Shown here one piece after another: positions 1 to 27,391 of a DNA stretch of 27,391 nucleotides. Source of the DNA: a virus; IMG/VR virus record IMGVR_UViG_3300045922_000612, positions 1 to 27,391 of that record; one strand, 5' to 3'. Numbering within the stretch: the first letter of the stretch is position 1; each line of letters begins with the position of its first letter. The position numbers were made by a program, and so were the translations under genes. The notes below the pieces were generated by a model. That model was not told the DNA's origin and searched no databases. It saw only the letters and a list, made by a program, of their open reading frames with translations.

Positions 1-30
1 GCGGTTTGGGAGTATGATTGGGAAGCGTAA
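1..30 (+). CDS. 3' end of an upstream gene (partial)
   Basis: Frame 1 is open from the first base and ends at a TAA at 28-30, giving a C-terminus AVWEYDWEA. The next start codon lies 3 bases downstream, the tight spacing seen elsewhere here. Too little is visible to assign a function. Confidence 0.35.
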   Translation, partial: AVWEYDWEA

Positions 31-33
31 GCC

Positions 34-522
34 ATGGAGCCCTGCATCTACCATCTGTCGACCCCGCACCAGCTTAGCCCTGCATCCATCACGGATTGCT
101 TCAATGCCTCCCTCCGAGACTGTGTCGAGCGCGGCGTGCGCCTCTACGGCTGGCGGCGGCTCATGTTTTCCGCCTGCGAGGAGACAGTGCTCGATCCGGT
201 CGCCTGGGAAGACTGCGACGACGACCTGCTTGAGGATGCCCAGCTCGAAAACTGGGGTTTGGAGTTCGGAGACGGAATCACCATCCGCCGGATCATGACC
301 CATGCCATGGTGATCGCCATCGCCAGTGACCGCGAGGGCCGCCACATTGCCGAGTTCATCGAGTGCCGCGCTGTGATTGCCGGCCACCTCGACGCCTTCA
401 CCGCCGCCGTCGCACCCGAAGCAGGAGAATTCGAGCCGGGCGATGAGGACGAGGAGGAAGAGCTGGACGACGAGATCCCCGAGGAACTCGAAAAGCTCAC
501 ACCCGGTGACGAAGCGGCCTAG
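34..522 (+). CDS. Hypothetical acidic-tailed protein
   Basis: A 162-residue protein not recognised as a known family. The first ~120 residues look globular and mixed alpha/beta. From about residue 128 the chain is nearly all Asp and Glu (runs such as DEDEEEE), an acidic tail. Such tails occur in DNA-mimic or basic-protein-binding proteins, but nothing here proves that role. The ATG at 34 follows a GGGAAG stretch at about 19-24 and lies 3 bases after the previous stop. It is the last gene before the strong terminator at 616, so it closes its operon. Overlapping frames in this interval are low-complexity shadows. Confidence 0.75.
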   Translation: MEPCIYHLSTPHQLSPASITDCFNASLRDCVERGVRLYGWRRLMFSACEETVLDPVAWEDCDDDLLEDAQLENWGLEFGDGITIRRIMTHAMVIAIASDREGRHIAEFIECRAVIAGHLDAFTAAVAPEAGEFEPGDEDEEEELDDEIPEELEKLTPGDEAA

Positions 523-743
523 ACAACCTGTGCGAGATGGTGTAGACTGCTTCCAAGGTCTCACGCGTTCCCCCAACTTTCCGCATTGAGACCAGTGGCC
601 GAGAACAGCGGGCGCGCCCCCCTCAGATCTCCTCTCCTGAGGGGGGCTTTTTTCGTGCAATTCTCTGCAGTTTAGCGGGTGCGCGGTTTTCCTAAACAAA
701 AAGTGCTTGCAATCCATCAGCCCGGACTGCAGAATATCGTCAA
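523..743. promoter_or_regulatory. Intergenic region with terminator and possible promoter/operator half-sites
   Basis: This 221-base gap holds the terminator at 616-653. It also has a 7-bp inverted repeat, GGTCTCA (557-563) and TGAGACC (587-593), with a 23-base loop. GTTTAG (670-675) and CTAAACAA (692-699) match the arms of the two palindromes at 4698 and 4749. A weak sigma70-like pair, TTGCAA (707-712) and CAGAAT (730-735) 17 bases apart, would start transcription almost at the ATG at 744, so that mRNA would be nearly leaderless. The promoter is inferred only from position and weak matches. Confidence 0.3.
616..653 (+). terminator. Strong rho-independent terminator
   Basis: A perfect 11-bp stem (616-626 with 637-647, GCCCCCCTCAG and its complement), a 10-base loop and six T residues at 648-653. 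It lies 94 bases after the stop at 522 and closes the left-edge operon. Confidence 0.93.
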
Positions 744-1079
744 ATGCTGAGTTTTGTGCTCCTCCTCCAAACGCTGGTCTCCCAGTACCAGCTTCAGGTT
801 GTCACCCTCTCCACCGCCATGTGGGAGGTCAACGCGCCGCTGCCGGTTACCAGCATCCCCGCGCAGGGGTGCGCCGAAGGCGCCATCCCTGCGCCCGGCC
901 TCAGCCCCGGCATGAGCATTGCCCCCGGCTGGCCCGTGCTGCCCGATGGCGTCTTCGGGATCATGTACTCGGGCAACGATACCGTGATGATCCGGCTGTG
1001 CAACGTCCGCACCCAGCCGGTCACCATCTCCGGCAGCCTGCCCACCGTTTCCGCATCGATCCTCTGGAGGCGTCCATGA
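744..1079 (+). CDS. Hypothetical phage protein
   Basis: A 111-residue protein, first gene of the operon running to 4644. It starts with a hydrophobic stretch (MLSFVLLLQTLV), followed by a Pro/Gly/Ala-rich beta-type region of about 60 residues. No known domain is recognised. Its TGA overlaps the ATG of the next gene (ATGA at 1076-1079), so the two are probably translationally coupled. No clear Shine-Dalgarno site precedes the ATG at 744, so the start may be leaderless or lie elsewhere. Short beta-rich proteins of this sort often accompany virion genes, but that is inference. Confidence 0.6.
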   Translation: MLSFVLLLQTLVSQYQLQVVTLSTAMWEVNAPLPVTSIPAQGCAEGAIPAPGLSPGMSIAPGWPVLPDGVFGIMYSGNDTVMIRLCNVRTQPVTISGSLPTVSASILWRRP

Positions 1080-1636
1080 GCCATATTGCCGTTGCCTTTT
1101 ACCGTGCCGCCGCCGGCAACCGCTGGGATCGCGTGGTGGCCGCCGCCACCGGCAGCCAGTTCTCGCACTGCGAGCTCGTCTTCGGTGACCAGCTCCGCCT
1201 CTCCACGCCGGCGCTCAACGCCAAGGGCGAGGGCCCGCTGTGCTTCTCCGCCAGCCCCCGCGAGGGCGGCACCCGGTTCAAACGCATCCCGCTGGACGAG
1301 CAGGCGCCGGATCTGCTGCCCAAGTGGCGAATCATTCACCTGGACATGATCGACCAGCAGCTCGCCCAGCAGATCCTCGACTGGTGCGCCTTCCACGACG
1401 GCGAGCCCTACGACTGGCCCGGCGTGCTCAGCCTGGGACTGGCCAGCGTCACGCTCGCCACCGGCGAAGTGCCGCAGTGGTGGTTTTGTTCCGAGGTCTG
1501 CTTCCGCGCCCTGTGCAACGGGCTCTTTACCTGCCTCGAGGTGCCCGCACGCGTCACCCCGCAGCGGCTCTACGATTTCTGCATCACTGCCCGGCACCTC
1601 TGGGAGCGCAACCTGTGGAGGCCTGCGGCGCGATGA
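1076..1636 (+). CDS. Permuted papain-like (YaeF/YiiX-type) cysteine peptidase
   Basis: A 186-residue protein with an early histidine in SHCELVF (H31) and a late cysteine in WFCSE (C138, followed by Ser-Glu). This His-first, Cys-last order is that of the circularly permuted NlpC/P60 fold of the YaeF/YiiX family, thiol hydrolases acting on peptide or lipid-linked bonds. Substrate here is unknown; phage members may cut peptidoglycan or process virion proteins. The start at 1076 overlaps the previous stop as ATGA and is preceded by CTGGAGG. An in-frame extension upstream to 707 is only the shadow of the preceding gene. Family assignment rests on the two motifs and length. Confidence 0.75.
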   Translation: MSHIAVAFYRAAAGNRWDRVVAAATGSQFSHCELVFGDQLRLSTPALNAKGEGPLCFSASPREGGTRFKRIPLDEQAPDLLPKWRIIHLDMIDQQLAQQILDWCAFHDGEPYDWPGVLSLGLASVTLATGEVPQWWFCSEVCFRALCNGLFTCLEVPARVTPQRLYDFCITARHLWERNLWRPAAR

Positions 1637-1932
1637 GGCGCTGGAACTGCACACAAATCTTCGTTCCGACGCTCCGCGCCATCGGGGAGCCAAGAAGAAC
1701 AGAAACGGTTTGCATTATGAGATGCCCTTACTGCCATCTGAACTACCGCCCGCACCCGGACGATGACTCCTGCCCGGAGTGCGGATACCGAGAGGAGACG
1801 ACACATGATCCTGAAGCTCAGATTCCAGCGCCCGCTGTCCGTACCGGCACGGGCGCTCATCGCAATGCTCCGCGCGGTGAACGCGCTCAACACCCTGCTG
1901 CTGCTGATCGGCTACATCCTCGCCGTGACTAG
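1633..1932 (+). CDS. Small zinc-ribbon protein (start and 3' part uncertain)
   Basis: The frame encodes a compact zinc ribbon with two knuckles, CPYC and CPEC, 20 residues apart, typical of small nucleic-acid-binding or adaptor proteins. The ATG at 1633 overlaps the previous stop (ATGA) and has GGAGG about 12 bases upstream; a second ATG at 1717 lies directly before the ribbon (MRCPYC). The frame runs 128 bases into the next gene, and its last ~40 residues are Pro/Ala/Arg-rich and look like out-of-frame sequence. Either this is a genuine long overlap, or a frameshift hides a true stop near 1810. The ribbon is convincing; the C-terminus is not. Confidence 0.45.
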   Translation: MRRWNCTQIFVPTLRAIGEPRRTETVCIMRCPYCHLNYRPHPDDDSCPECGYREETTHDPEAQIPAPAVRTGTGAHRNAPRGERAQHPAAADRLHPRRD

Positions 1933-2101
1933 CCCGTGGGCGCTGTTCGCCTTCTGGTTCATCGTCACGGTGAGCATTGAGGACAAGGTGGGCAAGCTGC
2001 TCAGCTTCGTTGCTTTGGGCTACGCCGCCAGCCTGTTCTTCGGCTGGTGGGCCCGGAAGCTGCGCGAGATCGCCTCATGGTTCTGGGAGGAAAAGCAATG
2101 A
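1805..2101 (+). CDS. Small integral membrane protein
   Basis: A 98-residue protein. After a basic N-terminus (MILKLRFQR) it has two to three hydrophobic segments, about residues 25-42, 44-56 and 63-78, then an amphipathic Trp-rich C-terminus ending WFWEEKQ. The ATG at 1805 has a good ribosome binding site (GAGAGGAG at 1790-1797); the frame opens 42 bases earlier without a better start. Its TGA overlaps the next ATG. Size and topology would suit an inner-membrane accessory such as a holin, and a peptidase gene lies nearby, but no holin family motif is recognised, so this stays speculative. Confidence 0.7.
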   Translation: MILKLRFQRPLSVPARALIAMLRAVNALNTLLLLIGYILAVTSPWALFAFWFIVTVSIEDKVGKLLSFVALGYAASLFFGWWARKLREIASWFWEEKQ

Positions 2102-2376
2102 AGAGACTGACCATCTGGGAACGTCACCCGTACCGCATCCGGTTTGTGAAGCCCCTGCCCGGCTTCGATTACGACCGCTACTGCTCCAATGTGCTGCTGG
2201 TGGACGACACGCTGCTCGCCTACCGTGGCATGGCGGCGCGGCTCGGCGCCGGCTATCAGGCTGAAGTGGACATCTACCGTGGCGGCAAGTGGCACCGGCT
2301 GAGCGAGGCGGACCTGGACCGCGCCATCGGCGCCGCCAAAACTCCGCTCCGGGATCGTGTCGCGCAATGGGCGTGA
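2098..2376 (+). CDS. Hypothetical protein
   Basis: A 92-residue soluble protein, unrecognised. It starts at ATG 2098, overlapping the previous stop and preceded by GGGAGGAAAAGCA, a strong ribosome binding site. It is rich in Arg, Tyr and Asp and predicted mixed alpha/beta. Its end overlaps the recombinase gene start at 2367 by 10 bases, which argues for coupled expression with the recombinase. No catalytic motif is visible. Confidence 0.7.
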   Translation: MKRLTIWERHPYRIRFVKPLPGFDYDRYCSNVLLVDDTLLAYRGMAARLGAGYQAEVDIYRGGKWHRLSEADLDRAIGAAKTPLRDRVAQWA

Positions 2377-2969
2377 TCACGTACGCGAGCAAAGCGCAGG
2401 TGGAGAAGTTCCTCGCCCGCGCCAAGCAGGTTTCCGCAAGGGATTACGCGGTATTCCTCATCATGTACTGGCACGGATTGCGCGTGTCAGAAGTGGGGAA
2501 GTTGCAGCTCGCCGACTGGAAGCCGGAATCAGGCCGCCTCTACATCCGGCGCTCGAAGAACGGCATCAGCGCGGAATACCCCGTCAACAACGAAACCCGC
2601 CGCGCCATCACCGCCTGGCTCAAGGCACGCGGCGACAAGCCGGGCCCGTTGTTTGTGTCGCGCCGGGGGCGCGGTATCGGTGTCCGCCAGCTGGCAGCGC
2701 TGTTCGCCAAATACGCCGCCCGCGCCGACTGGCCGGAGGATCTCCAGCATCCGCATGTGATGCGGCACTCTATCGCCGTCCACATGGTGGAGCAGGGCCT
2801 CGATATCCTCGCGGTGAAGGATTGGCTGGGCCATCGCAACATCAGCAGCACAGTGATCTATGCCCAGCTCACCAACGCGGCGCGGGAGCGCGTGGCCGAG
2901 CAGGTGTTCGCCAAACCGGATGACGGGCGCGTGCGTGTCAACTGGAAACAGGAAAGGAAACGCAAGTGA
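2367..2969 (+). CDS. Tyrosine recombinase, catalytic domain only
   Basis: A 200-residue site-specific recombinase that cuts and rejoins DNA through a covalent 3'-phosphotyrosine. All active-site residues are present in order: R39 (HGLR), K64, H130 and R133 (HVMRHS), H156 (WLGHRN) and Y165 (STVIYAQ). The N-terminal SAM-like core-binding domain of most phage integrases is missing. The protein matches the short FimB/FimE or Xer-catalytic type (about 200 aa). It is not next to the window's only excisionase-like gene (20024), and no attachment site is evident beside it. It may integrate the element, resolve dimers or invert a segment. The ATG at 2367 overlaps the upstream gene; a longer frame to 2289 adds only shadow sequence. 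Confidence 0.92.
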   Translation: MGVITYASKAQVEKFLARAKQVSARDYAVFLIMYWHGLRVSEVGKLQLADWKPESGRLYIRRSKNGISAEYPVNNETRRAITAWLKARGDKPGPLFVSRRGRGIGVRQLAALFAKYAARADWPEDLQHPHVMRHSIAVHMVEQGLDILAVKDWLGHRNISSTVIYAQLTNAARERVAEQVFAKPDDGRVRVNWKQERKRK

Positions 2970-3280
2970 GCACGCTAGAGATACTGGAAGCCATGCAGGC
3001 CGTGCATGGCATCAGCGATGGGGAGCGGCAACAGCTCTGGGACTTCCTCATCGGGCTGCGGGACCGGCTCTTTGAGCACTACAGAAACGGCACCCGCATT
3101 TACGGGTTCAACGGACCCGGCAGCGGCTGGGGCGCTGATTGCAATTGGGTTATCGCCATCATCGGCAGGGATCTGCTGGTGGTGTGGTATGACGAAGAAC
3201 TGCACATCAACAATCGCGACGGCAGGCAGCCGCTGCGGTGTTTCACGCCAGATCTTGCCGAAAAATCACTCTGGCCATGA
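2966..3280 (+). CDS. Hypothetical protein
   Basis: A 104-residue protein, start GTG at 2966 overlapping the recombinase stop (GTGA) with AGGAAAGGAAA just upstream. The N-terminal ~45 residues are helical. The rest has a beta-hairpin pattern (NWVIAIIGRDLLVVWYD). No family is recognised. Its stop overlaps the next gene's start, so it is part of the coupled run. Confidence 0.65.
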   Translation: MSTLEILEAMQAVHGISDGERQQLWDFLIGLRDRLFEHYRNGTRIYGFNGPGSGWGADCNWVIAIIGRDLLVVWYDEELHINNRDGRQPLRCFTPDLAEKSLWP

Positions 3281-3636
3281 TGATCAAGCCCATTACCATT
3301 TCTGCCGCCAAGCACAAGCTCCAGCATTGCAGGCTCAAGTTCGGCGACGCCGAGCAGATCGAGATGCTGCGTGCGCTGCGGATGTTTGACGAGCTCAAGC
3401 GGTACGCGAAGGAGCATGGCTGCGCCTGCTGTGATGGCAAGGGTTATCAGATGTGCGGAGCTTGCCATGGTACCGGATATTCGCTCTACGGCGAGCCCTG
3501 CAGCGAGTGCGAGGATGGCCGGATCGAGTGCCTGCTGTGCGGCGGATTCGGCAAGCTGCCGTCGGAGCAGGCCAACATCCCGGTTGTCAAAAATGCGTAC
3601 CGGATCTTGCAGCAACGCCTTAGAATGGCGGTATGA
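3277..3636 (+). CDS. DnaJ-type cysteine-rich zinc protein without a J domain
   Basis: A 119-residue protein with four CxxC motifs spaced as in the DnaJ cysteine-rich region: CACCDGKG, CGACHGTG, CSECEDG and CLLCGGFG, at roughly residues 49-93. In DnaJ these knuckles form two zinc sites that bind unfolded protein. Here there is no J domain and no C-terminal substrate domain, so it is a stand-alone zinc module with an N-terminal helical extension. The double ATG (3277, 3280) overlaps the preceding stop. It may be a binding or redox adaptor. Confidence 0.8.
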   Translation: MMIKPITISAAKHKLQHCRLKFGDAEQIEMLRALRMFDELKRYAKEHGCACCDGKGYQMCGACHGTGYSLYGEPCSECEDGRIECLLCGGFGKLPSEQANIPVVKNAYRILQQRLRMAV

Positions 3637-4052
3637 GAACCCTTTTCCTCGCTTTGCTCCTATGCGCAATGCCCCTGCTTGCGCAAACCAAGCCTGACAT
3701 CCGCCAGACCAAAGCGCCGGCGTCGCCTCCGGTGGTGGTGCTCGTGTTCCAGAGCGGCAAGGCCACGCTCGCCACGCTGGGCGCCGGGCTGGTGCTCGAT
3801 ACCAATGCCAGCCCTCCTGTGCTGCGTGCGGTGGCGGCAACGTTCACCGAAAACCGGCTCACCAAGAGCGGCTCGGCCTGGGCGCTGCCTGCAAGCTGTG
3901 GGCGCGTTGTGGTGTACCGTAACGGCGTCCGGCAGTGGGCGGGCGACGACTACACGATCAGCGGGACGTCTCTCGCGTTCCGCAATGGCAGCAGCGATAC
4001 TACAGACCCCAGCGATCCGGGAGATATCGTGATCGCAGAATGCTGGCAGTAA
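3633..4052 (+). CDS. Secreted protein with phage-structural-like beta motif
   Basis: A 139-residue protein with a classical signal peptide: MRT, hydrophobic core LFLALLLCAMPLLA, then QTKPD, with likely signal peptidase I cleavage near residue 18. The mature part is beta-rich. Near residues 90-110 it has VVYRNGVRQWAGDDYTISG, a YRNG-(x)n-G-DYT-(x)-SG pattern that I associate with phage tail and neck proteins. A signal peptide is unusual on such a protein. The ATG at 3633 overlaps the previous stop (ATGA). It may be an exported host-surface or virion-decorating protein. Confidence 0.7.
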   Translation: MRTLFLALLLCAMPLLAQTKPDIRQTKAPASPPVVVLVFQSGKATLATLGAGLVLDTNASPPVLRAVAATFTENRLTKSGSAWALPASCGRVVVYRNGVRQWAGDDYTISGTSLAFRNGSSDTTDPSDPGDIVIAECWQ

Positions 4053-4062
4053 GGAGAACTCC

Positions 4063-4644
4063 ATGGTGATCACCCCGCTCAACAAAGTGCCCATCGACAA
4101 ACCGCTGGGCACGGATCTGGATCTCATCATCTTCCCCATCTACCAGACCCGGGAAGACTACAGGCAGCAGTTCGGCGTTGAGCCGCCGCCGCCGGACCCC
4201 GCCCTGCGAGGCAAGTACTGGTTCGATCCGCAGTACTCGGATATCGAAGAGGACAACGGCGAGGTGGCCGTCTACCAGGTTGTGCGGCGCGACCCGCGCA
4301 CCGGCAAGCTCGTGCTGGACAGCCTTGGCCGGCCACAGATCGCTCCGCTGGTGATCCCGGCCTACATCGCCGGGCGCGTCAACATCCCCTATGGCCGCGC
4401 CAACGAGTTCCCGCCCGATGCCGTCATCAGCCGCCTGGCTCCCTACCCGGTGCCGGTGCGCCCGCTGCATGGCGATGAGGAACTCCGCGCACCGGCCACG
4501 CCGTTCTCGGACTCCGCCGTTGTGGTTAACGTGCGCCTTGCGGCGCAGCAGCAGGATCAGGCCGAGGGCTTCACGCCGGAAGACCGCATTCGGCTGAAGC
4601 AGATTCAGGCGGTGCTGGAGGAAATCCGAGCCAAGATCAAGTAG
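4063..4644 (+). CDS. Hypothetical protein, last gene of the operon
   Basis: A 193-residue protein with AAGGAGAACTCC before its ATG. It is Pro-rich and beta-type over most of its length, with a C-terminal helix (residues ~168-193, EDRIRLKQIQAVLEEIRAK) able to form a coiled coil. No family is recognised. A terminator follows 27 bases later. Its position after a structural-like protein makes a virion or virion-assembly role possible. Confidence 0.7.
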   Translation: MVITPLNKVPIDKPLGTDLDLIIFPIYQTREDYRQQFGVEPPPPDPALRGKYWFDPQYSDIEEDNGEVAVYQVVRRDPRTGKLVLDSLGRPQIAPLVIPAYIAGRVNIPYGRANEFPPDAVISRLAPYPVPVRPLHGDEELRAPATPFSDSAVVVNVRLAAQQQDQAEGFTPEDRIRLKQIQAVLEEIRAKIK

Positions 4645-4670
4645 CAGCAGGTTACCGGCCCCCACATCTT

Positions 4671-4703
4671 GTGCCCGGCTTCCCGTGCCGGGCACTTTTG
4701 TTT
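4671..4703 (+). terminator. Rho-independent terminator
   Basis: A perfect 9-bp stem, GTGCCCGGC (4671-4679) with GCCGGGCAC (4687-4695), a 7-base loop, then TTTTGTTT. It ends the 744-4644 operon. Its T-tract overlaps the first 19-bp palindrome. Confidence 0.9.
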
Positions 4704-4716
4704 AGGGGCTAAACAA
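4698..4716. promoter_or_regulatory. 19-bp palindrome, copy 1
   Basis: TTGTTTAGGGGCTAAACAA: 8-bp perfect arms around GGG. It is identical to the copy at 4749-4767. The AT-rich stem with no following T-run makes a terminator unlikely; a repressor operator or recombinase target is more plausible. Confidence 0.6.
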
Positions 4717-4748
4717 TCTGCAATCAGCAATGCGCAATGCCAGCACGT

Positions 4749-4767
4749 TTGTTTAGGGGCTAAACAA
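4749..4767. promoter_or_regulatory. 19-bp palindrome, copy 2
   Basis: Exact second copy of the 4698-4716 palindrome, 51 bases downstream. It includes the stop codon of the minus-strand XRE gene (TAG, complement of 4760-4762). Confidence 0.6.
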
Positions 4768-5074
4768 GCGGCTCAAAGCGGCTCCGCATTCCCCGCGCCT
4801 TCCAGTACATCTCCTGCGCCTGCTGATTGCGCATGATGAACTCCGTTGGCCCCATCCCCAGCAGCGGCGCCACCCGGTACACGGTCTGCAGGCTGGCTCC
4901 CCTCGCGCCGCGCAGGATCGCGTGCAGGCTCGATCGCTTCATTTCCACGCGCCGGGCCAGCTCTGCCACGGTGATACCGCGCAGGGCATCGCCCCAAACA
5001 GCGGCGATTATGTACTGAGTATCTAGGGACTTGCGGCGAGGCTTCGGTGCCTGATGCTGCACTTGTTGACTCAT
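4760..5074 (-). CDS. XRE-family helix-turn-helix regulator
   Basis: A 104-residue DNA-binding protein. A basic N-terminal tail (PKPRRK) is followed by a five-helix Cro/CI-type domain at about residues 17-80, with the turn around ITVAELARRVEMKRSSLHAIL and a third helix followed by SLQTVYRVAPLLG. There is no dimerisation or peptidase domain, so it resembles a short Cro-type repressor. It lies between two convergent/divergent operons, where a lysogeny or early-gene switch is expected. The ATG at 5074 is chosen; a longer frame starts only with TTG at 5116. No Shine-Dalgarno is evident, and weak promoter elements suggest a short leader. Confidence 0.85.
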   Translation of the reverse strand: MSQQVQHQAPKPRRKSLDTQYIIAAVWGDALRGITVAELARRVEMKRSSLHAILRGARGASLQTVYRVAPLLGMGPTEFIMRNQQAQEMYWKARGMRSRFEPLV

Positions 5075-5094
5075 GACATGCTGTACTTTATCGT
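5066..5094 (+). promoter_or_regulatory. Probable sigma70 promoter for the replication operon
   Basis: TTGACT (5066-5071), 17 bases, TATCGT (5089-5094): 5/6 and 4/6 consensus matches. Predicted start near 5101, 15 bases before the ATG at 5116. The -35 overlaps the XRE start region, so repressor expression and operon firing would be mutually affected. Confidence 0.5.
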
Positions 5095-5115
5095 AGTCGC
5101 AGACTCGGCACAACA

Positions 5116-5442
5116 ATGCAGATCCAGATAACCCCTCAGCAGCTCGCCGCTGAAATCTCGCGCCGCGAAGCGGCGCTCCAGGCGGTGACCAAGAACCAGA
5201 AGCAGCTGGAAGCAGCGCACGCTGCGCTCAAATCAGCGCTGGAGCGGGCGGAGGAGATCCAGATTGAGGACTCCACGCCGGACCGCCAGCTGCTGCTGGC
5301 TACGGCGCGGATGCTCGAGCCGCTGGCGAGCATTGCCCTGCATCAGATCGAGGCCTCGCGCCAGGGCCTTGAGCAGGCAATCGCCGAGATGAAGCGGGTG
5401 TTTCTGGTCGCGATGCCGGGCGACGGCAAACCGAGGCAATAG
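5116..5442 (+). CDS. Coiled-coil hypothetical protein
   Basis: A 108-residue, almost wholly helical protein with heptad-like Ala/Leu/Glu/Gln repeats (residues ~8-48 and 60-98). No known family. It is the first gene of the rightward operon after the divergent promoter, two bases before the next gene. First genes in such phage operons are often regulators or replication accessories; nothing in the sequence decides. Confidence 0.7.
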   Translation: MQIQITPQQLAAEISRREAALQAVTKNQKQLEAAHAALKSALERAEEIQIEDSTPDRQLLLATARMLEPLASIALHQIEASRQGLEQAIAEMKRVFLVAMPGDGKPRQ

Positions 5443-5444
5443 CC

Positions 5445-6089
5445 ATGGCACGCAAACGGATGGTGGATGAAGCCGGGAATCTGCTTCCATCGCGCAAGAT
5501 GGAGGTGTTCCTCGGGCTGCACGAGATCAAGCTGACTGAGGACGACTGGATCGTGCCCAGCACGGACAGCAAAGGGCACAGCTCCACGATCCGCGCCAGC
5601 ATCCCGCCCTCGCTGCACCGCGTGGTCCAGGAGTTCGTGCAAAGCCAACAAACGCCCTTCCGCACGGACAGCGACTTCTTGCGGTTTGCCGTCTGGATCA
5701 CAGTACGCCTGCTGCAGAATCGGCTCGACACTTTGCCGCCCAGCGTGCTGATGGCTGCCGATGCCATCGTGCGCGTGGTCCGTGACCACGAGCAGTCCAT
5801 GCTGATCCACGAAAGCCTCCAGAACGCGGCCCGGATGTGCGAGCAGTTGATGGCCGACAACGATGTGCAGGCGCTGCACACACGCATTGCCTATATCGAC
5901 ACCGTGTTACGCAACCTGAGCCCCACAAGCCGCTGGCGCCGCAAGTTCGCCGCGCAGTGGAAGGCCGCCAGCCAGAAATACCGCGACTGGATCCAGTCAG
6001 AGATCCGCGCCGGGCACCTGGAGCAGGGAGGACTCGAGCTCCATGAAATCCTAGGGGAACGCGACAATGAGGAAGCACCAGCCTGCTGA
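5445..6089 (+). CDS. Hypothetical protein with possible ribbon-helix-helix-like segment
   Basis: A 214-residue mainly helical protein. Residues ~46-85 run as a short strand (STIRASIPPS), a helix (LHRVVQEFVQS) and a second helix (TDSDFLRFAVWIT), the order of a ribbon-helix-helix DNA-binding unit, though the match is loose. The C-terminal part has long helices with many Arg and Trp. The last 23 bases overlap the helicase gene, suggesting coupled synthesis. Confidence 0.7.
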   Translation: MARKRMVDEAGNLLPSRKMEVFLGLHEIKLTEDDWIVPSTDSKGHSSTIRASIPPSLHRVVQEFVQSQQTPFRTDSDFLRFAVWITVRLLQNRLDTLPPSVLMAADAIVRVVRDHEQSMLIHESLQNAARMCEQLMADNDVQALHTRIAYIDTVLRNLSPTSRWRRKFAAQWKAASQKYRDWIQSEIRAGHLEQGGLELHEILGERDNEEAPAC

Positions 6090-7611
6090 GAGCTTTTTCT
6101 CCGATATCAACCCCAACAAGCGCTACCAGCTCCGCATTGCGGACACCGTGCGCCCGGCGCAGGCCGCCATGGCTGATCACATCCTGCTGGACGGGCTGGG
6201 AGTCACGGTACACAGTGCGCCCACAGGCACCGGCAAAACGCTGGGCTACCTGCTGCCCAGCTTTGAAACCGGCTCCCGCACCATCGTGCTCACCGCCACC
6301 AAGGCGCTGCAGGATCAGATCCTGGACGACTTTCAGGGCCGTTTCGCCGATCTGCGCGGCGGGCGCAACTTCGAGTGCGTCAACATCCCCGGCGCCACAT
6401 GCGATATCGGCCACAAGGCAGGATGCCCGCAGCACAATTTCACCGTCTCCTACACGCTGTGCCCCTACATGCAGCAGTTCCGCACGGCTGGCGTGCTCCG
6501 CTTCGCTGTGACGAACTATGCGATGTGGTTTGCTTTGCGGCGCGTGGAGCACCCGATCATTCAGAACTACCAGACCGTGGTGTGCGATGAAGCGCACGCG
6601 TTGGTGGATCTGCTCACGCAGGCCGACACCGCCGAGTTCCGCGATGAGGATGCGGAATGGCTCAAGCTGCCATTCCCAAAGCCTGAGCTCAAAGCATGGC
6701 GCAACTGGGCGCAGAAAGTGGAGCCGGTGCTGGCGATGTACGAGGACAGCGCAAAGCACTTGCATAGCGTACGAATGGCTTCCCGCTGTGACCGCGTGCG
6801 CCGCGCAGTCGATGCGCTTTCGCGCATCCCGGAGAAACCCAAGGAGCACGTCATCTACTCAAGCGGCGGCTGCACCATCATCTCCCCTGTGTGGCCCAAG
6901 CAGAGCTGGGAGCGGTACTTTTCCGGCATCCCTTCCGTCGTGCTCGCCTCCGCCACCATCACCCGCGAGATCTGCTCGTTCCTCGGCTTCCGGCCAGGGC
7001 GGTATCGCTACTGGGAGTACGACAGCGGTTTCCCGCCAAAGAACGCGCCCGTGTATGTGTACTCCGAGCCCGTTCTGAAGCACGGCATGGATCCGGCGCT
7101 GCTGGAGAAAGTGCTGGAGAAGGCAGTGCGCATTGCGGGCAGGTACCCGCAGCGCGGCATCGTGTTCACCGGCAGCTATGAGCGGGCGAAAGCGTTCATG
7201 GAGACGTGGGCCAGATGCGGCGATCCCACGCGGGCAGTGTTCACGCATGCCAACAGCAGTGATCTGCCAGCCGCTATTGAAGCCTTCAAGCAAACCGAAG
7301 GCGCGGTGCTGGTGAGCCCCAGTATCAGCACCGGCTACGATTTCCCGGACGATCTCTGCAGATTCGTCATCGTCATCAAAGCGCCGTACCCGGACATGAG
7401 CAATCTCATCGTCCAGGCGCGGATGAATCGCAGCCAGACCTACATGGACGCGCAGATGGCGCTGACACTGATACAGGTTTGCGGTCGCGGAGTCAGGCAC
7501 GAGCACGACCTCTGCGACAGCTACATCCTCGACGGCGCGGTCGCACGCACACTGCGCTCGCGCCCCGGGGTCTTTCCCGAGTGGTTCCGCCGCAGAATCC
7601 AGACATTCTGA
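6067..7611 (+). CDS. XPD/DinG-type Fe-S superfamily 2 DNA helicase
   Basis: A 514-residue ATP-driven helicase. Motif I is APTGTGKT (K57). Four cysteines, C104, C112, C120 and C132, lie between motifs Ia and II where XPD, DinG and Rad3 bind a 4Fe-4S cluster. Motif II is DEAH (174-177); motif VI is QVCGRGVR (about 469-476). This set defines the Fe-S 5'-3' helicases. At 514 aa it is shorter than DinG, with a compact arch region. In context (nuclease, Sak4, XPF-type nuclease) it probably unwinds recombination or replication intermediates. Start ATG 6067 has AGGGGAACGCGAC upstream. Confidence 0.93.
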   Translation: MRKHQPAESFFSDINPNKRYQLRIADTVRPAQAAMADHILLDGLGVTVHSAPTGTGKTLGYLLPSFETGSRTIVLTATKALQDQILDDFQGRFADLRGGRNFECVNIPGATCDIGHKAGCPQHNFTVSYTLCPYMQQFRTAGVLRFAVTNYAMWFALRRVEHPIIQNYQTVVCDEAHALVDLLTQADTAEFRDEDAEWLKLPFPKPELKAWRNWAQKVEPVLAMYEDSAKHLHSVRMASRCDRVRRAVDALSRIPEKPKEHVIYSSGGCTIISPVWPKQSWERYFSGIPSVVLASATITREICSFLGFRPGRYRYWEYDSGFPPKNAPVYVYSEPVLKHGMDPALLEKVLEKAVRIAGRYPQRGIVFTGSYERAKAFMETWARCGDPTRAVFTHANSSDLPAAIEAFKQTEGAVLVSPSISTGYDFPDDLCRFVIVIKAPYPDMSNLIVQARMNRSQTYMDAQMALTLIQVCGRGVRHEHDLCDSYILDGAVARTLRSRPGVFPEWFRRRIQTF

Positions 7612-7648
7612 CGGCAAACAGAAAACACAAATCCTGAAGGAGAATACT

Positions 7649-8395
7649 ATGCCCATCAGTCTGAATCCTGAAACTTTCTCGGCAGGCGGTCTGCTGAACG
7701 ACGTGGACGTGGAGGTGGTCTCCAGCCGGTTTGTCACCTACGACTACAACGGCAAGATCACCGACCCCCAACAAATGCCGGTGGCCTTGCGGCTCGACGT
7801 GCGCGTGTTGAACAGCGACGAGGAGCATACCGAGTACCTCTCGTTCGGGCGTGCGCCGGACTGGGTCATCGACGACGAAGGCAAGACGGTGGAGCCGGTG
7901 GCAGGCAAGCGCCCCAACAACAACAGCGTCTTCGCCATGTTCGTCCAGTCTCTCATCGAGGCCGGGTTTGACAAGGCGCGGCTCGAGCCTGGCGACATCA
8001 GCATCCTCGAGGGGATGAAGCTGCACGTCTCGCGCCGCGCCGCGCCGGAATCCTGGAAAGGCTTGCCCGGCCAGCGCGGCGGCGAAGAGAAGCGCGAGAA
8101 AACCTACCTGGCCGTCGACCGCATCCTGAGCGACGCCAAGACTGCCAAATCCGCTCCGGCGGCGAAGCAGCAGAAGGCGTTCCCGAAAGACCTGCTGGAC
8201 AAGCTGCAGGACGCCGTGATCTCCGCAATGCCTGCCGATGGCAAACCGCTCAAGGTGGCGGTCCTGAAGATCGCCATCATGAAGGACAAGAACATCGACC
8301 AGGCCACCCGCAAGGCGCTCAACGAGGCCATCCAGCAGGGCGCACTCGAGCAACTGGAGGGCGTGGCGGTCGACGGCGACACCATCACCATGTGA
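7649..8395 (+). CDS. Putative nucleic-acid-binding protein (possible SSB-like) with winged-helix-like C-terminus
   Basis: A 248-residue protein with a strong ribosome binding site (GAAGGAGAATACT). The N-terminal ~125 residues are beta-rich with alternating strands (DVDVEVVSSRFVTYDY, ALRLDVRVL, EYLSFGRAP), compatible with an OB-type fold. A linker rich in Lys/Ala follows. The last ~70 residues are helix-helix-hairpin (LKVAVLKIAIM, RKALNEAIQQG, VAVDGDTITM), like a winged helix. No signature motif is seen. Its place directly before a recombination nuclease and a Sak4-like ATPase suggests an ssDNA-binding role; that is inference from context. Confidence 0.6.
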   Translation: MPISLNPETFSAGGLLNDVDVEVVSSRFVTYDYNGKITDPQQMPVALRLDVRVLNSDEEHTEYLSFGRAPDWVIDDEGKTVEPVAGKRPNNNSVFAMFVQSLIEAGFDKARLEPGDISILEGMKLHVSRRAAPESWKGLPGQRGGEEKREKTYLAVDRILSDAKTAKSAPAAKQQKAFPKDLLDKLQDAVISAMPADGKPLKVAVLKIAIMKDKNIDQATRKALNEAIQQGALEQLEGVAVDGDTITM

Positions 8396-8402
8396 GTACG
8401 CC

Positions 8403-8978
8403 ATGCCTGCACGACTCATCCGGCAAGGGCCGCTCGAGCTGGGGCGCGATCCAGGGCGCCCCTCTGGTATCCATCTCTCCGCACTGGTACACGCCGCCAT
8501 TGAGCGTGCTGGCGCGGGTTACCGCAACTCGGGCGGCCCGCCGGACGACCGGCTGCGGCTGGCAATGCAGATTGGGCTGGCGTGGGAGGACTGGTACGGG
8601 CCGCGCATCGAGGGCGCGATCTACCACCCGGGCAGCCTGCTGTACGAGGATGTCTGGTACTCGCCGGATGCGCTCGACATGGACCGGCTGATCTTGCATG
8701 AGATCAAAACCACCTCGCGCACGCCGCGCGGTCAGGATCCCTTTCAGACACTGCGCTGGAATCTGCAGGTGCAGGGCTATCTGTGGTGCTTGGGGCAGGG
8801 CGATTGGACGCGGGCACAGATCCATGTGCTCTACCTCGGCCAGCCCCCAGCGCCGGTGCTGGAAGTGTGGGAACGCGAGTATGGCGTGGAAGAGTTGAAA
8901 CGCACCTGGTATCAGGTGCTCGAGCCAATGAAGGAATTTGTAGAGGGAGAGAAAAATGGCAACGAAGAGTGCGAATAG
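8403..8978 (+). CDS. PD-(D/E)XK nuclease of the Cas4/RecB type
   Basis: A 191-residue nuclease. It shows the RecB-family signature: GLAWE (G58-E62), an acidic residue around D89-D92, then HEIKTTS (E100-x-K102), and a QxxxY helix (Q122-Y126). These bind metal and cut DNA. Phage relatives make 3' overhangs for single-strand annealing or trim ends. It lacks the cysteines of Cas4 iron-sulfur nucleases. The gene overlaps the following Sak4-like ATPase by 23 bases, an intimate coupling typical of phage recombination modules. Start ATG 8403; an in-frame GTG at 8392 is possible. Confidence 0.88.
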   Translation: MPARLIRQGPLELGRDPGRPSGIHLSALVHAAIERAGAGYRNSGGPPDDRLRLAMQIGLAWEDWYGPRIEGAIYHPGSLLYEDVWYSPDALDMDRLILHEIKTTSRTPRGQDPFQTLRWNLQVQGYLWCLGQGDWTRAQIHVLYLGQPPAPVLEVWEREYGVEELKRTWYQVLEPMKEFVEGEKNGNEECE

Positions 8979-9738
8979 CAAACCTCAGTTCAAGAACTTT
9001 GCGCCTGTAGAGAAGGACACTAGGCCCACGCTCAGCGTGTGCAGCTACGGCCACGAGAAGCGCGGCAAGACCTACTGGGCGTTGTCCGCGCCGGGACCCG
9101 TCGCCATCATCAGCTCCGATGCTGGCACGGAAGCCACGGTGCGCGTGTGGCAACGCGCCGGGAAGGACGTGTTATTGTTCCGGCACATTGTGCCGCCCGC
9201 CGGGCAACGCATCGAAACCTACGAGGAGGCATGGGACAAGGTTTCGCAGGCGATGTACGAGGCGATGGAATCGTCTTACTTCCGCACCATCGTGATCGAC
9301 ACCGCCACGGAAGTGTGGGAACTGCTCCGGCTGGCGCGATTCGGGCGCCTGACCCAGGTGTTGCCGCATCACTACGGCCCGGTCAACGCCGAGTTCCGCT
9401 CAGTGATCAATAAGACCATCGCTTCTGGCAAGAACAGCGTGTGGATCCACAAGGTGAGGAAGGTTTACAAGACCAACAAAATGGGCTTGGACAGCTGGAC
9501 TGGCGAGTGGGAGCGGTCCGGCTTCTCCGATTTCGGATACATCATCGATCTGATCATCCGGCACGACATTGTCGAGGGCGAGTTCGCGGTCGATGTGATC
9601 GATTCGCGCTACCGCACCGCGCATGTGAATGGCCGCCAGTACCGGGGCGCGGAGGCGCTGTTCCCGGCTCTCGCCTTGGAGCTGCGGCCTGAAACCAGTT
9701 GGGAGGACTGGAGCGACGGCGTCGATTACGCGGAGTGA
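8956..9738 (+). CDS. Sak4-like RecA-fold ATPase (AAA_24)
   Basis: A 260-residue phage recombination ATPase. The P-loop GHEKRGKT (G32-T39) is followed by a Walker B strand, TIVIDT (D115). Size and a RecA-type core with no long N-terminal domain fit the Sak4 family, minimal RecA-like proteins that load on ssDNA and stimulate annealing with SSB. A cysteine-protein or kinase role is unlikely. It sits between a RecB-like nuclease and an XPF-type nuclease. Start ATG 8956 has GGGAGAGAAAA upstream. Confidence 0.85.
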   Translation: MATKSANSKPQFKNFAPVEKDTRPTLSVCSYGHEKRGKTYWALSAPGPVAIISSDAGTEATVRVWQRAGKDVLLFRHIVPPAGQRIETYEEAWDKVSQAMYEAMESSYFRTIVIDTATEVWELLRLARFGRLTQVLPHHYGPVNAEFRSVINKTIASGKNSVWIHKVRKVYKTNKMGLDSWTGEWERSGFSDFGYIIDLIIRHDIVEGEFAVDVIDSRYRTAHVNGRQYRGAEALFPALALELRPETSWEDWSDGVDYAE

Positions 9739-9742
9739 TCCC

Positions 9743-10477
9743 GTGATCATACTGGACGACCGCGAAGGCAGCCGCGAGCTGGCAGACTCGATCCGCCGCG
9801 CCGGTATCGAGTGCGAGGTGCAGCGCATGGAGTACGGCGATTGCTGCTGGATCGGCAACGGCCCCGAGGGCCCGTGCCTGATCGGCGTGGAGCGCAAAAC
9901 CGTGCAGGATCTGCTGGCCAGCATGCGCACCGGGCGCCTGGTCGGCCACCAGCTCGCGGGCATGAGCGAGGAGTATCACGCCATGTACCTCATCGTGGAG
10001 GGAATGACGCGGGAGGATCCCGACTCCGGGCTGCTGCTGCACTACCGGCGCGGGAAGTGGGACGAAGTGCGTGTCGGCCAGCAGCGGTTCATGTGGTCGG
10101 AGTTGGAAGCGTACCTGACCAGCATCGACAGTCTCATTGGTATTCACGTCCGCCGCAGCGCCACGCCACGCGAAACAGTGAACCTGATCCGCACGCTGTA
10201 TCAGTGGTGGCAGAAGAGCTGGGAGCAGCACGCTGCGCACAAAGTGCTCTACACGCCGCTGCCGCAGCATTCACTGCTGGTGAAGCCCAGCGTGCTGCGC
10301 CGGGTGGCGGCGCAGTTGCCCATGATCGGTTATGAGCGCAGCGGCGCCGTGGAGAAGCGCTTCCGCACCGTGTTTGTGATGGCCAATGCTGACGAGAAAG
10401 CCTGGCGCGAGATCGAGGGTATCGGAAAGGGGATTGCGGCAAAGGTGGTGAAAGCGATCCGGGAGAACGTGGAATGA
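9743..10477 (+). CDS. ERCC4/XPF-type structure-specific nuclease
   Basis: A 244-residue nuclease beginning at GTG 9743, four bases after the previous stop. The ERCC4 active site is clear: DDRE at residues 5-8, GD at 32-33 and the ERKxxxD signature (E50, R51, K52, D56). A helix-hairpin-helix near the C-terminus (WREIEGIGKGIAAKV) would grip branched DNA. Stand-alone nuclease-HhH proteins of this kind cut forks, flaps or recombination joints. With the Fe-S helicase 5' of it, the pair resembles the XPD/XPF repair partnership in reduced form. Confidence 0.9.
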   Translation: MIILDDREGSRELADSIRRAGIECEVQRMEYGDCCWIGNGPEGPCLIGVERKTVQDLLASMRTGRLVGHQLAGMSEEYHAMYLIVEGMTREDPDSGLLLHYRRGKWDEVRVGQQRFMWSELEAYLTSIDSLIGIHVRRSATPRETVNLIRTLYQWWQKSWEQHAAHKVLYTPLPQHSLLVKPSVLRRVAAQLPMIGYERSGAVEKRFRTVFVMANADEKAWREIEGIGKGIAAKVVKAIRENVE

Positions 10478-11460
10478 GGAGCAAGGAGTGCCCATGGTAT
10501 GTTGCCGGGCTATGCCCGGACAGTGAACGTATCCCTGACACGAACGCAGGCAACCATGCGCGGCTGTTCGTGGTGCTGCCCTACTTCACTGATCCTCGCT
10601 ACGAGGAAGCGGTGCGCCTGCTGTGCGCGATGTCCGGCACCGATCCCCGCAGCGTGATTGTCAGCCGCGAGCTGGGCTGCGTGGTGGGCGAAGCAGTGGA
10701 GGCCGCCGCCGTGGAGCACTGCGCCCAAACCCGGCTCGCAAACAGCATCGGCCATAGCGGCGCAGGCGCGGTGTTCGCGATTGGCCGGGGCCCGAGCGGG
10801 CACCGTTACCCCGTGCCTGCCGCCTTCGCGCCGGATCCGCGAGATTGCCCGCCGCGAGAAGCGCTGCCCGCATGGGTCCGCGCATGGGGCCGGGCGCTGG
10901 AGCTCTCCGCATCGGTGCCCGGTGTGATCTGGCACCCCGCGCCGGAAGTGATGGTCGAGGAGATGGAGGGGGCAACAGAGATTGTGATGCACGCAGCGGA
11001 TTCAGGGCGCGGTGTGAGCTGGACATGCTCGCTGGGCCGCGTCTACGAGTCCCAGGCGGAGCTTGCGCCGGTGCTGGCGGAAGGCAAAACCATCATTACG
11101 CTGGATTCAGCGTCACTGCTGGCAATGGATCCTACGCTGTTTGTCGGCGACCTGGTGGATCTCGCCATGGAGTACGCGCTTCCCATCCGACGCGAGCGGA
11201 ACCGCTCCGCATGGAGCGAGTGCGTATCGAGGTCGGCATGGGGCGAGTGGGTCTCCGCGCTGGTGGAGGCCGCCGAGATCCTCGATCCAGGCGCGGTGGA
11301 CCGCATCATGGATGATCCGCTGGACGCGGTAGCTGAACTCGACATCGGCGCGGATCTGCTCGAGATCGCCGGGCCGCCGCCGGACACCGTGGGCGATCCG
11401 CACGCAGCATTGCTCACGGACCGCGCAGCCAGGCTCTGGACACTGAGGAGGCGGAAATGA
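10474..11460 (+). CDS. Hypothetical protein
   Basis: A 328-residue protein with no recognised family. The N-terminus has a CPWYVAGLC Cys pair. A mixed alpha/beta core follows, with an acidic helical C-terminal third. An 8-residue stretch repeats imperfectly (NRSAWSECV and SRSAWGEWV, residues ~243-259). ATG 10474 and the end at 11457 both overlap neighbours as ATGA, so it is translated as part of the recombination operon. No catalytic motif could be identified. Confidence 0.7.
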   Translation: MRSKECPWYVAGLCPDSERIPDTNAGNHARLFVVLPYFTDPRYEEAVRLLCAMSGTDPRSVIVSRELGCVVGEAVEAAAVEHCAQTRLANSIGHSGAGAVFAIGRGPSGHRYPVPAAFAPDPRDCPPREALPAWVRAWGRALELSASVPGVIWHPAPEVMVEEMEGATEIVMHAADSGRGVSWTCSLGRVYESQAELAPVLAEGKTIITLDSASLLAMDPTLFVGDLVDLAMEYALPIRRERNRSAWSECVSRSAWGEWVSALVEAAEILDPGAVDRIMDDPLDAVAELDIGADLLEIAGPPPDTVGDPHAALLTDRAARLWTLRRRK

Positions 11461-12026
11461 TCATCGAGCACAAGGGCGGCAAGTACCACATTCATGTCGT
11501 GGGCCGCATGGCGACGCTCAAGCGCCGCAAGGACAAGGAAGGTTGGCTCGAACTCGAGTGGCACGAGGGCCACGAGAACGACTGCACGCTGACGCTGTAC
11601 GATGTCGCCGCGATGATGCAGCCGTGGATCGTGGAGGTGGACGGCGCCAACTACCCGGCATCGCTGCTGCTCAAAGAAGCCTCGCCCTCCGCCATGGGCG
11701 AGGTGATGAAGCGTGCGGCGGAGCAGATCCAGCAACTCAGCTTCCTGAGCCAAACCCCGCTGCACACGCTGATCCATTCACTCGTGAATTGCGGCCTGCG
11801 GATCATGGAGATCGCCGATCGCATCAAGATCAGCCGGGCGCGGGTCAGCATCATGGCGAACACGCCTTACTGTTTCGCCGGCAGCCATGTCATCAAGAAC
11901 CTGCGCGAGATGGTCGAGCAGCGTTTCCCGTCACTGGTGCCGTTTGTGGAAGCCGCAGAAGCACGCAGCCGGAAGCGGCTGGGCCAGATGTATTTCAACA
12001 ACTGGAGGAACAAGAAGGATGATTAA
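11457..12026 (+). CDS. Hypothetical protein with C-terminal helix-turn-helix
   Basis: A 189-residue protein. The first ~60 residues are beta-type and charged. The middle is helical, and residues ~100-140 look like a helix-turn-helix (LHTLIHSLVNCGLRIMEIADRIKISRARVSIM): the sequence around IMEIADRIKISRARVS has the length and hydrophobic spacing of a recognition unit. It may bind DNA in recombination or regulation. Overlaps the next gene by 8 bases. Confidence 0.7.
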   Translation: MIIEHKGGKYHIHVVGRMATLKRRKDKEGWLELEWHEGHENDCTLTLYDVAAMMQPWIVEVDGANYPASLLLKEASPSAMGEVMKRAAEQIQQLSFLSQTPLHTLIHSLVNCGLRIMEIADRIKISRARVSIMANTPYCFAGSHVIKNLREMVEQRFPSLVPFVEAAEARSRKRLGQMYFNNWRNKKDD

Positions 12027-12225
12027 CCTGATGGAGTTTCTCTCCGGCGCGGTGAGCCTCATCGGCTCCTGCGCCGTGGTGGTGATGTTGGGTCTGCTGT
12101 TCAGCCCGTACCTGTGCCGCCTTGCGGCGTCAGCGCTCGAGAGCCATGCAGCAGGCATTGATGCGTACCGCAAAACCAGAACCGAATACTCAAAAAAAAA
12201 GGAGACAAACGATGGCGAACAATGA
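12019..12225 (+). CDS. Small single-pass membrane protein
   Basis: A 68-residue protein with one hydrophobic segment (residues ~8-32, SGAVSLIGSCAVVVMLGLLFSP) and a basic, charged C-terminus. ATG 12019 overlaps the preceding stop region; GGAGG lies at 12004-12008. Its last codons contain an A9 run that also serves as part of the next ribosome binding site. Function unknown. Confidence 0.65.
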   Translation: MINLMEFLSGAVSLIGSCAVVVMLGLLFSPYLCRLAASALESHAAGIDAYRKTRTEYSKKKETNDGEQ

Positions 12226-12571
12226 GCAGGATTTCCGCACGCTGGCGGAGATTGCGGAAACGGACAAGCAGGCGCTGGAATCGCACCTGCTGGCGTACCT
12301 TCAGGCGCGGGAACAGGTCCGGGCGCTGGAAGAGGAGATGAAGGCCGAGCGGGAGAGGATTATCAACCTGATGAGCTCGCTGGGGCTTGAGAAGACGCGC
12401 TATGAGGCATACACTGTCAGCATCCGCACGCAGGAGCGGCGGACGCTGGACCGGGAGAAACTCCTTGAGCTTGGCGTCAGCAGCGAGATCATCCGGCGGG
12501 CTGAGAACGTGACGCAAACCGTGATCCTTGATGTGCGGGAATCACGGAAGCCGCCAGTAAAGGTGATGTGA
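12212..12571 (+). CDS. Coiled-coil phage protein
   Basis: A 119-residue protein starting at ATG 12212 after an AAAAAGGAGACAAAC ribosome site. Residues ~15-68 are a long helix rich in Glu and Lys, likely a coiled coil (ALEEEMKAERERI). The C-terminal ~45 residues form a beta-alpha unit, with LLELGV and VILDVRES. This helix-then-small-domain layout resembles siphovirus Gp157-type proteins, but the match is only general. The frame is open 90 bases further upstream, which is shadow. Confidence 0.65.
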   Translation: MANNEQDFRTLAEIAETDKQALESHLLAYLQAREQVRALEEEMKAERERIINLMSSLGLEKTRYEAYTVSIRTQERRTLDREKLLELGVSSEIIRRAENVTQTVILDVRESRKPPVKVM

Positions 12572-12572
12572 A

Positions 12573-13307
12573 ATGTTCACGAAGTCCAGAAAACAATTTC
12601 AGGTGAGCGGATCAGAAATCGAGCGCACAGCGGAGCGGATCGCCCGGGTGTTCCGCGCCGCTGGCGCGGAGGATGTGATTGTGGAGGAAAGCCGGAAAAG
12701 CGCCAGCCGCTATGTGACGGCCTATTCTCCACAAGAGGACCGCGTCACCATCCGCGTGAGTGATCACTTCCTGCCGGACAAGTACGGCGACAGCGATATC
12801 GATGCTGAGGTGTTTACATCTGACATCGACGCAATGGCTGATACGGTGCGGGCCATGCTCGCGAAACTGGGGCTGAAGGAACCAAAGGAGTTGCAGAACA
12901 TGATCAACCGCAGCAAGGCGCAGCGAGGAAAAACACGCAAGACAAGAACGCCAGAAGAAATCCTGCGTGAGCGGATCGTCGACAAGATTCGGGAGCTGAA
13001 GCGGCTTTTGCCACGCTTTGCAGCAGAGCCGCTGCACGCCACTGAAGTCAATCGAAGGTTTATGTTTGAACTCCAGTCAGGAGCGCATCCGGCTCTGGTG
13101 TATGTGTTCGGCGAGAAGGAGTGGCAAATCTTGGACCTTGTGCGGGCTCCGGGCAAAGGCTACAAGGGTGTGATCTTCTGCGTTTCCGCGCCGGAGGAGA
13201 TGGAGTTGGCAACAATCGAGCAGGCGCAGGCGCGGATTCCGCATGCGGTGCGGGCGCTGGAACTGGAAGCGGACAAACGGATAGCGGAGAAGGAGAGGGC
13301 TCAATGA
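12573..13307 (+). CDS. Hypothetical protein
   Basis: A 244-residue protein beginning one base after the previous stop. Part one (1-110) is alpha/beta with a charged loop. A Lys/Arg-rich hinge follows (residues ~112-126, SKAQRGKTRKTRTPEE). Part two is a compact alpha/beta domain (DKIRELKRLLPRF..., ALVYVFGEKEWQILDL). No family recognised. The basic hinge could contact nucleic acid. Confidence 0.65.
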   Translation: MFTKSRKQFQVSGSEIERTAERIARVFRAAGAEDVIVEESRKSASRYVTAYSPQEDRVTIRVSDHFLPDKYGDSDIDAEVFTSDIDAMADTVRAMLAKLGLKEPKELQNMINRSKAQRGKTRKTRTPEEILRERIVDKIRELKRLLPRFAAEPLHATEVNRRFMFELQSGAHPALVYVFGEKEWQILDLVRAPGKGYKGVIFCVSAPEEMELATIEQAQARIPHAVRALELEADKRIAEKERAQ

Positions 13308-13591
13308 TGCCCAAAGAGCGAGCCGCACCGTCCAACGTGGAATCCCTCGTCCGTGAGGCGCTAGCGGATGTGGCGCTGGTCATCGGCAGCGCCGCCGCCC
13401 TGCACCATCTCGACGACGATCTGGTGTGGACGGTGATGAAGCGGCTGGACCGCATCCGCATACGGCTGCTACGCGAACTCAAGGGCCTCACGCCACGCGA
13501 AGAGTATGAGTCAGGCGGGGCGCGACCGCCGCGCATTCACGCCGCCGTGGATGCGTTCTTGGTGCGAAACCGCGATGGGATTGGGGAGTAG
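13304..13591 (+). CDS. Small hypothetical protein
   Basis: A 95-residue helical protein with MM start (ATG 13304/13307) overlapping the previous stop. Two Asp-rich helical turns flank LHHLDDDLVW. The frame continues upstream to 13121 in shadow. Unrecognised. Confidence 0.6.
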   Translation: MMPKERAAPSNVESLVREALADVALVIGSAAALHHLDDDLVWTVMKRLDRIRIRLLRELKGLTPREEYESGGARPPRIHAAVDAFLVRNRDGIGE

Positions 13592-13841
13592 GCCATGCAG
13601 TTTGATCGATCTGTACACAGCCTCATTGCCCGGTGGCCAAGGGTTGTGCAATCCAGAGCTGGATTGTGCCTGCAATATCGGAGATCTGGTGCCGTGCGAG
13701 AGCGACCCGAGTTTCTGCCAGATCGGATTCTCGGTACGCTGCAGCAAATGCGGCCAGGTCTGGTATTACGCGACGCGGAAGGAAGACTCCATGCTGTGCG
13801 TGGATTGCCAGATGGAACAAGAGGAGGAATCATGTGGATAG
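13575..13841 (+). CDS. Cysteine-rich zinc protein (start uncertain)
   Basis: The frame encodes nine cysteines arranged as a metal-binding module: an N-terminal CNPELDCAC cluster, then CESD and C, then CSKC and CVDC 20 residues apart, a treble-clef-like pair. The tail is EQEEESCG. ATG 13575 overlaps the previous gene by 17 bases and lacks a ribosome site; TTG 13602 lies 13 bases past GGGGAG (13583-13588). The well-spaced ATG at 13595 is in a different frame (giving MQFDRSV...). A one-base change near 13600-13640 would link that ATG to the zinc frame. See the finding on this point. Confidence 0.55.
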   Translation: MGLGSRPCSLIDLYTASLPGGQGLCNPELDCACNIGDLVPCESDPSFCQIGFSVRCSKCGQVWYYATRKEDSMLCVDCQMEQEEESCG

Positions 13842-14233
13842 ACCCTGTGCAGCTTGCTGTCAGCAAGAGCAAAGCAGCCGATCTGCAAACCGCGATGGCG
13901 GAAGCCCAAGCGGCGAAGTGGCGGACGATCAACAAAGAGGGAGAGACGAAGCGAAGGCTGGATGACATCTGGCACGAGGCGCGGCGGCAGATGGTGGCCG
14001 AGTTCCGCAAGACGTTCAAGCGCCGGAAATGGCGCGGGCTGTCGGTCTCGTTCCAGGGTGAGGGTTACAGCATCGATTGGAGTTCCCAGCCATATCATGT
14101 CAAGGGATATTTGGCCTACAGGGTCCACTGGCACGGCGCAGAGATTTACCACCAGTTCGGGGCTTACTCGATGGAGGACATCAAATCCGAAGCCCGGCGC
14201 CTGAAACGCGTGTTGGAGGCGTGGGACGAATGA
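13832..14233 (+). CDS. Hypothetical protein
   Basis: A 133-residue protein starting at ATG 13832 after GAGGAGGAATC, overlapping the zinc gene by 10 bases. Residues 1-75 are helical and charged. The C-terminal ~55 residues alternate short strands (SVSFQGEGYSIDW, YLAYRVHWHG) with a final helix. Frame 2 is open back to 13595 but that part is a shadow of the zinc gene. It ends as ATGA against the methyltransferase start. Confidence 0.6.
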   Translation: MWIDPVQLAVSKSKAADLQTAMAEAQAAKWRTINKEGETKRRLDDIWHEARRQMVAEFRKTFKRRKWRGLSVSFQGEGYSIDWSSQPYHVKGYLAYRVHWHGAEIYHQFGAYSMEDIKSEARRLKRVLEAWDE

Positions 14234-15348
14234 CATTCGGCTCGCTGTTCGCTGGCATCGGCGGCATCGACCTGGGTTTGGAGCTTGTAGGCATGGAGTG
14301 CCGGTGGCAGGTGGAGATCCACCCGTTCTGCCGCCGCATTCTGGAGAAGCATTGGCCGGAGGTGAAACGCTATGAAGACGTCCGCACGATTGACCCGGAA
14401 GAGCTCGAGCCGGTCGATCTCATCTGCGGAGGTTTCCCTTGCCAGGATGTCAGCCTCGCCGGACAGAGAAAGGGTATTGAGGGTGCTCGCTCAGGCCTTT
14501 GGTCTGAGTTCGCCCGCATTGTTCGCGGTGCGCGGCCCCGATGGGTGCTCGTGGAGAACGTGCCAGGCCTCCTTGTTCGGCACGGAGGGACAGCAGCCGG
14601 AATTGCCAGAGTTTGCGGCGAACTGGCCGGGCTCGGGTATGTGGGATGCTGGCGCAGCCTACGAGCTGCAGATGTGGGGGCCAGCCACATCCGAAAGCGG
14701 ATCTTCATTGTGGCCTACCGTGCTCAACCGGGATTACAAGATGACCAGTGCGCCGATCCGCAAGGACACGGGCAAGCACCGGCTGAACCAGCTGCCGGTG
14801 GCGGCGATGCTGTGGCAGACGCCAAGCGCGGATCCGTTCCGCAGCCGGGGCGGGAGCCGGAAGCACGAGATGGGGCTGGACAAACAGGCGCGGATCGGCT
14901 TCTGGCAGACGCCGCTTGCGAGGGACGGCATCAAGGCTCCGACTCCTGCAGTCGATCTCGCAAGCGTAAAGAAGGGGCGATACAAAAACCTGAATGCGCA
15001 AATAGCGGACTCATGGCAGACACCACTGGCCAAGCACGCGAAGCCGAGCTTGCGAGCCGAGGAGAACTGCACGCCGCGTTCGCTTCTAACGCAAGTCAGC
15101 CGATTTTCCCTCCAGGGCCAGGCGATCCGGAATGGGAGCGAGTCCTCAAGGTCCGACCCGATCTTGCGCCGGCGCTTGAACCCCCGCTTCGTGGAATGGC
15201 TCATGGGGTTCCCGATTGGCTGGACCGAGCCATGAGCCATCGCGCCAAGCGCATTACGGCGCTGGGCAATGCTGTGGTGCCACAGTGCGCGGCAGTGATT
15301 GGCCGGGCGATATTGCAGGCAGAGGAGGCGCTCCAATGCGCATTGTGA
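14230..15348 (+). CDS. C5-cytosine DNA methyltransferase
   Basis: A 372-residue enzyme that would methylate cytosine at C5. Motif I is FAGIGG (7-12), the cofactor-binding acidic residues follow, and GGFPCQ has catalytic C71. Motif VI is ENV (109-111). Motif VIII-like HIRKRIF and the C-terminal ALGNAVVP motif complete the fold. Between ~200 and 320 is a Gln/Gly/Ala-rich variable region where the target recognition part sits. It probably protects the DNA from host restriction; recognition sequence unknown. Start ATG 14230 overlaps the preceding stop. Strikingly, an alternative frame inside it also looks coding (see 14372-15235). Confidence 0.92.
   Translation: MTFGSLFAGIGGIDLGLELVGMECRWQVEIHPFCRRILEKHWPEVKRYEDVRTIDPEELEPVDLICGGFPCQDVSLAGQRKGIEGARSGLWSEFARIVRGARPRWVLVENVPGLLVRHGGTAAGIARVCGELAGLGYVGCWRSLRAADVGASHIRKRIFIVAYRAQPGLQDDQCADPQGHGQAPAEPAAGGGDAVADAKRGSVPQPGREPEARDGAGQTGADRLLADAACEGRHQGSDSCSRSRKRKEGAIQKPECANSGLMADTTGQAREAELASRGELHAAFASNASQPIFPPGPGDPEWERVLKVRPDLAPALEPPLRGMAHGVPDWLDRAMSHRAKRITALGNAVVPQCAAVIGRAILQAEEALQCAL
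14372..15235 (+). CDS. Overlapping protein in the +1 frame of the methyltransferase gene
   Basis: A 287-residue frame wholly inside the methyltransferase. Its features match a phage family I know beside or within C5 methyltransferases: GLSSPALFA, SWRTCQASLFG, NWPGSGMW, WPTVLNRDYK, repeated WQTP blocks, and an end LNPRFVEWLMGFPIGWTEP. Random shadows rarely carry such connected motifs. A perfect ribosome site, GGAGGTG (14358-14364), lies 7 bases before ATG 14372; M26 (ATG 14447) starts the part that resembles the family. The first 25 residues are Ser/Arg-rich shadow-like. Function unknown; possibly a methyltransferase partner or specificity factor. Confidence 0.6.
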   Translation: MKTSARLTRKSSSRSISSAEVSLARMSASPDRERVLRVLAQAFGLSSPALFAVRGPDGCSWRTCQASLFGTEGQQPELPEFAANWPGSGMWDAGAAYELQMWGPATSESGSSLWPTVLNRDYKMTSAPIRKDTGKHRLNQLPVAAMLWQTPSADPFRSRGGSRKHEMGLDKQARIGFWQTPLARDGIKAPTPAVDLASVKKGRYKNLNAQIADSWQTPLAKHAKPSLRAEENCTPRSLLTQVSRFSLQGQAIRNGSESSRSDPILRRRLNPRFVEWLMGFPIGWTEP

Positions 15349-15722
15349 TGCTGAATCCGTTCTTGGCCAGCGTTGTGCGCCGCAGGCACACGACGCTGGT
15401 TACGCTGCGCGAGCACGGCCAGGAGATCGAGCTGCTGTTCACCAGCCTCCGAGCACTGGATGCGCTGCGCCAGCAGATCTCAGAGGCGATCCGGCAGGCG
15501 CTGGACGGTGCGGAGGGTACGGAGTGGACCAATCCCTACCTTGCGGCGCGGCGCCGTGCGCATGATGAGGCATCAGATTTGCTCTACGATGCCGGGCTGC
15601 TGGACAAACCGGAGTTCATGGCGCGGGCCGAATTGGCCGCTCCTCCACGGGTGGAGCGTCTGGGTCAGCGGAGCGATAAATCCGCAGCACCGGATTCTGC
15701 AACGGGATCTCCTCGCCGGTAA
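15336..15722 (+). CDS. Small hypothetical protein
   Basis: A 128-residue protein starting at ATG 15336, overlapping the methyltransferase end by 13 bases with AGAGGAGGCG upstream. The first half is beta then a Leu-rich helix (LRALDALRQQISEAIRQAL), the second is helical with basic tail. The last ~107 bases overlap, tail to tail, the minus-strand zinc-ribbon gene, so its C-terminus may be partly adapted to that gene. Unrecognised. Confidence 0.6.
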   Translation: MRIVMLNPFLASVVRRRHTTLVTLREHGQEIELLFTSLRALDALRQQISEAIRQALDGAEGTEWTNPYLAARRRAHDEASDLLYDAGLLDKPEFMARAELAAPPRVERLGQRSDKSAAPDSATGSPRR

Positions 15723-16044
15723 GCTTCTGCCACATGCGGGCGACGCATTCGTAGTGCGCCGCGCCGCCGCGCATCACGTCGGCCAGGTACTCGCGGCGGA
15801 TGAGAGCCAGGGCCTGATCCCGCGCCCGCAATGAGATCTCGGCCAGTGCGAGGAAGCTGGACATCACATTGCTAACCATGCGGCGGCTGATCGAGAAGGC
15901 GCGGGCGCAGGACCGGCAGCGGAGCTGGATGCCCTGCGTGCGCAGAATCCGTTTCCCGCAATCGATGCAATCGATATAGACCGGCGGCTTGCGCGGCGGG
16001 AGCTGGTGGGGCAAGCGTGGGATCCGGTGCGGATTGCGTGCCAT
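15616..16044 (-). CDS. Zinc-ribbon protein with helical C-terminus
   Basis: A 142-residue minus-strand protein. A Pro/Arg-rich start is followed by two knuckles, CIDC and CRSC (near residues 25-46), then a long helical part ending in a short beta piece. The layout (metal ribbon plus helical bundle) fits a regulator or adaptor; no family recognised. ATG 16044 is preceded by a good promoter but no Shine-Dalgarno, so the mRNA may be leaderless. A longer frame to 16125 is unsupported. It is the only minus-strand gene between 5.1 and 24.7 kb. Confidence 0.7.
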   Translation of the reverse strand: MARNPHRIPRLPHQLPPRKPPVYIDCIDCGKRILRTQGIQLRCRSCARAFSISRRMVSNVMSSFLALAEISLRARDQALALIRREYLADVMRGGAAHYECVARMWQKLTGEEIPLQNPVLRIYRSADPDAPPVEERPIRPAP

Positions 16045-16052
16045 CAATGAGC

Positions 16053-16081
16053 AGTATAAACCGCCGCCGGTGGCCGGCCAG
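16053..16081 (-). promoter_or_regulatory. Probable sigma70 promoter for the minus-strand zinc gene
   Basis: On the minus strand TTGGCC (16081-16076), 17 bases, TATACT (16058-16053): 4/6 and 5/6 matches. The -10 is 8 bases from the ATG at 16044, implying a leaderless transcript. Confidence 0.45.
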
Positions 16082-16110
16082 GGTTTGGGATGGGCAGCCA
16101 GGCGGGGGGC

Positions 16111-16194
16111 TCCCGCGCCCGGCACCCAGCACTAGATCCCAGCATCGGCGCTAAGCACCAGCTCCCGCGCCCGGCATCCGGCACAGGATCCCAT
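16111..16194. repeat. Imperfect 32-base direct repeat pair
   Basis: Copies at 16111-16142 and 16163-16194, both starting CTCCCGCGCCCGGCA and ending GATCCCA; four mismatches. Period 52. A shorter fragment (ACCCAGCACCC) follows near 16202. Confidence 0.75.
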
Positions 16195-16298
16195 ATATAG
16201 GACCCAGCACCCACCTGAACTTTTCCCTTTGTTTTCAATAACTTGTACAAAGCGCGAAAAACGCCGCAACATCGCAAAAAAATTTTTTCTCTCGTATA

Positions 16299-16326
16299 TT
16301 GTTGATAATACTGGAGTTATCAACAA
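16299..16326. promoter_or_regulatory. Perfect 10-bp dyad
   Basis: TTGTTGATAA (16299-16308) and TTATCAACAA (16317-16326), 8-base centre. Operator-like, and each arm resembles a DnaA box. Confidence 0.55.
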
Positions 16327-16404
16327 AATAGGTTACATGGTATTGAACACAGAGAAACATTGGTGCATGATGGGGGTGTAAGGAGAAAGGGGCCCCGATG
16401 TCAG

Positions 16405-16429
16405 GCCTGCTGCGGGTAACGCAGCGGGC
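16405..16429 (+). repeat. Leader hairpin before cassette gene 1
   Basis: Stem 16405-16414 / 16420-16429 with one G-U pair and loop GGTAA, 46 bases before the ATG at 16476. It has the same placement as the four GC-rich intercistronic hairpins downstream but a different stem sequence. Confidence 0.5.
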
Positions 16430-16475
16430 AAGTGTCAACCCCAGTTCTCGAGCCCAAAGCAAGAAGGAGGAAATC

Positions 16476-17210
16476 ATGAACAACAACGATCCCATCTACA
16501 CCGCCCGCGCCGAAAGCGGGCACCACTGGCGGCTGTACTGCGATTACGCGCACGAAGCCGCGCAGGAAGCGCGGATCACCGCGCAGTCGGAGGCGCGGGG
16601 CATCTGGCCCCGCAGCTGGGTGGAGGACTTCGCCGGGTATCCCTGCCCCGGCAATAGCCTAGAGCCCAAGTACTTCCGGTTGGTGCTCCTCGAGGATGGG
16701 GTATCCATCGGAGAGGACGAGGTGAAGGTTGCTCCGCCGGAGCCATCCTGCCCGCAATCGGAGCGGGGGCACTATTGGGTGCGCCTGCCAAGCGGGGAGC
16801 ATTTCTGCATCCATTGCGGGATGCGGCGCTATGAGGAGTGGTCCGAGTTGGAGCAAGAGAACGTGTACGGGTACTACTGGCCGGAGTGGATCGGAACGCC
16901 TCGCCACATCCCGGATTACGCAGGATTGCCTGAGCTGGTGCAGGAGCGCATCAAGGCGCGGGACTTTAACCTGCGCGAGGCAATCTCTCGGCAGCACTGG
17001 GTGGTAGCCGCCGGAGTGCTGCAGGACGTCTGGGAGGCCGTCGAGGATCGCCTGATTGACCTGGACGACGACGACGACGAGGAGGAGGCGGCCATGCGCG
17101 AGTTCCGTTGTTGGCTGGCGGAGCTCGGCAAAGAGTATCGGGAACTGATTTATGCCATCCGCGAGTGGTACATCGCGGACGAGCTGGAGGAGGCCCTGCG
17201 CGGGCGGTAG
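16476..17210 (+). CDS. Cassette zinc protein A (C-H-C-C motif)
   Basis: A 244-residue protein with an excellent ribosome site (AAGAAGGAGGAAATC). A variable N-terminal domain ends in PEPSC, and then the shared motif: C92, H99-x-W101, C111-IHC-114-G, followed by an aromatic-rich stretch. This would hold one zinc ion. The C-terminal half is helical with an Asp-rich run (DDDDDEEE, near residue 194) and many Trp. It opens the rightward cassette. Three later proteins have the same motif and order. Function unknown; single-zinc modules usually mediate DNA or protein contacts. Confidence 0.75.
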   Translation: MNNNDPIYTARAESGHHWRLYCDYAHEAAQEARITAQSEARGIWPRSWVEDFAGYPCPGNSLEPKYFRLVLLEDGVSIGEDEVKVAPPEPSCPQSERGHYWVRLPSGEHFCIHCGMRRYEEWSELEQENVYGYYWPEWIGTPRHIPDYAGLPELVQERIKARDFNLREAISRQHWVVAAGVLQDVWEAVEDRLIDLDDDDDEEEAAMREFRCWLAELGKEYRELIYAIREWYIADELEEALRGR

Positions 17211-17220
17211 CGCTGTTGGC

Positions 17221-17249
17221 GGCCCGCCGTCGATTGCCGGCGGCGGGCC
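17221..17249 (+). repeat. Intercistronic hairpin 1
   Basis: GGCCCGCCG (17221-17229) pairs with CGGCGGGCC (17241-17249) and the pairing extends inward to a 5-base loop (12 bp with one G-U). No T-run follows, so not a classical terminator. Confidence 0.8.
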
Positions 17250-17286
17250 AGTGTTAACCGAGTTTTCAAACCATAGGAGGGCTGCA

Positions 17287-17568
17287 ATGAAGAAGAAGAA
17301 CTATTTCAAGCATTTGAACGACGTGGAGCACGTCGCCGACTACACCGGGTTCCGTTACGATCCTCGGTGGAGGCAGGAGACTAAGTTTGAGGTCGGCGTC
17401 TACGTCGGCAAGGTTCCGTGGGCGCAGAAATGGGTCACCTTTGAGGCGTGCGAACTCGCTGACGGATCCTGGCTGCGCTCCCGCCGCAGCGGGATCTACA
17501 GCTCCCGCGAGCGGGCCATCCAGCGGGCCTGGATTGTTGCCCAATTAGAAGACGGGCGCAATCTGTGA
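17287..17568 (+). CDS. Small cassette protein, no zinc motif
   Basis: A 93-residue basic, Trp-rich protein with AGGAGGGCTGCA before ATG 17287. It has several Arg- and Tyr-rich strands and a C-terminal helix (ERAIQRAWIVAQLE). No metal motif or family is recognised. It sits between hairpins 1 and 2 in the cassette. The frame extends upstream to 17152 only as shadow. Confidence 0.7.
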   Translation: MKKKNYFKHLNDVEHVADYTGFRYDPRWRQETKFEVGVYVGKVPWAQKWVTFEACELADGSWLRSRRSGIYSSRERAIQRAWIVAQLEDGRNL

Positions 17569-17574
17569 TGTTCC

Positions 17575-17600
17575 GGCCCGCCGGTGCCGTCCGGCGGGCC
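17575..17600 (+). repeat. Intercistronic hairpin 2
   Basis: Perfect 10-bp stem GGCCCGCCGG (17575-17584) / CCGGCGGGCC (17591-17600), loop TGCCGT, then AAACC and the next ribosome site. Confidence 0.85.
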
Positions 17601-17622
17601 AAACCAATCATAAGGAGGGCTT

Positions 17623-18333
17623 ATGGACTACACTGTACAAATCAATCACCCCGGGGATCTCGAGATCCCCGCGCTGAGCATCGATGCCACAACGCCCGCT
17701 GCTGCGGCACAAAAGGCCCTAGAACGCGTTGCCGGAAGCGCGGAGTACCTAGAGGCCATCTTCGGCCCGCCGCGCGTTCTGAGGCCACGGGAGGCGCTGG
17801 AATCGGCTATCGTGCGGGCCACTGCCGACGGCGCGGAGGCATTCGCCCTCGTCGATCCGCCGGAGCCCCCCTGCGCCGGCGCACGCCACGAGTGGGGCGA
17901 CGTGGAGGGGGAGCCCCACTCTGATCACCGGCAGATGTGCTGGACCTGCGGACTGATCCGCGAACAAACAGAGGAGGGGTTGATTCGCTACACCGGCCAC
18001 CAACTCCGGCAGCCCACCACCAGCATCCTGCGGGATGCCACGGTATCGATGCTCAACAACCACCGCGCCTGCGGTGCGCGGGTGAGGGATGAGCAGTGGG
18101 TCCGCGCCGTTGCTGTTTGGCTCTCCGAACAGTGGGACGCGGACGCCTGGTCCGCCTTCCGCACTTCCGGGCTCTCGACAGAGGACCGGCGGCTGCTGCG
18201 GGAGGCCGCGCTGGATGTCGACCTGCCCCGGCTGATCGCACTGCCACTCGAGGAGTGCGAGGACTGGGTGGAGCAGCAGCTGCAGCGGATGGCGGAGGCC
18301 CGCGCCGCCGCCGCTGCTGCAGGGGAGGAATAG
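17623..18333 (+). CDS. Cassette zinc protein B (C-H-C-C motif)
   Basis: A 236-residue protein. The N-terminus alternates strand, Ala-rich helix and strand (YTVQIN; PAAAAQKALERV). PEPPC leads into the motif: C84, H89-E-W, C106-WTC-109-G. The C-terminal ~110 residues are helical, with a long Ala-rich tail. Start ATG 17623 has AAGGAGGGCTT. Architecture matches cassette proteins A, C and D, with sequence strongly diverged outside the zinc motif. Confidence 0.75.
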   Translation: MDYTVQINHPGDLEIPALSIDATTPAAAAQKALERVAGSAEYLEAIFGPPRVLRPREALESAIVRATADGAEAFALVDPPEPPCAGARHEWGDVEGEPHSDHRQMCWTCGLIREQTEEGLIRYTGHQLRQPTTSILRDATVSMLNNHRACGARVRDEQWVRAVAVWLSEQWDADAWSAFRTSGLSTEDRRLLREAALDVDLPRLIALPLEECEDWVEQQLQRMAEARAAAAAAGEE

Positions 18334-18343
18334 CACTGTTTCT

Positions 18344-18370
18344 GGCCCGTCACTCCAGCAGTGGCGGGCC
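18344..18370 (+). repeat. Intercistronic hairpin 3
   Basis: GGCCCGTCACT (18344-18354) pairs with AGTGGCGGGCC (18360-18370), one G-U, loop CCAGC. A second small hairpin, GGGGGC-ACC-GCCCCC (18392-18406), lies just before the next ribosome site. Confidence 0.8.
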
Positions 18371-18420
18371 AAACTTGAGGCCACTGAAACTGGGGGCACC
18401 GCCCCCGAAGGAGGTTTGTT

Positions 18421-19248
18421 ATGGACCTGAAGACTCAAGCCCGCGCCCGCCTGCTGCGGGCGATCTACGACTGCCCCGCCCGCTCCTGGGGCGATGGATG
18501 CTCCATGCTCGAGGAGGGGGCCGAAGCGGAAGCCGCCCGCGCTGATGCGGCGCGGCTGGTGTACTCAAGTTCTCCCGGCGGCAGCGCCAGTCCGGGGCAG
18601 AACACGCTGAACGCCGCAGTGTGTTCTGCTCTGCAGGGGCTCCGGCAGGAGATCCTCGAAACCGAGGATCCCCTCCGCGCCGCAGGCCTGCTCAGTATTG
18701 CGGCGGAGGTGTGGAGGCTGGCCCGCACGCAGCGGCCATGGAGGCCGCCGCAAGCCTATGCTGACGCCCGCACGGCGTGGAATGAGGTTTGCGACGCCGC
18801 GCACTGGCGCGGCGTGAACGCCGGGCCGCTGGGCGCGGTGGCCGGGCGCGGTGCGCACCTCCAGCACTATTACGCGCACCGGGTGCCGGTGGATGACAGC
18901 ATCGGTCTCGACGTGCACATCGACCGCCAGCCCGGCGAGGCAACGTGGCGGGCGAAGGTGTGGGACGTCCGCACCGGCTGCGAGCCACGCGATGAGTGGG
19001 GCAACTCGACCGGGCCCTACTTCCCGCATCCGCTGCGGCTGGGCTTTGTCAGTTACCGTGCCTTTAAGCTGAGGGCATGGCTGGACTATTCCGGCTTCGT
19101 CCACATTGAGGCCACCAGCCGCCATGGGCGCAAGTTGCGCGAGTTCCGCAGCGTGCTTGCGGTGCCGGATGAGTTCCGGCTGCCGCATCAGCGCGGCGCG
19201 GGACTCGAGCCCCCGCCGCCGCCTCCGGTGCTGGAGGAAGAGTGCTGA
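18421..19248 (+). CDS. Cassette protein, no zinc motif
   Basis: A 275-residue protein with GAAGGAGGTTTGTT upstream. The first ~120 residues are helical and Ala-rich. The rest is beta-type (HLQHYYAHRVPVDD; DVHIDRQPGEATWRAKVWDV), ending in a Pro-rich run (PPPPPP) before a Glu tail. No family recognised. It has the same leader organisation as its neighbours, so likely belongs to the same unit. Confidence 0.7.
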   Translation: MDLKTQARARLLRAIYDCPARSWGDGCSMLEEGAEAEAARADAARLVYSSSPGGSASPGQNTLNAAVCSALQGLRQEILETEDPLRAAGLLSIAAEVWRLARTQRPWRPPQAYADARTAWNEVCDAAHWRGVNAGPLGAVAGRGAHLQHYYAHRVPVDDSIGLDVHIDRQPGEATWRAKVWDVRTGCEPRDEWGNSTGPYFPHPLRLGFVSYRAFKLRAWLDYSGFVHIEATSRHGRKLREFRSVLAVPDEFRLPHQRGAGLEPPPPPPVLEEEC

Positions 19249-19256
19249 TATCCCGT

Positions 19257-19286
19257 GCCCGCCATGCATCCCCATGCGTGGCGGGC
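19257..19286 (+). repeat. Intercistronic hairpin 4
   Basis: GCCCGCCATGCAT (19257-19269) pairs with ATGCGTGGCGGGC (19274-19286), 13 bp with one G-U, loop CCCC; followed by AAACC and the ribosome site AAAGGAGA. Confidence 0.85.
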
Positions 19287-19312
19287 GCGTGCAAACCGAA
19301 AGGAGATCTGGT

Positions 19313-20014
19313 ATGCAGTATTCAATTCTGCGTTGTGATTACCCCGGCCCTTTATCAGTTGACTTGCCATCCCGGCGCGATGTGCTGCGCCTGGCCAAGA
19401 TGGAACTGGATCTGATCAGCCATCCGACATCACGCAGCGAGGCTCAGCGCCTGCTGCAAAACCCGTTCGCCAGCGGCGAATCGCAGATAGGCGGCCACCT
19501 TGCGTGGGTGGAGATCCGCTGGCCGGACGGAAGCAAGCGCAAGCTGCAGCGTCTGGTCCCGCCGCCGGATCCCGGCTGCGTGAACTGCTGCCACAGCTGG
19601 GTGCGGTACAAAGGCGTGGAAATATGCCTGCATTGCGGGCTCCGGCGCGAGATGAGCCGTGGGCGTGTGGTGTGCTACATGTCGCCGCTGAGGCCCAAAC
19701 TCCACGGCGCGGAAGACGCCAAGCTGGGTGAGCTGATGCGGCATCTGCCAAACAACGCCTGGGGAAGGCGGTTTGTGACGATGATTCGGGATGCTGAACA
19801 GCGTTACTGGGGCGGGCAATACAGCGGCGCTCTGGATCATCTGTTCCTGGCGGCGCGGCAGATGCTGGAAGGCACCGGCGGCGGCATCCGCACGCGTCGC
19901 GTGCTCATAGCCATGCTGCGGCGGATCATATCGCTCAATCCGTTTCTGCGGCTGGCTGCACGCCGTTTCTACGGCACAAACTGGGCGGCGGTGGTTTTAC
20001 CTTTGAAGAACTAG
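19313..20014 (+). CDS. Cassette zinc protein C (C-H-C-C motif)
   Basis: A 233-residue protein. It opens with a strand (MQYSILRCDYPGPL), then a helix with Arg and Ala, and a strand ending at PDPGC. The motif is C89, extra C92-C93, H94-S-W, C105-LHC-108-G. It ends in a helical, Arg-rich part. Start ATG 19313 is set by the ribosome site AGGAGATCTGGT; an in-frame open stretch upstream to 19106 lies over the preceding gene. Fourth cassette member in order, third with the zinc motif. Confidence 0.75.
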   Translation: MQYSILRCDYPGPLSVDLPSRRDVLRLAKMELDLISHPTSRSEAQRLLQNPFASGESQIGGHLAWVEIRWPDGSKRKLQRLVPPPDPGCVNCCHSWVRYKGVEICLHCGLRREMSRGRVVCYMSPLRPKLHGAEDAKLGELMRHLPNNAWGRRFVTMIRDAEQRYWGGQYSGALDHLFLAARQMLEGTGGGIRTRRVLIAMLRRIISLNPFLRLAARRFYGTNWAAVVLPLKN

Positions 20015-20023
20015 GAGGCACGA

Positions 20024-20224
20024 ATGAAGAAGAAGCTGCTGACGCTGGAAGAGATGATGCAGTACTTGAACATCGGCAGAGTTACGCTCTGGCGCTACAT
20101 GAACGAGAAGGGCATGCCGTACTACCGGCTGCCTGGCGGCGACCTGCGCTTCGATGTCGACGAAGTGCGGGCGTGGATGAGAAAAAAACCTGTTGACAAG
20201 AGTCAAGTGAAAGTGAAGAATTAG
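20024..20224 (+). CDS. Excisionase / AlpA-like MerR-type DNA-binding protein
   Basis: A 66-residue protein with a winged helix-turn-helix of the excisionase (HTH_17/AlpA) type: LLTLEEMMQYLNIGRVTLWRYM then the basic wing KGMPYYRLPGGDLRF and DVDEVRAWM. Such proteins bend DNA for excision, or activate promoters. AGGAGGCACGA precedes the ATG. Its likely partner is the tyrosine recombinase at 2367, though far away. The basic KKP...K tail is typical. Confidence 0.85.
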   Translation: MKKKLLTLEEMMQYLNIGRVTLWRYMNEKGMPYYRLPGGDLRFDVDEVRAWMRKKPVDKSQVKVKN

Positions 20225-20253
20225 GGCATGAGTGCTGAAAGGAGAACTCACGC

Positions 20254-20493
20254 ATGAAGCTTGTTACCGAATCTGCAGCGGCGCTGCGCATGGCGCTGTC
20301 TTACCTGCGCCAGAGCGCGGCGCTGTGGGAAGGCAAGGACGACGAGATCGAGGAAGCCCACGCCGAGCTCGACGCCAATATCGAAGACCTGCTCTCGGTC
20401 GTCGAGGATGAAAGCGAAGATGAGTGCGGCGTAGAGCCGGAAGAGGAGTACGAGGAGGATGAGGAGGACGAGGAGGATGAAGGACTGGTATAA
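20254..20493 (+). CDS. Small acidic protein
   Basis: A 79-residue protein with AAAGGAGAACTCACGC before its ATG. About residues 1-48 are helical; from ~51 nearly every residue is Glu or Asp (EEEYEEDEEDEEDE). Highly acidic phage proteins can mimic DNA and inhibit DNA-binding host enzymes; that is only a possibility here. It overlaps the next gene by 17 bases, with its acidic codons doubling as the next ribosome site (GAGGACGAGGAGG). Confidence 0.65.
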   Translation: MKLVTESAAALRMALSYLRQSAALWEGKDDEIEEAHAELDANIEDLLSVVEDESEDECGVEPEEEYEEDEEDEEDEGLV

Positions 20494-20704
20494 GTACCGC
20501 TATCTGGTGCTTACTGCCAGATCCGCCGACTACACCAGATTCGGCGCGGTTTACGCCGCCGCTACTGATGCCGAAGCAGCAGAGGAAGAAGCGGCGGCGC
20601 TCAACGTGGAAATGGAATTGAAGAAGGGACAACGCAATGAACCATTATCGTTTCACGGTCCACATGCTTCTCCGGGGCGTGGAGAAGCCCCTAGCGGAAG
20701 GTGA
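20477..20704 (+). CDS. Small hypothetical protein with cassette-like N-terminal domain
   Basis: A 75-residue protein starting at ATG 20477 inside the acidic gene. It begins with a strand (YRYLVLTARSADY), then FGAVYAAATDAEAAEEEAAALN, a helix, like the N-terminal beta-alpha-beta unit of the cassette zinc proteins. The last ~20 residues overlap the next gene by 68 bases and are Pro/Gly-rich, so the true C-terminus is doubtful. Function unknown. Confidence 0.5.
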   Translation: MKDWYKYRYLVLTARSADYTRFGAVYAAATDAEAAEEEAAALNVEMELKKGQRNEPLSFHGPHASPGRGEAPSGR

Positions 20705-21068
20705 GATCCGGGCTCAAACGGTCCACCAAGCTCTGCGCGATGCCATCAAGGCCGCACACCAGTGGTTTGACGCCAATGCGTCGCATCTGATGCCGCCGCC
20801 GGGAATCGGCGAAGATAACGCCACAGCATCTGTAGTGCTGATGGCAGAGGCCTTCTCCCGCACGCGCCGCCAGTGGCAGGGACAGATGGTTACCTTTGAT
20901 CCGCCCCTGCCTGAGTGCAGATCCAGCGACGGCAAGCACAAATGGGCCGCATACAAGTTTGAGGGCAAAGCCCGCATCTGCAACAAGTGCGGGCTGGTGC
21001 AGGAGCGCAAACACGGAGCAGGCTACCTGCTTTATTACAGCCCTGAGTATCTGAAGTGGGCGCTGTAG
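20637..21068 (+). CDS. Cassette zinc protein D (C-H-C-C motif)
   Basis: A 143-residue protein, the shortest family member. It starts YRFTVHMLLRG, then a helix (HQALRDAIKAAHQWF) and a strand ending PLPEC. Motif: C94, H101-K-W, C115-NKC-118-G, ending in YLLYYSPEYLKWAL. There is no long helical C-terminus, so the N-terminal unit plus zinc module seem to be the core of the family. ATG 20637 follows GAAGGGACAACGCA. Confidence 0.75.
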   Translation: MNHYRFTVHMLLRGVEKPLAEGEIRAQTVHQALRDAIKAAHQWFDANASHLMPPPGIGEDNATASVVLMAEAFSRTRRQWQGQMVTFDPPLPECRSSDGKHKWAAYKFEGKARICNKCGLVQERKHGAGYLLYYSPEYLKWAL

Positions 21069-21079
21069 GAGACAACACC

Positions 21080-21364
21080 ATGCACGGGCCACTGATCCAC
21101 CTGAACGGCACCAGCCCTGAGCGCCTGCTGGAGGCGCTGGATGAAGCCTACGCTGCTCTTGATACCGCAATCGAAAAGCTCGCCGTGTGCGCACCCAACA
21201 TGCGCGGCTATTACCCGCTGCCGGACGGCGTCGAGATCTTCAACCAAGACGTTGCCGAGCACCGGGCAATGCTTAGCCAGCTCCGCGCCATGCGGTCCAC
21301 GCTGGAGCAAGTGAGCGAGTCCATCTGGCTGCAGCAGGAGCGGAGGAAGCGGCCTCATGGCTGA
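21080..21364 (+). CDS. Small hypothetical helical protein
   Basis: A 94-residue protein with GTAGGAGACAACACC before its ATG. Two helices (SPERLLEALDEAYAALDTAIEK and HRAMLSQLRAMRSTLEQVSESI) separated by a Pro/Gly loop suggest a helical hairpin. No known family. Ends overlapping the next start by 8 bases. Confidence 0.6.
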   Translation: MHGPLIHLNGTSPERLLEALDEAYAALDTAIEKLAVCAPNMRGYYPLPDGVEIFNQDVAEHRAMLSQLRAMRSTLEQVSESIWLQQERRKRPHG

Positions 21365-21629
21365 GCGTTGGCTCATGATTGCGGGCCGCCCCATTGCGGT
21401 GCGGGCCCGGGCGGCGGAGATGTTCCGCGCCGGGCTCGCCGCCCTGGGCGCGGAGCAGGCGGGCAGGCAGTATTACTGGCAGCGCGGCGGCGATGTGTAC
21501 ATCCTCAACCGCGAGGCGATTCTGGCCGCCGGCGCCGCATCGCTTGCCGGGCTGCCGGAGAAAGTGTGGATACCAGCGTGGCGGTCACAGTTTCCGCTGC
21601 GCAAGTTGATTGTCAGGAGGGAGTCATGA
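21357..21629 (+). CDS. Small hypothetical protein
   Basis: A 90-residue Ala/Arg-rich protein starting MAERWLMIAGRPIAV. Mixed alpha/beta with QYYWQRGGDVYILN in the middle; no motif recognised. It overlaps both neighbours (8 and 4 bases), so it is translated as part of the run. Confidence 0.6.
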   Translation: MAERWLMIAGRPIAVRARAAEMFRAGLAALGAEQAGRQYYWQRGGDVYILNREAILAAGAASLAGLPEKVWIPAWRSQFPLRKLIVRRES

Positions 21630-21832
21630 TCGCAAGCGGGAACGCTACAGAATTCTACGAGTTCGCGAAGAAACACCCGGATTCCGCGTTCGGTTCAGTG
21701 TTTCTGGAGATCTGGAACGCAGAGATGAAGAAGGCGCTGGAAGGCCGCAACGTGTCGCGGGAATTCTTCCTGGCGCTGCACGAGATCGTATGTGCTGAGG
21801 CCGCGCACATGGCGATGGAGCGGATCCGGTGA
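21626..21832 (+). CDS. Small hypothetical helical protein
   Basis: A 68-residue, largely helical protein starting at ATG 21626 after AGGAGGGAGTC. Ends one base into the start of the ParB-like gene. No family recognised; frames opening further upstream are shadows. Confidence 0.6.
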   Translation: MIASGNATEFYEFAKKHPDSAFGSVFLEIWNAEMKKALEGRNVSREFFLALHEIVCAEAAHMAMERIR

Positions 21833-22572
21833 TGCGCATCATCACATGCGATCCCCGGCACCTGATCCTCGACGCCAACCTGCGGCCCGGCGACTGGCGC
21901 GTGGATGACATGGTGGCGGACCTGCTCGCGGCTGGCCGCCAGCTCCAGCCCATCGGCATCACGGAGGACAGGCGCGTACTGTTCGGCTTCCGCCGCGCCG
22001 CTGCGCTGCTGCGCATCTCAGAGCGCGAGATGGTGCCAGCGGGCCACCCGTTGCGGAGCGCCGCCTGCGCCGTGCTGGACGGCGATATCGACGGCGTCGA
22101 CCGCGTGCGGCTGCAGCTGCTCGAGAACACCGCGAGGCTCAACTACAGCCCCATGGAGGAGGCGGCCATCATCCAGCAGCTCCGCGCCGCCGGTTACAAG
22201 ATGGAGACTGTGGCGCAGATGTTCCGGCGCACCAAGGGCTGGGCGTCGCAGCGGCTCGCGCTGCTGAAGCTGCCGCCGGACGTGCAGGCGATGGTGGGAG
22301 AGCAGATTGCGCCGTATGAGGCCTACCTGCTGGCGCAGATGCCGGAAGCGCGGATGCGGCGGCGCGTGGCCGCCATGCTGGAAGCCGCGCCCAAGCGCCA
22401 TGACGTGGCCACGCAGCGGCGCCGCAGCCTGCTGCGCGAGCTGGAGAACATGCCGGTGCGCGGTCCGGCACGGCCACTGATGCAGGCGCTGGTGGGACTT
22501 CTAAAAGGTGAAACCACGGTCCAGGAGTTCGTTGGCCGGGTCGAAAAGCTTGTCAGTGATTCGAAGAGGTAG
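21832..22572 (+). CDS. ParB-like protein
   Basis: A 246-residue member of the ParB/Spo0J superfamily. The N-terminal ParB fold has GFRRAAA (52-58), the equivalent of the CTP/DNA-contact GERR box, and ENTARLNYSPMEEAA (98-111), the canonical second box. A helix-turn-helix follows (~119-160, YKMETVAQMFRRTKGWASQRLALL). In phages such proteins serve partition of plasmid prophages, regulate genes or act as nucleases. No ParA gene is in the window. ATG 21832 directly follows the previous gene; an in-frame GTG at 21829 is possible. Confidence 0.8.
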   Translation: MRIITCDPRHLILDANLRPGDWRVDDMVADLLAAGRQLQPIGITEDRRVLFGFRRAAALLRISEREMVPAGHPLRSAACAVLDGDIDGVDRVRLQLLENTARLNYSPMEEAAIIQQLRAAGYKMETVAQMFRRTKGWASQRLALLKLPPDVQAMVGEQIAPYEAYLLAQMPEARMRRRVAAMLEAAPKRHDVATQRRRSLLRELENMPVRGPARPLMQALVGLLKGETTVQEFVGRVEKLVSDSKR

Positions 22573-22575
22573 CAC

Positions 22576-24735
22576 ATGCAGGCAAGGGCTCTACTTACGT
22601 TCCGCGATGGCATCTGGGTGTGGCTGGGAGGCTACGATACCATAGATATTCCGAAACAGGCAGGCTTCGCTTGGGACCACAACCGCAAATTTTGGTGGAC
22701 GGATTCCGCAAAACGCGCATTGAAGCTCAAGAACTATTGCGACGTTTCAGCCGCTGAAGCGCTGAACGAAGCCCACCGCGCCGAGCGCCGGGCGCTGGAG
22801 GAAAGCAGCGCCATCACAGCCGACATCGACATCCCAGCGCCCAAGGGCCGCAGCTATATGGAGTTCCAGAAGGCAGGCGTGGCTTATGCTTCGCGCCGCA
22901 CCGGCACCCTCATTGCCGACGAGATGGGGCTAGGAAAAACCATTCAGGCGCTGGGCCTGGTCAACTATGACCGCAGCATCGAGAAGGTGCTTGTGGTCTG
23001 CCCGGCCAGCTTGAAGATGAATTGGGCACGCGAGGCCGAGAAGTGGCTCGTGCGCCCGTTCCGTATCGGTATCGTTGAGAGCAAAGTGTGGCCGCTCAAC
23101 GGCAACTTCATTATCATCAACTACGACATCCTGGACCGCCACATCGACCGCATCCGCGCCACGCCGTGGGATCTGGTTGTGCTGGACGAGGCGCACTACA
23201 TCAAGAGTCCTGACGCCAAGCGCACAAAGCTGGTGCTGGGCGAGAAGAAGTGGGACAGCATGCGCCGCGCGTGGGACGTGAAGGCGCCGCCGATCCCGGC
23301 CCGCGTGCGGCTGGCGCTGACCGGCACGCCGATTCTCAACCGCCCGCAAGAGATGTGGTCGCTTGTGGAGTGGTGCCTGATGGACAAGCCGGTGTACCAG
23401 CGTTTCGAATATTTCCGCAGCCGGAGCAAGTTCTGGCAGAGGTACGCCGACTGGCACGAGAGCCGCTACGGCTGGGAGTTCGGCTCGCCGCAAAACCTGA
23501 GCGAGCTGCAGGAGCAGGCGCGGCTGACGTTCATGATCCGCCGCACCAAGAACCAGGTGCTCCTTGACCTGCCGCCCAAGCGGCGGCAGGTGATCGAGAT
23601 CAGCAGCGAGGGCTTCGAGGGCGTGCTCCGGCGCGAGCGCGAGATGTACGAGCGGCAGGCCGAGCGGCTGGCCGAGGCGCAAACCAAGTTCCTCATCGCC
23701 AAGGCCAGCGGCAACGATGAAGAGTACGAGCGGGCAATTGAGGAGCTCAAGGAGGCGCAGCGGGTGCCGTTCGAGGAAATGTCGGCCATCCGGCACGAGG
23801 TCGGCCTGGCTACGGTCCGCGCTGCCAAGGGCTTCCTCAGAGACACTATCGAGGGCATCGAGAAGGCGGTTATCTTCGCACACCACCACGATGTGATCGA
23901 TGAGCTGATGGCCATTGCCAGCGAAGCGGTGCGCAGCGATGATGGCGAGTTCGCGGTCAAGCTCACCGGCGGCATGAGCGCGGCAGCCAAACAGGCTGCC
24001 GTGGATGCGTTTCAAACAAACCCGAAGGCTCGTGTTTTCATCGGCAGCATCACTGCCGCCGGCGTCGGAATCACCCTCACTGCGGCCAGCCACGTTATCT
24101 TTGTCGAGCTCGACTGGGTGCCCTCCAACATCCAGCAGGCCGAGGACCGCTGCCACCGCATCGGCCAGCGCGACTGCGTCAACGTGCAGCATGTGGTGCT
24201 GGAAGGCAGCATGACTGCTAGGATGGCCAAGGTGATCGTGGAGAAGATGACATCGATCCGCGAGGCAACCGAGAGCGAATACATGCGATCGCACCTCAAG
24301 GAAGTGGTTACGCCTGTGGAGGCCGTCAGCTCTGCGCATGCTGAAGTCAAAACCATGCGCCGCGAGACCATCAAGGCCGAGGCGCAGGCGCTCACCGCCC
24401 GGCAGATCGATATCATCTACGCCATGGTGCGGGCCATCGCCTTCCAGTGCGATGGAGCGCGGACGGAGGATTGCGTTGGGTTTAACAAGTTCGACAGCGT
24501 CTTTGGCCGCACCATAGCATCAAGGCCACGCGAGCTGTTCACGCCGGGCCTTGCGGTGGTCACGGCCAAGATGCTGCGCAAGTACTGGCGGCAGCTGATG
24601 CAGTACTTCTCGCCGCAAGAGATCGACGAGGTTTACGGCGCAGGCGAATATGACCGCTGGCGCAGCAGGCGCAATCCGGCAGGCGAGGCGGAGGAGGACT
24701 TCACGCGCGAGCTGGAGCGCAACGCAGACTGGTAA
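22576..24735 (+). CDS. SNF2-family helicase-like ATPase
   Basis: A 719-residue Swi2/Snf2 protein. Motif I is DEMGLGKT (115-122), motif II DEAH (204-207), and motif VI QAEDRCHRIGQRD (521-533), all canonical. The ~90-residue N-terminal region (WAWDHN..FWWTDS-type aromatic block) resembles the substrate-binding piece of SMARCAL1-like annealing translocases, though the match is loose. Phage members translocate on duplex DNA and aid replication restart or recombination. The ParB-like gene is immediately 5' of it, with 3 bases between. Its stop is adjacent to the minus-strand gene's stop, convergent with no gap. Confidence 0.93.
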   Translation: MQARALLTFRDGIWVWLGGYDTIDIPKQAGFAWDHNRKFWWTDSAKRALKLKNYCDVSAAEALNEAHRAERRALEESSAITADIDIPAPKGRSYMEFQKAGVAYASRRTGTLIADEMGLGKTIQALGLVNYDRSIEKVLVVCPASLKMNWAREAEKWLVRPFRIGIVESKVWPLNGNFIIINYDILDRHIDRIRATPWDLVVLDEAHYIKSPDAKRTKLVLGEKKWDSMRRAWDVKAPPIPARVRLALTGTPILNRPQEMWSLVEWCLMDKPVYQRFEYFRSRSKFWQRYADWHESRYGWEFGSPQNLSELQEQARLTFMIRRTKNQVLLDLPPKRRQVIEISSEGFEGVLRREREMYERQAERLAEAQTKFLIAKASGNDEEYERAIEELKEAQRVPFEEMSAIRHEVGLATVRAAKGFLRDTIEGIEKAVIFAHHHDVIDELMAIASEAVRSDDGEFAVKLTGGMSAAAKQAAVDAFQTNPKARVFIGSITAAGVGITLTAASHVIFVELDWVPSNIQQAEDRCHRIGQRDCVNVQHVVLEGSMTARMAKVIVEKMTSIREATESEYMRSHLKEVVTPVEAVSSAHAEVKTMRRETIKAEAQALTARQIDIIYAMVRAIAFQCDGARTEDCVGFNKFDSVFGRTIASRPRELFTPGLAVVTAKMLRKYWRQLMQYFSPQEIDEVYGAGEYDRWRSRRNPAGEAEEDFTRELERNADW

Positions 24736-24897
24736 TCATGATTGCCACACCACCCGCCCCCAGCCATCCATAATGCGCACGCGGCGGCCCAAGGCTACTA
24801 GCGCCATTGCCCGGGCCGCCGCCTGCTCCCACGTCATGTGTTCGCTGTCGTCGTACCAGTGCTCACGGTAGAGGCAGCGGTACTGCACGGTCCACAT
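24736..24897 (-). CDS. Small 53-residue protein
   Basis: A short gene on the minus strand, 3 bases after the stop of the larger gene, ATG at 24897, TGA at 24738-24736. The sequence begins MWTVQYRCLYREHWYDD, followed by an Ala-rich helix (TWEQAAARAMALVALG) and ends DGWGRVVWQS, a beta-alpha-beta pattern like several small cassette proteins. The tail of the upstream gene supplies AATAGGG as a weak ribosome site. Confidence 0.55.
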   Translation of the reverse strand: MWTVQYRCLYREHWYDDSEHMTWEQAAARAMALVALGRRVRIMDGWGRVVWQS

Positions 24898-24900
24898 GCC

Positions 24901-26733
24901 CTATTGTTTATCACGCTCTTCTTCATCCTGCTTGGCCCAGATTTCGTCGGCGTGGAAGAACTCGGTCAGGAACTTCTCCCACTTCTGCGGCGTCTGGCTC
25001 ACCACGGACCAGATCGGCGGATAGCTCTTGATCAGCGTAGCCACAACATCCTGCCCGTACTCGAGCACGGCGTCGTAGACCTGCCGCCCGCTGGTGTTCG
25101 CGCCGAACATGCCATTGTCGGTGAGCTCGATCAGCTTCTCGGCGAACTCCGCGCCGCTCTCGCCGTTGTTGAAGCTAACCAGGATGGGCCTTTCAATCAT
25201 CCGCAAGAACAGTGTGAAGCGATCCATCGCGCTCTGCGCCTCCTGTTGTTGATGTTGATTCTGTGCTGGCATCCCTTCGCCCGTTGTGGGCGCCGCCGCC
25301 TGCTCCGCTGCCGGTGCTGCTTGCGGTGGCGCTGGCACCGGCTCCGGCTTGCCTGTTCCTGTTTTCGCCACGGCGAGGTTATGCATGGCGTTGGCGAAGT
25401 ACACGCCCAGCACGTTGAGCCCCTGCACGAGCAGCGGCGCATACTTCATCCAGGCGGGCTCCTCCGGCTTGTCATTGTCCAGCCCCAGCAGCTCGCGCAG
25501 CTCTTCCTTTGCGCTGGCCATCTCGCGCAAGCTTTCGATCAGGCTTTTGGGTTTCTCCGCGACAGCCACCGCGCCGGGATTGGGAGCCGGTGCCTGCGCT
25601 GCTGCTGCCTGCTGCTGCGCCATGCGCTCGATCAGCCCTTCGAGCGACCGGATGCGCTCGTTCTGAATTTGAAAGATCATCTCGACATATTTCTTTTCCG
25701 CTTCCAATGCTTGCGGCGGCGCAACAGGCTGAGGCTGGATCAGATCCTTAAGCACGCCCGCAACTTCCTTGATGCTGGCCAGCGGGTTGGCATTCTGCTT
25801 CTGCAACTCCATCACCTGCTTCACGCTCTCTTCCATGATCTTGGCTGCGCTCTGCGTGGCGCTGGCGCTGGCCACTGTCATCAGATCCAGCAGCTTTTCC
25901 GGCAGCCGGGTTTCGCCGCTGGGCTGTGTCTCGCGCGTCTGCTGCGCAACGTGCAATACTTTGTCCGTCATCCGGTCCACAGTGCTGGCAAGCTGTTTGA
26001 TCGCCTCTGCATTGGCCATATCGTCTTCCTTCCTTTCTTCTCTGTTAGCTGTGTTTCCCTCCTTGATCCTGGCTTCCTGCTCCGGCGTCAGCATGCCTCT
26101 GCTGCGGGCCCAAAGCAGATAGCTCTGGTTGGACTTGTCATCGAAATCCAGATCCGCGATGTTGAGCACCGGCGGGAACTCGTTCAGTTGCCGGGCCCCC
26201 AAGTTCTTCAGGTGGCAGTTGGTGATGTTGAGGTTTTTGCTGCCGCTGTCGTTCAGCCGCAGCCAGTAATCGCCGCAGCCGAATGAGCGCAGGATGTCAT
26301 CCGGCATCATCACGCCGTCGTAAACCTTCGTGACGTGCCTCTTGTTGTCCATCATGGCCGGCCAGCCACGGTAGATGTAGACCACGACGCGATCCCGGAA
26401 TTCTTCCCGCTCCATGAGCGATTTCCAGTAACGGAAGAATTCCATGGGCTTGCCAGTTTCCTTCTGGGCCTCGTCGTGGAAGAACCGCACCGGGGCTTTG
26501 GGGAACGGCTTCATTGTCTGCGACGGCTTGCCTGCCCTGCGCCGGCGCAGGCTGGGCTCTGGCACCGGCTTGTCCAGCGGCAGTTCTGCCTCTGCATCAT
26601 CTGTGGGGGTTACGATCTGGGGCGGGCTGTACTCTGGCTCAGGCTCGGCGGCCTGCTCCTGTTCTGCGGCGACGATCTCGTCGATGGCTTCTTCGTCCGG
26701 GTCTGGCGGAAGCGGTTTTACTTCTTCGGGCAT
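24901..26733 (-). CDS. Large phage protein with low-complexity and coiled-coil regions
   Basis: A 610-residue protein. The N-terminal ~75 residues are Pro/Glu-rich. Residues ~80-220 form a globular domain (FFRYWKSLMEREEFRDR; YIYRGWPAMMDNK; LRSFGCGDYWLRLND) that I have the impression occurs in other phages without known function. A helical/coiled-coil middle (~235-400), an Ala/Pro/Gln linker (~470-510) and a helical C-terminus follow. ATG 26733 is chosen because AGGAGGTGTG precedes it. Plus-strand frames across this gene are low-complexity shadows. A virion or scaffold role is possible but unproven. Confidence 0.75.
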   Translation of the reverse strand: MPEEVKPLPPDPDEEAIDEIVAAEQEQAAEPEPEYSPPQIVTPTDDAEAELPLDKPVPEPSLRRRRAGKPSQTMKPFPKAPVRFFHDEAQKETGKPMEFFRYWKSLMEREEFRDRVVVYIYRGWPAMMDNKRHVTKVYDGVMMPDDILRSFGCGDYWLRLNDSGSKNLNITNCHLKNLGARQLNEFPPVLNIADLDFDDKSNQSYLLWARSRGMLTPEQEARIKEGNTANREERKEDDMANAEAIKQLASTVDRMTDKVLHVAQQTRETQPSGETRLPEKLLDLMTVASASATQSAAKIMEESVKQVMELQKQNANPLASIKEVAGVLKDLIQPQPVAPPQALEAEKKYVEMIFQIQNERIRSLEGLIERMAQQQAAAAQAPAPNPGAVAVAEKPKSLIESLREMASAKEELRELLGLDNDKPEEPAWMKYAPLLVQGLNVLGVYFANAMHNLAVAKTGTGKPEPVPAPPQAAPAAEQAAAPTTGEGMPAQNQHQQQEAQSAMDRFTLFLRMIERPILVSFNNGESGAEFAEKLIELTDNGMFGANTSGRQVYDAVLEYGQDVVATLIKSYPPIWSVVSQTPQKWEKFLTEFFHADEIWAKQDEEERDKQ

Positions 26734-26937
26734 CACACCTCCTCGCGGGGATTCTACCACGGAACACCGGAGCAAACGCGGCGCAAGTAACGCCAAACTT
26801 TGCCGGAAAGCGCCCAGCCAGCATTACCATGCACTTAGAGGCGGCACCGCAAAAGGCGTTAATCACATTAACATCACTATTAGCATTTAACATTTTGGCC
26901 AGTTTTGGTTTACGATTCCAGCAGTGAATGACGCCAC
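26734..26937. promoter_or_regulatory. Divergent promoter region
   Basis: A 204-base gene-free segment between the minus-strand 610-aa gene and the plus-strand gene at 26938. It is AT-rich at 26850-26920. It has a dyad GTTAAT-CAC-ATTAAC (26859-26873) and a promoter TTAACA (26887-26892), 18 bases, TACGAT (26911-26916) facing right. Confidence 0.45.
26859..26873. promoter_or_regulatory. Operator-like dyad
   Basis: Perfect GTTAAT / ATTAAC arms with a 3-base centre, 13 bases upstream of the -35 of the rightward promoter. A repressor or activator site is likely, but no bound protein is identified. Confidence 0.4.
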
Positions 26938-27391
26938 ATAATACGTTCGACCACCCCGAGCTCGGCGTGGTCCGCTACAGCGTGCAGCCGGTGCCAGACG
27001 CCGGCGACGGCCAGACGGCGGCGGTCATCAACCTGATGGCGATCTATGCCATCGAGGATTCCTCCAGCCCTGAAGTGCAGCAGGCGGTAGCGGAGGCCCA
27101 AGCGGAATTCTCAGGATTCCCCCCCGAAGAGCAGGTCTTCCGGTATGTGAAGCGCCATGTGCGGTTCACCTACGATGAGCAAACCGCGCTGCCGCTGCAG
27201 ACGTGGTACGAAGACCCCATCGTGGAAACGCTTGTGCGTCCGCGCGACATGCTCGCGCTGGGGCCGTTCGCGCAGGGCGACTGCGACGACTTCTCTATGC
27301 TGGTTGCCAGCATGCTGCTGGCCCAGGGCATCGACGTTGCTTACGTCACCGTCGCAGTCGACCCCGCCGATCCAAGCCAGTACAGCCATGT
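26938..27391 (+). CDS. Transglutaminase-like protein, 5' part (cut by window end)
   Basis: An open frame of 151 codons to the window edge, beginning at ATG 26938 just after an in-frame TGA at 26935. After an ~85-residue helical/beta region come RYVKRHVRFTYD, a GDCDDFS motif with the nucleophile Cys near residue 119, and ASMLLAQGIDVAYV, then SQYSHV with the histidine near residue 150. This is the Cys-His order of transglutaminase-like thiol enzymes, common in phage genomes; the final Asp would be beyond the edge. Role (protein crosslinking or peptidase) unknown. No strong ribosome site is seen. Confidence 0.75.

Follow-up and report, generated by a model that had tools for sequence, protein, structure and literature searches.

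At the locus described here, two overlapping reading frames appear to encode an obligate two-chain C5-cytosine methyltransferase of the M.EcoHK31I kind, a reading to which we assign a probability of about 85%. The DNA analysed, called the window below, is 27,391 nt long and comprises positions 1–27,391 of the virus record IMGVR_UViG_3300045922_000612. Its methyltransferase gene encodes a chain (MT) that carries motifs I–VIII and X, and an open reading frame lying entirely within that gene encodes a second chain (WP), which ends in motif IX. WP is almost certainly a selected protein, and very probably a subunit of the MT enzyme.

Two Reading Frames in One Stretch of DNA

The features of the two chains are listed below, with the basis for each in brackets.

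14230–15348, + strand: MT, a C5-cytosine methyltransferase chain of 372 aa with motifs I–VIII and X, from ATG 14230 to a stop codon ending at 15348 (Pfam, PHROG and M.HhaI matches)
14358–14364, + strand: GGAGGTG, putative ribosome-binding site of WP, inside the MT codons for WPEV and 7 nt before ATG 14372 (sequence; enrichment of Shine-Dalgarno plus ATG in relatives)
14372–15235, + strand: WP, a second chain of 287 aa read +1 relative to MT (PHROG 1008, 8.7e-24, over nearly the full length; shuffle test)
14437–14445, + strand: MT motif IV, PCQ, with the catalytic Cys (sequence)
14549–14566, + strand: SWRTCQ, conserved in WP, close to where WP constraint begins (consensus of the relatives' alignment; constraint map)
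14554–14562, + strand: MT motif VI, ENV (sequence)
14686–14715, + strand: MT motif VIII region, HIRKRIFIVA, where the M.HhaI-like part ends (sequence)
14708–14734, + strand: WP W-x-T block 1, LWPTVLNRD (sequence; block counts)
14746–15093, + strand: MT linker, residues 173–288, predicted to be disordered, its DNA constrained in the WP frame (pLDDT; codon-position pattern in relatives)
14810–14836, + strand: WP W-x-TP block 2, LWQTPSADP (sequence)
14900–14926, + strand: WP W-x-TP block 3, FWQTPLARD (sequence)
15011–15037, + strand: WP W-x-TP block 4, SWQTPLAKH (sequence)
15170–15229, + strand: WP motif IX, RRLNPRFVEWLMGFPIGWTE, at the WP C-terminus (hhalign against canonical motif IX)
15265–15282, + strand: MT motif X, GNAVVP (sequence; helix at pLDDT 86–96)

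MT matched the Pfam family DNA_methylase (1.1e-48) and PHROG 363 (5e-76), and its residues 3–176 matched residues 14–184 of M.HhaI. An earlier, sequence-only reading of this DNA had proposed both frames, the second with its coordinates, the PCQ, ENV and GNAVVP motifs, and a GGAGGTG site 7 bases before ATG 14372, all of which we found in the sequence as claimed. It had also proposed that the frames share about 790 bases; the overlap is real, and its length is 864 nt, that is, all of WP. Its further remark that two motifs are locked together near the end is likewise borne out, since the same DNA is read by MT as 'GMAHGVPDWLDR' and by WP as 'EWLMGFPIGWTE'.

The AlphaFold model of MT was confident for residues 1–170 and for the motif X helix (pLDDT 86–96), and the linker at residues 173–288 was mostly at pLDDT 31–43, with residues 177–288 below 50 and without a fold. 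The small lobe of a C5 methyltransferase is the seat of target recognition and of motif IX. Because the linker is unfolded in the model, and because only about 165 residues of the model align with M.HaeIII or M.HhaI, MT seems to have no small lobe, and the canonical motif IX (LTPRE-x-x-R-L-Q-G-F-P) is absent from the MT frame. A monomeric C5 methyltransferase has motifs I–X in one frame and a foldable recognition domain; MT has neither.

Selection on the Second Frame

An open second frame can arise as an untranslated shadow of MT, with motifs that mirror conserved MT codons and high G+C. MT synonymous codons were permuted 1000 times and each resulting frame was scored against a WP profile of the relatives built without the window sequence. 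The shuffles averaged 43.4 bits (sd 10.5, maximum 80.7), which shows that the WP motif pattern is in part an MT shadow, though only in small part: the real WP scored 190.9 bits, which exceeds the shuffle mean by 14 sd. In the window alone, the +1 frame from ENV to motif IX contained 0 stops against 2.06 expected, and the probability of its being open, 0.048, is by itself no strong argument against a shadow. No near relative of the window was found (the best is at about 51% in WP), and for this reason the evidence for selection comes from the family.

Scans with WP queries yielded 292 loci, and in 291 of them WP overlapped a methyltransferase with a +1 phase; selection by WP similarity makes this set biased for a stop test. 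The test was therefore repeated on 80 loci picked solely by the N-terminal 163 residues of MT, 75 of them measurable. A +1-frame motif IX conforming to a fixed MG[F/Y/W]P-like pattern was present in 61 of the 75, and reading by eye added roughly nine loci, so that about 70 of the 75 sampled relatives carry it. Between ENV and motif IX, these 61 loci had 2 stops in the +1 frame, compared with 134 expected under synonymous shuffling, and the −1 frame of the same loci, used as a control, had 399 against 416 expected. In four loci with a canonical in-frame motif IX (L351, L355, L356 and L360; RLTPVECERLQGFPDGWT and similar), +1 stops numbered 35 against about 46 expected, and there is therefore little or no +1 depletion where the arrangement is missing.

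Substitution rates at MT codon positions 1/2/3 were compared in 34 disjoint pairs of relatives. Upstream of the overlap they were.069/.043/.244, and past the end of WP.101/.065/.228, so that before and after the overlap we see ordinary MT coding. Over motifs VI–VIII within the overlap both frames were constrained (.116/.035/.155), and the WP frame dominated in the linker (.197/.067/.062) and around motif IX (.147/.064/.071). Fourfold sites of MT followed the same course, changing at.274 upstream,.154 over motifs VI–VIII,.016 in the linker,.039 in the motif IX zone and.241 downstream, and the WP fourfold sites in the linker changed at.211. Amino-acid change in the linker was.23 for MT vs..094 for WP. 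With MT synonymous sites at 1.6% and WP synonymous sites at 21%, we concluded that the linker codes for WP.

These patterns weigh directly on the shadow explanation. Third MT positions in the linker are as conserved as second ones, and the most variable positions are the first, which are third positions of WP; selection on MT alone is thereby excluded. The frame is also kept in low-G+C Paenibacillus phages. On the grounds of stop depletion, substitution patterns and shuffle scores we rejected an untranslated shadow for the family, and we regard it as hardly credible for the locus at hand. The sequence-only reading had proposed a second, selected partner protein of the methyltransferase, and had named as evidence against it a lack of homologues with an intact second frame, or stops appearing freely in that frame in close relatives that keep the first. 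The frame is kept in homologues and stops are rare in it, and stop depletion, frame-specific substitutions, enrichment of internal starts and a second-frame motif IX all uphold the proposal. Its suggestion that the second frame may shape the linker is confirmed by MT synonymous sites that are nearly frozen there while the MT amino acids drift.

The MT frame, for its part, had 0 stops in the linker against 426 expected under WP codon shuffling, in a set for which an open MT frame was a requirement for entry. Among MT-selected loci uncut by a contig end, motif X was missing from the MT frame in only 2 of 77.

An Internal Start or a Frameshift

A finer map from 62 pairs placed WP constraint from about 12 codons before ENV to just past motif IX, and because constraint begins that early, WP is an open reading frame of its own rather than a frameshift tail alone. 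A Shine-Dalgarno sequence plus ATG in the WP frame was present in 75 of 208 relatives, compared with 11 expected, and any usable WP-frame ATG in 190 of 208, compared with 81 expected. Ribosomes would also start at the internal GGAGGTG–ATG (14358/14372) to produce WP.

A programmed +1 frameshift after motifs I–VIII would instead give one chain that includes motif IX, with no need for an internal start, and the WP frame does take over right at the end of the MT catalytic domain. However, WP constraint is already present over motifs VI–VIII, where a shifted chain would still be reading the MT frame; the internal Shine-Dalgarno plus ATG is enriched 7 times; and a +1 product would be without motif X in most loci. 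We consider a frameshift decidedly improbable.

Motif IX on the Second Chain

A profile of such WP ends aligned with the canonical form of motif IX in related phage enzymes (hhalign 93.5%, E 2.3e-7), and canonical phage motif IX in turn aligned with M.HhaI from residue 271 onwards (RKLHPRECARVMGYPDSY); the link between WP and M.HhaI motif IX is made through these canonical phage enzymes as intermediates. These alignments identify the C-terminus of WP as true methyltransferase sequence, namely motif IX, read in another frame. The sequence-only reading had called WP overprinted, which holds insofar as it is a second-frame protein; it is not a de novo gene, for such a gene is without homology to known domains and the WP C-terminus is motif IX. 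WP had no match in Pfam or NCBIfam, PDB searches with the WP profile and with a 25-residue motif IX profile returned nothing relevant, and outside the C-terminus no known domain was found by Pfam, NCBIfam or PDB profile search. Modelled alone by AlphaFold, WP had a mean pLDDT of 57, and only its motif IX helix was confident. This poor model fits a chain that might fold on its partner, and proves nothing. The W-x-TP blocks, of which the window WP has 4, number from 0 to 8 among relatives.

One might suppose that MT is active alone as an unusual C5 methyltransferase, with 'GMAHGVPDWLDR' before GNAVVP as its own motif IX. The GVP-x-W/R-LDR found before motif X loosely resembles the G-F/Y-P of the canonical motif, and the MT frame stays open up to motif X. 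Against this, the motif IX zone is constrained in the WP frame, as the position rates and the MT fourfold rate given above indicate, and amino-acid change there is larger in MT (.168) than in WP (.099). An MT that works without WP is thus very unlikely.

WP could also be a genuine overlapping protein that does something else, for example as a regulator or an anti-restriction factor, rather than an enzyme subunit. No informative fold or PDB match constrains what WP does, and one relative (L252) encodes a WP-like +1 protein despite having motifs IX and X in the MT frame. Nevertheless, WP ends in the very motif that MT lacks, MT itself offers no recognition domain able to fold, and of the 292 loci found with WP queries none had WP without MT, with the same +1 phase in 291. 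A separate function therefore seems improbable to us, and we favor WP as a subunit of the MT enzyme.

Variants and Breadth Among Relatives

Several variants were each seen on a single metagenomic contig. In L320 motif X is read in the WP frame, and stops then appear in the linker of the MT frame, a suggestive variant that would fit a two-chain enzyme. L252 has motifs IX and X in the MT frame together with a +1 WP-like protein bearing SWKTSQ-like and LPTP blocks. In L297 and L077 an indel moves MT and WP together with the +1 phase kept, and these frame breaks look like indels or sequencing errors. With one contig apiece, L252, L297 and L077 are suggestive of natural variants.

The arrangement also occurs in cultured phages of Paenibacillus, in Mycobacterium phage SG4 (gp64), Synechococcus phage S-H1, Sulfitobacter phage phiGT1 and Lacticaseibacillus phage R9.1, as well as on two plasmids, one from Leptospira and one from Paenibacillus polymyxa. 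Some annotations do list the inner frame, calling it an 'internal gene' or another methyltransferase, and databases mostly list one half. Our literature search found no paper describing or explaining this phage overlap.

Some individual loci deserve mention. In a prophage of E. coli PCP07014 (L372, 3367–4128) a dual-coded member is broken, with stops near each other in both frames, and its annotation is that of a pseudogene interrupted by a stop. On the P. polymyxa plasmid pAP1 (L377, 690–2180) the +1 frame contains two copies of the motif IX segment LNPxWVECLMGFPLxWT, which looks like a duplication of the 3′ portion of the gene. A canonical-looking methyltransferase (L334, 2501–3600) has motif X in the MT frame and a textbook motif IX (RRLTPAECERLQGFPDGWT) in +1, representing either a pair of compensating shifts or an early stage of a possible frame split. 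In L057 (1720–3250) an HNH-endonuclease-like open reading frame (GEVVHHIDGNRQNNHAKNLCVLSRRKHNQIH) sits inside the methyltransferase gene and breaks the MT frame, and the WP frame is open through the insert; the hidden HNH in the ShiLan methylase insertion (PMC11855218) may be compared.

Other Genes in the Window

Elsewhere in the window, an ERCC4-domain nuclease (9629–10477) adjoins a Sak4-like annealing protein (8956–9738), and with the DEAD/Helicase_C_2 helicase at 6067–7611 these form, by their predicted domains, a recombination module. An SNF2-family helicase (22576–24735; PHROG 62, 8.9e-99; Pfam SNF2-rel_dom, 7.4e-32) has a ParB-like protein (21829–22572) directly upstream. Two long open reading frames, at 24838–26286 (482 aa) and 10474–11460 (328 aa), had no PHROG or Pfam match.

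A Proposed Two-Chain Enzyme

The dual open frames, selection on both of them zone by zone, the partition of the motifs and the predicted disorder of the MT linker are directly supported by the data above. In the enzyme that we propose, the MT chain would bind AdoMet and catalyze through motifs I–VIII, continue as a long unfolded tether and end with motif X. WP would supply the absent motif IX at its C-terminus and, most likely through its W-x-TP region, the target-recognition surface. WP would dock on MT, and the chains would assemble into the usual two-lobed enzyme. The linker DNA would then be selected almost solely for WP, with the MT frame merely kept open to reach motif X.

That WP is translated, that two chains assemble and that WP recognizes DNA we infer from sequence patterns. 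Target recognition is probably held by WP, given that the MT linker has neither fold nor constraint, that WP is constrained there, and that the number of W-x-TP blocks varies. The sequence-only reading had likewise suggested a possible role of WP in target specificity, a well-reasoned proposal. On a broader scale, we would put even odds on the proposition that, for phage C5-cytosine methyltransferases of this broad class, a separate +1-frame protein is in most cases the DNA-recognizing half. Under that reading, the number of W-x-TP blocks would reflect exchangeable recognition modules, with motifs IX and X mobile between frames.

Split C5 methyltransferases are known as a kind, if little noticed, and the 1995 precedent is one restriction enzyme. 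The apparent novelty lies in the frequency of the split in enzymes of phages and in the seeming placement of recognition on a second-frame chain. If this is true, phage cytosine methyltransferases that form a large class are annotated as one chain, and would be handled so in cloning and assays, though they need two; tests with a single chain would fail for that reason. Few examples of extended dual coding on one strand in double-stranded DNA phages would be as well supported as this locus, and it would offer a testable division of labor in which MT catalyzes and WP recognizes. Naturally split enzymes of the M.EcoHK31I type already serve as tools for targeted methylation (PMC3439449), and varied natural split pairs would hence be of practical value.

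Comparison With Known Systems

In Paenibacillus phages, Shelly gp56 ('g55 internal gene') and Leyra_62 are +1 open reading frames inside a cytosine methyltransferase and end in LNPEWVECLMGFPIGWTD; they are annotated only as hypothetical protein or DNA-cytosine methyltransferase, with no mechanism given. PHROG 1008 is labelled 'DNA methyltransferase', a label that makes no mention of a second-frame reading and appears to stem from association.

M.HhaI and M.HaeIII are monomeric, with one chain in one frame, unlike MT and WP. In M.AquI the alpha and beta chains complement each other, the smaller of them bearing motif IX (PMC3404938). The small chain of M.AquI bears motif X too, whereas GNAVVP here is in the MT frame, so that the large chain carries X; the partition in L320 is M.AquI-like.

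M.EcoHK31I is a two-polypeptide C5 methyltransferase that recognizes YGGCCR (Lee, Kam and Shaw, 1995, cited in PMC3404938), with motifs I–VIII and X on the large subunit and motif IX on the small one (PMC3404938). MT and WP divide the motifs in the same way, a likeness drawn from the published description and not from sequence, as the M.EcoHK31I sequence was not identified when sought in E. coli genomes and plasmids. In M.EcoHK31I, too, a different frame of the large-chain gene encodes the small chain, a trait that WP shares. M.EcoHK31I belongs to a restriction-modification system, in contrast to the phage gene encoding MT and WP. Its recognition domain was predicted, in the published account, to lie in the large subunit, which differs from our reading that WP probably recognizes the target: here the large-chain linker is unconstrained and predicted to be disordered, and it is the small chain that holds the constrained region.

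Follow-up and report, generated by a model that had tools for sequence, protein, structure and literature searches.

A predicted zinc-ribbon core shared by four diverged paralogues in a hypervariable accessory locus of a phage-like genome

In phages, conflict systems are known from hotspots of variable genes (PMC9122126). The locus described here resembles the hotspots of P2-like phages in having conserved flanks that enclose non-homologous, rapidly exchanged genes; it differs from them in its tandem paralogue expansions and in contents without assigned function (PMC9122126). A second relevant system is that of the published prophage hammerheads, which lie on either side of individual genes, the anti-restriction gene ardA among them, and possibly cleave polycistronic transcripts (PMC3088659). 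Phages related to ours are like these hammerhead-flanked gene blocks in carrying type I hammerhead-like RNAs between their locus genes, whereas our own sequence has repeated GC hairpins in place of hammerheads.

The window, that is, the whole stretch of DNA analysed, corresponds to an IMG/VR record of 27,391 bases from a phage-like genome. Library matches together with reading of the sequence identify an integrase, a DNA helicase, Sak4, a DNA methyltransferase, ParB and an SNF2 helicase, and an ERCC4-type nuclease gene was identified by reading. The cassette under study carries four related genes, termed P1 to P4, with other genes interspersed:

15616..16125, minus strand: left border, a two-CxxC protein
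16476..17210, plus strand: P1, 244 aa, pI 4.65; N-terminal unit, core (PPEPSC-PQSERG-HYW...CIHCGMRR) and acidic C-terminus
17284..17568 (start approximate), plus strand: unrelated small cassette gene in the P1/P2 gap, no family match
17623..18333, plus strand: P2, 236 aa, pI 4.75; core PPEPPC-AGAR-HEW...CWTCGLIRE
18421..19248, plus strand: unrelated cassette gene in the P2/P3 gap, no family match
19313..20014, plus strand: P3, 233 aa, pI 10.24; compact core PPDPGC-VNCC-HSW...CLHCGLRRE
20024..20224, plus strand: HTH_17 excisionase-like DNA-binding protein in the P3/P4 gap (PF12728, E 1.8e-12; phrog_66, E 9.3e-12)
20637..21068, plus strand: P4, 143 aa, pI 9.22, without a C-terminal extension; core PPLPEC-RSSDGK-HKW...CNKCGLVQE
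21056..21364 (start approximate; alternative ATG at ~21080), plus strand: small gene directly after P4
21829..22572, plus strand: right border, a ParB-like protein, 35–36% identical to those of kin phages
22576..24735, plus strand: SNF2-type helicase, the synteny anchor, 50–52% identical to those of kin phages

The reading that we favour, at about even weight, is that P1–P4 act inside the cell as small proteins of host interaction (takeover or counter-defence), built on one zinc-ribbon core and encoded in a hypervariable accessory locus.

All four open reading frames are present at the starts listed, each with a Shine-Dalgarno-like sequence just 5′ of it. Their common core spans ~45 residues, PP-x-P-x-C-x(4,6)-H-x-W-x(8-14)-C-x2-C-G, with R/Q, E and a single fixed Tyr after it; the alignment is invariant at P, P, P, C, H, W, C, C, G and E and at one Y. 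A sequence-only reading of this DNA had described the part after C-x2-C-G as Tyr-rich, which overstates a single fixed Tyr, and had assigned the shorter C-x4-H spacing to the gene at 19313 only. P3 does have that spacing, but so does P2, with C-x6-H in P1 and P4 and H-x-W in all four. From H-x-W to C-x2-C-G there are 9, 14, 8 and 11 residues in P1, P2, P3 and P4, respectively.

Profiles built from any three of the proteins recovered the fourth among 5,899 six-frame ORFs, as the seeded profile search proposed with that reading would have it (P1, E 7.7e-5; P2, 3.8e-8; P3, 2.5e-9; P4, 2.4e-8), and no other ORF of this set scored better than E 0.02. A degenerate DNA pattern of the core motif has four exact matches in the window, with none expected from shuffles. 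The profile matches and the pattern counts thus argue that the resemblance is not due to chance. Together with the invariant columns, the profiles bear out the earlier view of four diverged paralogues with ordered zinc-ribbon motifs: judged by their sequences, P1–P4 are true paralogues, diverged and without a family name. Convergence of short zinc motifs, or chance, would suit a similarity confined to ~45 residues; this origin was already disfavoured and we consider it highly improbable, because the leave-one-out profiles give E values from 8e-5 down to 2.5e-9 and the four proteins have a motif order in common that includes the non-ligand residues P, W, E and Y. The candidate metal ligands C, H, C and C are invariant, and P1–P4 probably contain a zinc-ribbon-like CHCC (Cys-His-Cys-Cys) core, predicted to bind Zn2+.

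Outside the core, the N-terminal and C-terminal parts have no detectable mutual sequence similarity (hhalign probabilities <1%), and the proteins split by charge into two acidic (P1 and P2, pI 4.65 and 4.75) and two basic (P3 and P4, 10.24 and 9.22); the divergence already noticed beyond the motifs therefore stands. A model of P2 residues 1–130, made with the four proteins aligned as input, reached pLDDT 72.4 and pTM 0.62, with elements E2-8, E18-21, H25-37, H40-47, E62-68 and E71-77, the core forming four short strands. In this model, which is of P2 only, the N-terminal unit reads as beta-beta-alpha-beta-beta with a small ribbon after it, a better description than the beta-alpha-beta first suggested for the family. 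Fold searches with the P2 model found nothing at E 0.001, and VIA-align gave Z ≤4.2; sliding clamps and AcrIF9 were rejected as fold matches, their Z of ~3 being indistinguishable from background. P4 modelled alone gave pLDDT 40 and that model was discarded. The yield of one usable structure model of four (P2), with no significant fold match, counts against a host-interaction reading.

Searches of P1–P4 against Pfam, PHROGs, NCBIfam, PADLOC, PDB and phage records gave no match. The classical zinc-ribbon families in Pfam, NCBIfam and PHROGs reached at best 12–17 bits, all below cut-off or at E >0.01, so in these libraries the motifs do not match different known zinc families, and the original impression of a family without a known name has held; neither this nor the single P2 model refutes the earlier interpretation. 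Pfam Zn_Ribbon_1 (PF13240) has a CxxCG knuckle resembling that of P1, but P1 scores 12.3 bits (E 0.15), short of the 25-bit cut-off, and is a non-member by this score. PADLOC, whose models are of defence proteins, matched none of the cassette proteins, which is a point against the host-interaction reading. An IMG/VR protein search with P3 and P4 returned no close relatives, and tblastn of P1–P4 found no match in 50,697 phage records. Two degenerate motif patterns gave 5 and 9 matches over IMG/VR, with no plausible family gene on inspection, and motif patterns gave 61 matches over GTDB genomes, with no family members. The first Pro had to be encoded by CCG, or the last Cys by TGC, in these patterns, such that members using other codons could escape them, as could close kin whose records are absent from the collection. 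The GTDB look-alikes, an IS1595-like ribbon and one Thiotrichales ORF, were rejected as members, as were two Acidobacteriota matches (E 7e-5 and 3e-4) in which CxxCG is absent in frame. Literature searches found no matching zinc-ribbon phage family. A host search through the ERCC4-type nuclease, over GTDB and 396 genomes of one phylum, gave no match.

Kin phages were retrieved via the helicase and Sak4 genes, and four of their records span the locus (G010, G016, G022 and G024). Flanking proteins are shared (Sak4, 61–66% identity; ERCC4-type nuclease, 48–62%; ParB and SNF2 as listed above), as is the plus-strand gene starting near 15.3 kb (46–60%), and a similar small double-Cys gene lies, by eye, at the place in kin equivalent to the left border. 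These markers are collinear in kin; in individual records, the part that was read lacks some of them. Between them, from the small genes near 15.3–16.1 kb to ParB at 21829, content differs almost wholly. G022 carries MoxR-like ATPase and VWA-like genes (names by reading), and G010 and G016/G024 carry other gene sets, again by reading. The core profile has no match in the kin records, so that the cassette is absent from all four that span the locus; the survey for it in other phages that had been suggested thus found it neither here nor by tblastn. The sole locus gene with a detectable kin counterpart is that at 21056..21364 (34%, in G024). With conserved flanks and different content in four kin, the locus is a hypervariable accessory one.

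At this locus in G022 lie four paralogues in tandem, members of another family (pairwise E 6e-25 to 2e-4); tandem expansion has thus occurred here at least twice, in different families. The variability between kin and this tandem family fit the proposal that tandem divergence reflects selection for variety. Hypervariability and tandem copies are also compatible with several roles, a point against singling out host interaction.

The surroundings bear on the strongest rival to host interaction, a possible role of P1–P4 as nucleic-acid-binding regulators or replication accessories, in which the ribbon would bind DNA or RNA polymerase and the location by an HTH protein, ParB and helicases would reflect a function in replication or transcription switching. 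Zinc ribbons often bind nucleic acid or polymerase, HTH_17, ParB and SNF2 are indeed the neighbours, and P3 and P4 are basic. P1 and P2, however, are strongly acidic, and the kin phages keep ParB and SNF2 without the P1–P4 family, which argues against a core replication function.

The gaps of the cassette hold hairpins as follows:

16405..16429, plus strand: related-looking hairpin GCCTGCTGCG..CGCAGCGGGC before P1, 10 bp stem
17221..17249, plus strand: GC hairpin GGCCCGCC..GGCGGGCC between P1 and the gene at 17284, 12 bp stem
17575..17600, plus strand: the same GC hairpin type before P2, 10 bp stem
18343..18371, plus strand: the same GC hairpin type before the gene at 18421, 12 bp stem
19254..19289, plus strand: the same GC hairpin type before P3, 16 bp stem

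Near-identical GC hairpins thus lie between the first five cistrons (P1/17284, 17284/P2, P2/18421 and 18421/P3). Their arms, GCCCGYC..GGCGGGC, occur at four places, all of them cassette gaps, with seven matches on both strands against 0.15 expected, and the hairpin-bearing gaps have z-scores from -2.4 to -4.4. The hairpins have no T tract and so are not typical terminators. A hammerhead core (CUGANGA...GAAA) was not found in the window, and Rfam gave nothing over the locus at gathering score. In G016 a type I hammerhead core precedes each of four accessory genes, scoring 21.3–26.8 bits with RF00163 (gathering 34; E 7e-4 to 0.05) and having the full catalytic core; similar cores in G020 and G024 bring to three the kin with type I hammerhead-like RNAs between genes. 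The window hairpins may be RNA processing or stabilising elements.

Probable relatives were found outside phages. A weak profile match led to a ~169-residue protein of a Thiotrichales MAG (L132:265-771, minus strand), and this in turn to three plasmid proteins:

WP_013006576.1, on Thioalkalivibrio pTK9001
WP_146152102.1, on an Ahniella plasmid
WP_198138379.1, on Pelobacter pPRO1

Like P1–P4, these proteins have P-x-x-P-x-C-x(4-6)-H-x-W, C-x2-C-G and Tyr in identical order, and in an alignment of all eight sequences P, P, C, H, W, C, C and G are invariant. Their N-terminal unit, like that of P2, reads by eye as beta-beta-alpha-beta-beta; the N-terminal sequences themselves give no alignment. 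They differ between W and CxxC, where they have a conserved loop rich in glycine (GG...PG...G, ~20 residues) that is absent in P1–P4. Comparison of the two profiles with hhalign gave probability 85% and E 5e-6, covering 34–36 core columns only, and in the reverse search of the window with the plasmid profile P4 ranked first, at E 0.014 only. Among controls, column-shuffled profiles gave E 0.3–0.8 and unselected phage ribbons E 0.014 or weaker. Motif-selected controls score too (IS1595-like ribbon, 40%; L087, 69%), and for this reason we hold homology of P1–P4 to the plasmid and MAG proteins to be probable rather than proven. Annotation calls the plasmid proteins hypothetical, and they thus contribute no function for P1–P4; that neither the family nor its probable relatives has a known function weighs against a host-interaction reading.

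Each relative is the single match in its record, suggesting a unit that acts on its own and speaking against P1–P4 being subunits of one hetero-oligomeric complex. Such a complex would account for four members of opposite charges in one probable operon, but other genes are interspersed among them, and we think it unlikely. The Thiotrichales gene adjoins, by eye from the sequence, a divergent ParA-like gene, whereas no annotated partition gene was found in the neighbourhoods of the Thioalkalivibrio, Ahniella and Pelobacter genes. The setting of these relatives, on plasmids or beside a ParA-like gene, could indicate DNA maintenance, which is a further point against host interaction. It is likewise improbable, in our view, that P1–P4 are accessories of maintenance or partition, on a plasmid-like (ParA/ParB) side of the element: the ParB gene downstream of the cassette, the ParA-like neighbour and the plasmid location of the other relatives favour this, but the three plasmid genes lack an annotated partition neighbour and the kin phages with ParB are without the P1–P4 family.

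In the favoured host-interaction reading, P1–P4 would be made early in infection and be cytosolic. The zinc core would be their shared scaffold, structural or for docking, retained while the N- and C-terminal parts diverged beyond recognition with flipped charge (two acidic, two basic), and these variable parts would contact different targets. Their genes sit in a dedicated hypervariable locus, bounded by a conserved pair of small genes on one side and by ParB/SNF2 on the other, within a group of related integrase-bearing phages, and the recurrent hairpins would separate or stabilise cistrons at the RNA level, as hammerheads probably do in kin. In favour of this reading are the leave-one-out matches and invariant columns, the divergence outside the core, the different content that kin have inside conserved flanks, the other tandem family of G022, the gap hairpins and kin hammerheads, and the published precedents of conflict-gene hotspots and of hammerheads beside ardA.

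More doubtful is a specific form of this, an effector cassette in which different payload domains have one small zinc ribbon in common as their docking tag, with tandem expansion and cistrons separated by RNA elements, which are hairpins here and hammerhead ribozymes in kin. If true, new effectors would be swappable as self-contained units at a fixed, rapidly exchanged locus. P1–P4 are an interesting lead, ordinary in kind, and add a protein family without a name, clearly marked by its sequence signature and likely connected to plasmid proteins that are themselves without names. In this phage group the ParB-side locus hosts more than one kind of tandem paralogue family, with RNA elements between genes, and it offers a defined place to seek new counter-defence or takeover proteins.

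Within the window's cassette of zinc-ribbon-like paralogues and other genes, four intergenic gaps in a row (17221-19289) each contain a GC hairpin of the same sequence that lacks a T tract. At the counterpart of this locus in related (kin) phages, the accessory genes are separated by a series of type I hammerhead-ribozyme-like RNAs, as listed here for one kin-phage sequence stretch, L062.

Type I hammerhead-like RNAs in L062
7634-7699, + strand, hammerhead-like RNA, type I
7904-7968, + strand, hammerhead-like RNA, type I
8242-8307, + strand, hammerhead-like RNA, type I
8565-8624, + strand, hammerhead-like RNA, type I

Further hammerhead-like cores occur at L062 8917 and, in two other kin-phage stretches, at L063 8225 and L065 8265; the minus strand of a fourth, L043, carries two similar CTGACGAG/GAAAC cores, starting at 8612 and 9361 (numbered from the reverse-complement end).

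Kin phage G022 has an unnamed family of four diverged tandem paralogues (L064 10429-13458, + strand), and also a second pair (L064 7141-8228) whose C-terminal 56 residues are common to both members.

A small window protein (3238-3636, + strand) has CxxCxGxG-like repeats (CACCDGKG, CGACHGTG, CSECEDG and CLLCGGFG) resembling the DnaJ zinc domain, the match to DnaJ being weak (E 0.18). In three kin phages the gene immediately upstream of ParB encodes a small two-CxxC ribbon protein of a different kind, which the window lacks.

Two-CxxC ribbon proteins upstream of ParB
L043 5239-5547, - strand, two-CxxC ribbon protein
L062 10338-10931, + strand, two-CxxC ribbon protein
L063 10531-11124, + strand, two-CxxC ribbon protein

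A further small gene, absent from the gene list, may lie at window 20477-20704 (+ strand), where it would overlap the beginning of P4, the last of the four window paralogues P1-P4. The first 50 residues of its product look like a stand-alone beta-beta-alpha unit, with no sequence similarity found to the P1-P4 N-termini. Adjoining the SNF2-type helicase gene, window 24901-26796 (- strand) encodes a 631-residue protein that gave no match in PHROGs and is 40% identical to its counterpart in kin phage G010.
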